Below, one piece after another: positions 1-64,000 of a stretch of 64,000 nt of DNA. Under the pieces are notes generated by a model. That model did not search any database and was not told where the DNA came from. It saw only the letters and a program-made list of their open reading frames with translations. Within the stretch, counting starts at the first letter, position 1, and each line of letters begins with the position of its first letter. A program made the translations under genes and the position numbers. The stretch is from positions 186,001 to 250,000 of the forward strand of contig JAIXWF010000015.1 in NCBI GenBank assembly GCA_027482185.1. Direction: 5' to 3'. This DNA comes from Opitutaceae bacterium (GTDB lineage Bacteria > Verrucomicrobiota > Verrucomicrobiia > Opitutales > Opitutaceae).

Positions 1-257
1 GCCACCGAAATTCCGTGCGCGGCCGCGTCCGCGCGGATCGCGCGGCCGTCGGCGTCGTCGCCGAGCAGTCCGATGCCTTCCAGCGGAAACGGCGCCTGCA
101 GTTTCGCGAGGTCCTTGAGCACGTTGTAGGGACCGCCGCCGTTGCCGGCCGTGCGGCCGACGATGTGCGCGAGGCCGTCCTGCGGCGGCCAGGTGTCGAG
201 CAGCTTGACGTGGTCGATGAGCCAGTTGCCGCCCGCGATGATGCCGTGACGCGCCAT
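1..257 (-). CDS. PfkB-family carbohydrate kinase, N-terminal part (runs off the window edge)
   Basis: Manual reverse translation from ATG at 257 gives MARHGIIAGGNWLIDHVKLLDTWPPQDGLAHIVGRTAGNGGGPYNVLKDLAKL...GIGLLGDDADG, a PfkB-like N-terminus. Missing from the ORF track because it has no in-window stop. Confidence 0.75.
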   Translation of the reverse strand, partial: MARHGIIAGGNWLIDHVKLLDTWPPQDGLAHIVGRTAGNGGGPYNVLKDLAKLQAPFPLEGIGLLGDDADGRAIRADAAAHGISV

Positions 258-260
258 GGC

Positions 261-1388
261 TCAGCCGACGCGGCAGACGCGTTGTTCGCGGTGGCTCGCC
301 AGCGCGGCCGCCCAGAGTTCATGGTGGGCGACGGCCTCGTCCGGCGTCGCGCAACCGAAGCGGTCGCCGAGCAACCCCGCGCGCTCGAGCAGAAACGCCG
401 CCCACATTTGCTGGAGGATATCGGGAAACCCCGGCTCGAAAATCCCGCCCGTGATCGTCTTGAACGGCGTCGCGAATCCGAGGTCGGTCTTCTCCCACCA
501 TTGCTCCTGATCGCGGCGGAAACGCCAGAGCGTCTTCGGTTCCTTCGTCGAGAAACGCACGCCGTGGTCCGTGCCCAGCGCCTCGAAGATCCACGTGTTG
601 GTTTCCGTCGGCGCCAACCGTTTCATCTCCAGCTTCAGCGGCACCGGCTCGCCGCCGATCGTCGCCGTGCCGTGCAAGGTCGCGTTGTCCCAGGTGTCGC
701 AGGCCGCCATACCGCCGCGGCCGTCCGGCCGCTGCGGATAGATTTTCTGCAGCTGCGCGAACAGCGATTCCGGTTTCCAGCCGAGGCGCAGCGGCAGGTG
801 CGCCACGTGCAGGCCGAGGTCGTTCATCACGCCGGCCTCGCCGCAAAAACGGTTCTGCCGTTTCCAATTGATCGGCTTCTTCGGGTCGAGGTCGCTCGAA
901 TGCAAAAACGCCGAGCGCACCTCGATCAGCCGGCCGAGCGCCCCGCTGCGCGCCAGCTGGAACGCGCGCTGCGCCCCGGGCAAAAACGGAAACTCCGACG
1001 ACACGCGCACGAAGCGCCCCGACTTCGCGCCGAGGTCGCGGATCCGCCGCGCCGCCGCCAAATCGATCCCGAAGGGCTTCTCCGCGAAGAGGTCTTTGCC
1101 CGCGGCGAGCACGTCGGCATAGATCGCCTCGTGCAGGTGGTGCGGCACGGCCACGTAGACGACGTCGATGTCCCCCCGCGCCAGCAGCGCGCGGTGGTCG
1201 GTGTCGAAATGCCGCACCGTCGGCACCTGCCGGAACCACTCCAGCACCGCCGGATTCACGTCGCACACGCCGACGAGCTCCGGCCGGACCGGCAGGTCCA
1301 GCAACGCAAACCAGCGCCCGAACGCGCTCGCCACTTCGCGGCCCATGAGGCCGCCGCCGATGATGCCGACGCGGACGACGGGGTTCAT
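261..1388 (-). CDS. Gfo/Idh/MocA family oxidoreductase
   Basis: MNPVVRVGIIGGGLMGREVASAF...DVVYVAVPHHLHEAIYADVLAAGKDLFAEKP. NAD-binding GxGxxG-like motif and the EKP motif typical of the family. Confidence 0.9.
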   Translation of the reverse strand: MNPVVRVGIIGGGLMGREVASAFGRWFALLDLPVRPELVGVCDVNPAVLEWFRQVPTVRHFDTDHRALLARGDIDVVYVAVPHHLHEAIYADVLAAGKDLFAEKPFGIDLAAARRIRDLGAKSGRFVRVSSEFPFLPGAQRAFQLARSGALGRLIEVRSAFLHSSDLDPKKPINWKRQNRFCGEAGVMNDLGLHVAHLPLRLGWKPESLFAQLQKIYPQRPDGRGGMAACDTWDNATLHGTATIGGEPVPLKLEMKRLAPTETNTWIFEALGTDHGVRFSTKEPKTLWRFRRDQEQWWEKTDLGFATPFKTITGGIFEPGFPDILQQMWAAFLLERAGLLGDRFGCATPDEAVAHHELWAAALASHREQRVCRVG

Positions 1389-2215
1389 GCGAGGAGTTTG
1401 AGGGCTGCGGCGACGTCCGCGCCGTCGTGCACGACGGCCATCAGCGCGCGGGTGATCTTCGCCGGCTGCGGGTGCTGGATGATGTTGCGGCCATAGACGA
1501 TGCCGGCGGCGCCCTGCGCGAGCAGCGCGACCGTGCGGCGGAGGATTTCTTCCTCGGAGGCCTTGCTGCCGCCGCGCACGAGCACCGGGATGCCGCCGGC
1601 CGTCTCGATCACGCGGCCATAGACGGCCGGGTCGTCCGTCGGGTCCGCCTTGATGATGTCGGCGCCGAGCTCGACCGCCTGCCGCACCAGCGGCACGATC
1701 TTGCGCAGGTCGCCGTCGACCATGTAGCCGCCGGCCTTGGCGTTGGGTTGAAAGACGAGCGGCTCGACCATGAGGGGCATGCCGTAGCGGTCGCAGGCCG
1801 GCTTCAAGCGGCAGATGTTCTGGATGCACTGGTCGGTCACCTCCGGTTCGCCCGGGATGCGGAAGAGGTTCACCACCACGCAGGCCGCATCGAGCCGCAC
1901 GGCTTGCTCGACGGCGTCGTCGATCACCCGCGAAAATAACGTCCGCGGGAGCTCCGTGCCGTAGACGTTGGCGACGTCCGTGCGCAGCACGAGCGCCGGC
2001 TTCCCGCGCACGGGCAGCGCCTGCAGGTGAGGCGCCTGCCCGACCGTGAGCTGGATCGCATCGGGCGCCGCGTCGACCAGCGTGCGGATCGCCGCCGGCA
2101 GGTTCTCGATGCCGGCGAGGAACGACGGCTCGTTGAAGAAGCCGTGGTCGAGAGCGACGTCGAAGCAGCGGCGGCTCCGGGGATTGAAGAGGCGGTGGAG
2201 GCGGGCGGTTTTCAT
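1385..2215 (-). CDS. DhnA/LacD-type class I aldolase
   Basis: CFDVALDHGFF...GADIIKADPTDD...GGIPVLVRGGSKASEEEILRRT. Class I aldolase-like. Overlaps the downstream CDS by 4 nt. Confidence 0.8.
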   Translation of the reverse strand: MKTARLHRLFNPRSRRCFDVALDHGFFNEPSFLAGIENLPAAIRTLVDAAPDAIQLTVGQAPHLQALPVRGKPALVLRTDVANVYGTELPRTLFSRVIDDAVEQAVRLDAACVVVNLFRIPGEPEVTDQCIQNICRLKPACDRYGMPLMVEPLVFQPNAKAGGYMVDGDLRKIVPLVRQAVELGADIIKADPTDDPAVYGRVIETAGGIPVLVRGGSKASEEEILRRTVALLAQGAAGIVYGRNIIQHPQPAKITRALMAVVHDGADVAAALKLLA

Positions 2216-2228
2216 CGGGGAAAGTCGG

Positions 2229-2987
2229 TCAGTGGGCCACGTGGATACGGACGCCGTGGCGCGCCAACGCGGTGCGCGCGGCGCGGTCCGGCCGGCGGTC
2301 GGTCACGAAGTCGGAGAACCCGCGCCAGCCGGCGAAGCGCACCGCGGCCGGCTCCGCCCACTTGGTCGCATCCGCCAGCAGCACGGCGCGGCGCGACCGC
2401 CCGAGCACCGCGCGTTTCACCGCCGCCTCGAGCAGTTCCGTCGTGCTCGGCCCGGCGGCCTCGAGGCCGGAGGCGCCGACCAAGGCGACGTCGAAACGCA
2501 GGTGTTCCAGCCACGCGAGTGCCGGCCCGCCGACCAAGGCCCGGCTCAGCGGGCGGACCTCGCCGCCGAGGGCGACGACCCGCGCCTGCCCGCCGGTCGG
2601 CTCCGCGAGCAGCGGAAGCGAGTTGGTAAAAACGGTCGTGCCCGCGCGCCCGAGCAGCTGCCGGCCGGCCTCGAGCGTCGTCGTGCCGGCGTCGACGAAG
2701 ACCGTCGCCCGCGCGGGCACAAGCGCCAGCGCCGCCGCCGCGAGCGCGCGCTTGCCGGCCGCCGCGGTGCGCAGCTTGCGTTCGAAATCCGGCTCGGCCC
2801 CGCCCAGCCCGGGGTGCATGACGCCGCCGTGGGAGCGCACGAGCCGCCCGGCCCGCGCCAGAAACGCGAGGTCGCGCCGCAGCGTCGCCGCCGAGGCCCC
2901 GGTCCGCGCCTGCAGGTCCCGCACCGACCAACGGCCCCGCTCCTCGAGCAGCGCGGCGATCCGTTGGTGGCGTTCCTGAGCGAACAT
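2229..2987 (-). CDS. DeoR family transcriptional regulator
   Basis: MFAQERHQRIAALLEERGRWSVRDLQARTGASAATLRRDLAFLARAGRLVRSHGG...FVDAGTTTLEAGRQL. Confidence 0.93.
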   Translation of the reverse strand: MFAQERHQRIAALLEERGRWSVRDLQARTGASAATLRRDLAFLARAGRLVRSHGGVMHPGLGGAEPDFERKLRTAAAGKRALAAAALALVPARATVFVDAGTTTLEAGRQLLGRAGTTVFTNSLPLLAEPTGGQARVVALGGEVRPLSRALVGGPALAWLEHLRFDVALVGASGLEAAGPSTTELLEAAVKRAVLGRSRRAVLLADATKWAEPAAVRFAGWRGFSDFVTDRRPDRAARTALARHGVRIHVAH

Positions 2988-3052
2988 GAGCGTTTGGAGA
3001 AATATGCTCAAATCCGTTCACCGCCCGTGCCGCAAGGGCAAAGGCGCCCCGC

Positions 3053-3595
3053 TCACCCGCCCGCCGGGTCCAGCCGATAGACCAGTTCCGCGACGCCCGA
3101 GCCGAGATCCGTCTCCTGCTCCGCGGTGCCGACGCATTCGAGAAGTTTCACGGCGGCGATGTTGCCGACGATGACCTCGGCGCGGAACCGCGCGACGCCC
3201 GCGCGCCGGGCCTGCGCCGCCAGCTGCCGGACCAAGGCACGGCCGAGGCCGCGCCGCTGCCACCCGTCGCCGGTGACGTACGCGACTTCGGCCGTGTCCG
3301 CGTCGGGCGCATCGCGCACCCAGCGCGCCACGGCCACCAGCGGCGCCCCGGGCGCCTGCGGGAGATCCGCGACCAGGGCAAATTGCAGCACGCCGTCGCT
3401 CCAGGTAAGGCGGCGCAGTTCGCCGGCGGAAAACGCGCCCTTCGGGTAATGGAAACGCGCGAACCGCGTTTCCGGCGAAAGCCGGGCGAGCCCCTCCGCG
3501 AGCCGCGGACCATCGTCCGGCCCGATCGACCGGAGGCGGACGACGGTGCCGTCCACCGTCCACGCAAAGGGTAATGCGCCGCCCGCCGGATCCAT
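3053..3595 (-). CDS. GNAT family N-acetyltransferase
   Basis: VRLRSIGPDDGPRLAEGLARLSPETRFARFH...EVAYVTGDGWQRRGLGRALVRQLAAQARRAGV. Confidence 0.9.
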   Translation of the reverse strand: MDPAGGALPFAWTVDGTVVRLRSIGPDDGPRLAEGLARLSPETRFARFHYPKGAFSAGELRRLTWSDGVLQFALVADLPQAPGAPLVAVARWVRDAPDADTAEVAYVTGDGWQRRGLGRALVRQLAAQARRAGVARFRAEVIVGNIAAVKLLECVGTAEQETDLGSGVAELVYRLDPAGG

Positions 3596-3676
3596 GCCGC
3601 ACCTTCAACCGCCGCCCAGGCGCCGCCAAGCGGGAAGCGGACGCGTCCGCGGGCCCGCCTCGCGCGTTCCACCGAC

Positions 3677-4144
3677 ATGATCCGTACGCTTTTCCGCGAG
3701 CAGCATGTCGCCGGCGACCCGGCCCGCGTCTGGGCGTTCTTTTCCACGCCGCGCAACCTGGCTGCAATCACGCCGCCGCACATGCGTTTCGAGATCATCG
3801 GCGATGTCGCACCGGTGATGTACCCGGGCCAGATGATCGAGTACCGGATCGGTGTCTTGCCCGGCGTGAAGATGCGTTGGCTGACCGAGATCACCCACGT
3901 GCGCGACGGCGAATACTTCGTCGACGAGCAGCGCATCGGACCGTATCGGCTCTGGCACCACGAGCACCGCTTCATCCCGGCGGCGGACGGCCGCAGCGTG
4001 CTGATGACGGACAAGATCACGTACGATCCCGGCTGGGGTCCGTTCGGAGCCCTCGGCGACGCCGTCTGGATCCGCCGGCAACTCGCCGCCATTTTCGACT
4101 ACCGCACCGTCAAGGTCGCGGAATTTTTCCCCGCGCCACGCTGA
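3677..4144 (+). CDS. SRPBCC family protein
   Basis: REQHVAGDPARVWAFFSTPRNLAAITPPHMRFEII...PGWGPFGALGDAVWIRRQLAAIFDYR. Confidence 0.88.
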   Translation: MIRTLFREQHVAGDPARVWAFFSTPRNLAAITPPHMRFEIIGDVAPVMYPGQMIEYRIGVLPGVKMRWLTEITHVRDGEYFVDEQRIGPYRLWHHEHRFIPAADGRSVLMTDKITYDPGWGPFGALGDAVWIRRQLAAIFDYRTVKVAEFFPAPR

Positions 4145-4159
4145 GGCTGTTCCGTCCGC

Positions 4160-5062
4160 TCAATTCGGGCGGCTCACGTGCCCGACGACGACCTCGCGCG
4201 TTTTCCGGACGATGCCCCAGAGCAAAGACGGATCGGCGGGATCGAAACAGAATGCCTGGCCTTCGGCCGGAATCGGGAGCGTCGCCACCCAACGCAGCAC
4301 GGAGCCGGCGGCGGGGAAATCGACCACGTAGAGCTCCGGGTTGTCGTGCCCGGTCAGATACAGGAGGCCGCCGGGACCGAAGGAACCGCCCGAGGCGCTG
4401 AAGCCGCGGTCGCCGAAACGCTCGAGCAGCGCCGGCGGCAACGCCCAGCCGCCCGTGCGGCGCCATTCGTCGTCGAAGGCCGCGAGATAGGTCCACGCAA
4501 TCGTGCGCCCGGGTTCAGCCCCGCGCACCGGCGGCGAATAATGCACGAAGCACGCGATCCAGCGTCCGGCTGCGGCGCCTTTCGCACCCGCCGGCGCGCG
4601 GTCGAGCCAGGTGAAAGAACCGTCCATGCGGCCGAAACTGTGCGAGGCCACGGGCGTCAGCGTCGCCGGGTCGAAAATCTCCAGCGAACTCAGCATCGGC
4701 GTACCGGGAAAGTTCGAGTGGATACCGTAGAGCCGGCCGTCGCGCACGATGCCGGCGTTGAGATGGATGTACTCGCCGCCCGCGCCGCCATCCCAACCGG
4801 CCACGCGCTCGCCGTTGCTTTTGCGGTACTTCGCGATCGTGCGGTTGTTGATCGCGTAGAAAAACTCCGCATCGACCGCCACGCCCTGGCCCGCCTCGGG
4901 CGCCTTGAAACGGCGCAACTCCTCGAATTTCCAGCCCGGTGTCGTCAGCTGCCCCACCGGCGGCAGCGCCGGCGCGGCGGGTTTCGCGACCGGCTCGGCC
5001 GCAGGCAAACGCATACCCGCGACGCCCGCCCACAGGAGCCCGACCAGAAAAACGGATTTCAT
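4160..5062 (-). CDS. Hypothetical secreted protein (possible beta-propeller)
   Basis: Signal peptide MKSVFLVGLLWAGVAGMRLPAAEP, then repeats such as LRRFKAPEAGQGVAVDAEFFYAINNRTIAKYRKS. Confidence 0.75.
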   Translation of the reverse strand: MKSVFLVGLLWAGVAGMRLPAAEPVAKPAAPALPPVGQLTTPGWKFEELRRFKAPEAGQGVAVDAEFFYAINNRTIAKYRKSNGERVAGWDGGAGGEYIHLNAGIVRDGRLYGIHSNFPGTPMLSSLEIFDPATLTPVASHSFGRMDGSFTWLDRAPAGAKGAAAGRWIACFVHYSPPVRGAEPGRTIAWTYLAAFDDEWRRTGGWALPPALLERFGDRGFSASGGSFGPGGLLYLTGHDNPELYVVDFPAAGSVLRWVATLPIPAEGQAFCFDPADPSLLWGIVRKTREVVVGHVSRPN

Positions 5063-5156
5063 CGGGCCTGAGCCAAGGGCCGCGCCGCCCGGGCGGAAAC
5101 AACGAAACGCCGCCGTCGCGTCACGTTTTGGCAACGGCCGCGGCCGTCGCTCCGCG

Positions 5157-5816
5157 TCACTTCCCTGCCGGCTTGATCGACTTCACGAACTCGCGAAACG
5201 CCGCCTTCTCCTTCGTCACCAGCGCGTCCGGGCCGGTCAGCTTGAAAAACCACGTCGCGCCTTCGTACGCCACGAAGGCGCCGAGCACGCGCGTCGCGCC
5301 GCCCTGGCCCGTGCCGAGCATCTCGACGATGCCGATTTTCAAACCGTTGGCCTCGACGCGTTCGATCGAGCGGACGGCTTCGTCCGGCGCCACCGGCGGC
5401 AACTGGATCTGCCCGCGCCAACGATTGACGTTGGCCGCCTCGCCGCCGACGTCGCCCGGGAAGGCGGTGATGGCCAACTCCGCGGTCGCGCCGCCGTCGC
5501 CGGCGATCGCGAACGTGCCCTTGCGCATGCCGCCGGCGCCTTTGTCCTGCCAATGCTTCGGGCCGGTCCAGCCGAGGCCGGAGCCGGACGCCGTCGCCAC
5601 CGGCGTTGACGCCATGGCATTGCCGCCGCCGGCCGGCGCACCTGCCGGGGCCGCAGCCGGAGCGGACGGAGCCGCGGGGGCGGACGCCGCGGGCATCGCG
5701 GGCGCGGCGTCTTTCTCCTTCGGAATCCGGTAGGCGGTGACTTCCTTTTCGCGGCAGGCGGAAAAGAGGACCGGCAGGGCGAGGACGCAGGCAACGGCGA
5801 AGGGGCGACGCATCAT
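5157..5816 (-). CDS. Hypothetical lipoprotein
   Basis: MMRRPFAVACVLALPVLFSACREKE contains a lipobox LFSA|C, followed by a Pro/Ala-rich linker. Confidence 0.78.
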   Translation of the reverse strand: MMRRPFAVACVLALPVLFSACREKEVTAYRIPKEKDAAPAMPAASAPAAPSAPAAAPAGAPAGGGNAMASTPVATASGSGLGWTGPKHWQDKGAGGMRKGTFAIAGDGGATAELAITAFPGDVGGEAANVNRWRGQIQLPPVAPDEAVRSIERVEANGLKIGIVEMLGTGQGGATRVLGAFVAYEGATWFFKLTGPDALVTKEKAAFREFVKSIKPAGK

Positions 5817-5980
5817 GGAGCCAACGGAAACAACCCGCCGCGCGAGCGCAAGCGCGCCGCAGACCGCGGCCTCCCTACACCAAACCCAAAGCCTGTTCCT
5901 GCTTCGTCCGCTCCGGCCCGATCCTGTACATCCTGTCCTCACTGCAAAGCGCCCGCAGATACCCTGCGCCGCGTCCGCCT

Positions 5981-6823
5981 TCACGCCGCCGCCACGGCCC
6001 GCAACGACGCCAACGCATCCGGAATCGCCACCGTCTGCCGTTTGCGGTCGAGGAAGAAATTGATTTCCCGGAAGCCAATATCCGCCAGGAGCCGCAGCGC
6101 CGTCTCGTAACCGTCGGCCACACGCTGGGGTTTGTGCGCATCGGCGCCGAGCACGACGGGAATGCCGCGGGCGCGGATGAATTCGAGGATGCGCGGGCCG
6201 GGATTCATTTCCGGCAACGCTTTGTTCACGCCCGAGGTGTTGAGCTCCATCGCGACGCCGGTCTTCGCGATGCGGTCGAGCGCCCGCTGGATATGCGATT
6301 CGATCCGCGAAAAAACCCATTCGTGCGGCGCTTCGTTTTTCACGAGATCCGGGTGGGCCAGCGTATCGAAGAGCCCGGTCTCGGCCGATTGCGCGAGGTG
6401 TTCGAAATAGGTCTGCTGGTAATCGAACCAGTCGCCGCGGAAGTAACGCGATTTGTAGTCGGGCACCTGCGTGTGCACGGAACCGAGCACGTGGTGGAGC
6501 GGCACGCGCGCGTGGAGTTTTTCCAGCCACGGTTCGACGCCGGGATAGAAATCGCTCTCGAGGCCGAGGCGGACATCGATCTTGCCCGCGTAGGCTTCGC
6601 GCGTCGCGGCGATCAGGTCGACATAGGTGCCGTATTGCTCCGGCGTCATCCGCACCGCGTGGGAAATGCCGTCGGGCAAAGGACAATGGCAGGTGAAGAC
6701 GATGCCCTTGAGCCCGCGCGCGAGGGCGACGGCGGCGTACTCGGCCGGCTCGCCGCGGGCGTGCTTGCACAGCGGCGTGTGGGAATGGGATTCGTAGAGA
6801 AGGGCGGCGGGCGCGGTGGACAT
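5981..6823 (-). CDS. PHP-domain histidinol-phosphatase family protein
   Basis: LYESHSHTPLCKHARGEPAEYAAVALARGLKGIVFTCHCPLPDG...VLGSVHTQVPD...FDTLAHPDLVKN. Confidence 0.88.
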   Translation of the reverse strand: MSTAPAALLYESHSHTPLCKHARGEPAEYAAVALARGLKGIVFTCHCPLPDGISHAVRMTPEQYGTYVDLIAATREAYAGKIDVRLGLESDFYPGVEPWLEKLHARVPLHHVLGSVHTQVPDYKSRYFRGDWFDYQQTYFEHLAQSAETGLFDTLAHPDLVKNEAPHEWVFSRIESHIQRALDRIAKTGVAMELNTSGVNKALPEMNPGPRILEFIRARGIPVVLGADAHKPQRVADGYETALRLLADIGFREINFFLDRKRQTVAIPDALASLRAVAAA

Positions 6824-6952
6824 CGGGCGAAGCCGCTCACCGTGGCGCGCCGGCGGCCGGACTGCAATCCGCCAGCGCGCGCGGCCCCGTCCGTCTCGCA
6901 GGCAAGACGCGGGCTTGCGCAGCACCGGTCGGTTACCAAGCTCCTGCTCCGC

Positions 6953-7273
6953 ATGCCCCCACCCACCCCCGATCACGACGACGTGATCCACAGCGAGTCG
7001 TTTCTCCGTTCCCTGATGCGCCGGCAACTCGCGCTCTCGATTTCCTGCGCCGCGACATTCTTCGTGGCGCTGCTCGGCGTCCCGCTCCTGAACTACTTTG
7101 CGCCGGCCCTGATGGCGACGCGCGTCGGCGGCTTCACCCTGAGCTGGCTGCTGCTGGGGGTGCTGTTCTTCCCCTTCGTCTGGATCATCTCCTTTATCTT
7201 CATCAAACGCTCGATCGCGCTCGAGGACCAGGAAGTCGCCGATGTGCAACGGGACGGCAAAGGAGGGAACTGA
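6953..7273 (+). CDS. Small two-TM membrane protein (DUF485-like), upstream partner of the acetate symporter
   Basis: 106 aa with two hydrophobic segments, 4 nt before the symporter gene. Confidence 0.72.
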   Translation: MPPPTPDHDDVIHSESFLRSLMRRQLALSISCAATFFVALLGVPLLNYFAPALMATRVGGFTLSWLLLGVLFFPFVWIISFIFIKRSIALEDQEVADVQRDGKGGN

Positions 7274-7276
7274 GCC

Positions 7277-9100
7277 ATGACCGCCCTGCCCTTGGCCGCC
7301 TTGCTCGGCGGCGTCGATCTGTGGATTTTCGCTTTCTCGTTCGTGACGGTGGTCGTGACCATAGGCATGGGCTTCTGGTCCGCCCGCCAATCGAAGACGG
7401 CGAGCGACTTCTTTGTCGCGGGCCGCTCCGTCTCCGTCGGCTGGAACGCCTCCGCCATCTCCGGCGAATACCTGTCGGCCGCCTCGTTCATGGGCATCGC
7501 CGGCATGGTGATGTCGAGCGGCTACGACGCGCTCTGGTACCCGGTGTGCTACGCCTGCGGTTACCTGTTTTTGCTGCTCTTCATCGCGGGCCCGCTGCGC
7601 CGCTTCGGCGCCTACACGATTCCCGATTTCGCCGAGGGCCGTTTCGATTCGCCGCTCTTCCGCAAGATCGCCGTCTGCTTCGTGCTCTTCATCGGTTTCT
7701 TCTACACGATGCCGCAGATGAAGGGCGCGGGCGTGACCCTCGCGTATATTTTCCCCGGCATGCCGTACTGGGCGGGCGTCGTGCTCGTCGGCGCCGTGAT
7801 CACGTTCAACGTCGCCCTCGGCGGCATGAAGGGCATCACCCTCGTGCAGGCCTTCCAGTACTGGGCGAAGATGTTCGCGATCAGCATCCCCGTCTTCGTG
7901 CTGATGTCGGTCTTCGGCTATTACAACCAGCACATCGGCGCCAACGCCGCCGCGGGCGAACCCGCCGCGATCATCGGCACCGCCAACGCCGACGGCATCG
8001 AACGCAAGCCGCTCGCCGAAAAGGCCCCGAAGGACAACGCGTGGATCGCGCCCTTCGGCCCGCTCACGACCAAGGCCGTCAACGCCGCCGCCGCCGCGCT
8101 GCCCGCGGAGCAACGCGCCGCCTATCTCGAGGAGCACCAGAAACCCTATTCGTTGCTCTACACGTATTCCCTGATCATCGCGCTGGTCTGCGGCACGGCG
8201 GGGTTGCCGCACATCTTGGTGCGGTTCTACACGAACCCCGACGGCGTCGCCGCCAAGAAGACGACGATGTGGGTGATGATCTTGATCGGCATCTTCTACG
8301 TTTTCCCGCCGGTCTTCGGCGTGATCGGCCGCAATCTGATGCCGGAACTCTACGCCGGCGTCGGCGCCAAGGGCACGGACAAGGTCGTGCTCGAATTGCC
8401 GACCTTGCTCACCGCCAAGGGCAGCCTGCTCGGCTCGATCTTGAGCGGCATCACCTGCGCGGGCGCCTTCGCGGCGTTCATGAGCACGTTCAGCGGTTTG
8501 CTCGTTTCAATGACGGGCGCGCTGGCCCACGACGTCTACGGCCGCATGCTGCGGCCGCAGTCGAAGCCCGCGGAACGCATGTTCGCCTTCAAGATCGCGG
8601 CCGTGCTCGTCGGTGCCGTGTCCATCGGCCTCGGCTGCTTCGTCGAATTGCTCGAGATCAACTTCATGGTCGGCCAAGCCTTCGCGATCGCGGCGGCGAG
8701 CTACTTCCCGCTGCTCTTCATGAGCGTGTGGTGGCGCGGCATGACGATGAAGGGCGCGGCCGTGGGCATGCTCACGGGCGGCCTCTGCGCGCTCGTGGCC
8801 GCGGCCCTGACGAACTTCAGCACCCTCGCCCTCGACAAAGGCCCGATGGGCAAGGTGTTTTCCGTCTTCGCCCCGCTGAACAACTTCTGGGCCCAGCACC
8901 CGCTGCTGCGCATCCTCTGCGAACAGCCCGCGATCTGGACGGTGCCGCTCGCCATCACGCTGATGATCGTGGTCTCGAAGGCGACGGCGTCGGAAATCCC
9001 CGGCGACGTGCGGATGAAGATGCTCGTGCTCCACGCGCCCGAGAAACTCGGCCTGAAGCAGGAGTACATCCAGGAACAGCAAGCCGGCGCCGGGCATTGA
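7277..9100 (+). CDS. actP: Cation/acetate symporter (sodium:solute symporter family)
   Basis: SKTASDFFVAGRSVSVGWNASAISGEYLSAASFMGIAGMVMSSGYDALWYPVCYACGYL...ADG...GTAGLPHILVRFYT. Confidence 0.92.
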   Translation: MTALPLAALLGGVDLWIFAFSFVTVVVTIGMGFWSARQSKTASDFFVAGRSVSVGWNASAISGEYLSAASFMGIAGMVMSSGYDALWYPVCYACGYLFLLLFIAGPLRRFGAYTIPDFAEGRFDSPLFRKIAVCFVLFIGFFYTMPQMKGAGVTLAYIFPGMPYWAGVVLVGAVITFNVALGGMKGITLVQAFQYWAKMFAISIPVFVLMSVFGYYNQHIGANAAAGEPAAIIGTANADGIERKPLAEKAPKDNAWIAPFGPLTTKAVNAAAAALPAEQRAAYLEEHQKPYSLLYTYSLIIALVCGTAGLPHILVRFYTNPDGVAAKKTTMWVMILIGIFYVFPPVFGVIGRNLMPELYAGVGAKGTDKVVLELPTLLTAKGSLLGSILSGITCAGAFAAFMSTFSGLLVSMTGALAHDVYGRMLRPQSKPAERMFAFKIAAVLVGAVSIGLGCFVELLEINFMVGQAFAIAAASYFPLLFMSVWWRGMTMKGAAVGMLTGGLCALVAAALTNFSTLALDKGPMGKVFSVFAPLNNFWAQHPLLRILCEQPAIWTVPLAITLMIVVSKATASEIPGDVRMKMLVLHAPEKLGLKQEYIQEQQAGAGH

Positions 9101-9120
9101 GCGTCGCCGAGGCGACGCTC
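9101..9120 (+). terminator. Hairpin just after actP
   Basis: GAGCGTCGC-CGAG-GCGACGCTC inverted repeat at the actP stop; no U-tract. Confidence 0.5.
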
Positions 9121-9123
9121 ACG

Positions 9124-9258
9124 GTTCGGAGTTTGGGGTTTGGAGTTTGGGGTTGGGGTTGGGGTTGGGGTCTCGGATCTTGGGTCTCGGGTTTCGGAGT
9201 TTGGTTTCCGGAATCCGGCGGATCGCTCTCTCAACCCTCAGCTCTCAACTCTCAACTT
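9124..9258. repeat. 7-nt periodic array element between actP and gpsA
   Basis: Left: GTTCGGA/GTTTGGG/GTTTGGA/GTTTGGG/(GTTGGG)3... Right, read from gpsA: GTTGAGA/GTTGAGA/GCTGAGG/GTTGAGA. Confidence 0.85.
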
Positions 9259-10285
9259 GGCGGCGGCCACCGGCGCCGCCACCGGCATGCTCCCGTTTCA
9301 ATTCGCGGGTCATGAGCGCGGCGAGGGCGGCGGCGGGCTTTTTGCCCTGCATCAAGATCGCCTGCATTTCCCGCAAAATCGGGGCGTCGATGCCGCGGGC
9401 GGCGCACAGCTCCGCGAAGGCCTCGGTCGTCTTGTAGCCCTCGACGACCGTCTTGCGGTGCGCGAGCAATTCGTCGACGCCGCGGCCCGCCCCGATTTGC
9501 TGGCCGAAATCGCGGTTGCGGCTCCAACCGCCGTAACAGGTGGCGACGAGGTCGCCGAAGCCGCTGAGGCCGTAAAACGTTTCCGGCCGCGCGCCGAGGG
9601 CCGAACCGACGCGGACCATTTCCGCCAGCGCGCGCGTGAGCAGCGCGGCCTTGGTGTTGTCGCCGAGTTTCAAGCCGTCGCAGCAACCGGCGGCGATCGC
9701 GTAAATGTTCTTCAGGCAGCCGCCGAATTCCGCCCCGGCGAGGTCGTCGCTCGTGTAGATGCGCAGCGTCGGGCCGCTGGCCGCGGTCTGCACGGCCCCG
9801 ACGGCGTCGTCGAGCGGCGCGGCCGCGAGCACCATGGCGGACGGCTGCCCTCGCGCGACCTCGAGGGCGTTGGTCGGGCCGGTGAGCGAACCGACCCGGA
9901 AACCGGGCAGCGTTTCCGCGATGATCTCGGCCGGACGCAAATGGGTGCCGAGTTCGAGGCCCTTCGCGAGGCTCACGAGCAACCGGATGCGGGGCACGGC
10001 CGGCAGCACCTCGCGCAAGCGCAGGCAGGTCGCGCGGAGGGCCTGGGCCGGGCAGGCGAGCAAAACGACATCGGCGTCCGCCAGCGCCGCGGCAAAGTCG
10101 GCCGCAACGCGCACCTCCGGCGGCAACGCAATGCCCGGGAGGTAATCCGCGTTTTCGCGGCGCGCGGCGAGGTCGGCGGCCTGCTCGGGCCGGCGCGGCA
10201 CGAGCGTGACCGCGCGGCCGACGCGGGCGAGATGGAGGGCGAAAGCCGTTCCCCAGGCGCCGGCGCCGATGACCACGAAATTCAT
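9245..10285 (-). CDS. gpsA: Glycerol-3-phosphate dehydrogenase (NAD(P)+)
   Basis: MNFVVIGAGAWGTAFALHLARVGRAVTL...LLVSLAKGLELGTHLRPAEII...SLTGPTNALEVA...GLSGFGDLVATC. Confidence 0.95.
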   Translation of the reverse strand: MNFVVIGAGAWGTAFALHLARVGRAVTLVPRRPEQAADLAARRENADYLPGIALPPEVRVAADFAAALADADVVLLACPAQALRATCLRLREVLPAVPRIRLLVSLAKGLELGTHLRPAEIIAETLPGFRVGSLTGPTNALEVARGQPSAMVLAAAPLDDAVGAVQTAASGPTLRIYTSDDLAGAEFGGCLKNIYAIAAGCCDGLKLGDNTKAALLTRALAEMVRVGSALGARPETFYGLSGFGDLVATCYGGWSRNRDFGQQIGAGRGVDELLAHRKTVVEGYKTTEAFAELCAARGIDAPILREMQAILMQGKKPAAALAALMTRELKREHAGGGAGGRRQVES

Positions 10286-10338
10286 GCCGTGGGGTTAATC
10301 ACGGAAACCGGCACGGAGACAAGCAGGGGTCTGAAATA

Positions 10339-10430
10339 GGACCCATGGGACGGATAGGACTCATGGGACGGATGAGACAGAATAGCTCCGAAGCTATCCG
10401 TCCTATGAGTCCTATCCGTCCCATAAGTCC
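10339..10430. repeat. 9-nt periodic inverted repeat between gpsA and lysA
   Basis: 35-nt arms 10339-10373 and 10396-10430, 32/35 complementary; inner hairpin ATAGCT-CCGA-AGCTAT. Confidence 0.9.
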
Positions 10431-10460
10431 CATCGGAGAAGAAGCCCCCGCCCTACCGCC

Positions 10461-11765
10461 TCACTTCAGAAACGCCGGCACCTTTTCCCCGGCGATCATC
10501 TGCTCGAAGGTCTCGCGCGCGTTGATCAGCTCGAAGGCACTGCCCTTCACGAGCACCTCGGCGGCCATGCCGCGGGTGTTGTAGCGGCTGGCCATGGTGT
10601 AGCCGTAGGCGCCGGCGCTGAGGAAAGCGATGAGCTCGCCCTCGCCGACTTCCTGCAGCTGGCGGTCCTTGGCGAAGCAGTCGCCGCTTTCGCAGATCGG
10701 GCCGACGACATCGGTGACGAGCGCGCGCCGCGACGAATCGCGGTGCACCGGCACGATCTCGTGGTAGCTGTCGTACATCGCGGGCCGCACGAGGTCGTTC
10801 ATTGCGGCGTCGACGATGAGGAAGTTCTTCCCGGCGCCGCGCTTCAGGTGCTCGACCCGGGACAGCAGCGCGCCGGAATTGCCGACCATAAAGCGACCGT
10901 GCTCGAGGAGAATCTTGAGCCCGAGGGGTTGCAGCAGCGGCACGAGGGCCGCGCCGTAGGACTCGGGCGTGAGCGGGCGCTTGTCGGCGGGCTGCGCGTC
11001 CCACCAGGCCTGCTGGCCGCTGGCGAGGGCGTCCTTGTAGATGATCCCCATGCCGCCGCCGATGGAGAAGTAGGTGATGCCGAAACGCGCCTTCAGGTCG
11101 GCGGCGAAGGGCCCGACCTTCTCGACCGCCTCGACGAACGGCGCCACCGAAGTGAGCTGCGAGCCGATGTGCATCTGCACGCCCTTGATCTTGAGATTCG
11201 GGTACTTCGCGGCGGCCTCGTAGGCGGCGGCGGCGTACTTCAGCGGGATGCCGAACTTGTTGTCGCTCTTGCCCGTCGTGATCTTGGCGTGGGTGTGGGC
11301 GTCGACGTCGGGATTCACGCGGATCGCGATCGGGGCCTTCACGCCGAGCTTGCCGGCCACATGGTTGATGCGGGCGAGCTCGGGTTCGCTCTCGACGTGA
11401 AACGAGAAGATCCCGTTTTCCAACGCGAGCGCGATCTCGGCCTCGGTCTTGCCGACGCCCGCGAAGACGCTCGTCTGCACGTTGCCGCCGGCGGCGAGCA
11501 CGCGGCGGATTTCACCGCCGGAAACGAGGTCGAAGCCGGCCCCGAGGTTCGAAAAATGGCGCAGGATCGCGAGGTTGGAATTGGCCTTCATCGCGTAGCA
11601 CAGCTGCGCGTCGAGCCCGGCCAAGCCGCGCTGCAGGCGGCGGAAATTGTCCTCCATCGTCGCCGCGCTGTAGACGTACGTCGGCGTGCCGTAGAGCCCG
11701 GCGACCGCCGCGAGGTCGACGGATTCGCACTGCAGATCGGAACCGGAGTAATGGAAGTGGTGCAT
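10461..11765 (-). CDS. lysA: Diaminopimelate decarboxylase
   Basis: YGTPTYVYSAATMEDNFRRLQRGLAGLDAQLCYAMKANSNLAILRHFSNLGAGFDLVSGGEI...GPICESGDCFAKDR. Confidence 0.95.
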   Translation of the reverse strand: MHHFHYSGSDLQCESVDLAAVAGLYGTPTYVYSAATMEDNFRRLQRGLAGLDAQLCYAMKANSNLAILRHFSNLGAGFDLVSGGEIRRVLAAGGNVQTSVFAGVGKTEAEIALALENGIFSFHVESEPELARINHVAGKLGVKAPIAIRVNPDVDAHTHAKITTGKSDNKFGIPLKYAAAAYEAAAKYPNLKIKGVQMHIGSQLTSVAPFVEAVEKVGPFAADLKARFGITYFSIGGGMGIIYKDALASGQQAWWDAQPADKRPLTPESYGAALVPLLQPLGLKILLEHGRFMVGNSGALLSRVEHLKRGAGKNFLIVDAAMNDLVRPAMYDSYHEIVPVHRDSSRRALVTDVVGPICESGDCFAKDRQLQEVGEGELIAFLSAGAYGYTMASRYNTRGMAAEVLVKGSAFELINARETFEQMIAGEKVPAFLK

Positions 11766-11953
11766 GGACGGAGGAGAAAAAGGGCGTGAAAGCGCGGAAC
11801 GTAGCGGCTTTCGCCTTGAAAAAACCACTTCAAATTTCGAAATCCCCAACTGTGTTCCGCGCCTTGTTCAACTTCCGTTCCCGTCCGGCCCTCCGGTTCG
11901 GGCTGCGGCGCGACCAAGGCGGGCGTTTCCGCGATCCGCGTTTCGTCAGTTTC

Positions 11954-12106
11954 ATGAGCAGCAGCAACCGCAAGTCGCTCGACACGGACCTGCACGACAC
12001 CGTGCTCAAGGGCCGGAAGCTCATGCGTTCCCTGCTCAAGCTCGCCCTCTTCGGCGGCGGCGCCTGGGTCGTGCTCGAGAGCGCGCGGGCCCTGTCGGTG
12101 TTTTGA
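11954..12106 (+). CDS. Small hypothetical protein with one hydrophobic segment
   Basis: MSSSNRKSLDTDLHDTVLKGRKLMRSLLKLALFGGGAWVVLESARALSVF, followed by a hairpin. Confidence 0.5.
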   Translation: MSSSNRKSLDTDLHDTVLKGRKLMRSLLKLALFGGGAWVVLESARALSVF

Positions 12107-12116
12107 ACGACGCGCC

Positions 12117-12134
12117 GATCCCGAAATCGGGATC
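12117..12134 (+). terminator. Hairpin GATCCCGA-AA-TCGGGATC
   Basis: Perfect 8-bp stem 10 nt after the 11954 CDS. Confidence 0.5.
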
Positions 12135-12307
12135 CTCGTTTCCCAAGCGCGAACCTCCGCCCCCGTCCGGCCGTGGCCTGAAAGTGGCGACGGAATTTCT
12201 TAGCTCCTGAATTGCCGCCCCTTGCGGCACAGGCGAAACGCCGGCACGGGCGTTGCTAAACGCCGCACCCCCGTCGCGGGCAGGTGCCTGCGACGGACTT
12301 CACCGCC

Positions 12308-13111
12308 ATGAAATCCCTCCGTTTCCTCTTCGTTTTTTCGCTCGCGCTCACGGCCGCCGCCGTCGGTGCCGCGACCGAATCCTTCCGCCTCGACCGCGTC
12401 GGCGTCTCCCGCTTCACCGCGGTCGGCACCGACCGGCTGCTCCGCACCCCGGGGGTCCTGCATCTGGATGGGCGACTCTCCTGGGGCACGCCCCTCGAGC
12501 AGGCCCGCCCCGCCAACGTGCAACCCTTCGTGCTCGGCCGGACTTTGATTCGCCAGGAAGACTGGCTCGCGTACCGCAGCCTCGGCTTCGGCGCGACCGC
12601 CAACTTCCAGCTCGGGGAAGGCTCGGTCGCCTTTGCCGTCGGCGATTCGAACTACTGGGTCGTCGAACCGAACCCCGAGGCGCGCTTTGCCGACGGCGCC
12701 GTGATCAACGTCTCCACCCGCGCCCGGCTCGCCGGCGGCGGCGAACGCGTGACCGCCGGTTTCGTCATCGAGGGCCGCGCCCGCTGGGTGCTCATCCGCG
12801 GCGTCGGCCCCGCGCTCGCGGCCTTCGGCGTCGCCGCCCCGCTCGCCGATCCGTACCTGACGCTCCGCAAAGGCAACCTGATCCAGTACTTCAACGACAA
12901 CTGGAACGAACGACCCCACGCCGCGGCCATCCGCGCCGCGAGCCTGCGCGTCGGCGCGTTTCCATTGCCCGAAGGCGGCAAGGACGCCGCGCTCTTGGTC
13001 GAACTGCAACCCGGCGCCTACACCGTCTCCGTCGAAAGCGTCGGCCCCGCGCCCGCGGCCGGCGAACTGCTCGTGGAAGTTTACCGGGTACCCGATCCGC
13101 AATTCGATTGA
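12308..13111 (+). CDS. Secreted protein with a C-terminal LIRGxGP...PGAYT...EVY domain
   Basis: Signal peptide MKSLRFLFVFSLALTAAAVGAA; C-terminal block homologous by eye to two blocks in the 27674 CDS. Confidence 0.8.
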   Translation: MKSLRFLFVFSLALTAAAVGAATESFRLDRVGVSRFTAVGTDRLLRTPGVLHLDGRLSWGTPLEQARPANVQPFVLGRTLIRQEDWLAYRSLGFGATANFQLGEGSVAFAVGDSNYWVVEPNPEARFADGAVINVSTRARLAGGGERVTAGFVIEGRARWVLIRGVGPALAAFGVAAPLADPYLTLRKGNLIQYFNDNWNERPHAAAIRAASLRVGAFPLPEGGKDAALLVELQPGAYTVSVESVGPAPAAGELLVEVYRVPDPQFD

Positions 13112-13186
13112 AGCTGCCGGAACGCGAGGGCGCGGGGCCGTGCGGTCGGCATTGACGCCTCCGCCGGCCTTTCGCCGTAGTCGGGC

Positions 13187-14712
<1,526 letters not shown>

Positions 14713-14722
<10 letters not shown>

Positions 14723-14749
14723 TCCGCGCGAAGCGCGGATCATTTCGGC
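14713..14749 (+). terminator. 17-bp stem hairpin overlapping the stop codon of AbgT copy 1
   Basis: GCCGAAATGATCCGCGC-GAA-GCGCGGATCATTTCGGC. Confidence 0.75.
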
Positions 14750-14869
14750 GGGTTGGGAGTTTGGGGTTCGGGGTTCGGAGTTGCCGGAGGCCAAATCCGG
14801 GCGACCGCGACTTTCTCGATCCGCGGGTTCCCTCTCCAACTCCAAACCCCAAACCCCAAACTCCAAACC
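14750..14869. repeat. 7-nt periodic inverted repeat between the AbgT genes
   Basis: GGTTGGGAGTTTGGGGTTCGGGGTTCGGAGTTG versus CAACTCCAAACCCCAAACCCCAAACTCCAAACC, 30/33 complementary. Confidence 0.9.
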
Positions 14870-14916
14870 GATATCCGCGCGCTTGCCTGCGCGCGGAGCC
14901 CGGGCCGTAGTTCCCC

Positions 14917-16452
14917 ATGCCGAATCCTCCGCCCCGGGTTTCGCCGTTCCAACGTCTCCTCGACGGCGTCGAACGCGCCGGCAACGCCCTCCCCCACCCC
15001 GCGACGCTCTTCATTTTGCTCGCCGCGCTCGTGATCGGGCTGTCGGCGCTGTGCCACGCCGCCGGCGTCGCGGTCACGCATCCCGCCACCGGCAAGGTCA
15101 TCACCACCGTCAACCTGCTCTCCGCCGAGGGCCTGCAACGCATGCTCACGGAAGCGGTGCGCAACTTTCTCGCCTACCCGCCGCTCGGCATCTCGCTGAT
15201 GTGCCTGCTCGGCATCGGCATCGCGGAACACTCCGGGCTCATGGGCGCGATGCTGCGGCTCTTCGTCCTCGCCTCGCCCGCCAAACTGGTGACGCCGATG
15301 GTCGTCTTCGCCGGCGTGATGTCGAACGCCGGCAGCGAAGTCGGCTACGTTCTGCTCACGCCGCTGGCCGCCGCGCTCTTCCACGCCCTCGGCCGCCACC
15401 CGATTCTCGGCCTGGCCGCGGCTTTCGCCGGCGTTTCCGGCGGCTACAGCGCCAACCTCGTGATCGGTTCGGTCGACGTGCTGCTCGCCGGCCTCACGCA
15501 GGCCGCGGCGCAGATCGTGAACCCCGCCTACAAGGTCAACGCCCTCGCCAACTGGTACTTCATGGGCGTATCCACGTTTGTCGTGACGGCCGCCGGCACC
15601 TGGGTGACCGAGAAGGTCGTCGCCCCGCGCCTCGGCGCCTACACCGGCACGGCCGCGCGCGAGGAACTGAAGCCGCTCTCCGCCGCGGAAAAACGCGGTC
15701 TCTGGTCCGCGGTCGCCGCCTTCCTCGCGCTCACGGGCTTCGTGCTCTGGGGCGTGCTGCCGGCGGACGGTTTTCTCCTCGATCCGAAGAATCCGCGCTT
15801 CGACCAGTCCGCGTTCATGGTCGGCCTCGGCACGTTCATCTTTCTCTTCGGCCTGTTGCCCGGCGTCGCATACGGACTCGGCGCGGGCACGCTGAAGAAC
15901 GACCACGACATCATGGGCGGCATGACGGCGACGATGAAATCGATGGCGTCGTTCATCGTCCTCGCGTTCTTCGCCGCGCAGTTCATCGCCTACTTCAACT
16001 GGACCAACCTCGGCCTGATCACCGCGGTGCGCGGCGCCGAGGCCATCCAGCATCTCGGCATCGAGAAACAGCCGACGCTCCTGATGGTCGCGCTCGTCGG
16101 CTTTGCGGCGACGGTGAATCTCATCATCAGCAGCGCGTCCGCGAAGTGGGCGCTGCTCGCGCCGATCTTCATCCCGATGTTCATGCTGCTCGGCTATTCG
16201 CCGGAGATGGTGCAAGGCACGTTTCGTATCGGCGACAGCGTGACCAACATCATTACGCCGCTGCTCAGCTACTTCCCGCTCATTCTGACCTTCGTGCAAC
16301 GCTACGAACCGAAGGCCGGCATCGGCACGATGATCGCGACGATGCTGCCCTACACGCTGGCGTTCACCGTCGCTTGGGTCCTGTTGCTGATCGTCTGGCT
16401 GGCCGCCGGCTGGCCCATGGGCCCGGGCGCGCCGCTGTACCTGAAGGGCTGA
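14917..16452 (+). CDS. AbgT family transporter, copy 2
   Basis: Same length (511 aa) and co-linear with copy 1: AGVMSNAGSEVGYVLLTPLAAALFHALGRHPILGLAAAFAGVSGGYSANLVIG. Confidence 0.93.
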   Translation: MPNPPPRVSPFQRLLDGVERAGNALPHPATLFILLAALVIGLSALCHAAGVAVTHPATGKVITTVNLLSAEGLQRMLTEAVRNFLAYPPLGISLMCLLGIGIAEHSGLMGAMLRLFVLASPAKLVTPMVVFAGVMSNAGSEVGYVLLTPLAAALFHALGRHPILGLAAAFAGVSGGYSANLVIGSVDVLLAGLTQAAAQIVNPAYKVNALANWYFMGVSTFVVTAAGTWVTEKVVAPRLGAYTGTAAREELKPLSAAEKRGLWSAVAAFLALTGFVLWGVLPADGFLLDPKNPRFDQSAFMVGLGTFIFLFGLLPGVAYGLGAGTLKNDHDIMGGMTATMKSMASFIVLAFFAAQFIAYFNWTNLGLITAVRGAEAIQHLGIEKQPTLLMVALVGFAATVNLIISSASAKWALLAPIFIPMFMLLGYSPEMVQGTFRIGDSVTNIITPLLSYFPLILTFVQRYEPKAGIGTMIATMLPYTLAFTVAWVLLLIVWLAAGWPMGPGAPLYLKG

Positions 16453-16457
16453 GCCCA

Positions 16458-16540
16458 GGTGAAAGTTGAAAGTCCCAAGGTGAAAGAATGAGCCCGGCGA
16501 TTCGCCCGGCTTTCAACTTTCACCCTTCAACTGTCAACTT
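16458..16540. repeat. 7-nt periodic (GKTGAAA) inverted repeat between AbgT2 and sdhB
   Basis: GGTGAAA/GTTGAAA/GTCCCAA/GGTGAAA on the left; GTTGACA/GTTGAAG/GGTGAAA/GTTGAAA read from sdhB. Confidence 0.85.
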
Positions 16541-16543
16541 CCC

Positions 16544-16562
16544 GCCGGCCGCGGCGGCCGGC
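16544..16562 (-). terminator. GC palindrome after sdhB
   Basis: GCCGGCCGC-G-GCGGCCGGC, 2 nt past the sdhB stop; no U-tract. Confidence 0.45.
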
Positions 16563-16564
16563 GT

Positions 16565-17377
<813 letters not shown>

Positions 17378-17419
17378 GGCGGGAAGGGAAACGGAGGGTT
17401 CGGCGGTTTGCGGCGCGGC

Positions 17420-19342
<1,923 letters not shown>

Positions 19343-19353
19343 GGGGCGGAGAG

Positions 19354-20118
19354 TTAGCGGGTGGCGGCGGCGACGGCGCGGGGCTTGACTTTGCCGGCGA
19401 GCACGGCGCCGGGGATGGCGAGGTTGCCGGCGAAGTAGGCGAGACAGAAGGCGACCGCGGCGGCGCGCAGGGCGCCGGCCCAGCGGTGCGTGCGCCAGCC
19501 GAGGGTCTGGAAGAGACTGTCGAAGCCGTGGAGCAGGTGGAAACTAAGCAGGCCGACGGCGACGATGTAGAAGATCGCGACGGCGGGGCTCTGGAAGCCG
19601 TGGGCGACCATGCTGTAGACATCGTCGACCTGGGTGCCGGCCTTGACGACCGGGAAGCCGGCGACGGCGTAGTCCTGCGCCATCGTATACTTGGGCAGGT
19701 TGGCCTTGAAGGTGCCGGATTGGGCGGCGCCGAGGGTGAAGTGCGCGAGATGGTAGACGATGAACGCCAGCACCACGTAGCCCGTGAGGCGCATCGTGCG
19801 GGAGGCGAGCGTGGCGCGGATCGTGTGCTTGAAACCGTAGGGCACGGGACCGCGGGCGCGCCTGTTTTCCAACGTCAGGACCGTCGCGGCCCAGATATGG
19901 ATGACGACCGCGACCAGGAGACCGATGCGGGCGACCCAGAGCAGCGGCCCGAGCTGGTGCAGGAACTGGGCGTAGCCGTTGATCTTGTCCGGGTGGGAGA
20001 AGATCTGGAGGTTGCCGACCAGATGGCCGACCACGAAGCCGATGAGAATCGCGCCCGTGACGGCCATGAGGATTTTGCGGCCGATGGAGGAGCGGAAGAA
20101 GAAGCCGACTGGGTTCAT
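19354..20118 (-). CDS. sdhC: Succinate dehydrogenase cytochrome b subunit
   Basis: [58 protein letters not shown]...[16 protein letters not shown]. Confidence 0.93.
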
Positions 20119-20256
20119 CGCGGAAATTCGCCGTAGGGGTGGGTGCGCAAGGCGGCGAAAAATTCGGCCACCACCCTGCGGTTGTAAAGGCGCAGGCTGG
20201 TAACCGTTCGCTTATTAGCGAGCCTAACCTGCGGGAGAAGCCCGCGGGCCGCGGGC

Positions 20257-21522
20257 CTACTTGGCCAGCGGTTTCAGGAGGGCGAATTTCCCGCTCGCCG
20301 CCGGCGCGATGAACCGGCGCCGGAAGGCGTTCACCCGGGCGCCGCCGCCCAACATGGCGGCCACGGCGGCCTCGACCTTGGCATGGTCCGCCGTGTGGTC
20401 GGCCACGTAATGGAAGTCCCAGCGCGTCTCGCTCGTCTGCACCAGCGAGTAGTGCCAGCAGGCGAAGTCCGCCGGCAACGCCGCGTCGATGTCGGTCGGC
20501 GAGACCAGCGAGCCGTCGGCCCGGAAGTACAGGTTGCCCTCGCGACCGAGCAGGCGGTAGCCCGTCGCGCAGCGCTGCACGATGTCGCCCGTATGGTAGC
20601 GCAGCAACGGCATCGCCTCGCGGTCGCGGGTCGTGACGTAGATCTGGAAAACATCCGGCAGCTCCGCGCGCCACGGCACGAGCTCGATGAAAGCGTTGGC
20701 GTCGATCACCTGCGAGTTGTCCTTGAACGCCTCGCCGACGAACAGATACCCGGCCTCGGTCGAGCCATAGAGATCGACCTGCGCGGCGGGAAACACCTCG
20801 GCGATGCGCTGGCCGTGCTGCGTGCTCGCCTTGCCGTAGGTAAGGATCACGGCCTTGAGGCTCGGCACTTTGACGCCGCGCTTCTGCGCCGCGCGCGCGA
20901 GCAGCGAAAGGTAAACGGGTTCGCCCTCGAGCACCTCGGGCTGCGTCGCCTGCAACTCGACCACGATGCGGTCCCATTCCGCTTCCGGGAACGCGAAGGG
21001 ATCGCTCGACAGATTGAGGTAGACGACGCCGTCGAAGTACCGGTGCGGAAACGGATGGTCCTCGTACGGGCAGAGGTTGCTCGAGCAGCCGACGGGAGCG
21101 AGGACGCACTTGCGGTAGGGCCGGCCCACATACGGACGCAAAATCGGCGACGCGAGGTACGCGCGGGCCGTCTGGGCGTTCCACCAGCCGTCCTCCATGA
21201 TCACGGTCATGGGCGACTGCGTCGTACCGCCGGTACTCTCGTACTCGAATTTCTTTTCCTGCAGGCCGCGCTCGATCGCCGCGTAGTCGGCGAAAAAGGC
21301 CTGGTGCCCGCGGGTCACGATTTCTTTTTTCGACAGCGCCGGGATCTCGCGGAAACAGGACCACCGCAGCGGCTCGGCATGGAGCGGGAAACGCTGCCCA
21401 TAGAGCGGGCTGCGCGCGTAGATCTTCCGCACTTCGTTTTCCAGCGGCGCCGGCACCCGGGCGGGATCGGAAATCGGATTCCCGAAAACCTCGGGCGCAT
21501 TGGCAAACGTGGGAGCGGACAT
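20257..21522 (-). CDS. PaaK/CapK-like AMP-binding (acyl-CoA ligase-like) protein
   Basis: KKEIVTRGHQAFFADY...FEYESTGGTTQSPMTVI...VDLYGSTEAGYLF...MPLLRYHTGDIVQR. Confidence 0.75.
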   Translation of the reverse strand: MSAPTFANAPEVFGNPISDPARVPAPLENEVRKIYARSPLYGQRFPLHAEPLRWSCFREIPALSKKEIVTRGHQAFFADYAAIERGLQEKKFEYESTGGTTQSPMTVIMEDGWWNAQTARAYLASPILRPYVGRPYRKCVLAPVGCSSNLCPYEDHPFPHRYFDGVVYLNLSSDPFAFPEAEWDRIVVELQATQPEVLEGEPVYLSLLARAAQKRGVKVPSLKAVILTYGKASTQHGQRIAEVFPAAQVDLYGSTEAGYLFVGEAFKDNSQVIDANAFIELVPWRAELPDVFQIYVTTRDREAMPLLRYHTGDIVQRCATGYRLLGREGNLYFRADGSLVSPTDIDAALPADFACWHYSLVQTSETRWDFHYVADHTADHAKVEAAVAAMLGGGARVNAFRRRFIAPAASGKFALLKPLAK

Positions 21523-21559
21523 CGTTGGACTGCTGAGGGAACGCGCGGACGGAGCGAAG

Positions 21560-22141
21560 TCAAACGCCGGTCCCGCCGCGCCGCGCGCGCCACTCCGGCT
21601 CGAACAGCATCAGCGCGTTGAGCACGAGCCCGTGCACGATGCCGCCGTTGCGCGCGAGCGCGTAGACTTCGTCGGCCGGCAACGCCACGACCTCGATCTC
21701 CTCGTCGGCATCCCACTCAAGCTCCGCGGTGGCGGCGGCGCCGTCGACGAACACGAAGTGGCAGCGGTTCGACTGGATCGCCGGATTCGGGCACACCGAG
21801 CCGAGCAGCCGCGCCGCGCCGCCGGCGTAGCCCGTTTCCTCGCGCAACTCGCGCAGGCCCGCCGCGACCGGATCCTCGCCCGGCTCCATCACGCCGCCGG
21901 GAATCTCGAGGGAAAAACCGTCGATGCCGAAACGGAATTGCCGCACCAGCACGATGCGGCCGTCGGCGGTGAGCGCGACGACGTTGACCCAATCCGAAGG
22001 CGCCACGACGACGAACTCCTTTTCCGTGCCGCGCACCGGATGGAGGTAGGTGCGGCCGAGCACGTCGAAGACGCGCGTCTCGTGCCTGACCTGCTCGCCC
22101 AGCAGCTGCCAGCGGGCGGGGGACCGGGAACCTTGGCTCAT
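21560..22141 (-). CDS. NUDIX hydrolase (ADP-ribose pyrophosphatase-like)
   Basis: SLEIPGGVMEPGEDPVAAGLRELREETGYAGG matches the Nudix box GX5EX7REUXEEXGU. Confidence 0.93.
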   Translation of the reverse strand: MSQGSRSPARWQLLGEQVRHETRVFDVLGRTYLHPVRGTEKEFVVVAPSDWVNVVALTADGRIVLVRQFRFGIDGFSLEIPGGVMEPGEDPVAAGLRELREETGYAGGAARLLGSVCPNPAIQSNRCHFVFVDGAAATAELEWDADEEIEVVALPADEVYALARNGGIVHGLVLNALMLFEPEWRARRGGTGV

Positions 22142-22149
22142 GGTCGGGG

Positions 22150-22187
22150 AAAAAAAATGCCCCCCGCGGCGGACGCGAGAGGCATTT
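22150..22187 (-). terminator. Rho-independent terminator downstream of the LysM gene
   Basis: On the minus strand, AATGCCTC...GGGGCATTTTTTTT. Confidence 0.6.
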
Positions 22188-22211
22188 CGGAAAGAGTCCG
22201 GAAATCCGGAA

Positions 22212-22739
22212 TTACTTCTTCGGGAGCTTGAGCTTCTGGCCGACCTTGAGGGCGGAGGAGTTCACGCCGGGATTGACGGCCGCGACATCCGCCGGGCTGA
22301 CGCCCTGCGCGCGCGCGATCTTGGCGAACGTGTCGCCGGGCTTGACGATGTACTCGCCGGGACCCGCGACGACGGGCTCGCCGCTGCCCTTCTTGCCGCC
22401 CTTTTCGGCGACCGGAGCCGGCTTCTTGGCGGCTTCCTCGAGCTTCAGCACGGCGCCGCTGATGCGGGTGAGCTCGTTGCTGACGGTGTTGAACGCATCC
22501 TGCGTGGAACGCTGCAGCACGACGATGTCCTTCGCCGCTTTCTCGGCCGCCTGCTGGGCGCCGCCGACCTGACCCTCGATGCCGTCGACCTTGTCGACCT
22601 TCACCTGATGTTCGGCCAGCGTCCGGTTCACCTTCGAGAGGGAAATCGCGGAGTACGCGGCGAGCACGAGGGCGATTACGCCGACAATGACCGCGCCGAC
22701 CGGCAGCATGTTGTTGTTTTCACGAGAAATGGTGTCCAT
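22212..22739 (-). CDS. LysM domain protein with N-terminal TM and coiled coil
   Basis: MLPVGAVIVGVIALVLAAYSAISLSKVN...GEYIVKPGDTFAKIARAQGVSPADVAAVNPGVNSSALKVGQKLKLPKK. Confidence 0.92.
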   Translation of the reverse strand: MDTISRENNNMLPVGAVIVGVIALVLAAYSAISLSKVNRTLAEHQVKVDKVDGIEGQVGGAQQAAEKAAKDIVVLQRSTQDAFNTVSNELTRISGAVLKLEEAAKKPAPVAEKGGKKGSGEPVVAGPGEYIVKPGDTFAKIARAQGVSPADVAAVNPGVNSSALKVGQKLKLPKK

Positions 22740-23033
22740 GGAGGGAAGGAGAAGTCGCCGACAAGAAAGCTATTCGTAACCTGAAGCAAGCAGAGATTGG
22801 GCCGCACCGCGCCGCCGCGCCGGCGCCCGGATTTCGGGCCGTTTTCGGGGCCGGAAACGAACAGGCACTCCGGCCGGGAGGAAGGCCCGGACCGGATACC
22901 AATACCGTAAACGCAGCCGACGCCGGAATGGGTTAGCGCATTTTAGGAAAAATTCCGCTCTGCCGGATAGCTCTCGACAGCCCCTCCCGCCGTTCAACGC
23001 TCGCGGCCGTCGCGTCCCTGCGCGATCCACCCC

Positions 23034-23588
23034 ATGCCCCCGACAGAACCGGCCCGTTGGTTTTCCGCGCACGTCCAGCCGTATGAGCCGGCGCTGCGGG
23101 CGTACCTCCAGAAACGCTTTCCGGCCCTGCCCGACCACGACGACCTGCTGCAGGAAACCTACCTGCGCACCTTGCGCGCCTACGAAGGCGGCCGCGTGAC
23201 CCACGCGAAAGCATTTCTCTTCACCACGGCGCGCAACGCGGCGATCGACCTTTTCCGCCGGCGCCGCGGCCGCGACCACGAGCCGATCTCCGATGCATCC
23301 GCTTTGCCGCTGCTCGACGAAGCGCCGGGCTTCGGCGAGGCCCTCGAACGCGAGCAGCGGCTCGAGGTTTTGCTCGAAGCCATCCTCGCGCTGCCCGAAC
23401 GCTGCCGACAGGTGATGATGCTGCGCCACCTCGACGGCCTCGCCTACAAGGAAATCGCGGAGCGCCTCGGCATCTCACCCGAGACCGTGAAGGTGCACAT
23501 GATCAAAGGTATCAAAGACTGCACCCGTTTCTTCCAGCGCCGGGGCATGCTCGGCGCCGACACGCCCGCCGGTCGCCTCGCCTCATGA
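23034..23588 (+). CDS. ECF RNA polymerase sigma factor (FecI-like)
   Basis: DDLLQETYLRTLRAYEG...KAFLFTTARNAAIDLFRRRRGR...LPERCRQVMMLRHLDGLAYKEIAERLGISPETVKVHMIKGIKDC. Confidence 0.94.
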   Translation: MPPTEPARWFSAHVQPYEPALRAYLQKRFPALPDHDDLLQETYLRTLRAYEGGRVTHAKAFLFTTARNAAIDLFRRRRGRDHEPISDASALPLLDEAPGFGEALEREQRLEVLLEAILALPERCRQVMMLRHLDGLAYKEIAERLGISPETVKVHMIKGIKDCTRFFQRRGMLGADTPAGRLAS

Positions 23589-24610
23589 ACCCGGCCGCCG
23601 ACTTCCCTGCGCCCGAGGACGACGCCCTCGAAACCGCCGCCGCCGAGTGGCTGGTGGAGCGGGACGCCGGCTTCGGCCCCGGCCGCGCGGCCGTCTTTGC
23701 CGCCTGGCGCGCCGCCGATCCCCGCCACGAAGCCGCGGTCGCCCGCACCGAAGCCGCCCTCGCCCTGCTCGCCGACCTGCCCGCCGTGCGCGTGCCGCTC
23801 GCGGCCCGGCTCGCCGCGGAGCCGCCGCCGGTCCGCCGTGTTCATTTCCGACCCGCCCCCTGGGCCGCCGGCCTCGCCGCCGCCATCGCCGTCGCCGCCG
23901 CGTGGTGGTCCTTCTCCCCCGGTGAGGCCGAGCAGCGGTTCGCGACCGCCGCGACCCGCCAGCAGCAGGTCGCGCTCGGCGACGGCTCGGTCCTTGACCT
24001 CAACGTGAGCACCGACGTGCAGGTTGCCCTCACGCCGCAGGAACGCCGCGTCGTCCTCTCCGCCGGCGAAGCGCACTTCGCGGTCGCGCCCGACCCGGCG
24101 CGCCCCTTCATTGTCACCGCCGGCGACATCTCCGTCCGCGCAGTCGGCACCGCGTTCACGGTGCGCCTCGGCGAAGCGGGCGTCGAGGTCGTCGTTACCG
24201 AGGGCAAAGTCGCCGTCGCGCGCGGCCCCGGCCGCGAACCGGCGGACGCCCCGGCCCCCGCGGAGCGCCAGGTGCTGGTCGCCGGCGAACGCACGCGCGT
24301 CGGCCGCGACGCCGCGACGGCCGCCGCGCGGGTCGAACGCCTCTCCGCGGACGAGCTGCAGCAGGCCGGCCGCTGGCACAGCCGCGTCATGACGTTCACG
24401 GACCTGCCGCTGCGCGACGCCGTCGTGCTCTTCAACCGCCGCAACGCGCAACAGCTCGTCCTCGCCGACGCCGCGCTGGGCGAGCGCAAGATCGGCGGCG
24501 CCTTCGCCGCCGACCAGGTCGAGGCCTTCGTGCGGCTGCTCGCGCAGGACGGCGACGTCTTGGTCGCCCGCCGGAGCGCGACGGAGATCGTGCTGCGTTC
24601 CGCGCCGTGA
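23585..24610 (+). CDS. FecR family anti-sigma/sensor protein
   Basis: AAEWLVERDAGFGPGRAAVFAAWRAADPRHEAAVARTEA...WAAGLAAAIAVAAAWW...GEAHFAVAPDPARPFIVTAGDISVRAVGTAFTVRL; 4-nt overlap with the sigma gene. Confidence 0.94.
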   Translation: MNPAADFPAPEDDALETAAAEWLVERDAGFGPGRAAVFAAWRAADPRHEAAVARTEAALALLADLPAVRVPLAARLAAEPPPVRRVHFRPAPWAAGLAAAIAVAAAWWSFSPGEAEQRFATAATRQQQVALGDGSVLDLNVSTDVQVALTPQERRVVLSAGEAHFAVAPDPARPFIVTAGDISVRAVGTAFTVRLGEAGVEVVVTEGKVAVARGPGREPADAPAPAERQVLVAGERTRVGRDAATAAARVERLSADELQQAGRWHSRVMTFTDLPLRDAVVLFNRRNAQQLVLADAALGERKIGGAFAADQVEAFVRLLAQDGDVLVARRSATEIVLRSAP

Positions 24611-27396
24611 GCCGGCTCGACGGTGCCCGGCGCACAGCGGACTGGACCCGTCGGTCCGGGGTCGCACTAACCTATTTCGTCCGGCGCTGCGTTACAGGGG
24701 CGGTTCTGCTCCTGCTCATGTCGCCCCGCCTCCTCGCCCCCTCCCGCCTCGTCGCATCCGCCCTCGGCTGCGCGCTGGCCGCGTCGGCGGTGTCGGGCGC
24801 GGCGTCCGTCGAGCCGAAGCGGAGCTACGACCTCCCTTCCGGCGACGCCGCCGCAACGCTCACCCAGTTCGCCGGAGCTTCCGGCCAGCAGATCATTTTC
24901 ATGATGGACAAGGTCAAGGGCGAGCGGACCAACGCCGTCGCCGGCCTGTACGCCGCGCGCGAGGCCCTCGACCGCATGCTTGCGGGCACCGCCCTGAGCG
25001 CCGCGCGCGATCCCGCGACCGGTGCCTTCGTGGTCAGCCGCAAGTCGGCCAAGGGAGAGGTCGGACCCGTTTCCGATCCGCAACCCAAACCCAAGCCCGA
25101 AACCATGAAATCATCCCGCAACGCCCTCGCCCTCGCCGTCGGCTGGCTCCTCGCCGGCACCGCGCTGGACGCCCAGACCGCCCCCGCCGCCTCCCCCGCC
25201 GCGGCCAAGGCGGAAGAGACGATTGTCCTCAGCAAATTCACCGTCTCCACCACGAACGACAAAGGCTACCGCGCCTCCAATTCCGTCTCCGCCACGCGCA
25301 TCGACACCCCGATCAAGGACCTGCCCTTCGCCGTCAGCGCCTACACCGAGCAATTCCTCGCCGACATCGGCACCCGCGAACTGACCGACGTGCTCAAGTT
25401 CGCGCCTGCGGTCACGAGCGGTTCCGAAGGCTTCTCCAACGGCAATTCCTTCATGATGGTGCGCGGCTTCCAGTCGGTGCCGCAGCGCAACGGCCTCTAC
25501 AGTCCGCTCTACGTCGACGGCTCCGTCGTTCAGCGCGTCGAAATCGTGAAGGGACCCGCGTCGCTGTTCTACGGCCAGATCGCCCCCGGCGGTGTCGTCA
25601 ACTACATCACCAAGCGGGCCGGCGAAAAGGCCGCCGGCACCGTCTCCGCGCAAGCGGGCAGCTACGACTTCGCCCGCGTCCAGCTCGACGTGAACCAGCC
25701 CGTCGTCGCCGACCGCGCCTTCCTCCGCTTCAACACCGCCTGGGAAAACCTCGAGCGCTACGTCGACAAGACCAAGGGCGACATCCTCGTGGTGAATCCC
25801 AATGCCACGGTGAAAGTCTCGGACAACTCTTCCCTCAACGTCGACTACACCTGGTACCGCCGCAACGAGGAGCCCCAGGCCCTCATGCGCCAGAGCATTT
25901 TGATTCCGCTGAACGGCTTCAACTACTTCGGCCACTACGCGATCGCCGACCGTCGCTACAACGCCACCAGCATCTTCGACTACAAGAAGACCGAGGTCGA
26001 GACGCTCACCGCCGACTACGTTGTCCGCCATGCCAAGGATTGGACCACGCGCGCCGTCTTCGACTGGAACAAGAGCATGCAGAAGATGAAGCAGACCGGC
26101 CGCGGCGACGTGACCATTTTGCTGCCCGCCGCCTTTCTCGCCCGCATCCCGACGACGTTCCAGGCCGCCAGTCTCTTCCTGAACGAAAACCTGCCCGCCG
26201 ATCTCTCCACGCTGGCGACCGGCTCGCAGAATGTCCGCCGCATGCGCTACGAGGCCAACTACACCCAGCGCCGCACCTTCCAGCTCGAGACCGCGGGCAA
26301 GGTCCAGTTCGCCGGCGCCACCTGGAAACCCCTCTTCGGGTACCAGCGCAACACCGGCCTCAACCAGATCTACCAGTCGCAGCTTGCGCCCGCCCTGTGG
26401 GCCCCGGCCTGGAACATTTTCGACCGCCGCACGTGGATCGACAACGACTCCCCCGTCGCCTCCTGGCCGGTCAACAACAACACCTTCTCCCGCTTCGAGA
26501 ATCTCGGCGCCTACTCCGCCCACCAACTCTCCCTCCTCGACGACCGCCTGATCTTTGTCGGCGGCGTCCGCTGGTCCAAGTCCGAGGCCCAGGCCACGCA
26601 GGCCCTCACCGGCGCCGCCGGCAACGCGTTCTCCACCAAACGCACCACGCCGCAATTCGGCGCCGGCTACAAACTCCGCCGCGACCTCATGCTCTACGCG
26701 AGTTACAGCGAGTCGTTCATCGCCGCCAACTCCATGCTCGCCACGCGCGGCGTCGCCGACCGCGTCGCCGCCCCCTTCCTCGGCAGCGGCTACGAAGCCG
26801 GCCTCAAGGCCGATTTCCTCGAGGGCCGCCTCTCCGGCAATCTCGCCTACTTCAACAACGAGCAGAAAAACTACATCTTCAGCTACGTCGAATTCAGCAC
26901 CACGGGCATCACGCTCAGCACGCAGGTGCAGGACGGCAACGTGGTCGCCAGCGAAGGCGTGGAACTCGAGCTGACGTACTCGCCCACCGACGCCTGGCAG
27001 CTCTATTTCAGCGCCAGCCACGCCACCACGGAGTACACCGCGATCTCGTCGCGCGACGTGCAGTACCTGCTCGGCACCGCCCCGCAGTACACCGCCCGCG
27101 ACCGCGCCAACCTCTGGACGCGCTACAGCTTCCAGGGCCGGGAATCGAAGGGCTTCTGGGTCGGCGCCGGCTTCAACTACACCGGCAAAAAGGCCGAGAT
27201 CTCCAACAACCCCTGGCTCTATTTGCCGGCGCAAACCGTCTTCGACGCCGTCGTCGGCTACGATTGGAAAACGGCCGGCAACCGCTGGTCCGCCAAGTTG
27301 ACCTGGAAAAACATCACCGACGAGGACGAGGTCCAGACCGTCCGCGAACGCGGCCAGCCTTCCCGTATCATCGCCGACGTCACCGTGCGCTTCTGA
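24607..27396 (+). CDS. TonB-dependent receptor with an N-terminal STN domain
   Basis: STN segment KRSYDLPSGDAAATLTQFAGASGQQIIFM; plug MMVRGFQSVPQRNGLYSPLYVDGSVVQRVEIVKGPASLFYGQIAPGGVVNYITKR; barrel end IIADVTVRF. The start may be GTG 24607 or ATG 24718. Confidence 0.92.
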   Translation: MSRLDGARRTADWTRRSGVALTYFVRRCVTGAVLLLLMSPRLLAPSRLVASALGCALAASAVSGAASVEPKRSYDLPSGDAAATLTQFAGASGQQIIFMMDKVKGERTNAVAGLYAAREALDRMLAGTALSAARDPATGAFVVSRKSAKGEVGPVSDPQPKPKPETMKSSRNALALAVGWLLAGTALDAQTAPAASPAAAKAEETIVLSKFTVSTTNDKGYRASNSVSATRIDTPIKDLPFAVSAYTEQFLADIGTRELTDVLKFAPAVTSGSEGFSNGNSFMMVRGFQSVPQRNGLYSPLYVDGSVVQRVEIVKGPASLFYGQIAPGGVVNYITKRAGEKAAGTVSAQAGSYDFARVQLDVNQPVVADRAFLRFNTAWENLERYVDKTKGDILVVNPNATVKVSDNSSLNVDYTWYRRNEEPQALMRQSILIPLNGFNYFGHYAIADRRYNATSIFDYKKTEVETLTADYVVRHAKDWTTRAVFDWNKSMQKMKQTGRGDVTILLPAAFLARIPTTFQAASLFLNENLPADLSTLATGSQNVRRMRYEANYTQRRTFQLETAGKVQFAGATWKPLFGYQRNTGLNQIYQSQLAPALWAPAWNIFDRRTWIDNDSPVASWPVNNNTFSRFENLGAYSAHQLSLLDDRLIFVGGVRWSKSEAQATQALTGAAGNAFSTKRTTPQFGAGYKLRRDLMLYASYSESFIAANSMLATRGVADRVAAPFLGSGYEAGLKADFLEGRLSGNLAYFNNEQKNYIFSYVEFSTTGITLSTQVQDGNVVASEGVELELTYSPTDAWQLYFSASHATTEYTAISSRDVQYLLGTAPQYTARDRANLWTRYSFQGRESKGFWVGAGFNYTGKKAEISNNPWLYLPAQTVFDAVVGYDWKTAGNRWSAKLTWKNITDEDEVQTVRERGQPSRIIADVTVRF

Positions 27397-27426
27397 ACGC
27401 CGCCCGGCGCCCTCTCCGCCGCCCGC

Positions 27427-27459
27427 AAGGCCGCGTCCGCCCGCCGGACGCGGCCTTTT
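27427..27459 (+). terminator. Terminator after the TonB receptor
   Basis: AAGGCCGCGTCC-GCCCGCC-GGACGCGGCCTTTT. Confidence 0.75.
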
Positions 27460-27480
27460 GCTTCGGGTCCGCCGGCGCGG

Positions 27481-27557
27481 TGGTCGGGGCGACAGGATTC
27501 GAACCTGCGACCTCCTGGTCCCAAACCAGGCGCTCTACCAGGCTAAGCTACACCCCG
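27481..27557 (-). tRNA. tRNA-Pro (anticodon TGG)
   Basis: Reverse complement CGGGGTGTAGCTTAGCCTGGTAGAGCGCCTGGTTTGGGACCAGGAGGTCGCAGGTTCGAATCCTGTCGCCCCGACCA; cloverleaf arms, GGTTCGAATCC T-arm, encoded CCA. Confidence 0.97.
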
Positions 27558-27673
27558 GACACACGCGGCGAACCCTTGGCACCCTCGCCGGGGTGTCAAT
27601 GGCGCCGTACACCGCCGCCGCACGTGCAACCGCGGCATGGACAACCCGCGCCCGCCTTGGTTGAAACCGCCCC

Positions 27674-30196
27674 ATGCTTTCCCGTTTCCTCGGCGCGTTG
27701 CTGACCTTGGCCCTCGCGGCCTCCGCCTTCGGCCAAGCTGCCTTCGCCCCGGTCATCACGCGCCAACCCGAAGGCGTCAGCGTCTTCGTCGGCGAGACCG
27801 CCGTGCTCAGCGCCGCCGTCGACGGCAACCCCGCGCCGGCCATCCAGTGGTTCCGCAACAGCGCCCTCGTGCCCAGCGCCGGCACCGCCACCTTCACGCT
27901 GCCCAACGCCGCCCTCGCCGACTTCGCGACCTACCACTTCGTCGCCACGAATTCCGAGGGCTCCGTCACCTCGGTTCCCGTCGCCATCTACGTTTCCAAA
28001 CGGCCCCAGACGATCACGCTCAACGTCTCCGCCGCCCAGGCTCCCGCCGGCTCCAGCGTCACCGTCTCCGCCACCGCGACGTCGGGACTGCCCGTCACGC
28101 TCACGCTCGTCTCCGGTTCCGCCTCCCTCAGCGGCGGCCTGCTCACCGGCAGCGGCGGCAACGTCGTCGTGCGCGCCGCCCAGGCCGGCAACGGCAACTT
28201 CGAGGCCGCGACCTCCGTCGAACGCACGGTCGCGTTCGTCTCCGGATCGCTTTCGCCCTTCATCCCCGCGCCCCTCGCCGACCAAGCGGTCCTCGCCGGC
28301 ACCGCCGTCGTCCTCCGCGCGACCGCCGTCGGCACGCCGGTCCCGACGTATCAGTGGTTCAAGGACGGCGTCGCCGTCCCCGGCGCCGTCGCCGATACGT
28401 TGGCCTTCGCCGCCGTCACGGTGGCCGACGCCGGCCGCTACTCCGTCGTCGCCACCAACCTTGCCGGCACCGCCACCTCGGCCGCCAACCTCGTCGTCCG
28501 CGCCGCCCCGGTCTTCACCGTGCAGCCCACGGCGCAGAACGTGACCGCCGGCACCGCCGTGACGTTCACCGCCGCCGTCACGGGTTCGCCCGCGCCCACG
28601 TTGCAATGGCGGAAAAACGGCACCGCCCTCCCCGGCGCCACCGGCGCGACGCTCACGCTGCCCGCCGCGGTCGCGGCCGACGCCGGCCGCTACGATGTCG
28701 TCGCCACCAACGTCGTCGGTTCCGTCACCAGCGTCCCCGCCGTCCTCGGCGTCACCGTCCGCAGCTTCGCCGGTCTCTGGATCGGCCGCACCGCCGCGCC
28801 CGCCGGCGCCGGCGACGCCGCGCTCTTTGTCCGCGCCGACGGCACCGCCGTCTTCCTCGCGCTCGCGCCCAGCCCGATCGGCGTCGCCGTGACGAACCTG
28901 CGGGTGACCGCGACCGGCACGTTCACGGCCGCGACCACGTCGCTCGCCGCCGCTCCGCGCGCCGTCACGGTTCTCGGCAATCTCGACGAAAACGCCGGCA
29001 CCTTCAACGGCACCCTCGCCGAACTCGGCGTCACCTTCGACGGCACCCGCGCTCCCGCGACGGGCCCCGCCGCCGCCGTGGCCGGCTTCTATCACGCCGC
29101 CCTGATCGGCAGCGCCGACGGTCGCGGCTACGTCGTCCTCGGCGCCGACGGCCGGGCCGTCCTCTTCACCGGCACGAGCGCGGCGCCGGACGGCGGCCGC
29201 GGCACCTTCGGGACCAACGGCCGCGTCGCGCTCGTCACCGCGGGCGGCGCCACCGTCGATCTCGGTTTCAACAACGGCTCCCTCTCCGGCACGGTCCGCG
29301 CCGGCACCGTGACCGGCGCCATCGGCGGCGCGATCGACGGCGTCGCGGGCACCGAGCGTCTCGCCAATCTCTCCATCCGCAGCACGACGCAAAACGCGTC
29401 CCCGCTGATCACCGGCTTCGTCGTCACCGGTCCCGCCGGAACGACGAAACAGGTGCTCGTCCGCGCCGCGGGCCCCGCCATCGGAGTCGCGCCGTTCAAC
29501 GTTCCCGGCGCCCTCGCCGATCCGACGCTGCAATTGCAACGCGGCACGACCGCCGTCGCGCAAAACGACGACTGGAGCACGCCGCCCGCCGGCGCCGCCG
29601 CGCTGACTGCCGCCGCCGCGTCCGTCGGCGCGTTTCCCTTCCGCGCCGGCAGCACCGACGCCGCCCTCGTCGCCACTCTCGCGCCCGCGGCGTACACGGC
29701 TACCGTCGCCGGCGGCAACGGCGTCGTCCTCGCCGAGGTCTACGAATTGCCGGCCGCGAACGTGGCCCCGGGCTCCCGCCGCCTCGTCAACATTTCCGCC
29801 CGCGGCATTGTCGCTCCCGCCAATCCGCTCATCGCCGGCTTCGTGATCGCCGGCACGGCCCCGCAACGCGTGCTCATCCGCGGCATCGGGCCCACGATCG
29901 GCGGCGCCCCCTTCAACGTCGCCGGCGCCCTGCCCAACCCGCAGCTCGCCGTGTTCCGCGGCACAACGGCCGTGAAGGCCAACGACGATTGGTTCCGCGA
30001 CGCCGACGCCGCGCTCATCCGCACCACGGCTACGCAGGTCGGAGCGTTCGCCCTCGGTGCGCAGAGTCTCGACGCCGCCACGCTCCTCTTCCTCGAACCC
30101 GGCGCCTACACCGTGCAAATCACCGGCCCCGCGAACGCCAATGCCGCCAACGGCACGGGCATCGCCTTGATCGAGATCTACGAAGCAGCGCCATAA
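27674..30196 (+). CDS. Secreted Ig-like repeat protein with two C-terminal LIRGxGP...PGAYT...EVY domains
   Basis: Three Ig-like blocks (PVITRQPEGVSVFVGETAVLSAAVDGNPAPAIQWFRN...) after a signal peptide. Confidence 0.88.
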   Translation: MLSRFLGALLTLALAASAFGQAAFAPVITRQPEGVSVFVGETAVLSAAVDGNPAPAIQWFRNSALVPSAGTATFTLPNAALADFATYHFVATNSEGSVTSVPVAIYVSKRPQTITLNVSAAQAPAGSSVTVSATATSGLPVTLTLVSGSASLSGGLLTGSGGNVVVRAAQAGNGNFEAATSVERTVAFVSGSLSPFIPAPLADQAVLAGTAVVLRATAVGTPVPTYQWFKDGVAVPGAVADTLAFAAVTVADAGRYSVVATNLAGTATSAANLVVRAAPVFTVQPTAQNVTAGTAVTFTAAVTGSPAPTLQWRKNGTALPGATGATLTLPAAVAADAGRYDVVATNVVGSVTSVPAVLGVTVRSFAGLWIGRTAAPAGAGDAALFVRADGTAVFLALAPSPIGVAVTNLRVTATGTFTAATTSLAAAPRAVTVLGNLDENAGTFNGTLAELGVTFDGTRAPATGPAAAVAGFYHAALIGSADGRGYVVLGADGRAVLFTGTSAAPDGGRGTFGTNGRVALVTAGGATVDLGFNNGSLSGTVRAGTVTGAIGGAIDGVAGTERLANLSIRSTTQNASPLITGFVVTGPAGTTKQVLVRAAGPAIGVAPFNVPGALADPTLQLQRGTTAVAQNDDWSTPPAGAAALTAAAASVGAFPFRAGSTDAALVATLAPAAYTATVAGGNGVVLAEVYELPAANVAPGSRRLVNISARGIVAPANPLIAGFVIAGTAPQRVLIRGIGPTIGGAPFNVAGALPNPQLAVFRGTTAVKANDDWFRDADAALIRTTATQVGAFALGAQSLDAATLLFLEPGAYTVQITGPANANAANGTGIALIEIYEAAP

Positions 30197-30213
30197 CCGC
30201 GCCCCGCCCGTAG

Positions 30214-30232
30214 CCCGGGCCTTCAGCCCGGG
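30214..30232 (+). terminator. Hairpin CCCGGGC-CTTCA-GCCCGGG
   Basis: Perfect 7-bp stem about 17 nt after the Ig-like CDS. Confidence 0.5.
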
Positions 30233-30374
30233 TCCTCCATTCAGCGCACGCACCCGTTCCGCAATTTCGGGCAAATTCCCGCTTGTGCCGCCGTGCGCCC
30301 GCGCATCGCGTCGGCACGTCTTCCCGGGAGCGCTTCATCTGCCGCGGAGACATTTTTCTCCCCGCATTACCTCC

Positions 30375-31235
30375 ATGAAGCACTCCCCTGTTCCGTCGGT
30401 CGCTCTCGCCCTTGCCCTCGCCTTCGTTGCCGGCCCGCTGGCCGCCCAGACGATCGTCGACGATTTCTCCAACGCCGGCGCGCTCGTCGGCACCGCGCCG
30501 GACACCGGCAACGGCCCCTGGACCCAGATCGGAGCCTCCGCCGCCTCGCCCCTCGCCGTCACCGGCGGCACCCTGTCCCTCGCCGCCGCCTCCGGTCAAA
30601 GCGCGCAGCTCAACTTCGCCGCGGGCAATCTCTCCACCGGCACCGTCTACGCCGGGATCACGTTCACCGTCGCGCCCGGCTCGATCTCGTCCGTCAGCGG
30701 CACCATCAGCACGTTCTTCGGCTTCCGCTCCGGCACCGCCGCCACCGGCGACTATGAAGTCGGCGCCGGTCTCTTCCGCCCCAACGGGACCGCGCAGACG
30801 GCCGGAGCCCTGCCGACGACGACCACGCAGTTCCAGGTCGGCTTCGGCGACGGCGTCTCGCTCGCCAACGGCGGCACCCGCTGGAGCGAAACCGGCACGA
30901 CCGGCACCTCTTACCGCCTGGTCATCGGTTGGAACCTCGACACCAATTCGGCGCGGCTGTGGATCAACCCCACCTCCGACGTTTCCGCCTTCGCCAGCAT
31001 CGGCTCGGGACTGACGGGTGAAGCGCGCGGCATCTTCGTCCGCCAAGGCGCCGCCACCAGCGGCCAAATCAATCTCTCGAATCTCCAGGTTTCGACCGAC
31101 TTTGCCACCGCGGCGGCGATTCCCGAACCGTCAACCTACGCGACCGCGGCCGGTCTGGTCGCCCTCGGCTTGGCGTGGTTTCGCCGGCGCCGTTTCGGGC
31201 CGGATCACAACGGTGAACCTGAAAAACGCAGTTGA
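30375..31235 (+). CDS. PEP-CTERM sorting domain protein
   Basis: Signal peptide MKHSPVPSVALALALAFVAGPLAAQ; C-terminus IPEPSTYATAAGLVALGLAWFRRRRFG. Confidence 0.92.
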   Translation: MKHSPVPSVALALALAFVAGPLAAQTIVDDFSNAGALVGTAPDTGNGPWTQIGASAASPLAVTGGTLSLAAASGQSAQLNFAAGNLSTGTVYAGITFTVAPGSISSVSGTISTFFGFRSGTAATGDYEVGAGLFRPNGTAQTAGALPTTTTQFQVGFGDGVSLANGGTRWSETGTTGTSYRLVIGWNLDTNSARLWINPTSDVSAFASIGSGLTGEARGIFVRQGAATSGQINLSNLQVSTDFATAAAIPEPSTYATAAGLVALGLAWFRRRRFGPDHNGEPEKRS

Positions 31236-31375
31236 ACCACAGAGACTCGAAGAACCCGGAGACAAACCGGACGAAAACACCTGGAATTGGGCTCACCTGC
31301 GGGGCGAATCGGTCGTTCGGGCCACCTTTGCCTCCGACCCCATTTCTCTGTGCGCTCGGTGCCTTTGTGGTGAGC
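31234..31375. repeat. CACAGAG-type 9-nt periodic inverted repeat element
   Basis: GAACCACAGAGACTCGAAGAACCCGGAGA versus TTTCTCTGTGCGCTCGGTGCCTTTGTGGTGAGC (degenerate arms). Confidence 0.7.
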
Positions 31376-31454
31376 AGGGGACTGCAGAATCTTGGCTGAA
31401 AGGTCGGCCGGTCGAGCGGGCAACGCGCACGGCGGAGCGCCGCTGCTGGGACAC

Positions 31455-31484
31455 AAAAAAGGCAGGCTCCGCAGAGCCTGCCTT
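31455..31484 (-). terminator. Rho-independent terminator of the TPR gene
   Basis: On the minus strand, AAGGCAGGCTCTGCGGAGCCTGCCTTTTTT. Confidence 0.88.
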
Positions 31485-31522
31485 GGAAAACGGATACGCG
31501 GACCGGAGCCGGCCCGCCGGGC

Positions 31523-32257
31523 TTACTTGCCGGGCAACTTCACGCCGGCGGCAGGAGCCGCATCGGCGGGCTTGGCGTCGGCCGGGGCGGCGGGAAGCGT
31601 CGCGCGCAGCGACATGCCGCGCTGCGTCCACGGGCTCGACGGATCGATCTGCATCAACTGCTCGGAGTATTTCTGCGCGTCGGCCACATTGCCCGCTTCC
31701 ACCGCGAGGCTGGTGAGGTGGTAGGCCGCTTCGGTCCGGATCGCCTTGAACTGAGCGGCATCGCCGGCAAGGCGCTGCAGGTCGCTCACGCCTTCGGCGG
31801 CTTTGCCGCCCTTGATCTTGGCGAGAGCCAGACCGAGTTGGGCGCGGGCGCCAAGCGGCGTGCCCTTGAGCAACGCGACGGCTTTTTCGTAACCGGCGAT
31901 GGCGTCGGCCGGCTTGGCCGCGGCATAGGCTTCGTCGGCCAGCCGCACGTGCGCGATACCGGCGAGGGAATGGCTGCCGTTGGCCGAGATGAAAGCTTTG
32001 AGCTGATCGGATGTCGTCGCGGCCGCGTAAGCCTTCTCGATGTCGCGCTCCTTCTGGCGCTCCATGTATTCCCAGCCGCCCTTGCCGACGATGGCGACGA
32101 GGACCAGCGCGCAAACGCCCATCACCGCCGAACGGTACTTGGCCCAGAAAAGCTGCAGTTTTTCGTCGAACGAAATCGCATTCGCGGCATCGACCGGGAC
32201 CAAGTTGCGGTCGTCACCGGCGGGAGGCGGAGCGGAAGGAGTGGCGGGGGTGGTCAT
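31523..32257 (-). CDS. TPR/YfgM-like membrane-anchored protein
   Basis: KLQLFWAKYRSAVMGVCALVLVAIVGKGGWEYMERQKERDIEKAYAAA, then TPR-like helices. Confidence 0.8.
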   Translation of the reverse strand: MTTPATPSAPPPAGDDRNLVPVDAANAISFDEKLQLFWAKYRSAVMGVCALVLVAIVGKGGWEYMERQKERDIEKAYAAATTSDQLKAFISANGSHSLAGIAHVRLADEAYAAAKPADAIAGYEKAVALLKGTPLGARAQLGLALAKIKGGKAAEGVSDLQRLAGDAAQFKAIRTEAAYHLTSLAVEAGNVADAQKYSEQLMQIDPSSPWTQRGMSLRATLPAAPADAKPADAAPAAGVKLPGK

Positions 32258-32367
32258 GCGGACGGATTTGGCTGAATGAACCGACAACGAGAGCAAATGC
32301 CACCGGCCCTGTCCATCCCTGTGTTGCCCCGGCGGTGTCCTGGTTTGAAATCCGAATCGCGGCGGGC

Positions 32368-33231
32368 TCAGTCGAAGACGACGGTCTTGTTGCCGTACAC
32401 CAACACCCGGCTCTCCAGGTGCCAGCGCATCGCCTGCGCGAGGACCGATTTCTCGAGATCCTTGCCCTTGCGCACGAGATCCTCGACGCCGTGGCGGTGC
32501 GTCACCCGCGTCACATCCTGATGGATGATAGGACCTTCATCGAGGTCCCGCGTCGCGTAGTGCGCCGTCGCCCCGATCAGTTTCACGCCGCGGGCATGGG
32601 CCTGATGGTAAGGCCGGCCGCCGGCAAACGCGGGCAAAAAGGAATGGTGGATGTTGATCACCGGCACCCCGAGCCGGTCGAGCAAATCGGCCGACAGCAC
32701 CTGCATGTACCGCGCGAGCACGACGAGGTCGGCGCGCAGTTCCTTGACCAACGCGCATTGCTGCGCCTCGGCCGCGGTCTTGGTTTCGGCGGCGACCGGA
32801 ATGTGATGGAACGTGAGTCCGTAGCCCCGGGCCGCGGGCTCGAGGTCGCGGTGGTTGCTCACGACGCCGACGAGGTCGCAGGCAAACTCACCCGCCTTCC
32901 AACGCAGCGCGACGTCGTGGAAGCAATGGTCCGACTTGGAAACAAACACCGCGACGCGCGGCCGCCGGCTGGAAACCGCCACGTGCGCGTGCATCCCCAG
33001 CGAAGCCGCGAAGGCCTTGAAATCCTCGGCGTCGCGCTCCGCCACGCCGGTCGCCCCGGTCGGCACCCACTCGACGCGCTGGAAAAAGATCCCCGCCTCC
33101 ATATCGCGGTGCTGGTCGGCGTGCAGAATATTGCCGCCGCGCGCGAAGATCCATCCCGACACCCGCGCGACAAGACCGGGTTGGTCGGGACCGTGCAGGA
33201 GAGCGATGAGGGTGGCGGCGGATTCGGACAT
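32368..33231 (-). CDS. purU: Formyltetrahydrofolate deformylase
   Basis: ATLIALLHGPDQPGLVARVSGWIFARGGNILHADQHRD...VINIHHSFLPAFAGGRPYHQAHARGVKLIGATAHYAT. Confidence 0.95.
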   Translation of the reverse strand: MSESAATLIALLHGPDQPGLVARVSGWIFARGGNILHADQHRDMEAGIFFQRVEWVPTGATGVAERDAEDFKAFAASLGMHAHVAVSSRRPRVAVFVSKSDHCFHDVALRWKAGEFACDLVGVVSNHRDLEPAARGYGLTFHHIPVAAETKTAAEAQQCALVKELRADLVVLARYMQVLSADLLDRLGVPVINIHHSFLPAFAGGRPYHQAHARGVKLIGATAHYATRDLDEGPIIHQDVTRVTHRHGVEDLVRKGKDLEKSVLAQAMRWHLESRVLVYGNKTVVFD

Positions 33232-33292
33232 GGAAGCGCCAGCCTAGGCGGAGCGGACCGCGCTTGTCACGCGCGGCCTCGGCCCGCCGCCG

Positions 33293-34261
33293 TCACGGCA
33301 CGAGCAACACCTTACCGGTCGTCTGCCGGCCCTCGAGCGCGCGGTGCGCCTCGGCGGCTTGGGCCAGCGGATACGTCGCGCCGATGCGCACGTTGAGCGA
33401 ACCCTCGGCGGCCCACGCAAACAGCTCCGCCGCCCGGCCCCGCAGTTCCGCCGGCGTCAACGTGTAGTGCGCGAGCGTCGGCCGCGTGATGAAGAGCGAA
33501 CCTTTCTGCGCCAGCAGCAGCGGCGCGAATTCCGGCACCGCTCCGCTGGAATTGCCGTAGGTCACCATCATGCCGCGCGGCCGCAGGCTGTCGATGGAAC
33601 CGGCAAACGTGTCCTTGCCCACGGAGTCGTACACGACGTCCAGGCCGCGTCCGCCGGTGAACTCGCGCGCGGCCGCGGTAAAGTTGTCGCGGGTGTAGAG
33701 GCAGACGGCGTCCGCGCCCGCCCCGCGGGCCAGCTCGGCCTTGGCTTCGGTGCCGACGGTCGCAAGCACGCGCGCGCCGCGGCGCTTCGCGATCTGGATG
33801 AGCAGCAGCCCGACGCCGCCCGCGCCCGCGTGCACGAGCGCATGGTCGCCGGCTTTGAGGGGAAACGTATCCACGGCGAGGTAGTGCGCCGTCATGCCCT
33901 GCAGCAGCAGCGCGGCGGCCTGGGCCGACGTGACGCCGGCCGGAATCGCGACCGCGCCGGCCGCACTCACGAGGGCCTCGCCGGCATAGGCGCCGAGCAC
34001 CTTGGCGCTGCCAATGCGGTCGCCGACGCGGAATTCAGTCACACCCTCGCCGACCGCGGTCACGGTGCCGGCGGCTTCCTGCCCCAGCGTGAGGGGCAGG
34101 TCGGCCTTGTAGAGCCCGCGCCGGAAATAGACATCGATGAAGTTGACGCCGGCCGCCTCGACGCGGAAGCGCACTTCGCCGGCGCGCGGAGCCGGCACGG
34201 GAATCTCTTCGGCGCGGAGCTTTTCGGCTCCGCCGGTTTCGTGGATGCGGATCGCGAGCAT
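33293..34261 (-). CDS. Zinc-independent quinone oxidoreductase (MDR family)
   Basis: MLAIRIHETGGAEKLRAEEIPVP...GVNFIDVYFRRGLYKADLPLTLGQEAAGTV...VHAGAGGVGLLLIQIAKRRGARVLATV. Confidence 0.93.
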   Translation of the reverse strand: MLAIRIHETGGAEKLRAEEIPVPAPRAGEVRFRVEAAGVNFIDVYFRRGLYKADLPLTLGQEAAGTVTAVGEGVTEFRVGDRIGSAKVLGAYAGEALVSAAGAVAIPAGVTSAQAAALLLQGMTAHYLAVDTFPLKAGDHALVHAGAGGVGLLLIQIAKRRGARVLATVGTEAKAELARGAGADAVCLYTRDNFTAAAREFTGGRGLDVVYDSVGKDTFAGSIDSLRPRGMMVTYGNSSGAVPEFAPLLLAQKGSLFITRPTLAHYTLTPAELRGRAAELFAWAAEGSLNVRIGATYPLAQAAEAHRALEGRQTTGKVLLVP

Positions 34262-34318
34262 GCGCGGCAGCGTGCGCGCCGCGGCCGCGGTGGCAAGCGG
34301 GGGCAAGACAGAAGACCG

Positions 34319-34394
34319 ATAGGACAGATGCGACGGCTACGACCTATAGGACCGATATCGGTCCCATCCGTCCTATCCGTCCCATAGGTCCTAT
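34319..34394. repeat. Zero-spacer 9-nt periodic inverted repeat between the MDR gene and carB
   Basis: 38-nt arms, 30/38 complementary, meeting at ACCGAT|ATCGGT; right arm reads AGGACCTAT/GGGACGGAT/AGGACGGAT/GGGACCGAT. Confidence 0.9.
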
Positions 34395-34413
34395 ACCCCT
34401 TACACCCCGATCC

Positions 34414-37656
<3,243 letters not shown>

Positions 37657-37811
37657 GAGCGTAGATTTCGGCGAGAGTTGAGAGCGGGGAAACGCGCGGC
37701 AAGCGGGAAAGCGGTCCGCCCGCCGCGCCCGGCAATTTCCACGGGCCCGCACCGCGAATTTCCCGCGGACGAAGGCTCGCCGCCCGGGCCCAGAACCCCC
37801 AGCGTCCGCCC

Positions 37812-38663
37812 GTGCCCCGACGCCTCGCCCCAGGCCTGTTCGCGCTCTGTGTCTTAATTGCGTCCGCCGCCGCCCTGCCGGCCCAGGATTCGCACCGCGG
37901 CGCCCCGGCCGCCGCGCCCGCCGCCGTCGTCCTGCCCCAAACGCCCGCCGACCTCGCCGCCGGCGCGCAATTCTTCCAGGTCCACTGCGCGCTCTGCCAC
38001 GGCGCCAAGGGCGAGGGCGGCAAGGGCCCGACCCTCGCCGTCCCGGTGTTGCCCCGCGCGGCGGACGACGTCGCCCTCGTCCGCCTCATCACGCAAGGCA
38101 TCGGCGGCACGGAAATGCCCGCGTCCAAACTCGGCGCCGCCGAGATCGCGCAGCTCGCGGCCTTCGTCCGTGCCCTCGGCCGCCTGCCGGTCGAACCCGT
38201 GCCCGGCGATCCCGCCCGCGGCGCGCAGCTCTTCGCCACCAAGGGCGGTTGCACCGCCTGCCACACCGTGGCCGGCCGCGGCGGCGCCTTCGGCCCGGAC
38301 CTCACGTTCATCGGCCAGCGCCGCAGCGCGGGCTACCTGCGCCGCGCCCTGCTCGCACCCGCCGCCGACGTGCCGCAAAGCGCCACGCCCTACCGCTCTG
38401 ACGTCAGCCTGCCGGAAAACTTCCTCTTTGTCCGCGCCGTGCTGCGCGACGGCCGCACCCTCGCCGGCGTGCGCCTGAACGAAGACGCGTTTTCCCTCCA
38501 GCTGCGCGAAGCCTCCGGCCGCATCCACTCCGTCTTCAAGGCCGACCTCGCCGCCCTGCACAAGGACCGCGGCTTTTCCCCCATGCCCGCCTACGGCGAT
38601 CTGCTCGCGCCGGCGGAAATCGACGACCTCGTCGCCTACCTTGTCTCCCTCCGCCGGCCATGA
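37812..38663 (+). CDS. Di-heme c-type cytochrome
   Basis: Two CxxCH sites: [16 protein letters not shown] and [13 protein letters not shown]; signal peptide. Confidence 0.9.
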
Positions 38664-40279
38664 ACCGCCCGTCGTATCCGTTTTTCCGTTTCGTTGCCGC
38701 CGCGCTCGCCCTGCTCGCCGGTACCGCCGCGCTGCGCGCCCAGGTTGACGTACCGTATGCCCGGCTGGTCAATGCCGCCGCCGAACCGGGCAACTGGCTC
38801 ACCTACTCCGGCGCCTACAACGGCCACCGCCACTCGGCGCTGCGGGAATTGACGCCCGGCAACGTCGGCGAACTCAAAGCCAAGTGGGTCTACCAGGCCC
38901 GCGAAGCGGCGGGCAAACTCGAGTGTTCGCCGCTCGTCATCGACGGCATCCTCTACGTCACCGAACGCCCCAACATCGTCACCGCCATCGACGGCCGCAC
39001 CGGCCGCGCCCTCTGGACCTACCGGCGGCCGCTGCCGGCCGACGTCCAGGGCTGCTGCGGGCCCGTCAACCGCGGCCTCGCCGTCCTCGGCGACACACTC
39101 TACCTCGCCACCTACGACTGCCACCTCGTCGCGCTCGACGCGAACACGGGCCGCGAGCGCTGGGACATCGTCGTCGCCGACTACAAGACGGGCCACTCGA
39201 TGACCGGCGCGCCGTTGGCGGTGAAGGACAAGATCGTCGTCGGCATCGCCGGCGGCGAATACGGCATCCGCGGTTTCCTCGACGCCTACGATGCCGCGAC
39301 CGGCAAACGCGCGTGGCGTTTCTGGACCGTACCCGGCCCCGGCGAACCGGGCCACGCCACGTGGACCGGCGACAGCTGGAAGACCGGCGGCGCACCGACG
39401 TGGGTGACGGGCACCTTCGATCCCGCGTTGAACTTGCTCTACTGGGGCACGGGCAATCCCGGGCCCGATCTCGACGGCAGCGGCCGCGCCGGCGACAACC
39501 TTTATTCCTGCAGTTTGCTCGCGCTCGATCCCGACACCGGGACGTTGCGCTGGCATTTCCAGCACACGCCGCACGACCTGCACGACCGCGCGTCGAACCA
39601 GATCCCGGTGCTCGTCGACGCGGAGTTCCGCGGCCGGCCGCGCCGGCTCGTCGTGCAGGCGAACCGCAACGCGTTCTACTACGTGCTCGACCGCGAGACC
39701 GGCGAATTCCTGCTCGCCACGCCCTTCGCGCCGCAGACCTGGGCGCGTGGCCTCGATGCGAAGGGCCGGCCGATCGCCGATCCTGCGGCCGCCCCGAGCG
39801 CCGCGGGCACGGCGGTGCTGCCGGGCATGGGCGGGGCGACGAATTGGTTCAGCCCGACCTTCGATCCGGCCACGGGTTTGTTCTACGTGCAGGCAACGGT
39901 GAACAACGCGGACATCTTCTACCGCCTGCCGCAGCCCTACGTGCCGGGCGCGCCGTACCTTGGCGGCGATTTCCGCAACCCGCCCGGCAACGAACCGCAG
40001 AGCACCGTGAAGGCGCTCGATTTCCGCACTGGCGAACTGCGCTGGGAATTCCCGCTCAACACCGCGTCGATGGCGGGACTGATGTCGACGGCCGGCGGCT
40101 TGGTTTTCGGCGGCAGCCGCGAAGGTTGGTTTTTCGCCCTCGATTCCCGGAGCGGAGAACCAAAGTGGCGGTTCCAGACCGGCGGCTCGATCATGGCCAA
40201 CCCGGTGACCTTCGAAGTCGACGGCCGCCAGCACGTCGTGATCTGCGCGGCATCGGCGATTTTCGCGTTCGCACGCTAA
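38660..40279 (+). CDS. PQQ-dependent (quinoprotein alcohol) dehydrogenase
   Basis: NWLTYSGAYNGHRHSALRELTPGNVGELKAKWVYQ...GCCGPVNRGLAV...WTGDSWKTGGAPTW; 4-nt overlap with the cytochrome c gene. Confidence 0.93.
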   Translation: MNRPSYPFFRFVAAALALLAGTAALRAQVDVPYARLVNAAAEPGNWLTYSGAYNGHRHSALRELTPGNVGELKAKWVYQAREAAGKLECSPLVIDGILYVTERPNIVTAIDGRTGRALWTYRRPLPADVQGCCGPVNRGLAVLGDTLYLATYDCHLVALDANTGRERWDIVVADYKTGHSMTGAPLAVKDKIVVGIAGGEYGIRGFLDAYDAATGKRAWRFWTVPGPGEPGHATWTGDSWKTGGAPTWVTGTFDPALNLLYWGTGNPGPDLDGSGRAGDNLYSCSLLALDPDTGTLRWHFQHTPHDLHDRASNQIPVLVDAEFRGRPRRLVVQANRNAFYYVLDRETGEFLLATPFAPQTWARGLDAKGRPIADPAAAPSAAGTAVLPGMGGATNWFSPTFDPATGLFYVQATVNNADIFYRLPQPYVPGAPYLGGDFRNPPGNEPQSTVKALDFRTGELRWEFPLNTASMAGLMSTAGGLVFGGSREGWFFALDSRSGEPKWRFQTGGSIMANPVTFEVDGRQHVVICAASAIFAFAR

Positions 40280-40287
40280 GGCGCAGT

Positions 40288-40308
40288 GCGCGTTGCGCGG
40301 CAACGCGC
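40288..40308 (+). terminator. Hairpin after the PQQ dehydrogenase
   Basis: GCGCGTTGC-GCG-GCAACGCGC, perfect 9-bp stem. Confidence 0.55.
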
Positions 40309-40316
40309 GGACTCAA

Positions 40317-40421
40317 GTTGAAAGGTGAAAGTTGAAAGATCGAGCGGCCGATTTTTCGGCCCGGGCTTGGATGCGCCGAGCCACCTCCGGCTTTCAACCC
40401 TGACGCTTTCAACCTTCAACC
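40317..40421. repeat. 7-nt periodic (GTTGAAA) inverted repeat element
   Basis: GTTGAAA/GGTGAAA/GTTGAAA/G on the left; CTTTCAACCCTGACGCTTTCAACCTTCAACC on the right. Confidence 0.85.
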
Positions 40422-40445
40422 GTGCGCCGCACCCTCGGCGCGCCC

Positions 40446-41702
40446 TCAGCCGATTTTCGAAACGTCGATGCCGAGCACCTTGGCGGCGGCGGCTTTGTCG
40501 TCGCGGCAGGCGTGGAGCACGAGGTCGATGTACTGCTTTTCCTGGCCGGCCATGTACTCGGCCAGCGACGGCCAATGTTTCAATTCGCGCAGGCGCAGCG
40601 GCAATTGCTGCGACGTCACCACGCGCGACTCCGTCGTGCCCGCGATCTTGGTCACGACCTGCACGAGTTCGATCAAGTTGCCCGGCCAATGGTAGGCCTG
40701 GAGCACGGCCATGGCGTCGTCGGTGAACTCGATCAGGTTCGCGTCGAAGAGCGGATTCGCGGCCTGGCTGGAGTAGTTTTTCACCAGCAGCGGGATGTCC
40801 TCGCGGCGTTCGCGCAGGGGCGGCATCTGCACCGGCAACGAGGCGACGCGGTAGAACAGTTCGTCGTGGAACTTGCCCTCGTCGACCAGGCGCTCGAGGT
40901 CCTCGCTCGTCGTGCAGACGAGGCGGAAGCCGTGCGCGGTGTTGCGCAGCACGCTGACGAGTTCCTTCTGCATCGGCTCGCCGAGGCACTGCAGGTGCTG
41001 GAGGAACAGCGTGCCGTTCTTGGCCTGCTTGACCCAGGCCCCGCCCTCGCCGTTTTCGCCGAGCAGGCCGGCGCGGAAATTGGCCTCGGAGCTGAGCGAG
41101 CAGTCGATGCGCACGAGGGCCGAGTCCGGCGTGCCGCTGGCGCCGTGGAGAATCTCGGCCACGGCGCTCTTGCCGGTGCCGTTCTCGCCGATCAGCAGCA
41201 CGGGCGTGCGGACGGTGGCGAGTTTCTTCACCTGGGCGATGAGCTTGGTGATCTTCGGGCTCTTGCCGATGAGGCGCGTGTCGATGTCGGCCGACTTGGC
41301 CGCGGGCACCATGCCGGCGCCGACGCGTTCGGCCTGGAACTTCCGGAATTCCAACCCGCGCCGCAGCGTCGCGATCAGTTCGTCGACGCGGAACGGTTTC
41401 TGGAGATAATCGAAGGCGCCGTACTTCAGGGCCTGCACCGCGCTCTCGGTGGAGGCGTAGGCGGTCATGATGACGACGACGCAGTTGGGGTCGTACAGCT
41501 TCAGCTGTTTCAGCAGCGTGATGCCGTCCATCGGCTTCATGTCGATGTCGGCCAGGACGAGGTCGAACTTCTCGGCCTTGTAGCGGACCAGGGCCTTCTC
41601 GCCGTCCGTCGCGAACGACGTCGCGAAACCCGTCGGCTGGATCACAGCCTCCAGCATCTCGTGGATGGAGACGAGGTCGTCGACGATGAGGACGGAAGGC
41701 AT
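40446..41702 (-). CDS. NtrC-family response regulator with a degenerate AAA+ domain
   Basis: Receiver SVLIVDDLVSIHEML...LADIDMKPMDG...MTAYAS...LQKPF; AAA+ VLLIGENGTGKS...PPLRERREDIPLL; no GAFTGA. Confidence 0.9.
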   Translation of the reverse strand: MPSVLIVDDLVSIHEMLEAVIQPTGFATSFATDGEKALVRYKAEKFDLVLADIDMKPMDGITLLKQLKLYDPNCVVVIMTAYASTESAVQALKYGAFDYLQKPFRVDELIATLRRGLEFRKFQAERVGAGMVPAAKSADIDTRLIGKSPKITKLIAQVKKLATVRTPVLLIGENGTGKSAVAEILHGASGTPDSALVRIDCSLSSEANFRAGLLGENGEGGAWVKQAKNGTLFLQHLQCLGEPMQKELVSVLRNTAHGFRLVCTTSEDLERLVDEGKFHDELFYRVASLPVQMPPLRERREDIPLLVKNYSSQAANPLFDANLIEFTDDAMAVLQAYHWPGNLIELVQVVTKIAGTTESRVVTSQQLPLRLRELKHWPSLAEYMAGQEKQYIDLVLHACRDDKAAAAKVLGIDVSKIG

Positions 41703-41775
41703 GGGGCGGAAAAACGGAGCCGGCGACGTTCCGGAACGGAGGGCGCGATGTCAAACCGCCCGCGCCGCGGCCGGC

Positions 41776-42954
41776 TTACTGCATGCCGCCCGCAACCGCA
41801 CCCAGCTGGAAGATCGGGAGGAACATCGCCATGACGATGCCGCCGACGACGACGCCGAGGAAGACGATGAGCATCGGCTCGATCAGGGAGGTGAGCGCGG
41901 CGACGGTCGCCTCGCACTCCACGTCGTAGAAATCGGCGATCTTGTTCATCATGCCGTCGACGTTGCCGGTGGACTCGCCGGCCTTGACCATGTGCTTCAT
42001 CATCGGCGGGAAGAACGGATTGGAAGCGAGGATCTCGGAGACCTGGCCGCCTTGGCTGACGTGCTTGGCGATTTCCTCGCAGGCATCCTCGATCTGCACC
42101 TTGCCGGAGGCGGCCGACACGATCTCGAGGGTGCGCAGAATCGGCACGCCGGAGCGGATGAGCGTCGCGTAAGTGCGGCAGAAACGGGAAAGGGCGATCT
42201 TGTGGATCAAATTGCCGAAGATCGGCGCGCGAACGAGGAAGTGGTCCTTGGTGCGGCGGCCGTTGGGCGTGGCGGTGAATTTGCCGAGGCCCCACCAGGC
42301 GGCGTAGCAGCCGAGGGCGATCGCCCACCAGTAGGCCTTCAGGAAATCGGAAAGATCGATCAGGAACTGCGTGGGCGCGGGCAGCTTGGCACCGAAGTCG
42401 GCGAACATCGCGGCGAACACCGGGATGACGAAGATCAGCAGCACGTTGACGAGCGCGACGGCCAGGCCGATGACCGCGATCGGGTAGGTCATGGCCGACT
42501 TCACCTTCTTGGTCAGCTTGACGGTCGATTCGAAGTAGCCGGCGACCTTGCCCAAAATTTCCGCGAGACCGCCGGACGCTTCACCGGCCTCGACCATGGA
42601 CACGAAGAGGGTGTTGAACGCGTTCGGGAACTTGCGGACCGAGGAGGAAAACGAGTTGCCTTGGGAGATGTCGGCGCGGACGTCGCGGATCACGATCCGG
42701 AAACAGGGATCTTCCGTCTGGTCCTGCAGGGCCTCAAGGCATTGCACGAGGGGCAGACCGGCGGTGAGGAGCGAGGCGAGCTGCTGGGTGAACATCGCCA
42801 GTTCGCCCATCGGCAGCTTGTAGGTCTTGGCCTTCTTCTCGAGGGCCTTCTGCTTCGCGAGGGCCTGGGCTGCCATGACTCCGCCGGACTTTTTCTGGGG
42901 CGCCGAACGGTTGGATTGGGCCGCGCCGGAAGCGCTCGGAGTAAGCAGTGCCAT
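41776..42954 (-). CDS. Type II secretion/type IV pilus inner-membrane protein (GspF/PilC family)
   Basis: LPMGELAMFTQQLASLLTAGLPLVQCLEALQDQ...VEAGEASGGLAEILGKVAGYFE...IEPMLIVFLGVVVGGIVMAMFLPIFQL. Confidence 0.94.
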   Translation of the reverse strand: MALLTPSASGAAQSNRSAPQKKSGGVMAAQALAKQKALEKKAKTYKLPMGELAMFTQQLASLLTAGLPLVQCLEALQDQTEDPCFRIVIRDVRADISQGNSFSSSVRKFPNAFNTLFVSMVEAGEASGGLAEILGKVAGYFESTVKLTKKVKSAMTYPIAVIGLAVALVNVLLIFVIPVFAAMFADFGAKLPAPTQFLIDLSDFLKAYWWAIALGCYAAWWGLGKFTATPNGRRTKDHFLVRAPIFGNLIHKIALSRFCRTYATLIRSGVPILRTLEIVSAASGKVQIEDACEEIAKHVSQGGQVSEILASNPFFPPMMKHMVKAGESTGNVDGMMNKIADFYDVECEATVAALTSLIEPMLIVFLGVVVGGIVMAMFLPIFQLGAVAGGMQ

Positions 42955-43043
42955 GGTGCGTGTTTAAAATGCAGCCTATCGGCACCCGCAATCCCGATTT
43001 AAGGCAGGTTCCCGTAAAAAAGGGATGACTCCCTCCCCTGCCA

Positions 43044-44519
43044 TCACGGCCCGGCGGCCCGGATCCGGGCCAGCTCCGCCGCCATCCGCGCCGCGCGTTC
43101 CGGCTCGGCGGCCAGGAGGTTTTTCTCCTCCCGCGGATCGCGCCCGAGATGGAAGAGCTGCGCGGGTTGCTGCTTCGCATCGAGTTGCAGCTTCCACGGC
43201 CCCTGCCGCAGGGCGAAGTGCCCGGCCCCGGAATGCAGCACCACGGGCGGACGCGCCGCGGCGTCCATTTCCGTTCCGCGCAAGGCCGGCAGCACGCTGA
43301 AACTGTCGGGGCCCGCGCCGGCCGGCAATTTCGCCCCGGCCAAGTCCGCGAAGCTCGCCAGCAGATCCGTCAAAACCACGAGAGAATCGTTGGTCCGGCC
43401 CGCCGGCGCCCGCCCCGGCCAACGCACGAGAAACGGCACGCGGTGCCCGCCTTCGAACAAACCACCCTTGGAACCGCGCAGGTCGCCGTTGGACTTGTGG
43501 CCGAAGTCGTCGCCTTCGTCGCTTTTCGGCACCGCGCCGTTGTCGCTCGTCACGATGATCAGGGTGTTGTCGGCGACACCCATTTCCTCGAGTTTCGCGA
43601 GCACGCGGCCGACGCTCCAGTCGAACTCCCACACCATGTCGCCGCGCACGCCGGCCTGGCTCTTGCCCCGCGCGAAGTCCGGCGGCGTGCAGTTCCGGTG
43701 CGGAGCCTGCGACGCGTAGTACATGAAGAACGGCCGCGGCCCCCGCGCGTGGGCCGCGATGAAGGCCTCCGCCTGTGCCGTCAGCGTCGGCCCGACGGCG
43801 TCGTCGCGCCACCCCTCCGCCATCCAGCCTTCGTGCACCTCGAGGCCCGAGGTCCCGGGTTGCGTCGGTGCCGCCGCCTCCCGCCACACCGTCGGCTTCC
43901 CGACCGTGCGGTCGTCCGCGATGAACACGTGCGGCTCGAGATTGATGCCGCCGGGCAACAGGAACGCCGTGTCGAAGCCCAACGCGAGCGGCCCGCCCCG
44001 GATGGGTTGCGTGAAGTCGACGTCGCGCGTGCCGCCGCGACCGCTCTGGTGGTGCGTCTTGCCGCGGACGAAGCCGCCGCCGGGCTTGGCGAAGTTCAAA
44101 CCGAGGTGCCACTTGCCGATCGCCGCCGTGCGGTAGCCGGCCCGCTGCAGCGTGCGCGCCACCGTTTCGCGCGTCGGCTCGATCAGCGGTTCTTCATACT
44201 CCGTCCAGAGCACCATGTTCTGCAGGCGCGTCCGCCACGAATACCGTCCCGTCAAGAAGCCGTACCGCGTCGGCGTGCACACCGCCGCCGGCGAATGCGC
44301 ATCGGTGAAACGCAATCCCTCCGCGGCCAGCCGGTCCAAATTCGGCGTCGGGACCTTCGAAGCCGGGTTGTAACAACGCAGGTCGCCGTAGCCGAGATCG
44401 TCGGCGAGGATGACGATGATGTTGGGCAAACGCGACGCCGGCGCCGCCCTCGCCGCGACGAGCAACAAAAGCGCAAACGGCAACCAACGGACAACACGGC
44501 GGGCTACGGGAGTGGTCAT
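43044..44519 (-). CDS. Sulfatase (type I, CTPTR formylglycine motif)
   Basis: PNIIVILADDLGYGDLRCYNP...HSPAAVCTPTRYGFLTGRYSWR. Confidence 0.94.
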   Translation of the reverse strand: MTTPVARRVVRWLPFALLLLVAARAAPASRLPNIIVILADDLGYGDLRCYNPASKVPTPNLDRLAAEGLRFTDAHSPAAVCTPTRYGFLTGRYSWRTRLQNMVLWTEYEEPLIEPTRETVARTLQRAGYRTAAIGKWHLGLNFAKPGGGFVRGKTHHQSGRGGTRDVDFTQPIRGGPLALGFDTAFLLPGGINLEPHVFIADDRTVGKPTVWREAAAPTQPGTSGLEVHEGWMAEGWRDDAVGPTLTAQAEAFIAAHARGPRPFFMYYASQAPHRNCTPPDFARGKSQAGVRGDMVWEFDWSVGRVLAKLEEMGVADNTLIIVTSDNGAVPKSDEGDDFGHKSNGDLRGSKGGLFEGGHRVPFLVRWPGRAPAGRTNDSLVVLTDLLASFADLAGAKLPAGAGPDSFSVLPALRGTEMDAAARPPVVLHSGAGHFALRQGPWKLQLDAKQQPAQLFHLGRDPREEKNLLAAEPERAARMAAELARIRAAGP

Positions 44520-44551
44520 ACGGCGGGGAGGCAAAATCGGGAACGGGACGG

Positions 44552-46194
44552 CTACGGCAATTCGAACGCGCCGAGGTCGGGCGCGCCGGCAATCGGGCGG
44601 CCGAGAATATCCTGCGCCACCGCCAGGCCCACGGTGAGGCCGATCGGATCGCCCGGGAGCGGCGCGACGGGCAGCCCGCGATCTTTGATGAGGGCGGCGT
44701 TGGCAGGAAGGTAATCGGCGAGCTCGAGTCCGCCGGGCCGCGCAAACCCGGGATCGCCCAGCAACGGTGCACGATCGGCGATGCCCACCGCGGCCGGCCA
44801 ATTGTCGGCGCGGAGGAAAAGATTGTTTTCGAAAACCACGCGCGGGAGCGGCCCGTCCGCCGCGCGGTCGGCGCCGAACTGGTCGCCCTTCACCATTTGG
44901 CTGCGGCCCCGCAGATGGAAAATATTGTTCGCGATCAACACACCCTCGGCCGTGGGGGCGACGGCCATTTTGGCGACGATGTTCTCGGACACATAGATCG
45001 TGTTGTGGTAGAAGTAGGTGTTGAAGGGACCGCGGCGCGGGCCCGAGCCGACGTAGCCGCTCAACCAAAACGTCTTCCCTTCCTGGAACGCCCCGCCCTG
45101 CCCTTTCACGCGGTGGCCGTCGTCGACGCTCACGTTGTAACGGTAGGCGCAGTTGCGGTTGTTGCCGAGGACCTCGCAGAAACCGCCCGCGTTGCGGGCG
45201 CTGAGGTTGTACTGCACGACGATGTTGCGGCAGTGGTAGTCGATGTGCACGCCGGCGGAATCGCCGGGGCCGTTCGCGTTGAGGAAACGGCTGTGCTCGA
45301 TCACCACGTCGCTCGTGCCCCAGGTCCAGAGTCCGCTGCCGCGGCCCCAATTCCTGGAATCGCGCGTGCTGCCGGAGCGGTCGACGTGCAGCGCGCGGAA
45401 GCGACCGCCGCGCACGCCGGACATCTGCACGCCGGGACCGCCCGCGTGCAGAACGCGCACGCGCTCGACGCGCACGTTGCGGATGCCGTCGGTCGGCGCG
45501 GTGAATTTGAGGCCGGTGTGGTCGACGTTCTCGATGTGGCAATCGGCGACGGAGACGTCGGTCATTTGGACGCCGGCACCTTTGACGAGGAAACGGATGC
45601 CCCAGCCATAGCGGCCGGTGCCGTTGGCGGTCTTCACGTCCGCGGCGGGACGCACGTAACCGCGTTCCTCGAACGACACCTCGCGCACATGCAGCCGGCT
45701 GAGTTGGAAATCGGCATAGCTTCCCAGCGCATCGGCCTCGATGAGGACGCCGCAGCGCAGATCCGTCTTCGGCGGTTGGTCGGGGCGGAGCCCGCCGCCA
45801 TCGGCCGTGAGCACGAGATCGGCCACGCGCACATGGCGGCTGTTTTTCAAATGCACCGCCGCCACGCAGCCGCGCGCGTCGATCGTGGCGCGGGCCTCCG
45901 CCGCCGCGCCGGCGGGGACATAGCTCGAAAATACAATCGGCGCCTCGGCCGTGCCGGCGAGACCGGTGAACGCCAGTTGGCCGGCAAAGGTTTGCCCGCC
46001 CGCCAGCAACACGCGGTCGCCGGCCTGGAGGCGCAGCGCGTTGACCTTTTCGAGCGACTGCCACGGGGCCGCGGGCGAGGTGCCGGCATGCGTGTCGTCG
46101 CCGGCCGACGGATGGACGTAGTAGGTCGCCGCCTGCAACGCCGCGGCGAGCCAACCGCACCAGATGGCGGCCCACACCGCGCGGGCGGCCCGCT

Positions 46195-46198
<4 letters not shown>
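44552..46198 (-). CDS. Secreted right-handed parallel beta-helix protein
   Basis: ATYYVHPSAGDDTHAGTSPAAPWQSLEKVNALRLQAGDRVLLAGGQTF...VIEHSRFLNANGPGDSAGVHIDYHCRNIVVQYNLSARNAGGF. Confidence 0.87.
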
Positions 46199-47784
<1,586 letters not shown>

Positions 47785-47808
47785 AAGCGGAGATGAAGCG
47801 ACCCGGGC

Positions 47809-50800
47809 TCAGAACGTGAACGTGCTCGCGAGCGTCCAGCGCGTTTCGTTGGGGATGCGGATGACGGCGAGGGAACCGTCGGGGTTGGCCGTGACGGGGA
47901 TGTCGTCGCCGTTGCCCCAGGCGTTGCGCACGTTGAGCTGCAGGCGCCAATCGACGTTTTTGAAGATCTTGCGGCGGTAGGTTACCCAGAAGTCGCCGGC
48001 CAATTCCTCTTTGCCGAAGAACGGATTCGCGAGGTCGGGAAACTGCGTCTGCATCACGGGATCGTTGTCCGCGATCTGGCTCGTGCTCGTGTAGAGTTTG
48101 TTGGTGGCGACGATCTTTTCCTTCAGCGCCTGGCCGGTGAGGAACGGCGAGCCGATCGCGATCTTGTCCTGCCAACGCACCGATGTGCCGGCGCTCATGG
48201 CCTTGAGAATCGGATTTTCGAAGCCGCGGAAATCGTAGGTCGTGGTGAAGTTCGCGCGCCACTTGCGTTGCTCGGGGGAGACGGCGCCGTCGCGGGCCAG
48301 CGTGGCCGCGAGGGAATTGCCGACGTTGCTCGCGAAGCGCGTGGCCGCGGTCTGCCGTTCCGGCAACGCGGGGCCCTGGTCGATGCCGAGCAAATTGAAT
48401 TTCACGAGATTGGCGTAGACGGCGTCGGCGACCTGCTTCGTGAGCTGCGCGGAACCGCTGACGACGGTTTCCTGTTTCGCGACGTTGAAGGACACGCGCC
48501 AGTGTCGGGTGATATTGCCGACGAGCTCGGCCTCGAGGCCGCGGGCGTCGAGGTCGCTGGTGTCGGTGAGGCCGGCGATGCCGTCGGAGAGGACGGCGGT
48601 GCCGGTGGCGTTGAGGCGCATGTTCTTCAACGTGCGCGTGGGCTCGGGCAGCAGCTGGAAGAGCGCGGCGTAGAGCTGCTGGTAGGACGAATAGCCGGCG
48701 GCGACGACGCCGGGGATGGTGTTGAACGCGATGCCCTGGGTCTGGGCGGTGACGTAGCGGTCGACCATGAAGCTCGGGTAATTGTAGATACCGGTGGTCG
48801 CGCCCTGGGCGTTGTTGCTGCTGTTGGTCTGGACGGTATGGAATTGGTTCACGCGCAGCGAAACGCGGCGGTCGAGGAACTCGGCGAGCACGCCGTATTC
48901 GCGCGTGGTACCGGCGGGCGCGGCGATGATCTGGCCGTTGAGATTGGTCCGGACGTTGACGGGATTGAAGTTGCCGGAGGCGTTGTAGAAACCGCCGAGT
49001 TCCATCCCGAGCGGGAGCCGTTTCGTAAACGTCCGCGGCAGGCGGGCGACGGTGCTCCAGGTGAAATTGCGGCCGCGTTCGTCGAGGTTGGGCCGGGAGT
49101 CGAAACGGAGATTCGCGTTGTTGAGGGAGTCGTCGGGATTGCGCGTGTTGCCGATGGAGGAATACGTGCGCAGGTGGTCCCAGCGCCAGCCGACCACGCT
49201 GACGAGGGTGTTGCGGAAGAAGTCGCTCTTGAGGCTGAAGGATTGGGAACCGACGAGCTGGCGGCTCTTCGAATTGCCGTTGAGGAATCGGGAAACGCCC
49301 ATCGGCTCCGTGACCATGCGTTTGCCGGTGAAGTCGAAGAAACTGACGTTGTAGGTATCGCCGCTGCGCGGCAGGCGCGCGTCGACGACATTGGTGACGC
49401 GGACGTCGTTGATCGTGGCGGCATTGAGCACCGAGGGCCCGAGGTACTGGACCACGATGGGCGTGGTGCGGAAGTTGCCGCTGTTGGTGGCCTGGAACAC
49501 GTCGGTGTTGAGATTGCGCGTCGAGCTCGTCCAACCCGTGGCGTAGTTGAAAGTGGCGGCGTCGCTGCGGTGCTGCGTGTGCAGGCCGGTGAAGATGTGG
49601 TTGCCGAGCGGGAGACCGAAGAGTTTCCGCCCGCGGTCCTCGAGATCGAGGCGGTAGAACGCGGTGGCGCGGAAGGCCTCGCGCAGGCCCTGCTGCGTGC
49701 GGTCGGTGATGCCCTGCTGGCTGACGAAGGGCCGGCCGACGTTGGGGTTGGGCTGGTCGTTGGAAAGGTACTGCGCGACATCGATCGCGACGCCGCCGCC
49801 GGGGGCGCCGCCGCCGTTGTCGCCGAAGGAAAACGGCAGCTGCCGCGTGGACTTGGTGCGTTGCTGGTCGTAGGCAATCTCGAGGCCGCCGCGGCCGCCG
49901 AAGAGCTCCTGCGTGAAGGCGAGGTTGCCGACCTGGAAGACCTGGTCGATGTGGTTCAGGCCGCCGCTGAGGAGCCGCTCGCGGTAGTCGAAGATCGCGC
50001 GGTTCTGCAGGGTCGTGGCCACGAAGCCGGTCGGCACGACGCTGCCGCTGTAGAACGTGTCGATCGCCTCGCGGCCGTTGGGATTCTGCGCGTAGCGGAT
50101 GCGGCCCATGATGCCGGCGATGCCGGCGAGGGCGGGATTGTTGGAACTGGCGTAGCCCGGCGCGGCCTGGCCCGGCGTGTCGAAGACGACGGGAATCTGG
50201 ATGAAGTACGGCACGCCGATTCCGGGATTGGCGGCGACGATGGCCGCCGAGCTCTGGCGGTTGTCGACGGTGACGCGCGGGCGATAGGAATACGTGGGCG
50301 AACCGACGACGAGCCGCGGGTTCACCGCGGTGCCGGGCAGCGCGGCGATCGCGGGATTCGGCGGCTGGAAGAAATTCAGCATCGAGTTCACCGGCGGGAT
50401 CACGTTGACCGGATTGGATTGGCTGTCGCCGAGTTCGCCGGTGGCGCGGACCGTGGACTTGCCGAGCCACGTCGACTTTTTCCCGTCGCGCAGCACGACC
50501 GTGAGGGCGCCGAAGATCCGGCGCTTCCGGTCGAAGGCGGGTTCCTGTTGGTAATTGTTCTGTTCGTTGACGGAGGCGATGCGCAGCGCGATGCGGCCCT
50601 TCTCGAGCACGCGGTTGAGATCGAGGGTGGCGCGGTACGATTCCATCGAGCCGAAACGCGTGCCGATCTCGGTGCGGTTGCGCTGCAGCTGGGGCTGCAC
50701 CGTCGAGCCCTCGATCACGCCGGCGGGATTGCCGATGCCGAAGAGCAGCGAGTTCGGGCCGCGGCTGATCGTGACGCCGGAGGAATTGTAGGCGTCGAAG

Positions 50801-51279
50801 GGAATGTCGGTGATGAAGTAGTCGCGCGTCGTCGTCGCCGCGCCGATGCCGCGCACGCGGTTGTTGGCCTGCGGATTCTCGCGGCTGTCGGATTGGTCGG
50901 GCCGGCCGCCGGCCGTCGCGCCGCCGGCGAAATTGCCGGAAACGCCGCCGACCTCCGTGCCCGTGGTGAGCGAGAGCAATTCGCCGAGATTGGTCGCGGC
51001 GGTGTCGCGAAGGAATTCGGGCGTGACGATGCTGATGGCCGCGCCGACATCGCGCAGCGCGGTGTTGATGCGCGTGCCCGCAAGCGTGCTCGTGGCGGCG
51101 TAGCCGACATGTTCGTCCTCGGTGACGACGAAGGGATTGAGTTTGAGCGTTTCCTCGGGCGCGGCGTTCGGCGCGGGCAACGCGGGCGGCTTGGCGGGAC
51201 CGCCGTCGGTCTGGGCGGAGGCGGCGGCGCCGCACAGGCAGCCGGCGGCAAGGAAGGAAGCGACGAAGGTAGTCTTCAC
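47809..51279 (-). CDS. TonB-dependent receptor (probable GTG start)
   Basis: VKTTFVASFLAAGCLCGAAASAQTDG signal from GTG 51279; plug RTRVRGIGAATTTRDYF-like NNRVRGIGAATTTRDYFITDIPFDAYNSSGVTISRGPNSLLFGIGNPAGVIEG; terminal RWTLASTFTF. Confidence 0.9.
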   Translation of the reverse strand: MKTTFVASFLAAGCLCGAAASAQTDGGPAKPPALPAPNAAPEETLKLNPFVVTEDEHVGYAATSTLAGTRINTALRDVGAAISIVTPEFLRDTAATNLGELLSLTTGTEVGGVSGNFAGGATAGGRPDQSDSRENPQANNRVRGIGAATTTRDYFITDIPFDAYNSSGVTISRGPNSLLFGIGNPAGVIEGSTVQPQLQRNRTEIGTRFGSMESYRATLDLNRVLEKGRIALRIASVNEQNNYQQEPAFDRKRRIFGALTVVLRDGKKSTWLGKSTVRATGELGDSQSNPVNVIPPVNSMLNFFQPPNPAIAALPGTAVNPRLVVGSPTYSYRPRVTVDNRQSSAAIVAANPGIGVPYFIQIPVVFDTPGQAAPGYASSNNPALAGIAGIMGRIRYAQNPNGREAIDTFYSGSVVPTGFVATTLQNRAIFDYRERLLSGGLNHIDQVFQVGNLAFTQELFGGRGGLEIAYDQQRTKSTRQLPFSFGDNGGGAPGGGVAIDVAQYLSNDQPNPNVGRPFVSQQGITDRTQQGLREAFRATAFYRLDLEDRGRKLFGLPLGNHIFTGLHTQHRSDAATFNYATGWTSSTRNLNTDVFQATNSGNFRTTPIVVQYLGPSVLNAATINDVRVTNVVDARLPRSGDTYNVSFFDFTGKRMVTEPMGVSRFLNGNSKSRQLVGSQSFSLKSDFFRNTLVSVVGWRWDHLRTYSSIGNTRNPDDSLNNANLRFDSRPNLDERGRNFTWSTVARLPRTFTKRLPLGMELGGFYNASGNFNPVNVRTNLNGQIIAAPAGTTREYGVLAEFLDRRVSLRVNQFHTVQTNSSNNAQGATTGIYNYPSFMVDRYVTAQTQGIAFNTIPGVVAAGYSSYQQLYAALFQLLPEPTRTLKNMRLNATGTAVLSDGIAGLTDTSDLDARGLEAELVGNITRHWRVSFNVAKQETVVSGSAQLTKQVADAVYANLVKFNLLGIDQGPALPERQTAATRFASNVGNSLAATLARDGAVSPEQRKWRANFTTTYDFRGFENPILKAMSAGTSVRWQDKIAIGSPFLTGQALKEKIVATNKLYTSTSQIADNDPVMQTQFPDLANPFFGKEELAGDFWVTYRRKIFKNVDWRLQLNVRNAWGNGDDIPVTANPDGSLAVIRIPNETRWTLASTFTF

Positions 51280-51478
51280 GGGCTTGGGGATGGGGTTGGA
51301 AAAACGAACGCCGGCGGAACGAACGGCGACGGCGGGGCGAGCGGGGCGGCTCAGCGCCAAGGAGCCCGCGCGCGCCGGATTTGGCGAGCTCGCAAAAAGA
51401 AATTCGCCGCCGTCGACCCGCCCCTCACACAAGGGGATGGATTCCGGCACCGCGCCCTGCATCGTCGACGGCACCCCC

Positions 51479-52270
51479 ATGAAACTCCTTCGCGTTTTGT
51501 TGTTCACCCTCGGTCTGCCGGTGTTTGCCCAGGACGGCTTCGTCCCGCTCTTCAACGGCAAGGATCTCGCCGGATGGGACGGCGAGCCCGGCCTCTGGAA
51601 AGTCGAGGACGGCGTCATCGTCGGCACCAGTGAGCCCGGCCGCCCGAAGACGAATTCGTTTTTGATCTGGCAGGGCACGGCCAAGGACTTCGAGCTCCGC
51701 GCCACGGTCCGCGTCGTCGGCGACAACAACTCCGGCATCCAATACCGCAGCCGCCGCCTGCCCGAGGTCACGCCTTGGACGATTCTCGGCTACCAATGCG
51801 ACGTCCACCCGACCGACGTGCACACCGCCATGACCTACGAGGAACGCGGCCGCGGCATCTTCGGCTACAACGGGGTCGACGTCGTCATGGACCCGACCGG
51901 CCAGCGCTGGCAGGTCGGCGAACGCCCGCGCGTCGTCGCCGACATTTCGCAGTGGAACGAGTTCACCGTCATCGCCCGCGGCAATCGCCTCGAGCACAAG
52001 GTCAACGGCCGCACGACCTCGGTCTTCATCGACCACGACGAAAAGAACCGCGCCCTCGCCGGGCTCATCGCCATCCAGCTCCACGCCGGCAACGCGCACA
52101 AAACCTACGTGAAACAGGTGCTGCTCAAGACGCTCGAAGCCGGTCCGGTTCTTCCGTTCAACGAAGCCGCCCTGCCCGCCGGCGCCAAAAAGATCGACAA
52201 GCCCAAGGTCGTCTCCGCGCAGGGCAAGAACCCGCCGGCCAAAAAAGCCGCCACCCCGGACAGGAAATAA
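51479..52270 (+). CDS. DUF1080 (3-keto-disaccharide hydrolase-like) protein
   Basis: GFVPLFNGKDLAGWDGEPGLWKVEDGVIVGTSEPGRPKTNSFLIWQGTAKDFELRATVRVVGDNNSGIQYRSR. Confidence 0.92.
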   Translation: MKLLRVLLFTLGLPVFAQDGFVPLFNGKDLAGWDGEPGLWKVEDGVIVGTSEPGRPKTNSFLIWQGTAKDFELRATVRVVGDNNSGIQYRSRRLPEVTPWTILGYQCDVHPTDVHTAMTYEERGRGIFGYNGVDVVMDPTGQRWQVGERPRVVADISQWNEFTVIARGNRLEHKVNGRTTSVFIDHDEKNRALAGLIAIQLHAGNAHKTYVKQVLLKTLEAGPVLPFNEAALPAGAKKIDKPKVVSAQGKNPPAKKAATPDRK

Positions 52271-52316
52271 AGGCGATTGCCGACCAACGGCATCGGCTCG
52301 CGCGCGAGCCCGCACA

Positions 52317-52390
52317 TGGAGCGGGCGGAGGGAATCGAACCCTCGAGACCAGTTTGGAAAACTGGGGTTTTACCACTAAACTACGCCCGC
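52317..52390 (-). tRNA. tRNA-Gly (anticodon TCC)
   Basis: Reverse complement GCGGGCGTAGTTTAGTGGTAAAACCCCAGTTTTCCAAACTGGTCTCGAGGGTTCGATTCCCTCCGCCCGCTCCA; full arms, encoded CCA. Confidence 0.97.
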
Positions 52391-52430
52391 GTGGCGCCGG
52401 TGGGGAAACTTCCGCCGGCACGGGCGCCGG

Positions 52431-52862
52431 TCAAGCCTCCACTCCGGCCGCCGGGCCGTACGTCTTCCACGGCCACTGCACGCAGCCGTCGACGTCCCGG
52501 ATCAACGCAAAGTCCGTCTTCCCCTTCAGCACGAACGGCAGCACTTCGGTCGTCGCCGGCAAAAGGGCGCGCGCCGCGTGCCAGCTCTTCCCGCTGACAA
52601 ACACGTCGTCGACCAACAGCACGCGTCGCCACGCGCCCAAGTCGGGCACGGCCGCCAGCAGACGCGGGGCGTCGAAACGCGGCGTGTTTGCTTCGTCGCG
52701 GTAGTTGAGCGCGATCGTCTTCAGGCCGACGCCGAGCCGCTGCGCCACCAGCGCCGCCGGCACCGTGCCGCCGGTCGCGATCCCGACCACGCCGTCGATG
52801 CCCGCGGGAAACCGCCACGCGGCCAGCCGCGCCACGATGTCCTCGAACGCCAGCGGCGTCAT
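52431..52862 (-). CDS. Phosphoribosyltransferase
   Basis: GVVGIATGGTVPAALVAQRLG...RRVLLVDDVFVSGKSWHAARALL (PRPP-binding motif). Confidence 0.88.
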   Translation of the reverse strand: MTPLAFEDIVARLAAWRFPAGIDGVVGIATGGTVPAALVAQRLGVGLKTIALNYRDEANTPRFDAPRLLAAVPDLGAWRRVLLVDDVFVSGKSWHAARALLPATTEVLPFVLKGKTDFALIRDVDGCVQWPWKTYGPAAGVEA

Positions 52863-53416
52863 GCCGCCGATGTCGCGGTTTTCGGATACAGCCGCACCAG
52901 CGCCGCGTGGATCGCCAGCAGCACGACGAGGCCCGCCGCGCCGCCCGCCACCGACCGGGTGAAGAACGCCAGCGGCGCCCCGATGTCGCCGAAGATCCCG
53001 ACCGCCGCCTGCAGCGCCGTCGTGACGGTCTTCGCCGCCAGATAGGCCACCGGCGCGAGCGCCCAGAAACGCGGCCAACGGCGGGCGCCGGCGGCCACGA
53101 TCAACGCGAAAATCGTCAGCTCCACGCTCAGCACGGAAAGGAACTTCCACGCCGGCAGGCCCGTGAAGAGCAGGTTCACGACCGGCGCGAAGAGCCCGAC
53201 GATCACGCCGAGCCGCGCGCCGAAGAGGTACGCCGCGACCAAGGTCGCCCAGAACATCGGCAGCAGATGCGCGCCGAGCGGGCGATCGCCGGACCACGGC
53301 GCGAGGTGCACCGCGAAAGGAACCAACCACGCCACCGCCAGCAGCACGACGGTGTCGCGCACTCCGGCCGGCTTGAACGTCGCTTGAGGGGCAGTCGCCG
53401 CGAGAGGGGGATTCAT
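52859..53416 (-). CDS. Multi-TM membrane protein, possible ECF-transporter S component
   Basis: LPMFWATLVAAYLFGARLGVIVGLFAPVVNLLFTGLPAWKFLSVLSVELTIFALIV; 4-nt overlap with the phosphoribosyltransferase. Confidence 0.65.
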   Translation of the reverse strand: MNPPLAATAPQATFKPAGVRDTVVLLAVAWLVPFAVHLAPWSGDRPLGAHLLPMFWATLVAAYLFGARLGVIVGLFAPVVNLLFTGLPAWKFLSVLSVELTIFALIVAAGARRWPRFWALAPVAYLAAKTVTTALQAAVGIFGDIGAPLAFFTRSVAGGAAGLVVLLAIHAALVRLYPKTATSAA

Positions 53417-54215
53417 GGCGGAGCGGAAAATACGGCGCGACACCGCGCGCGCAAACTCCAATCGTGCCCGCGCCGTGAACCTCGTCCTCTTCGAGCCCGC
53501 CGAACTCGCCCGCCCGCTGCCCCGCGGCGACCGGCGCGCCGTGCACCTCCTCGAGGTCCTGCGCCGCCGGCCCGGCGACACCTTCGACGCCGGCTGCGTC
53601 GGCGGCCCCCGCGGCAAGGGCACCGTCGTGGCGATCGGGCCCGTCGCCGTCGACCTGGCCTTCGCGTGGGACGCGGCGCCGCTCCCGCCGCTGCCGCCGC
53701 TCGCGCTCGTTGTCGGCCTCCCGCGGCCGCAGACGGCCCGCGACATCCTGCGCGACGCCACGACCCTCGGCGCGACCGCGCTGCACTTTGTGCGCACGGA
53801 AAAAGGCGAGCCGAGCTACGCCACGAGTTCGCTCTGGTCTTCCGGCGAATGGCGCCGGCACGTGCTCGCGGGCGCGGAACAGGCCTTCGACCCGCGCCTC
53901 CCCGAGGTCACGCACGGACAACCGCTCGCCGCCGCCCTCGCATCCGCGGCGCCGGGCCCCGTCGCCCTGCGCCTCGCCCTCGACAACTACGAAGCGGAGG
54001 TCGGCCTCGCCGACGTCGTTGTTTCTTCCGGACTCGGGGCGGTCCTCGCCGTCGGCAACGAGCGCGGCTGGTCCGCCGCCGACCGCGCCACGCTGCGTGC
54101 CGCCGGATTTACGTTGGTGCATCTCGGCTCGCGCGTGCTGCGCACCGAGACAGCCTGCGTGGCAGGGCTCGCGTTGCTCCGCGCCAAACTCGGCGGCTTT
54201 ACGCCGCTCCGTTGA
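53415..54215 (+). CDS. rsmE: 16S rRNA (uracil1498-N3)-methyltransferase (true start possibly GTG 53475)
   Basis: RRAVHLLEVLRRRPGDTFDAG...GLPRPQTARDILRDATTLGATALHFVRTEKGEPSY...LALDNYEAEVGLADVVVSSGLGAVLAVGNERGWSAADRATLRAAGFTLVHLGSRVLRTETAC. Confidence 0.88.
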   Translation: MAERKIRRDTARANSNRARAVNLVLFEPAELARPLPRGDRRAVHLLEVLRRRPGDTFDAGCVGGPRGKGTVVAIGPVAVDLAFAWDAAPLPPLPPLALVVGLPRPQTARDILRDATTLGATALHFVRTEKGEPSYATSSLWSSGEWRRHVLAGAEQAFDPRLPEVTHGQPLAAALASAAPGPVALRLALDNYEAEVGLADVVVSSGLGAVLAVGNERGWSAADRATLRAAGFTLVHLGSRVLRTETACVAGLALLRAKLGGFTPLR

Positions 54216-54795
54216 CCGCGGGCGCTGCCGCCGGCGGCGTCCGGCGGAAAAACGACACCGTCGGCTGCCGCACACCTTTGCCCAGGCGTTTCAGCAAGGT
54301 CCAGCCGGGCGGCGCGAGTTCGATTTCGCCCGGAGCTTCGAAGACCACGAGCGCCTCCGGCTTGGGCGCGAGCAATTCCGCCAACTTCACGAACAACCCC
54401 GGCGCCGCCTCCGCAATCAGGTCGTAGGGCGGATCGATGAACACGAGGTCCGGCACCGCGCCGACCGCCGGCACCGTACGCGCATCGCCCTGCACCACGG
54501 TCAAGTCGCGCCCGTCCCGGCGCAGGCTCTTGCAAACCGCGGCGATGTTCTGCCGCACACAGGCCGCCGCCTTGGCGTTCTGTTCCACAAAGACCCCGCC
54601 CGCCGCCCCACGGCTCAGCGCCTCGAGGCCGTAGCCGCCGCTGCCCGCGAAGAGGTCGAGAAACCGCGCGCCGGCCACCCGGGCGCCGAGACTGGAAAAC
54701 ACGGCTTGCCGCATGCCGTCCGTCGCGGGGCGGACGGCGTCGCCTTTCGGAACCGCCAAAGTGATGCCGCGGGCCTGGCCGCCGGAGATGCGCAT
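54199..54795 (-). CDS. rsmD: 16S rRNA (guanine966-N2)-methyltransferase
   Basis: MRISGGQARGITLAVPKGDAVRPATDGMRQAVFSSLGARVAGARFLDLFAGSGGYGLEALSRGAAGGVFVEQN...LVFIDPPYD. Confidence 0.93.
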   Translation of the reverse strand: MRISGGQARGITLAVPKGDAVRPATDGMRQAVFSSLGARVAGARFLDLFAGSGGYGLEALSRGAAGGVFVEQNAKAAACVRQNIAAVCKSLRRDGRDLTVVQGDARTVPAVGAVPDLVFIDPPYDLIAEAAPGLFVKLAELLAPKPEALVVFEAPGEIELAPPGWTLLKRLGKGVRQPTVSFFRRTPPAAAPAVNGAA

Positions 54796-54869
54796 GCCGC
54801 CGAGGCAAAAGCGCACGCGCCGGTTTGCAAACGCGAAGACCCGCGCAACGCTCCCCTCCCGCTTGCCGC

Positions 54870-55955
54870 ATGCCCGATGAACCGCCATCCGTTTCCCGCC
54901 GCCGTTTTCTCCGCGGCGCCGCCCTCGGTTCAGGTGCGGTGCTGCTGGGCGCGGCGCCGACTTCCCTGATGGCCGCCGCTCCCTCCGCTTTGCGTTTCCC
55001 GGTTTCCGATCACTGCGACGGCCGCCGCTTCTTCAATCCGCGCCGCCACATCAACCGCGATTGGACCGAGGTCATGCGCTGGAAACTCACGTCCTCGCCC
55101 GCGCCTTGGCCCGACCGCATCCCGATCACCCCCGCCGCCCCGCCGCCGGCGCCGTCCGGCCCGGAAATCGCCGCCACTTGGATCGGCCATAGCACTTACC
55201 TGTTGCGCAGCCCCGTGGGCAACGTCCTCACCGATCCGGTCTACAGCGAGCGCGCCAGCCCGGTCGGCTTCGCCGGACCGAAACGCGTGCACGAGCCGGG
55301 CGTCCGCTATGCGGACCTGCCGCCCCTCGATCTCGTCGTCGTCACGCACGACCACTACGACCACTGCGACGTCGCCACCTTGGAACGTCTGGCCCACGAC
55401 CACCCGCGCGCCGTCGCCGTCACCCCGCTCAACAACGGTCCCATTCTCGCCGCCGCCGGCTGGGCGCCGGAACGCATCGTCGAGCTCGATTGGTGGGAGA
55501 GCCGGACTTTGCCCGGCGGCATCGTCGTGCAGGTCACGCCGGCCCGGCACTGGAGCAACCGCGCCACCGGCGCGCGCAACGGCCGGCTCTGGGGCGGTTT
55601 CAACCTCCGGCTCGGCGACCGTTCCGTCCAGGTCGTCGGCGACACCGGCTACGACGAGGTCATGTTCCGCGAGATCCGGCAGCGCTGCGGCGCGCCCGAC
55701 CTCGCGCTCGTCCCCATCGGGGCCTACGAACCGCGCTGGTTCATGTCGGAAATGCACTGCAACCCCGCCGAAGCCGTGCAGATCCACCTCGATCTCGGGG
55801 CCCGGCTCAGCGCCGCCAAACACTGGGGCACCTTCCAGCTCACCGACGAAAGCCGCGACGCCCCGCCCGCCGCCCTGGCTGCGGCCCTCGGCGCCGCGAA
55901 ACTTTCCGCGGATAGCTTCCGGATCCCGCAACCGGGCGAAAGCCTGCGGGCCTGA
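54870..55955 (+). CDS. MBL-fold metal-dependent hydrolase (NAPE-PLD/UlaG-like) with a Tat signal
   Basis: SRRRFLRGAALGSGAVLLGAA; ATWIGHSTYLLRSPVGNVLTDPVYSERASP...VVTHDHYDHCD...VVGDTGYDEVMFREI. Confidence 0.9.
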   Translation: MPDEPPSVSRRRFLRGAALGSGAVLLGAAPTSLMAAAPSALRFPVSDHCDGRRFFNPRRHINRDWTEVMRWKLTSSPAPWPDRIPITPAAPPPAPSGPEIAATWIGHSTYLLRSPVGNVLTDPVYSERASPVGFAGPKRVHEPGVRYADLPPLDLVVVTHDHYDHCDVATLERLAHDHPRAVAVTPLNNGPILAAAGWAPERIVELDWWESRTLPGGIVVQVTPARHWSNRATGARNGRLWGGFNLRLGDRSVQVVGDTGYDEVMFREIRQRCGAPDLALVPIGAYEPRWFMSEMHCNPAEAVQIHLDLGARLSAAKHWGTFQLTDESRDAPPAALAAALGAAKLSADSFRIPQPGESLRA

Positions 55956-56206
55956 ACGCGGTTCCCGGCATGCCGGCCCACCCGGGCGCAGTCCGAAACG
56001 CGAACCGGTTGTCCGCGCGGCCAAGTTTCGACCGTTGCCTCGGAACCGCGCGGGCCCGCGCCTTTCCCACCCCGCGTCCCGGAGCAACATAGCGTTTGCA
56101 CCGTCGTTCCTTTTTGCCAATGTTTGTCCCTCGGTCCCGTGACCGCGGCCGTTTGCCGACTGCCGGCCGCACCATGGGACGACTCTGTCCGCCTCGATTT
56201 TCTCAG

Positions 56207-57733
56207 ATGAACTTCCCTCGCCTTCTCGCCTGCCTCGGCCTCGTCGCCGGGTGGGCGGCTGCGCGGGCGGACGTCGCGGAGCGGGAAAACAACGCGTGGC
56301 CTTTCAAGGTCGCGACGCCCCTGGCCGCCGGCCGCGCCCCGGCCGAATCCGCCGCGGGCCCGATCTGGTTCACCCAAGGCCAAACCGGCGGGACCGGCGG
56401 CACCGTGCGCGGGGTGCGCCCTTTCTGGGTCGAATTCCGCGGCAACGCCGGCGAGCTGCAGTCGGCCCATTTCCTCTATCCGCTTTTCAACTACACCGCC
56501 TACCGCGAGTCCTACCGTTGGGACATCTTCCAGCTTGTGCGCCGGTGGAACCGCCTGCCCGGCGCCCCGGCACCGACCAGCGAATTCGACGACCGCGAGG
56601 AAGCGGAGGTCTTTCCCTTTTGGTTTTCCCGCCAGGGCGCGGACGCCGCCACCACCTACCGCGGCCTCTTCCCGATTTACGGCACCGTGAAACGCAAACT
56701 CGGGATCGAGCGCCTTTCGTGGACGCTGTTCCCGCTCTACGTCGAGAACGAGCGCAACGGCGCCGTGACCACCTCGACGCCGTGGCCCTTCGTTCGCGTG
56801 ACGCGTGGCGCCGCCGAGGGCTGGGCCCTATGGCCGCTCTACGGCCAAGTCAGCCGCCCCGGGGTCTCGCAACACACCTTCGCGCTCTGGCCGTTGCTTT
56901 ACCGTTCGATCCGCGAACCGGATCCGGATGCTCCCGCCGGCACGCCGCGCCACGAAAGCGTCGGCGCCTTGCCCCTCTTCGCGCGCAGCACCGGGCCCGG
57001 CTACGTTTCGCAGGACTACCTATGGCCGTTCTTCGGTTACTCGGAACGCACGCAACCGAAGATCTACCGCGAACAGCGTTACCTGTGGCCCTTCTTCGTG
57101 CAGGGCCGCGGCGACAACGTCGTCGTGAATCGTTGGGCCCCGTTCTACACGCACTCCGCCCGCAACGGCGCCGAGAAAACCTGGTACCTCTGGCCCCTCG
57201 TCCGCCAAGCCAGCTGGATCGACGAAGGCGTCGCCCGCGATCGTGCCCAATTTTTCTATTTTCTCTACTGGCACGAGCGGCAGCGCGCCGCCGGCCGCAC
57301 GCAGAGTCCCGAGGCGCACCTGCTCCACGTGTGGCCGCTGCTCAGTTCCTGGGACAACGGCGCCGGCCGCCGCCAATGGCAGGCCCTGAGCCCGCTCGAA
57401 GTCTTCTTCCCGCGCAACCAAGCCGTGCGCCACGCCTGGTCCCCGCTCTTCGCTCTTGCGCGCCACGACCAGCAGGCCCCCGGCCACACCCGGACCTCGC
57501 TGCTGTGGAACGCGATCACCTACGACCGCCGCGATTCCGAGCAGCGCCGCGAGTTCCACGTCGGTCCGCTCCTCGGCGTCACGCACGAGGGCGCCGCCCG
57601 CCGCATCTCGATCGGCCGCGGTCTTTTCGGCTTCAGCCGCGACGCCGCCGGCGCGTGGCGCGTGTTCTGGGGCGAATTCCCCTCGGCGCCGACCGCGGCC
57701 GCCGCGCCGGCCAACCCGTCCGTTTCCCGCTGA
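56207..57733 (+). CDS. Unknown secreted protein with repeated W-P-[LF]-[FLY] motifs; first gene of an mla-type operon
   Basis: Signal MNFPRLLACLGLVAGWAAARA; repeats AWPFKV, LYPLFNY, LFPLYVE, PWPFVRV, LWPLYGQ, LWPLLYR, LWPFFGY, LWPFFVQ, LWPLVRQ, VWPLLSS. Confidence 0.8.
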   Translation: MNFPRLLACLGLVAGWAAARADVAERENNAWPFKVATPLAAGRAPAESAAGPIWFTQGQTGGTGGTVRGVRPFWVEFRGNAGELQSAHFLYPLFNYTAYRESYRWDIFQLVRRWNRLPGAPAPTSEFDDREEAEVFPFWFSRQGADAATTYRGLFPIYGTVKRKLGIERLSWTLFPLYVENERNGAVTTSTPWPFVRVTRGAAEGWALWPLYGQVSRPGVSQHTFALWPLLYRSIREPDPDAPAGTPRHESVGALPLFARSTGPGYVSQDYLWPFFGYSERTQPKIYREQRYLWPFFVQGRGDNVVVNRWAPFYTHSARNGAEKTWYLWPLVRQASWIDEGVARDRAQFFYFLYWHERQRAAGRTQSPEAHLLHVWPLLSSWDNGAGRRQWQALSPLEVFFPRNQAVRHAWSPLFALARHDQQAPGHTRTSLLWNAITYDRRDSEQRREFHVGPLLGVTHEGAARRISIGRGLFGFSRDAAGAWRVFWGEFPSAPTAAAAPANPSVSR

Positions 57734-57734
57734 C

Positions 57735-58487
57735 ATGAGAACCCTCACCCGCGTCCTCGAAGGTATCGGCAGCACGCTGCAGCTCCTCGTCCGGAGCCTC
57801 AGCCATGTGCCCACGTTGCCGCGGCAGTGGGGCCGCTTCATCGAGCAGTGCTACCTCATCGGCTACACCACGCTGCCGATCGTCGCGATTCTGAGTTTCT
57901 TCATCGGCAGCGTGCTCGCGCTGCAGTCCGGCTACTCGATGGAAAATTTCGGCGCGAAGCAGTTCATCGGCTCCCTCGTCGGCCTCTCGATCGCCCGCGA
58001 GCTCGGTCCCGTGATGTGCGCCATTCTCCTCGCCGGCCGCGTCGGCTCCGCCATCGCCGCCGAACTCGCCTCGATGAAGGTCTACCAGGAAATCGACGCC
58101 CTCGAGACGATGAACATCCCGCCGGCCCGCATTCTCGTGCTGCCGCGCCTCGCCGCCGTCCTCGTGATGATGCCCGTCCTTGCCATCATCGCCAACCTCG
58201 TCGGCTGGTTCGGCGGCGCCATCGTCGCGAAGTACACCGACTTCATCGCGATCGATCCGCCCGCCTACTTCGCGGCCCTGCGCCGGTTCATGGAGTTCAA
58301 GGACGTGCTCAACGGCCTGATCAAGGCCGAGGTCTTCGGTTTCGCCGTCGTGCTCGTCTCCTGCAACATCGGCCTGAACACCCGCGGCGGCCCCCGCGAG
58401 ATCGGCGCCTCCGTCACCCGCGCCGTCGTCACCTCCCTGATCCTCATCCTCGTGCTCGACTACTTCGTCACGAAAGCCCTCCTCTGA
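57735..58487 (+). CDS. mlaE: MlaE-family ABC transporter permease
   Basis: IEQCYLIGYTTLPIVAILSFFIGSVLALQSGYSMENFGAKQFIGSLVGLSIARELGPVMCAILLAGRVGSAIAAELASMKVYQEIDALETM. Confidence 0.95.
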   Translation: MRTLTRVLEGIGSTLQLLVRSLSHVPTLPRQWGRFIEQCYLIGYTTLPIVAILSFFIGSVLALQSGYSMENFGAKQFIGSLVGLSIARELGPVMCAILLAGRVGSAIAAELASMKVYQEIDALETMNIPPARILVLPRLAAVLVMMPVLAIIANLVGWFGGAIVAKYTDFIAIDPPAYFAALRRFMEFKDVLNGLIKAEVFGFAVVLVSCNIGLNTRGGPREIGASVTRAVVTSLILILVLDYFVTKALL

Positions 58488-58488
58488 C

Positions 58489-59301
58489 ATGGCCGACTCC
58501 TGCTGCAGCGCCACGCGCAATCCGTTCACCCACACCGAGACCCCTGCCGTCTCGGTCGCGATCGAGGACCTGTCGAAGAGCTTCGGCCCGCTCGAGGTGC
58601 TGAGAAACGTCTCCTTCAAGGTGGAGCCCGGCGAGATCTTCGTCCTCATGGGTCCCAGCGGCTCCGGCAAGAGCGTGCTCCTGAAACACATCGTCGGCCT
58701 CGAGCGGCCCACGGGCGGCCGCGTCACCGTCGACGGCCGCGCCGCCGCCGCCGAGGAAACCCGCGAGCAGATCCGCATGGCCCTCGTGTTCCAGGCCGGC
58801 GCGCTGTTCAACTCGATGACGGTGTACGACAACCTCGCGCTCTACCCGCGCGAGCACCGCATCGCCGACGAAGCCGGCATCCGCGAGAAAGTCATGCGCG
58901 CGCTGCAGATCCTCTCCCTCGAAAACGCCGCGGAGAAATACCCGTCCGAACTTTCCGGCGGCATGAAGAAACGCGTCGCCATCGCCCGCGCCCTCGTGAT
59001 GGAGCCGCAGCTGATGCTCTACGACGAACCGACCAGCGAGCTCGACCCCGTGATGTCCGCCACCATCAGCGAGATCATCGCCACGCTGAAGGACCAGTAC
59101 CACGTCACCACCATCGTCGTCTCCCACGACCGCGATCTCGCCCTCAACATCGCCGACCGCGTCGGCATTCTGATGGGCGGCAAACTCGTTTTCCTCGGCA
59201 CCCGCGACGAACTCCGCGGCTCCGCCGATCCCCGCGTCGTCGACTTCCTCAACCCGAAGATCGATCTCGCGAATCCCCGCTTCAAACAACTGGAGACCTG
59301 A
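58489..59301 (+). CDS. mlaF: MlaF-family ABC transporter ATP-binding protein
   Basis: Walker A GPSGSGKS; ELSGGMKKRVAIARALVMEPQLMLYDEPTSELDPV. Confidence 0.95.
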   Translation: MADSCCSATRNPFTHTETPAVSVAIEDLSKSFGPLEVLRNVSFKVEPGEIFVLMGPSGSGKSVLLKHIVGLERPTGGRVTVDGRAAAAEETREQIRMALVFQAGALFNSMTVYDNLALYPREHRIADEAGIREKVMRALQILSLENAAEKYPSELSGGMKKRVAIARALVMEPQLMLYDEPTSELDPVMSATISEIIATLKDQYHVTTIVVSHDRDLALNIADRVGILMGGKLVFLGTRDELRGSADPRVVDFLNPKIDLANPRFKQLET

Positions 59302-59303
59302 CC

Positions 59304-60296
59304 ATGCAAAACTCGCAACAAACCGCCCGCGTCGGGCTGTTCTTCATTCTGGGCGTCGCGCTCATCTGGGTGACCTTCGAGACCCTCAGCGGCGGCAAGG
59401 TGTTCAAGGACCAAGGCTACAACATCGTCGCCGGCTTCACTTCGCTGAAGGAGCTGAAGACGGGCGACGAAGTCCGCATGGCCGGCGTCAAGATCGGCGA
59501 GGTCGAGAAAACGCGTCTCGCCGGCCGCCGCGCCGAGGCCCTGCTCCGCATCTCGCCCGACGTGAAGATCAAGGCCGACGCCACCGCCACCATCGTGATG
59601 GCCGGCCTCATCGGCACGAACTACATCAGCATCGATCTCGGGACCGACGCCGCCGCGGAACTGCGCGACGGCGCCGAGATCCGGACCGCCACGACGCCCG
59701 ACCTCAACGCCGTCATGTCCCAGATCGGCGAGCTCGGCAAAAAGATCGAGGGCGCCCTCGGCAACCTCGGCGGCGCGCTCAGCGGCGACGGCAAGAGCCC
59801 CGGAATCATCCAGAAAGTCGACCAACTCGTGACCGAGAACCGCGAGAACATCGCGCAGACCACGGGCAATCTCCGTTCGATCACCGACAAAATGAACCGC
59901 GGCGAAGGCACGCTCGGCAAACTGATCAACGATCCCGTCCTCTACACCGACCTCCAGTCGGCGCTCGGCGAGATCCGCGGCGGCGCCGCCGAGGCCAAGA
60001 CCTTCATCGCGAACGCCCAGTCGATCCTCGACGAAGTGAAACGCGGCAAGGGCGCCATCGGCGCGCTCGTCTACGACCAGAAGGCCGCCGACGACCTCAA
60101 GGCCTCGATCGCGAATTTCCGCACCGTCTCCGACAACCTCGCCAAGGGCAAAGGCACGCTCGGCCAGTTGCTGAACGACGACACCCTCATCCGCGACACG
60201 CGCGCCATCATGCGCAAGGCCGACCGCGCCCTCGACGGCCTCGATGACGCCGGTCCCCTCACCGCCGTCGGCGTCGTGGCCAACGGCCTCTTCTGA
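59304..60296 (+). CDS. mlaD: MlaD/MCE-family substrate-binding protein
   Basis: RVGLFFILGVALIWVTFETLSGGKVFKDQGYNIVAGFTSLKELKTGDEVRMAGVKIGEVEKTRL. Confidence 0.93.
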   Translation: MQNSQQTARVGLFFILGVALIWVTFETLSGGKVFKDQGYNIVAGFTSLKELKTGDEVRMAGVKIGEVEKTRLAGRRAEALLRISPDVKIKADATATIVMAGLIGTNYISIDLGTDAAAELRDGAEIRTATTPDLNAVMSQIGELGKKIEGALGNLGGALSGDGKSPGIIQKVDQLVTENRENIAQTTGNLRSITDKMNRGEGTLGKLINDPVLYTDLQSALGEIRGGAAEAKTFIANAQSILDEVKRGKGAIGALVYDQKAADDLKASIANFRTVSDNLAKGKGTLGQLLNDDTLIRDTRAIMRKADRALDGLDDAGPLTAVGVVANGLF

Positions 60297-60350
60297 GCCC
60301 GGGGCAGAGTTGAACGACGCAGGTTGGAAGTTGAAAAGTGAAGAGTGAAA

Positions 60351-60377
60351 GACCGGGCCGCCCGCCCGGTCTTTTTT
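60351..60377 (+). terminator. Rho-independent terminator of the mla operon
   Basis: GACCGGGC-CGCCC-GCCCGGTCTTTTTT. Confidence 0.9.
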
Positions 60378-60432
60378 CCTATCCATTCCCCGCCCAATTC
60401 CTGTCCGTCCTGTCCTCCCGAAAATCCTCCGC

Positions 60433-60463
60433 AAAAAAGGCGCGCCCCTATCGGCGCGCCTTC
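60433..60463 (-). terminator. Rho-independent terminator of argG
   Basis: On the minus strand, AAGGCGCGCC-GATAGG-GGCGCGCCTTTTTT. Confidence 0.9.
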
Positions 60464-60526
60464 GTTTTTGAAACGGCTCGGGCCGACGTTGGGAGCTCTC
60501 AACTCCCAACGCTCGACGCCCAACCC

Positions 60527-61756
60527 TCAACCCAGCTTCGGTCCACCCTGCGCGAGATTGCGCGCGCGGAGCCGCAGGCCGTTGAGGCGGATGAAGCCGG
60601 TCGCGTCGCTCTGGTTGTACCAGCTCTTCACGCCTTCCATCGACGCGATCTTGTCGTCGTAGAGGGAGTACTTCGACTTGCGGCCGCAGGTGATGATGTT
60701 GCCCTTGTAGAGCTTGAGGCGGACGGTGCCGCTCACGAAGCGCTGGCTCTCGTCGACCATGGCCTGCAGCATCTCGCGTTCGGGCGCGAACCAGAAACCG
60801 TTGTACACGAGCTCGGCGTACTTCGGGATGAACCCGTCGCGCAGGTGCAGCACCTCGCGGTCGAGCGTCAGCGACTCCACCTGGCGGTGGGCCTGCATGA
60901 GGATCGTGCCGCCCGGGGTCTCGTACACGCCGCGGCTCTTCATGCCGACGAAACGGTTTTCCACGAGATCGACGCGGCCGATGCCGTGCTTGCCGCCGAG
61001 TTTGTTCAGCGTCTTGAGCACGCCGCCGGGCGTCAGCTTTTTGCCGTTCACGGCGACGCAATTGCCCTTTTCGAACTCGAGCTCGACGTACTCCGCCTTG
61101 TCCGGCGCGTCCTCGGGCGCGACCGAGAGTTTGAACATCGCCTTGTTCTCCGGCGTGGTCGGGTCGAACCACGGGTCTTCGAGAATGCCGGCCTCGTACG
61201 AGATGTGCAGGAGATTCCGGTCCATCGAATACGGCTTCTTCAGCGAAGCCTCGACCGGGATCTTGTGCTCGGCGCAGTAGGCGATCATCTCCGCGCGGCC
61301 CGGGAACTTCTCGCGATAAACTTCCATCTTCCACGGCGCGATGATCTGCAGGTGCGGCGCGAGCGCCATGTAGGTGAGCTCGAAACGGCACTGGTCGTTG
61401 CCCTTGCCGGTGGCGCCGTGCGCGACCGTGTCGGCCTTTTCCTTCTTCGCGATGTCGACCTGGGCCTTCGCGATGAGCGGCCGCGCGATCGAGGTGCCGA
61501 GGTAGTACTGGCTCTCGTAGATCGCGTTGGCGCGGATCATCGGATAGATGAAGTCGCGCGCGAATTCCTCGACGAGATCGAGCGTGTAGTGCTTCGACGC
61601 TCCGGTCTTCAGCGCCTTCTTGTCGAGGCCCTTGAGTTCCTCCTCTTGGCCGACGTCGGCCGCGAAGGTGACGATCTCGGCGTCATAGGTTTCCTTGAGC
61701 CACTTGACGATGACGGACGTGTCGAGTCCGCCCGAGTAAGCGAGGACGATTTTCAT
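60527..61756 (-). CDS. argG: Argininosuccinate synthase
   Basis: [61 protein letters not shown]...[15 protein letters not shown]. Confidence 0.97.
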
Positions 61757-61879
61757 GATTTGCGACGGAGATTTGCAGCCGAATGTTCCGGCGCAGCAAG
61801 CCTATCGGTGCGAAATCGGCACCGTCGCCCGGGCCCGACGGCGCCCTGCACTCGCCGGCCGAACGCCGGACTCGGCCGC

Positions 61880-61912
61880 AAAAAAACCGTCGCCCCGGCA
61901 AGGGCGACGGTT
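61880..61912 (-). terminator. Rho-independent terminator of the sorting-signal protein gene
   Basis: On the minus strand, AACCGTCGCCC-TTGCC-GGGGCGACGGTTTTTTT. Confidence 0.88.
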
Positions 61913-61937
61913 GGGAAAAAAACAGTCCGGTGGCGCG

Positions 61938-62570
61938 TCAGGCCGTGCGCCGGCGACGCATCGCGAGCATGCCCACGAGGCCGAGCCCGATCAGACCGGC
62001 CGTCGTCGCCGAGTCCGGCGCGCTGACCGCGGCGTGGTCGCCGACGGAAACATGCAGCTGATAGTCCTGACCGGAGCCGAACGGCGAGTTGGGATATCTC
62101 AACACTTGGACGTAGTAGAGGCCCGCAACACTGCTCGTGAACTGGTAGTAGGCATCGTACCCATGGACAGAGCCACCCTGACCATAGCTGGTGGAGGCGT
62201 CGTCAACTTGCGCAATGAGCGAAGCGCCCTGATAGACGTTCAGCCACGAATCGACGTCGAACATGCCGTAGTCGATGTCGAGGATCACGGTCTTGTTCGC
62301 ACCCGCGGTGAAGGAATACCAGTCGCTGGCGCCGGCATTGCCCGTGGCCAAGCCGTTGGCGCCGGTGACGGTCGCATGAGCGATCGTGGTCGACGTGTTC
62401 GTCGTGTAGTCGCCGATGTCGGAACTGAAACTGAGGTCGAACGCGCCATCGAGGTTCTGCGCCGTCGCCATCGAAGTGTTGCCGGCGATCTTGAAGATCG
62501 GCGCAGCTTGGGCGACCGCCGCGGAAAGCGACAGAGCAAGAAGGAGCTTGAGAGAAGAAGTCGAGGTCAT
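61938..62570 (-). CDS. Secreted protein with a VPDSG-CTERM-like sorting tail
   Basis: Signal MTSTSSLKLLLALSLSAAVAQA; tail VSAPDSATTAGLIGLGLVGMLAMRRRRTA; PPC-like SDWYSFTAGANKTVILDIDYG. Confidence 0.85.
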   Translation of the reverse strand: MTSTSSLKLLLALSLSAAVAQAAPIFKIAGNTSMATAQNLDGAFDLSFSSDIGDYTTNTSTTIAHATVTGANGLATGNAGASDWYSFTAGANKTVILDIDYGMFDVDSWLNVYQGASLIAQVDDASTSYGQGGSVHGYDAYYQFTSSVAGLYYVQVLRYPNSPFGSGQDYQLHVSVGDHAAVSAPDSATTAGLIGLGLVGMLAMRRRRTA

Positions 62571-62583
62571 CGTCCGCTCTTAC

Positions 62584-62598
62584 GCATCGAGTGTGCCA
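62584..62598 (-). promoter_or_regulatory. Candidate sigma-54 -24/-12 promoter
   Basis: Minus strand TGGCAC-ACTCG-ATGC: perfect TGGCAC and correct GG-to-GC spacing, one mismatch in TTGC. Confidence 0.4.
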
Positions 62599-62623
62599 TC
62601 CCCTCGTTCTCACCAGCCAACAA

Positions 62624-62658
62624 TTTCTCAAAACACTATCATTCATTGTTTTGAGAAA
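62624..62658. promoter_or_regulatory. Perfect 12-bp dyad operator candidate
   Basis: TTTCTCAAAACA-N11-TGTTTTGAGAAA, 54-88 nt upstream of the 62570 start codon. Confidence 0.7.
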
Positions 62659-62934
62659 CATTTATGCTTCCGCCCAAATTCCGCCGTTCAACCCGGCGTA
62701 GCGCATTTGTAACATTTTCCGACGCTATCCGCCTCTGATTGTACCTATCGCGGCCCGCAGAATCTGCCCGCGTTCCGCATTGATCCAATCGCTCACACAA
62801 GCGGGCAGAAACACGAAGACCATGCGTAGCCTTACGCACCGGGAACTTCACGGGGTGTTTACCCCGGCCGAATTGCCCGCGCTCCCCCGGCAAACAACGG
62901 TCGTGCAGTCAGCGAATATCATCCCTACATAAAA

Positions 62935-63432
62935 ATGAAAGTCCCTGTCCGCCCCATGCACCTGTACCGTCCGAGCGACCCGCCGAACCCACGGGCCGGC
63001 TTCACGCTCGTCGAGATCATGATCGTCGTCGTGATCATCGGTCTCCTTGCCGCCCTCGCCATCCCGGCCTTCGGCCGGGTCCGGGCCGCCTCGCAAAACG
63101 CCCGCTTCATCTCCGACCTGCGCACCTTCTCGCAGGCCTTCGAAGGCTACGCCGCCCTCAACGGCACCTGGCCGCCGAACGCCGGCACCGGCGCCGTCCC
63201 CACGGGTATGTCGGGCGATTTCAACGAATCGAATTGGCGGGGCCGCAATTCGGTGGGCGGCCGATGGAACTGGGACCGCAACCTCAACGTCACCGCCGGC
63301 ATCTCGACCACCGGCGTCACCGTCTCCGATGCCCAGATGAGGGAAATCGACGCCAAGATCGATGACGGCAACTTGAGCACGGGGCTCTTCCAGAAGTTCG
63401 ACCCGCGGTTCACGTTCATCCTCGAACCCTGA
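62935..63432 (+). CDS. Type IV pilin/type II secretion pseudopilin
   Basis: RAGFTLVEIMIVVVIIGLLAALAIPAFGRVRAASQNARFISDLRTFSQAFEGYAALNGTWPPNA (prepilin cleavage G|FTLVE). Confidence 0.95.
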   Translation: MKVPVRPMHLYRPSDPPNPRAGFTLVEIMIVVVIIGLLAALAIPAFGRVRAASQNARFISDLRTFSQAFEGYAALNGTWPPNAGTGAVPTGMSGDFNESNWRGRNSVGGRWNWDRNLNVTAGISTTGVTVSDAQMREIDAKIDDGNLSTGLFQKFDPRFTFILEP

Positions 63433-63455
63433 CCCGCTCGCACGTTTTCCCTCGC

Positions 63456-63486
63456 GGCGGCCGGATCCGTTCCGGCCGCCTTTTTT
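63456..63486 (+). terminator. Rho-independent terminator of the pseudopilin gene
   Basis: GGCGGCCGGA-TCCGT-TCCGGCCGCCTTTTTT. Confidence 0.9.
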
Positions 63487-63494
63487 GCGCCTCC

Positions 63495-64000
63495 TCAAAG
63501 CCCGGCGCGGGCCGGCCCAGGCGCTAGGTCGGTCAACGCGTGCAGAAACGCCACCAGCGCCGCGCGGTCGGCCGCGTCCAAACCCAACCCGCCCGCCGGA
63601 TGCTTCGCGAGATTCGGATCGAGGTTTTCCGTCCGGCGCACGCCGTGATCGTAGTGCGCGATCACGGCCTCGAGCGTCGCGAACCGCCCGTCGTGCATGT
63701 AGGGTCCGGATAGGGCGACGTTGCGCAGCGACGGCGTCTTGAACGCCCCGCGGTCCCGCGCCGCCGCGGTGACCGTCGCGCGGCCGGCATCCGTTTCCGT
63801 TCCGCCAAGTCCGTTGTCGCGATAGCCGAAATCCGTGAACAGCGCCCCGCCGTGACAATGGAAACAATCAGCCCCGCGGCGCCCGCGCGCCGGATCGGAC
63901 TCCGTCGCAAACAACTCGAACCCGCGCCGCTCCTCCGCCGTCAATTCCGCCTCGCCCCGCAGCGCCCGGTCGAACTTCGAATCCGCGGCGACCAACGTCA
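63495..64000 (-). CDS. Di-heme cytochrome c peroxidase, C-terminal part (5' end beyond the window)
   Basis: GADCFHCHGGALFTDFGYRDNGLG...RGAFKTPSLRNVALSGPYMHDGRFATLEAVIAHYDHGV. Confidence 0.88.
   Translation of the reverse strand, partial: TLVAADSKFDRALRGEAELTAEERRGFELFATESDPARGRRGADCFHCHGGALFTDFGYRDNGLGGTETDAGRATVTAAARDRGAFKTPSLRNVALSGPYMHDGRFATLEAVIAHYDHGVRRTENLDPNLAKHPAGGLGLDAADRAALVAFLHALTDLAPGPARAGL

Follow-up and report, generated by a model that had tools for sequence, protein, structure and literature searches.

A Conserved pilC-Linked Response Regulator of Opitutaceae Predicted Not to Act as a Sigma-54 Activator

Introduction

The gene described here lies in a 64,000-nucleotide stretch of DNA from an Opitutaceae bacterium (hereafter, the window). 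Comparison with its orthologues establishes it as a conserved, selected, single-copy bEBP descendant that is tied to pilC, retains an intact receiver, and is predicted to be defective in both catalysis and DNA recognition. On balance, we favour a reading in which this NtrC-derived response regulator has moved out of transcription and uses its receiver to act on a type IV pilus-like machine whose genes are dispersed; the step to the pilus is one that we infer. Judged from sequence, the protein is almost certainly not a sigma-54 activator, is very probably a pseudo-ATPase, and, slightly less surely, lacks Fis-type DNA binding. It is likely to work with the PilC machine, and control of the pilus machine is probably direct; physical contact with PilC or PilT themselves is a more doubtful, tentative proposal. 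In the literature collection searched, there was no paper joining Opitutaceae, the type IV pilus, and a response regulator.

Structure of the Regulator Gene and Its Product

The regulator is a degenerate NtrC-type protein of 418 amino acids, identified by translation, Pfam, and an 80-protein alignment, and is encoded on the minus strand (positions 40446–41702, read from 41702 to 40446). The motifs that the earlier note had placed in this interval recur letter for letter in the translation, with the strand corrected to minus; the plus-strand frame over 40446–41702 is an unrelated overlap. The domain order is receiver, linker, pseudo-AAA+ domain, and truncated Fis domain. The receiver, delimited by the alignment, consists of residues 1–118 (41349–41702, minus strand). 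The pseudo-AAA+ domain with its lid spans residues 143–374 (40581–41276, minus strand), as supported by Pfam, alignments, an AlphaFold2 model, and a Foldseek match to NtrX, NtrC1, and PspF. The C-terminal stub (residues 375–418 and the stop; 40446–40580, minus strand) is a Fis domain cut after AAxVLG, with the recognition helix missing. In a Pfam search of the 418-residue protein, Response_reg (97 bits), Sigma54_activat (82 bits), AAA_lid_14 (59 bits), and also Sigma54_activ_2 matched well above cut-off, and no helix-turn-helix match was obtained. The AlphaFold2 model, built with 71 orthologues, has a mean pLDDT of 86, and the closest solved folds found by Foldseek are those of Brucella NtrX, NtrC1, LuxO, VpsR, and FleQ, which makes it a fold of bEBP type in spite of the losses described below.

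Loss of the Sigma-54, ATPase, and DNA-Recognition Motifs

The alignment comprised the window protein and 79 others (the best 80 of 348 relatives from a scan of genome contigs). The eight intact bEBPs of the window's own genome all hold G[AS]FT[GD]A, [FL]LDE, FR..L..RL, and WPGN[VI]REL in matching alignment columns, which rules out the idea that the motifs of the regulator are shifted but present. The receiver is intact, as the earlier note had held: D8, D9, D52, T80, and K102, which supply the acidic pair, the phospho-Asp, the Thr/Ser, and the Lys of a two-component receiver, are invariant among the residues present. The earlier note's other motif readings also agree with the alignment. Walker A is kept (GENGTGKS in the window protein), its Lys position being K in 73/80 and R in 7/80 and the next position S or T in 55/80. 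A shortened Gly-rich segment stands in place of GAFTGA, which is absent from all 80 aligned proteins; this L1 segment has the conserved form GLLGxNGxGGxW, with an invariant W. Walker B reads FLQH in the window protein as against [FL]LDE in the eight bEBPs, and across the alignment its first position is Q in 68 of the 80 proteins (E in 8, D in 1) and its second is H in 57 (E in 2). Within FHDELFYRV, the first Arg finger is H279 (H in 55/80, N in 22/80), whereas the second, R285, is kept in 80/80. The protein stops before the recognition helix, a point past which the intact bEBPs run, and nearly all orthologues end within a few residues of each other. The sensor-II Arg, a loss not listed in the earlier note, is also gone: the window protein has WPGNLIEL where the eight bEBPs have GN[VI]REL, and the aligned proteins have T, S, A, or I at this position.

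Shared as they are by 80 aligned proteins, these changes cannot be put down to sequencing errors or to recent decay. A few members (L180, L182, L187) keep the Walker B Asp but not the Glu, which points to stepwise loss. In a divergent subgroup (about 40% identity), Walker A is degraded to GTQK, the layout being otherwise the same. Since rpoN is present in the window's genome, the losses are not explained by a genome without sigma-54.

The elements for sigma-54 contact, catalysis, and DNA recognition are thus lost family-wide, with the phospho-acceptor receiver under the tightest constraint, which bears out the earlier note's view that the protein should not be a sigma-54 activator and is probably a phospho-regulated pseudo-ATPase. 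By sequence it is a response regulator and is not to be filed as a sigma-54 activator, because several defining features were tested and found missing. Since the recognition helix and the sensor-II Arg are also lost, a DNA-binding regulator of any kind seems unlikely.

The same genome encodes a second degenerate bEBP (G000:C16:409289-409735, L089; plus strand, open frame of about 500 amino acids). Its N-terminal half is different, with no receiver apparent, and is RtcR-like by eye; its Walker A reads GEPGTQK, GAFTGA is lacking, Walker B is replaced (GGTLVLIKV), and the C-terminal helix-turn-helix is intact. The GTQK change is common to this protein and the divergent subgroup of the pilC-linked family.

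Selection and Distribution

The receiver is the slowest-evolving part of the regulator, with a mean identity of 88%; over 1,517 pairs its median dN/dS is 0.086, compared with 0.22 in the AAA+ domain, 0.24 in the C-terminal stub, and 0.50 in the linker. Because purifying selection continues on the pseudo-AAA+ domain, it does something in most lineages. In the ordinary bEBP paralogues of the genome, the AAA+ domain is better conserved than the receiver (48% vs. 30% identity among themselves), whereas the window protein is 31% identical to these bEBPs in the AAA+ domain and 31% in the receiver; this comparison uses paralogues and is a rough yardstick only.

A comparison of 195 genomes from the phylum placed clear orthologues only in the window's own family, where 16 of the 19 members listed (the window's genome counted) have one. 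The regulator occurs in 112/150 Opitutaceae genomes sampled (E ≤ 1e-90), and a receiver query matched in 187/252, with one copy each and a single exception. A plasmid search returned distant ZraR-type matches only. The family looks restricted to Opitutaceae.

The pilC Neighbourhood

The upstream neighbour of the regulator is pilC/gspF (41776–42954, minus strand; Pfam T2SSF), which encodes an inner-membrane platform protein. For this pair, the order and common direction given in the earlier note stand, and the gap is 73 bp rather than 74 bp. The conserved synteny that it had suggested searching for is present: pilC lies directly upstream and is co-directional in 79/79 loci whose sequence extends far enough (among the best 80 of 348 relatives), and the same holds for all the divergent homologues (about 40%) that were examined and have readable upstream sequence. 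In G195 and G205, pilC only seems to be missing, through a search-threshold or frameshift effect, and in G197 the sequence is masked with N. Downstream, the usual order is carB, quinone oxidoreductase, and formyltetrahydrofolate deformylase (names read from translations). The regulator and carB are adjacent in most relatives; in the window, a PQQ-enzyme/cytochrome c gene pair on the plus strand (37812–40279) is inserted between the regulator and carB (34414–37752, minus strand), these names likewise being read from translations. No adjacent histidine kinase gene was seen in the neighbourhoods inspected. A pilC orthologue (58–64% identity) occurs without the regulator in other families of the order, and in G249 pilC is kept and the regulator absent; PilC therefore does not need the regulator.

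The gap between pilC and the regulator measures 51–177 bp (median 67). Within the last 75 nt upstream of the regulator, TTGAC occurs in 48/78 sequences, against a mean of 3.8 expected by shuffling, mostly 17 nt from an xAxxxT hexamer in which the A and T at positions 2 and 6 are conserved. In the window, the corresponding element (41726–41754, minus strand) consists of TTGACA (41754–41749), 17 nt, and GAACGT (41731–41726). The motif resembles a conserved promoter belonging to the regulator, and no terminator-like site was found between the two genes. Since the regulator has this promoter-like motif of its own, the pair is better described as a neighbourhood than as a single transcript, and its members may or may not be under shared control. 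Across the window gap (41703–41775, minus strand) and the orthologue gaps, the motif can be written TTGAC[AT]-N17-xAxxxT; the ATG is only 36–52 nt from TTGAC in most sequences, implying a very short leader.

Co-occurrence With One PilT

PilT-family ATPases were compared across 36 Opitutaceae genomes. PilT clade D (G000:C3:1619805) was found in 20/20 of the genomes whose regulator gene is open and in 3/16 of the others (Fisher p = 2.4e-7, a value that ignores kinship and is based on hand-picked regulator-positive genomes); for two clade members, L318 and L345, the assignment comes from BLAST and not from the tree. In the three exceptions (G085, G196, G224), PilT-D is present and both the regulator and its pilC are absent. 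Association with the regulator is weaker for PilT-A (19/20 vs. 9/16), which comes with a pilB/pilC cluster of its own, and for the tandem PilT/PilU pair (9/20 vs. 2/16). The regulator and PilT-D were lost together within four genera sampled in both states (g1, g11, g13, g133), and in G220 both are pseudogenes at unlinked sites (L195 and G220:C1:1880000-1883500 = L359, respectively). PilT-D is placed among housekeeping genes and unlinked to the regulator, so the machine is dispersed. The conserved link to pilus genes that marks a type IV pilus regulator is found here both in the 79/79 adjacency to pilC and in the co-occurrence with PilT-D. The window's genome (G000) holds a large secretion/pilus ATPase set: 14 matches to the PilB/PilT/GspE family, together with PilC/GspF genes numbering six (12 domain matches), are for the most part dispersed.

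Natural Variants

In one assembled genome (G198), the gene behind pilC encodes a receiver and the C-terminal stub only; the AAA+ domain is cleanly gone and the other neighbours are in place. A second such deletion, suspected in G331, was not borne out: both halves are intact there, and a frameshift lies in the linker. In G164, from a sister family, the pilC orthologue is followed 18 bp behind by a stand-alone receiver of 130 amino acids (L142:2668-3057), which is only 30% identical and may be unrelated or independent in origin; no stand-alone receiver was detected in G128, a congener of G164. In G220 (single contig), the regulator is a pseudogene that carries in-frame stops and has lost most of its AAA+ domain, and interrupted regulator frames occur in a few genomes. 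The variants in G198, G164, G220, and G249 indicate that the receiver is the part kept by selection. The pseudo-ATPase domain, deleted in G198, appears dispensable, and for this reason the working module is probably the receiver.

Relation to Known Systems

NtrC-type regulation near pilus genes is familiar from PilR, an intact sigma-54 activator that binds DNA and is encoded near pilB-pilT-pilC in Myxococcus and Geobacter, with the PilS kinase next to it. The window regulator is likewise NtrC-type and encoded near pilC, but has neither the intact activator features nor an adjacent PilS kinase. Stand-alone receivers of the PilG/PilH type also act on type IV pili. As in these, signalling by the regulator probably depends on its receiver alone, and the G198 and G164 versions are nearly receiver-only; unlike them, the window protein keeps a folded pseudo-AAA+ domain and lies outside any Che-like cluster.

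With bEBPs of the NtrC/NtrX/AtoC type, among which Brucella NtrX and Aquifex NtrC1 are its best solved relatives, the regulator shares the receiver-AAA+-Fis order, the Sigma54_activat match, and Walker A; it differs in lacking GAFTGA, the Walker B acidic pair, the first Arg finger, the sensor-II Arg, and the recognition helix of the Fis helix-turn-helix. Rhodobacter capsulatus NtrC, Caulobacter NtrC, and Vibrio cholerae VpsR also lack the GAFTGA L1 loop and are still transcription regulators, reported to act at sigma-70 promoters, in some cases without a need for ATP hydrolysis (PMC10274813). The missing loop and a kept receiver-type domain are common to these proteins and the regulator; they bind DNA, however, whereas the regulator family has also lost Walker B and the recognition helix and is tied to pilC. 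GAFTGA-less bEBPs are already known, and the Opitutaceae family goes further.

Alternative Explanations

The receiver may serve as a phosphate sink or relay, draining or passing phosphoryl groups of another two-component pathway, with the rest of the protein vestigial and the pilC neighbourhood reflecting that pathway. This would fit a protein whose receiver is the constrained part, whose AAA+ domain can be lost, and beside which no kinase gene was seen in the neighbourhoods inspected; we nevertheless hold it to be unlikely, since on its own it leaves the invariant pilC adjacency, the co-occurrence with one PilT, and the continuing selection on the pseudo-AAA+ domain unexplained.

Marginally less probable again is a role at sigma-70 promoters of pilus genes, after the manner of the GAFTGA-less regulators above (PMC10274813). 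The absence of the L1 loop and the closeness to the NtrX and NtrC1 structures are consistent with such a role, but an intact DNA-binding domain, a mark of those regulators, is missing here, the recognition helix being absent from practically every orthologue; Walker B is lost too, and G198 is left with the receiver and stub only.

The phosphorylated regulator could also mix into the rings of an intact bEBP and damp sigma-54 transcription. The second Arg finger of bEBPs reaches into the neighbouring subunit, and its invariance in the family (R285), along with rpoN and the eight intact bEBPs in the genome, would suit this mechanism. The AAA+ interface, however, is fast-evolving and is deleted in G198, and the gene has no tie to sigma-54 genes, as against its tie to pilC, which makes such poisoning distinctly improbable.

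That the gene is a decaying pseudogene kept by chance beside pilC, for which progressive motif loss, the true pseudogene in G220, and the few interrupted frames might speak, is scarcely credible and is ruled out for the family outside G220: in about 80 species the frames are open and of near-constant length and each of the three folded domains has a median dN/dS well under 1, and homologues occur in three-quarters of the Opitutaceae genomes searched (187/252).

Proposed Mechanism and Implications

The sequences show that a protein of NtrC-type descent has lost the sigma-54 loop, the ATPase residues, the sensor-II Arg, and the recognition helix, whether in the common ancestor or progressively, while the receiver kept its phosphorylation residues under strong purifying selection and the gene its place behind pilC. 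In the reading that we favour, direct action on the pilus machine via the receiver, a histidine kinase encoded elsewhere would phosphorylate D52, and the phosphorylated receiver would change its dimer or partner contacts, so that the regulator may dock either on the PilC platform or on the PilT-type motor associated with it and thereby govern whether pili extend or retract. The pseudo-AAA+ domain would be at most a scaffold or oligomerisation surface, as the kept R285 suggests, and is eroding.

In this conserved gene, present as a single copy, the losses of sigma-54 contact, of ATPase chemistry, and of DNA recognition go together, and both intermediates and end states are found in living species: Walker A erosion, domain deletion, and a pseudogene with a co-lost partner. 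Opitutaceae may, at a little under even chances, have turned an NtrC-type activator into a post-translational, phosphorylation-controlled regulator of a type IV pilus-like motor at the PilC platform, with a dedicated PilT, by discarding the ATPase and DNA-binding parts stepwise. If the pilus link holds, the family would offer a natural series in which a transcription factor turns into a protein that directly controls a molecular machine, and the regulator would be a candidate for the switch that sets pilus dynamics in Verrucomicrobiota.
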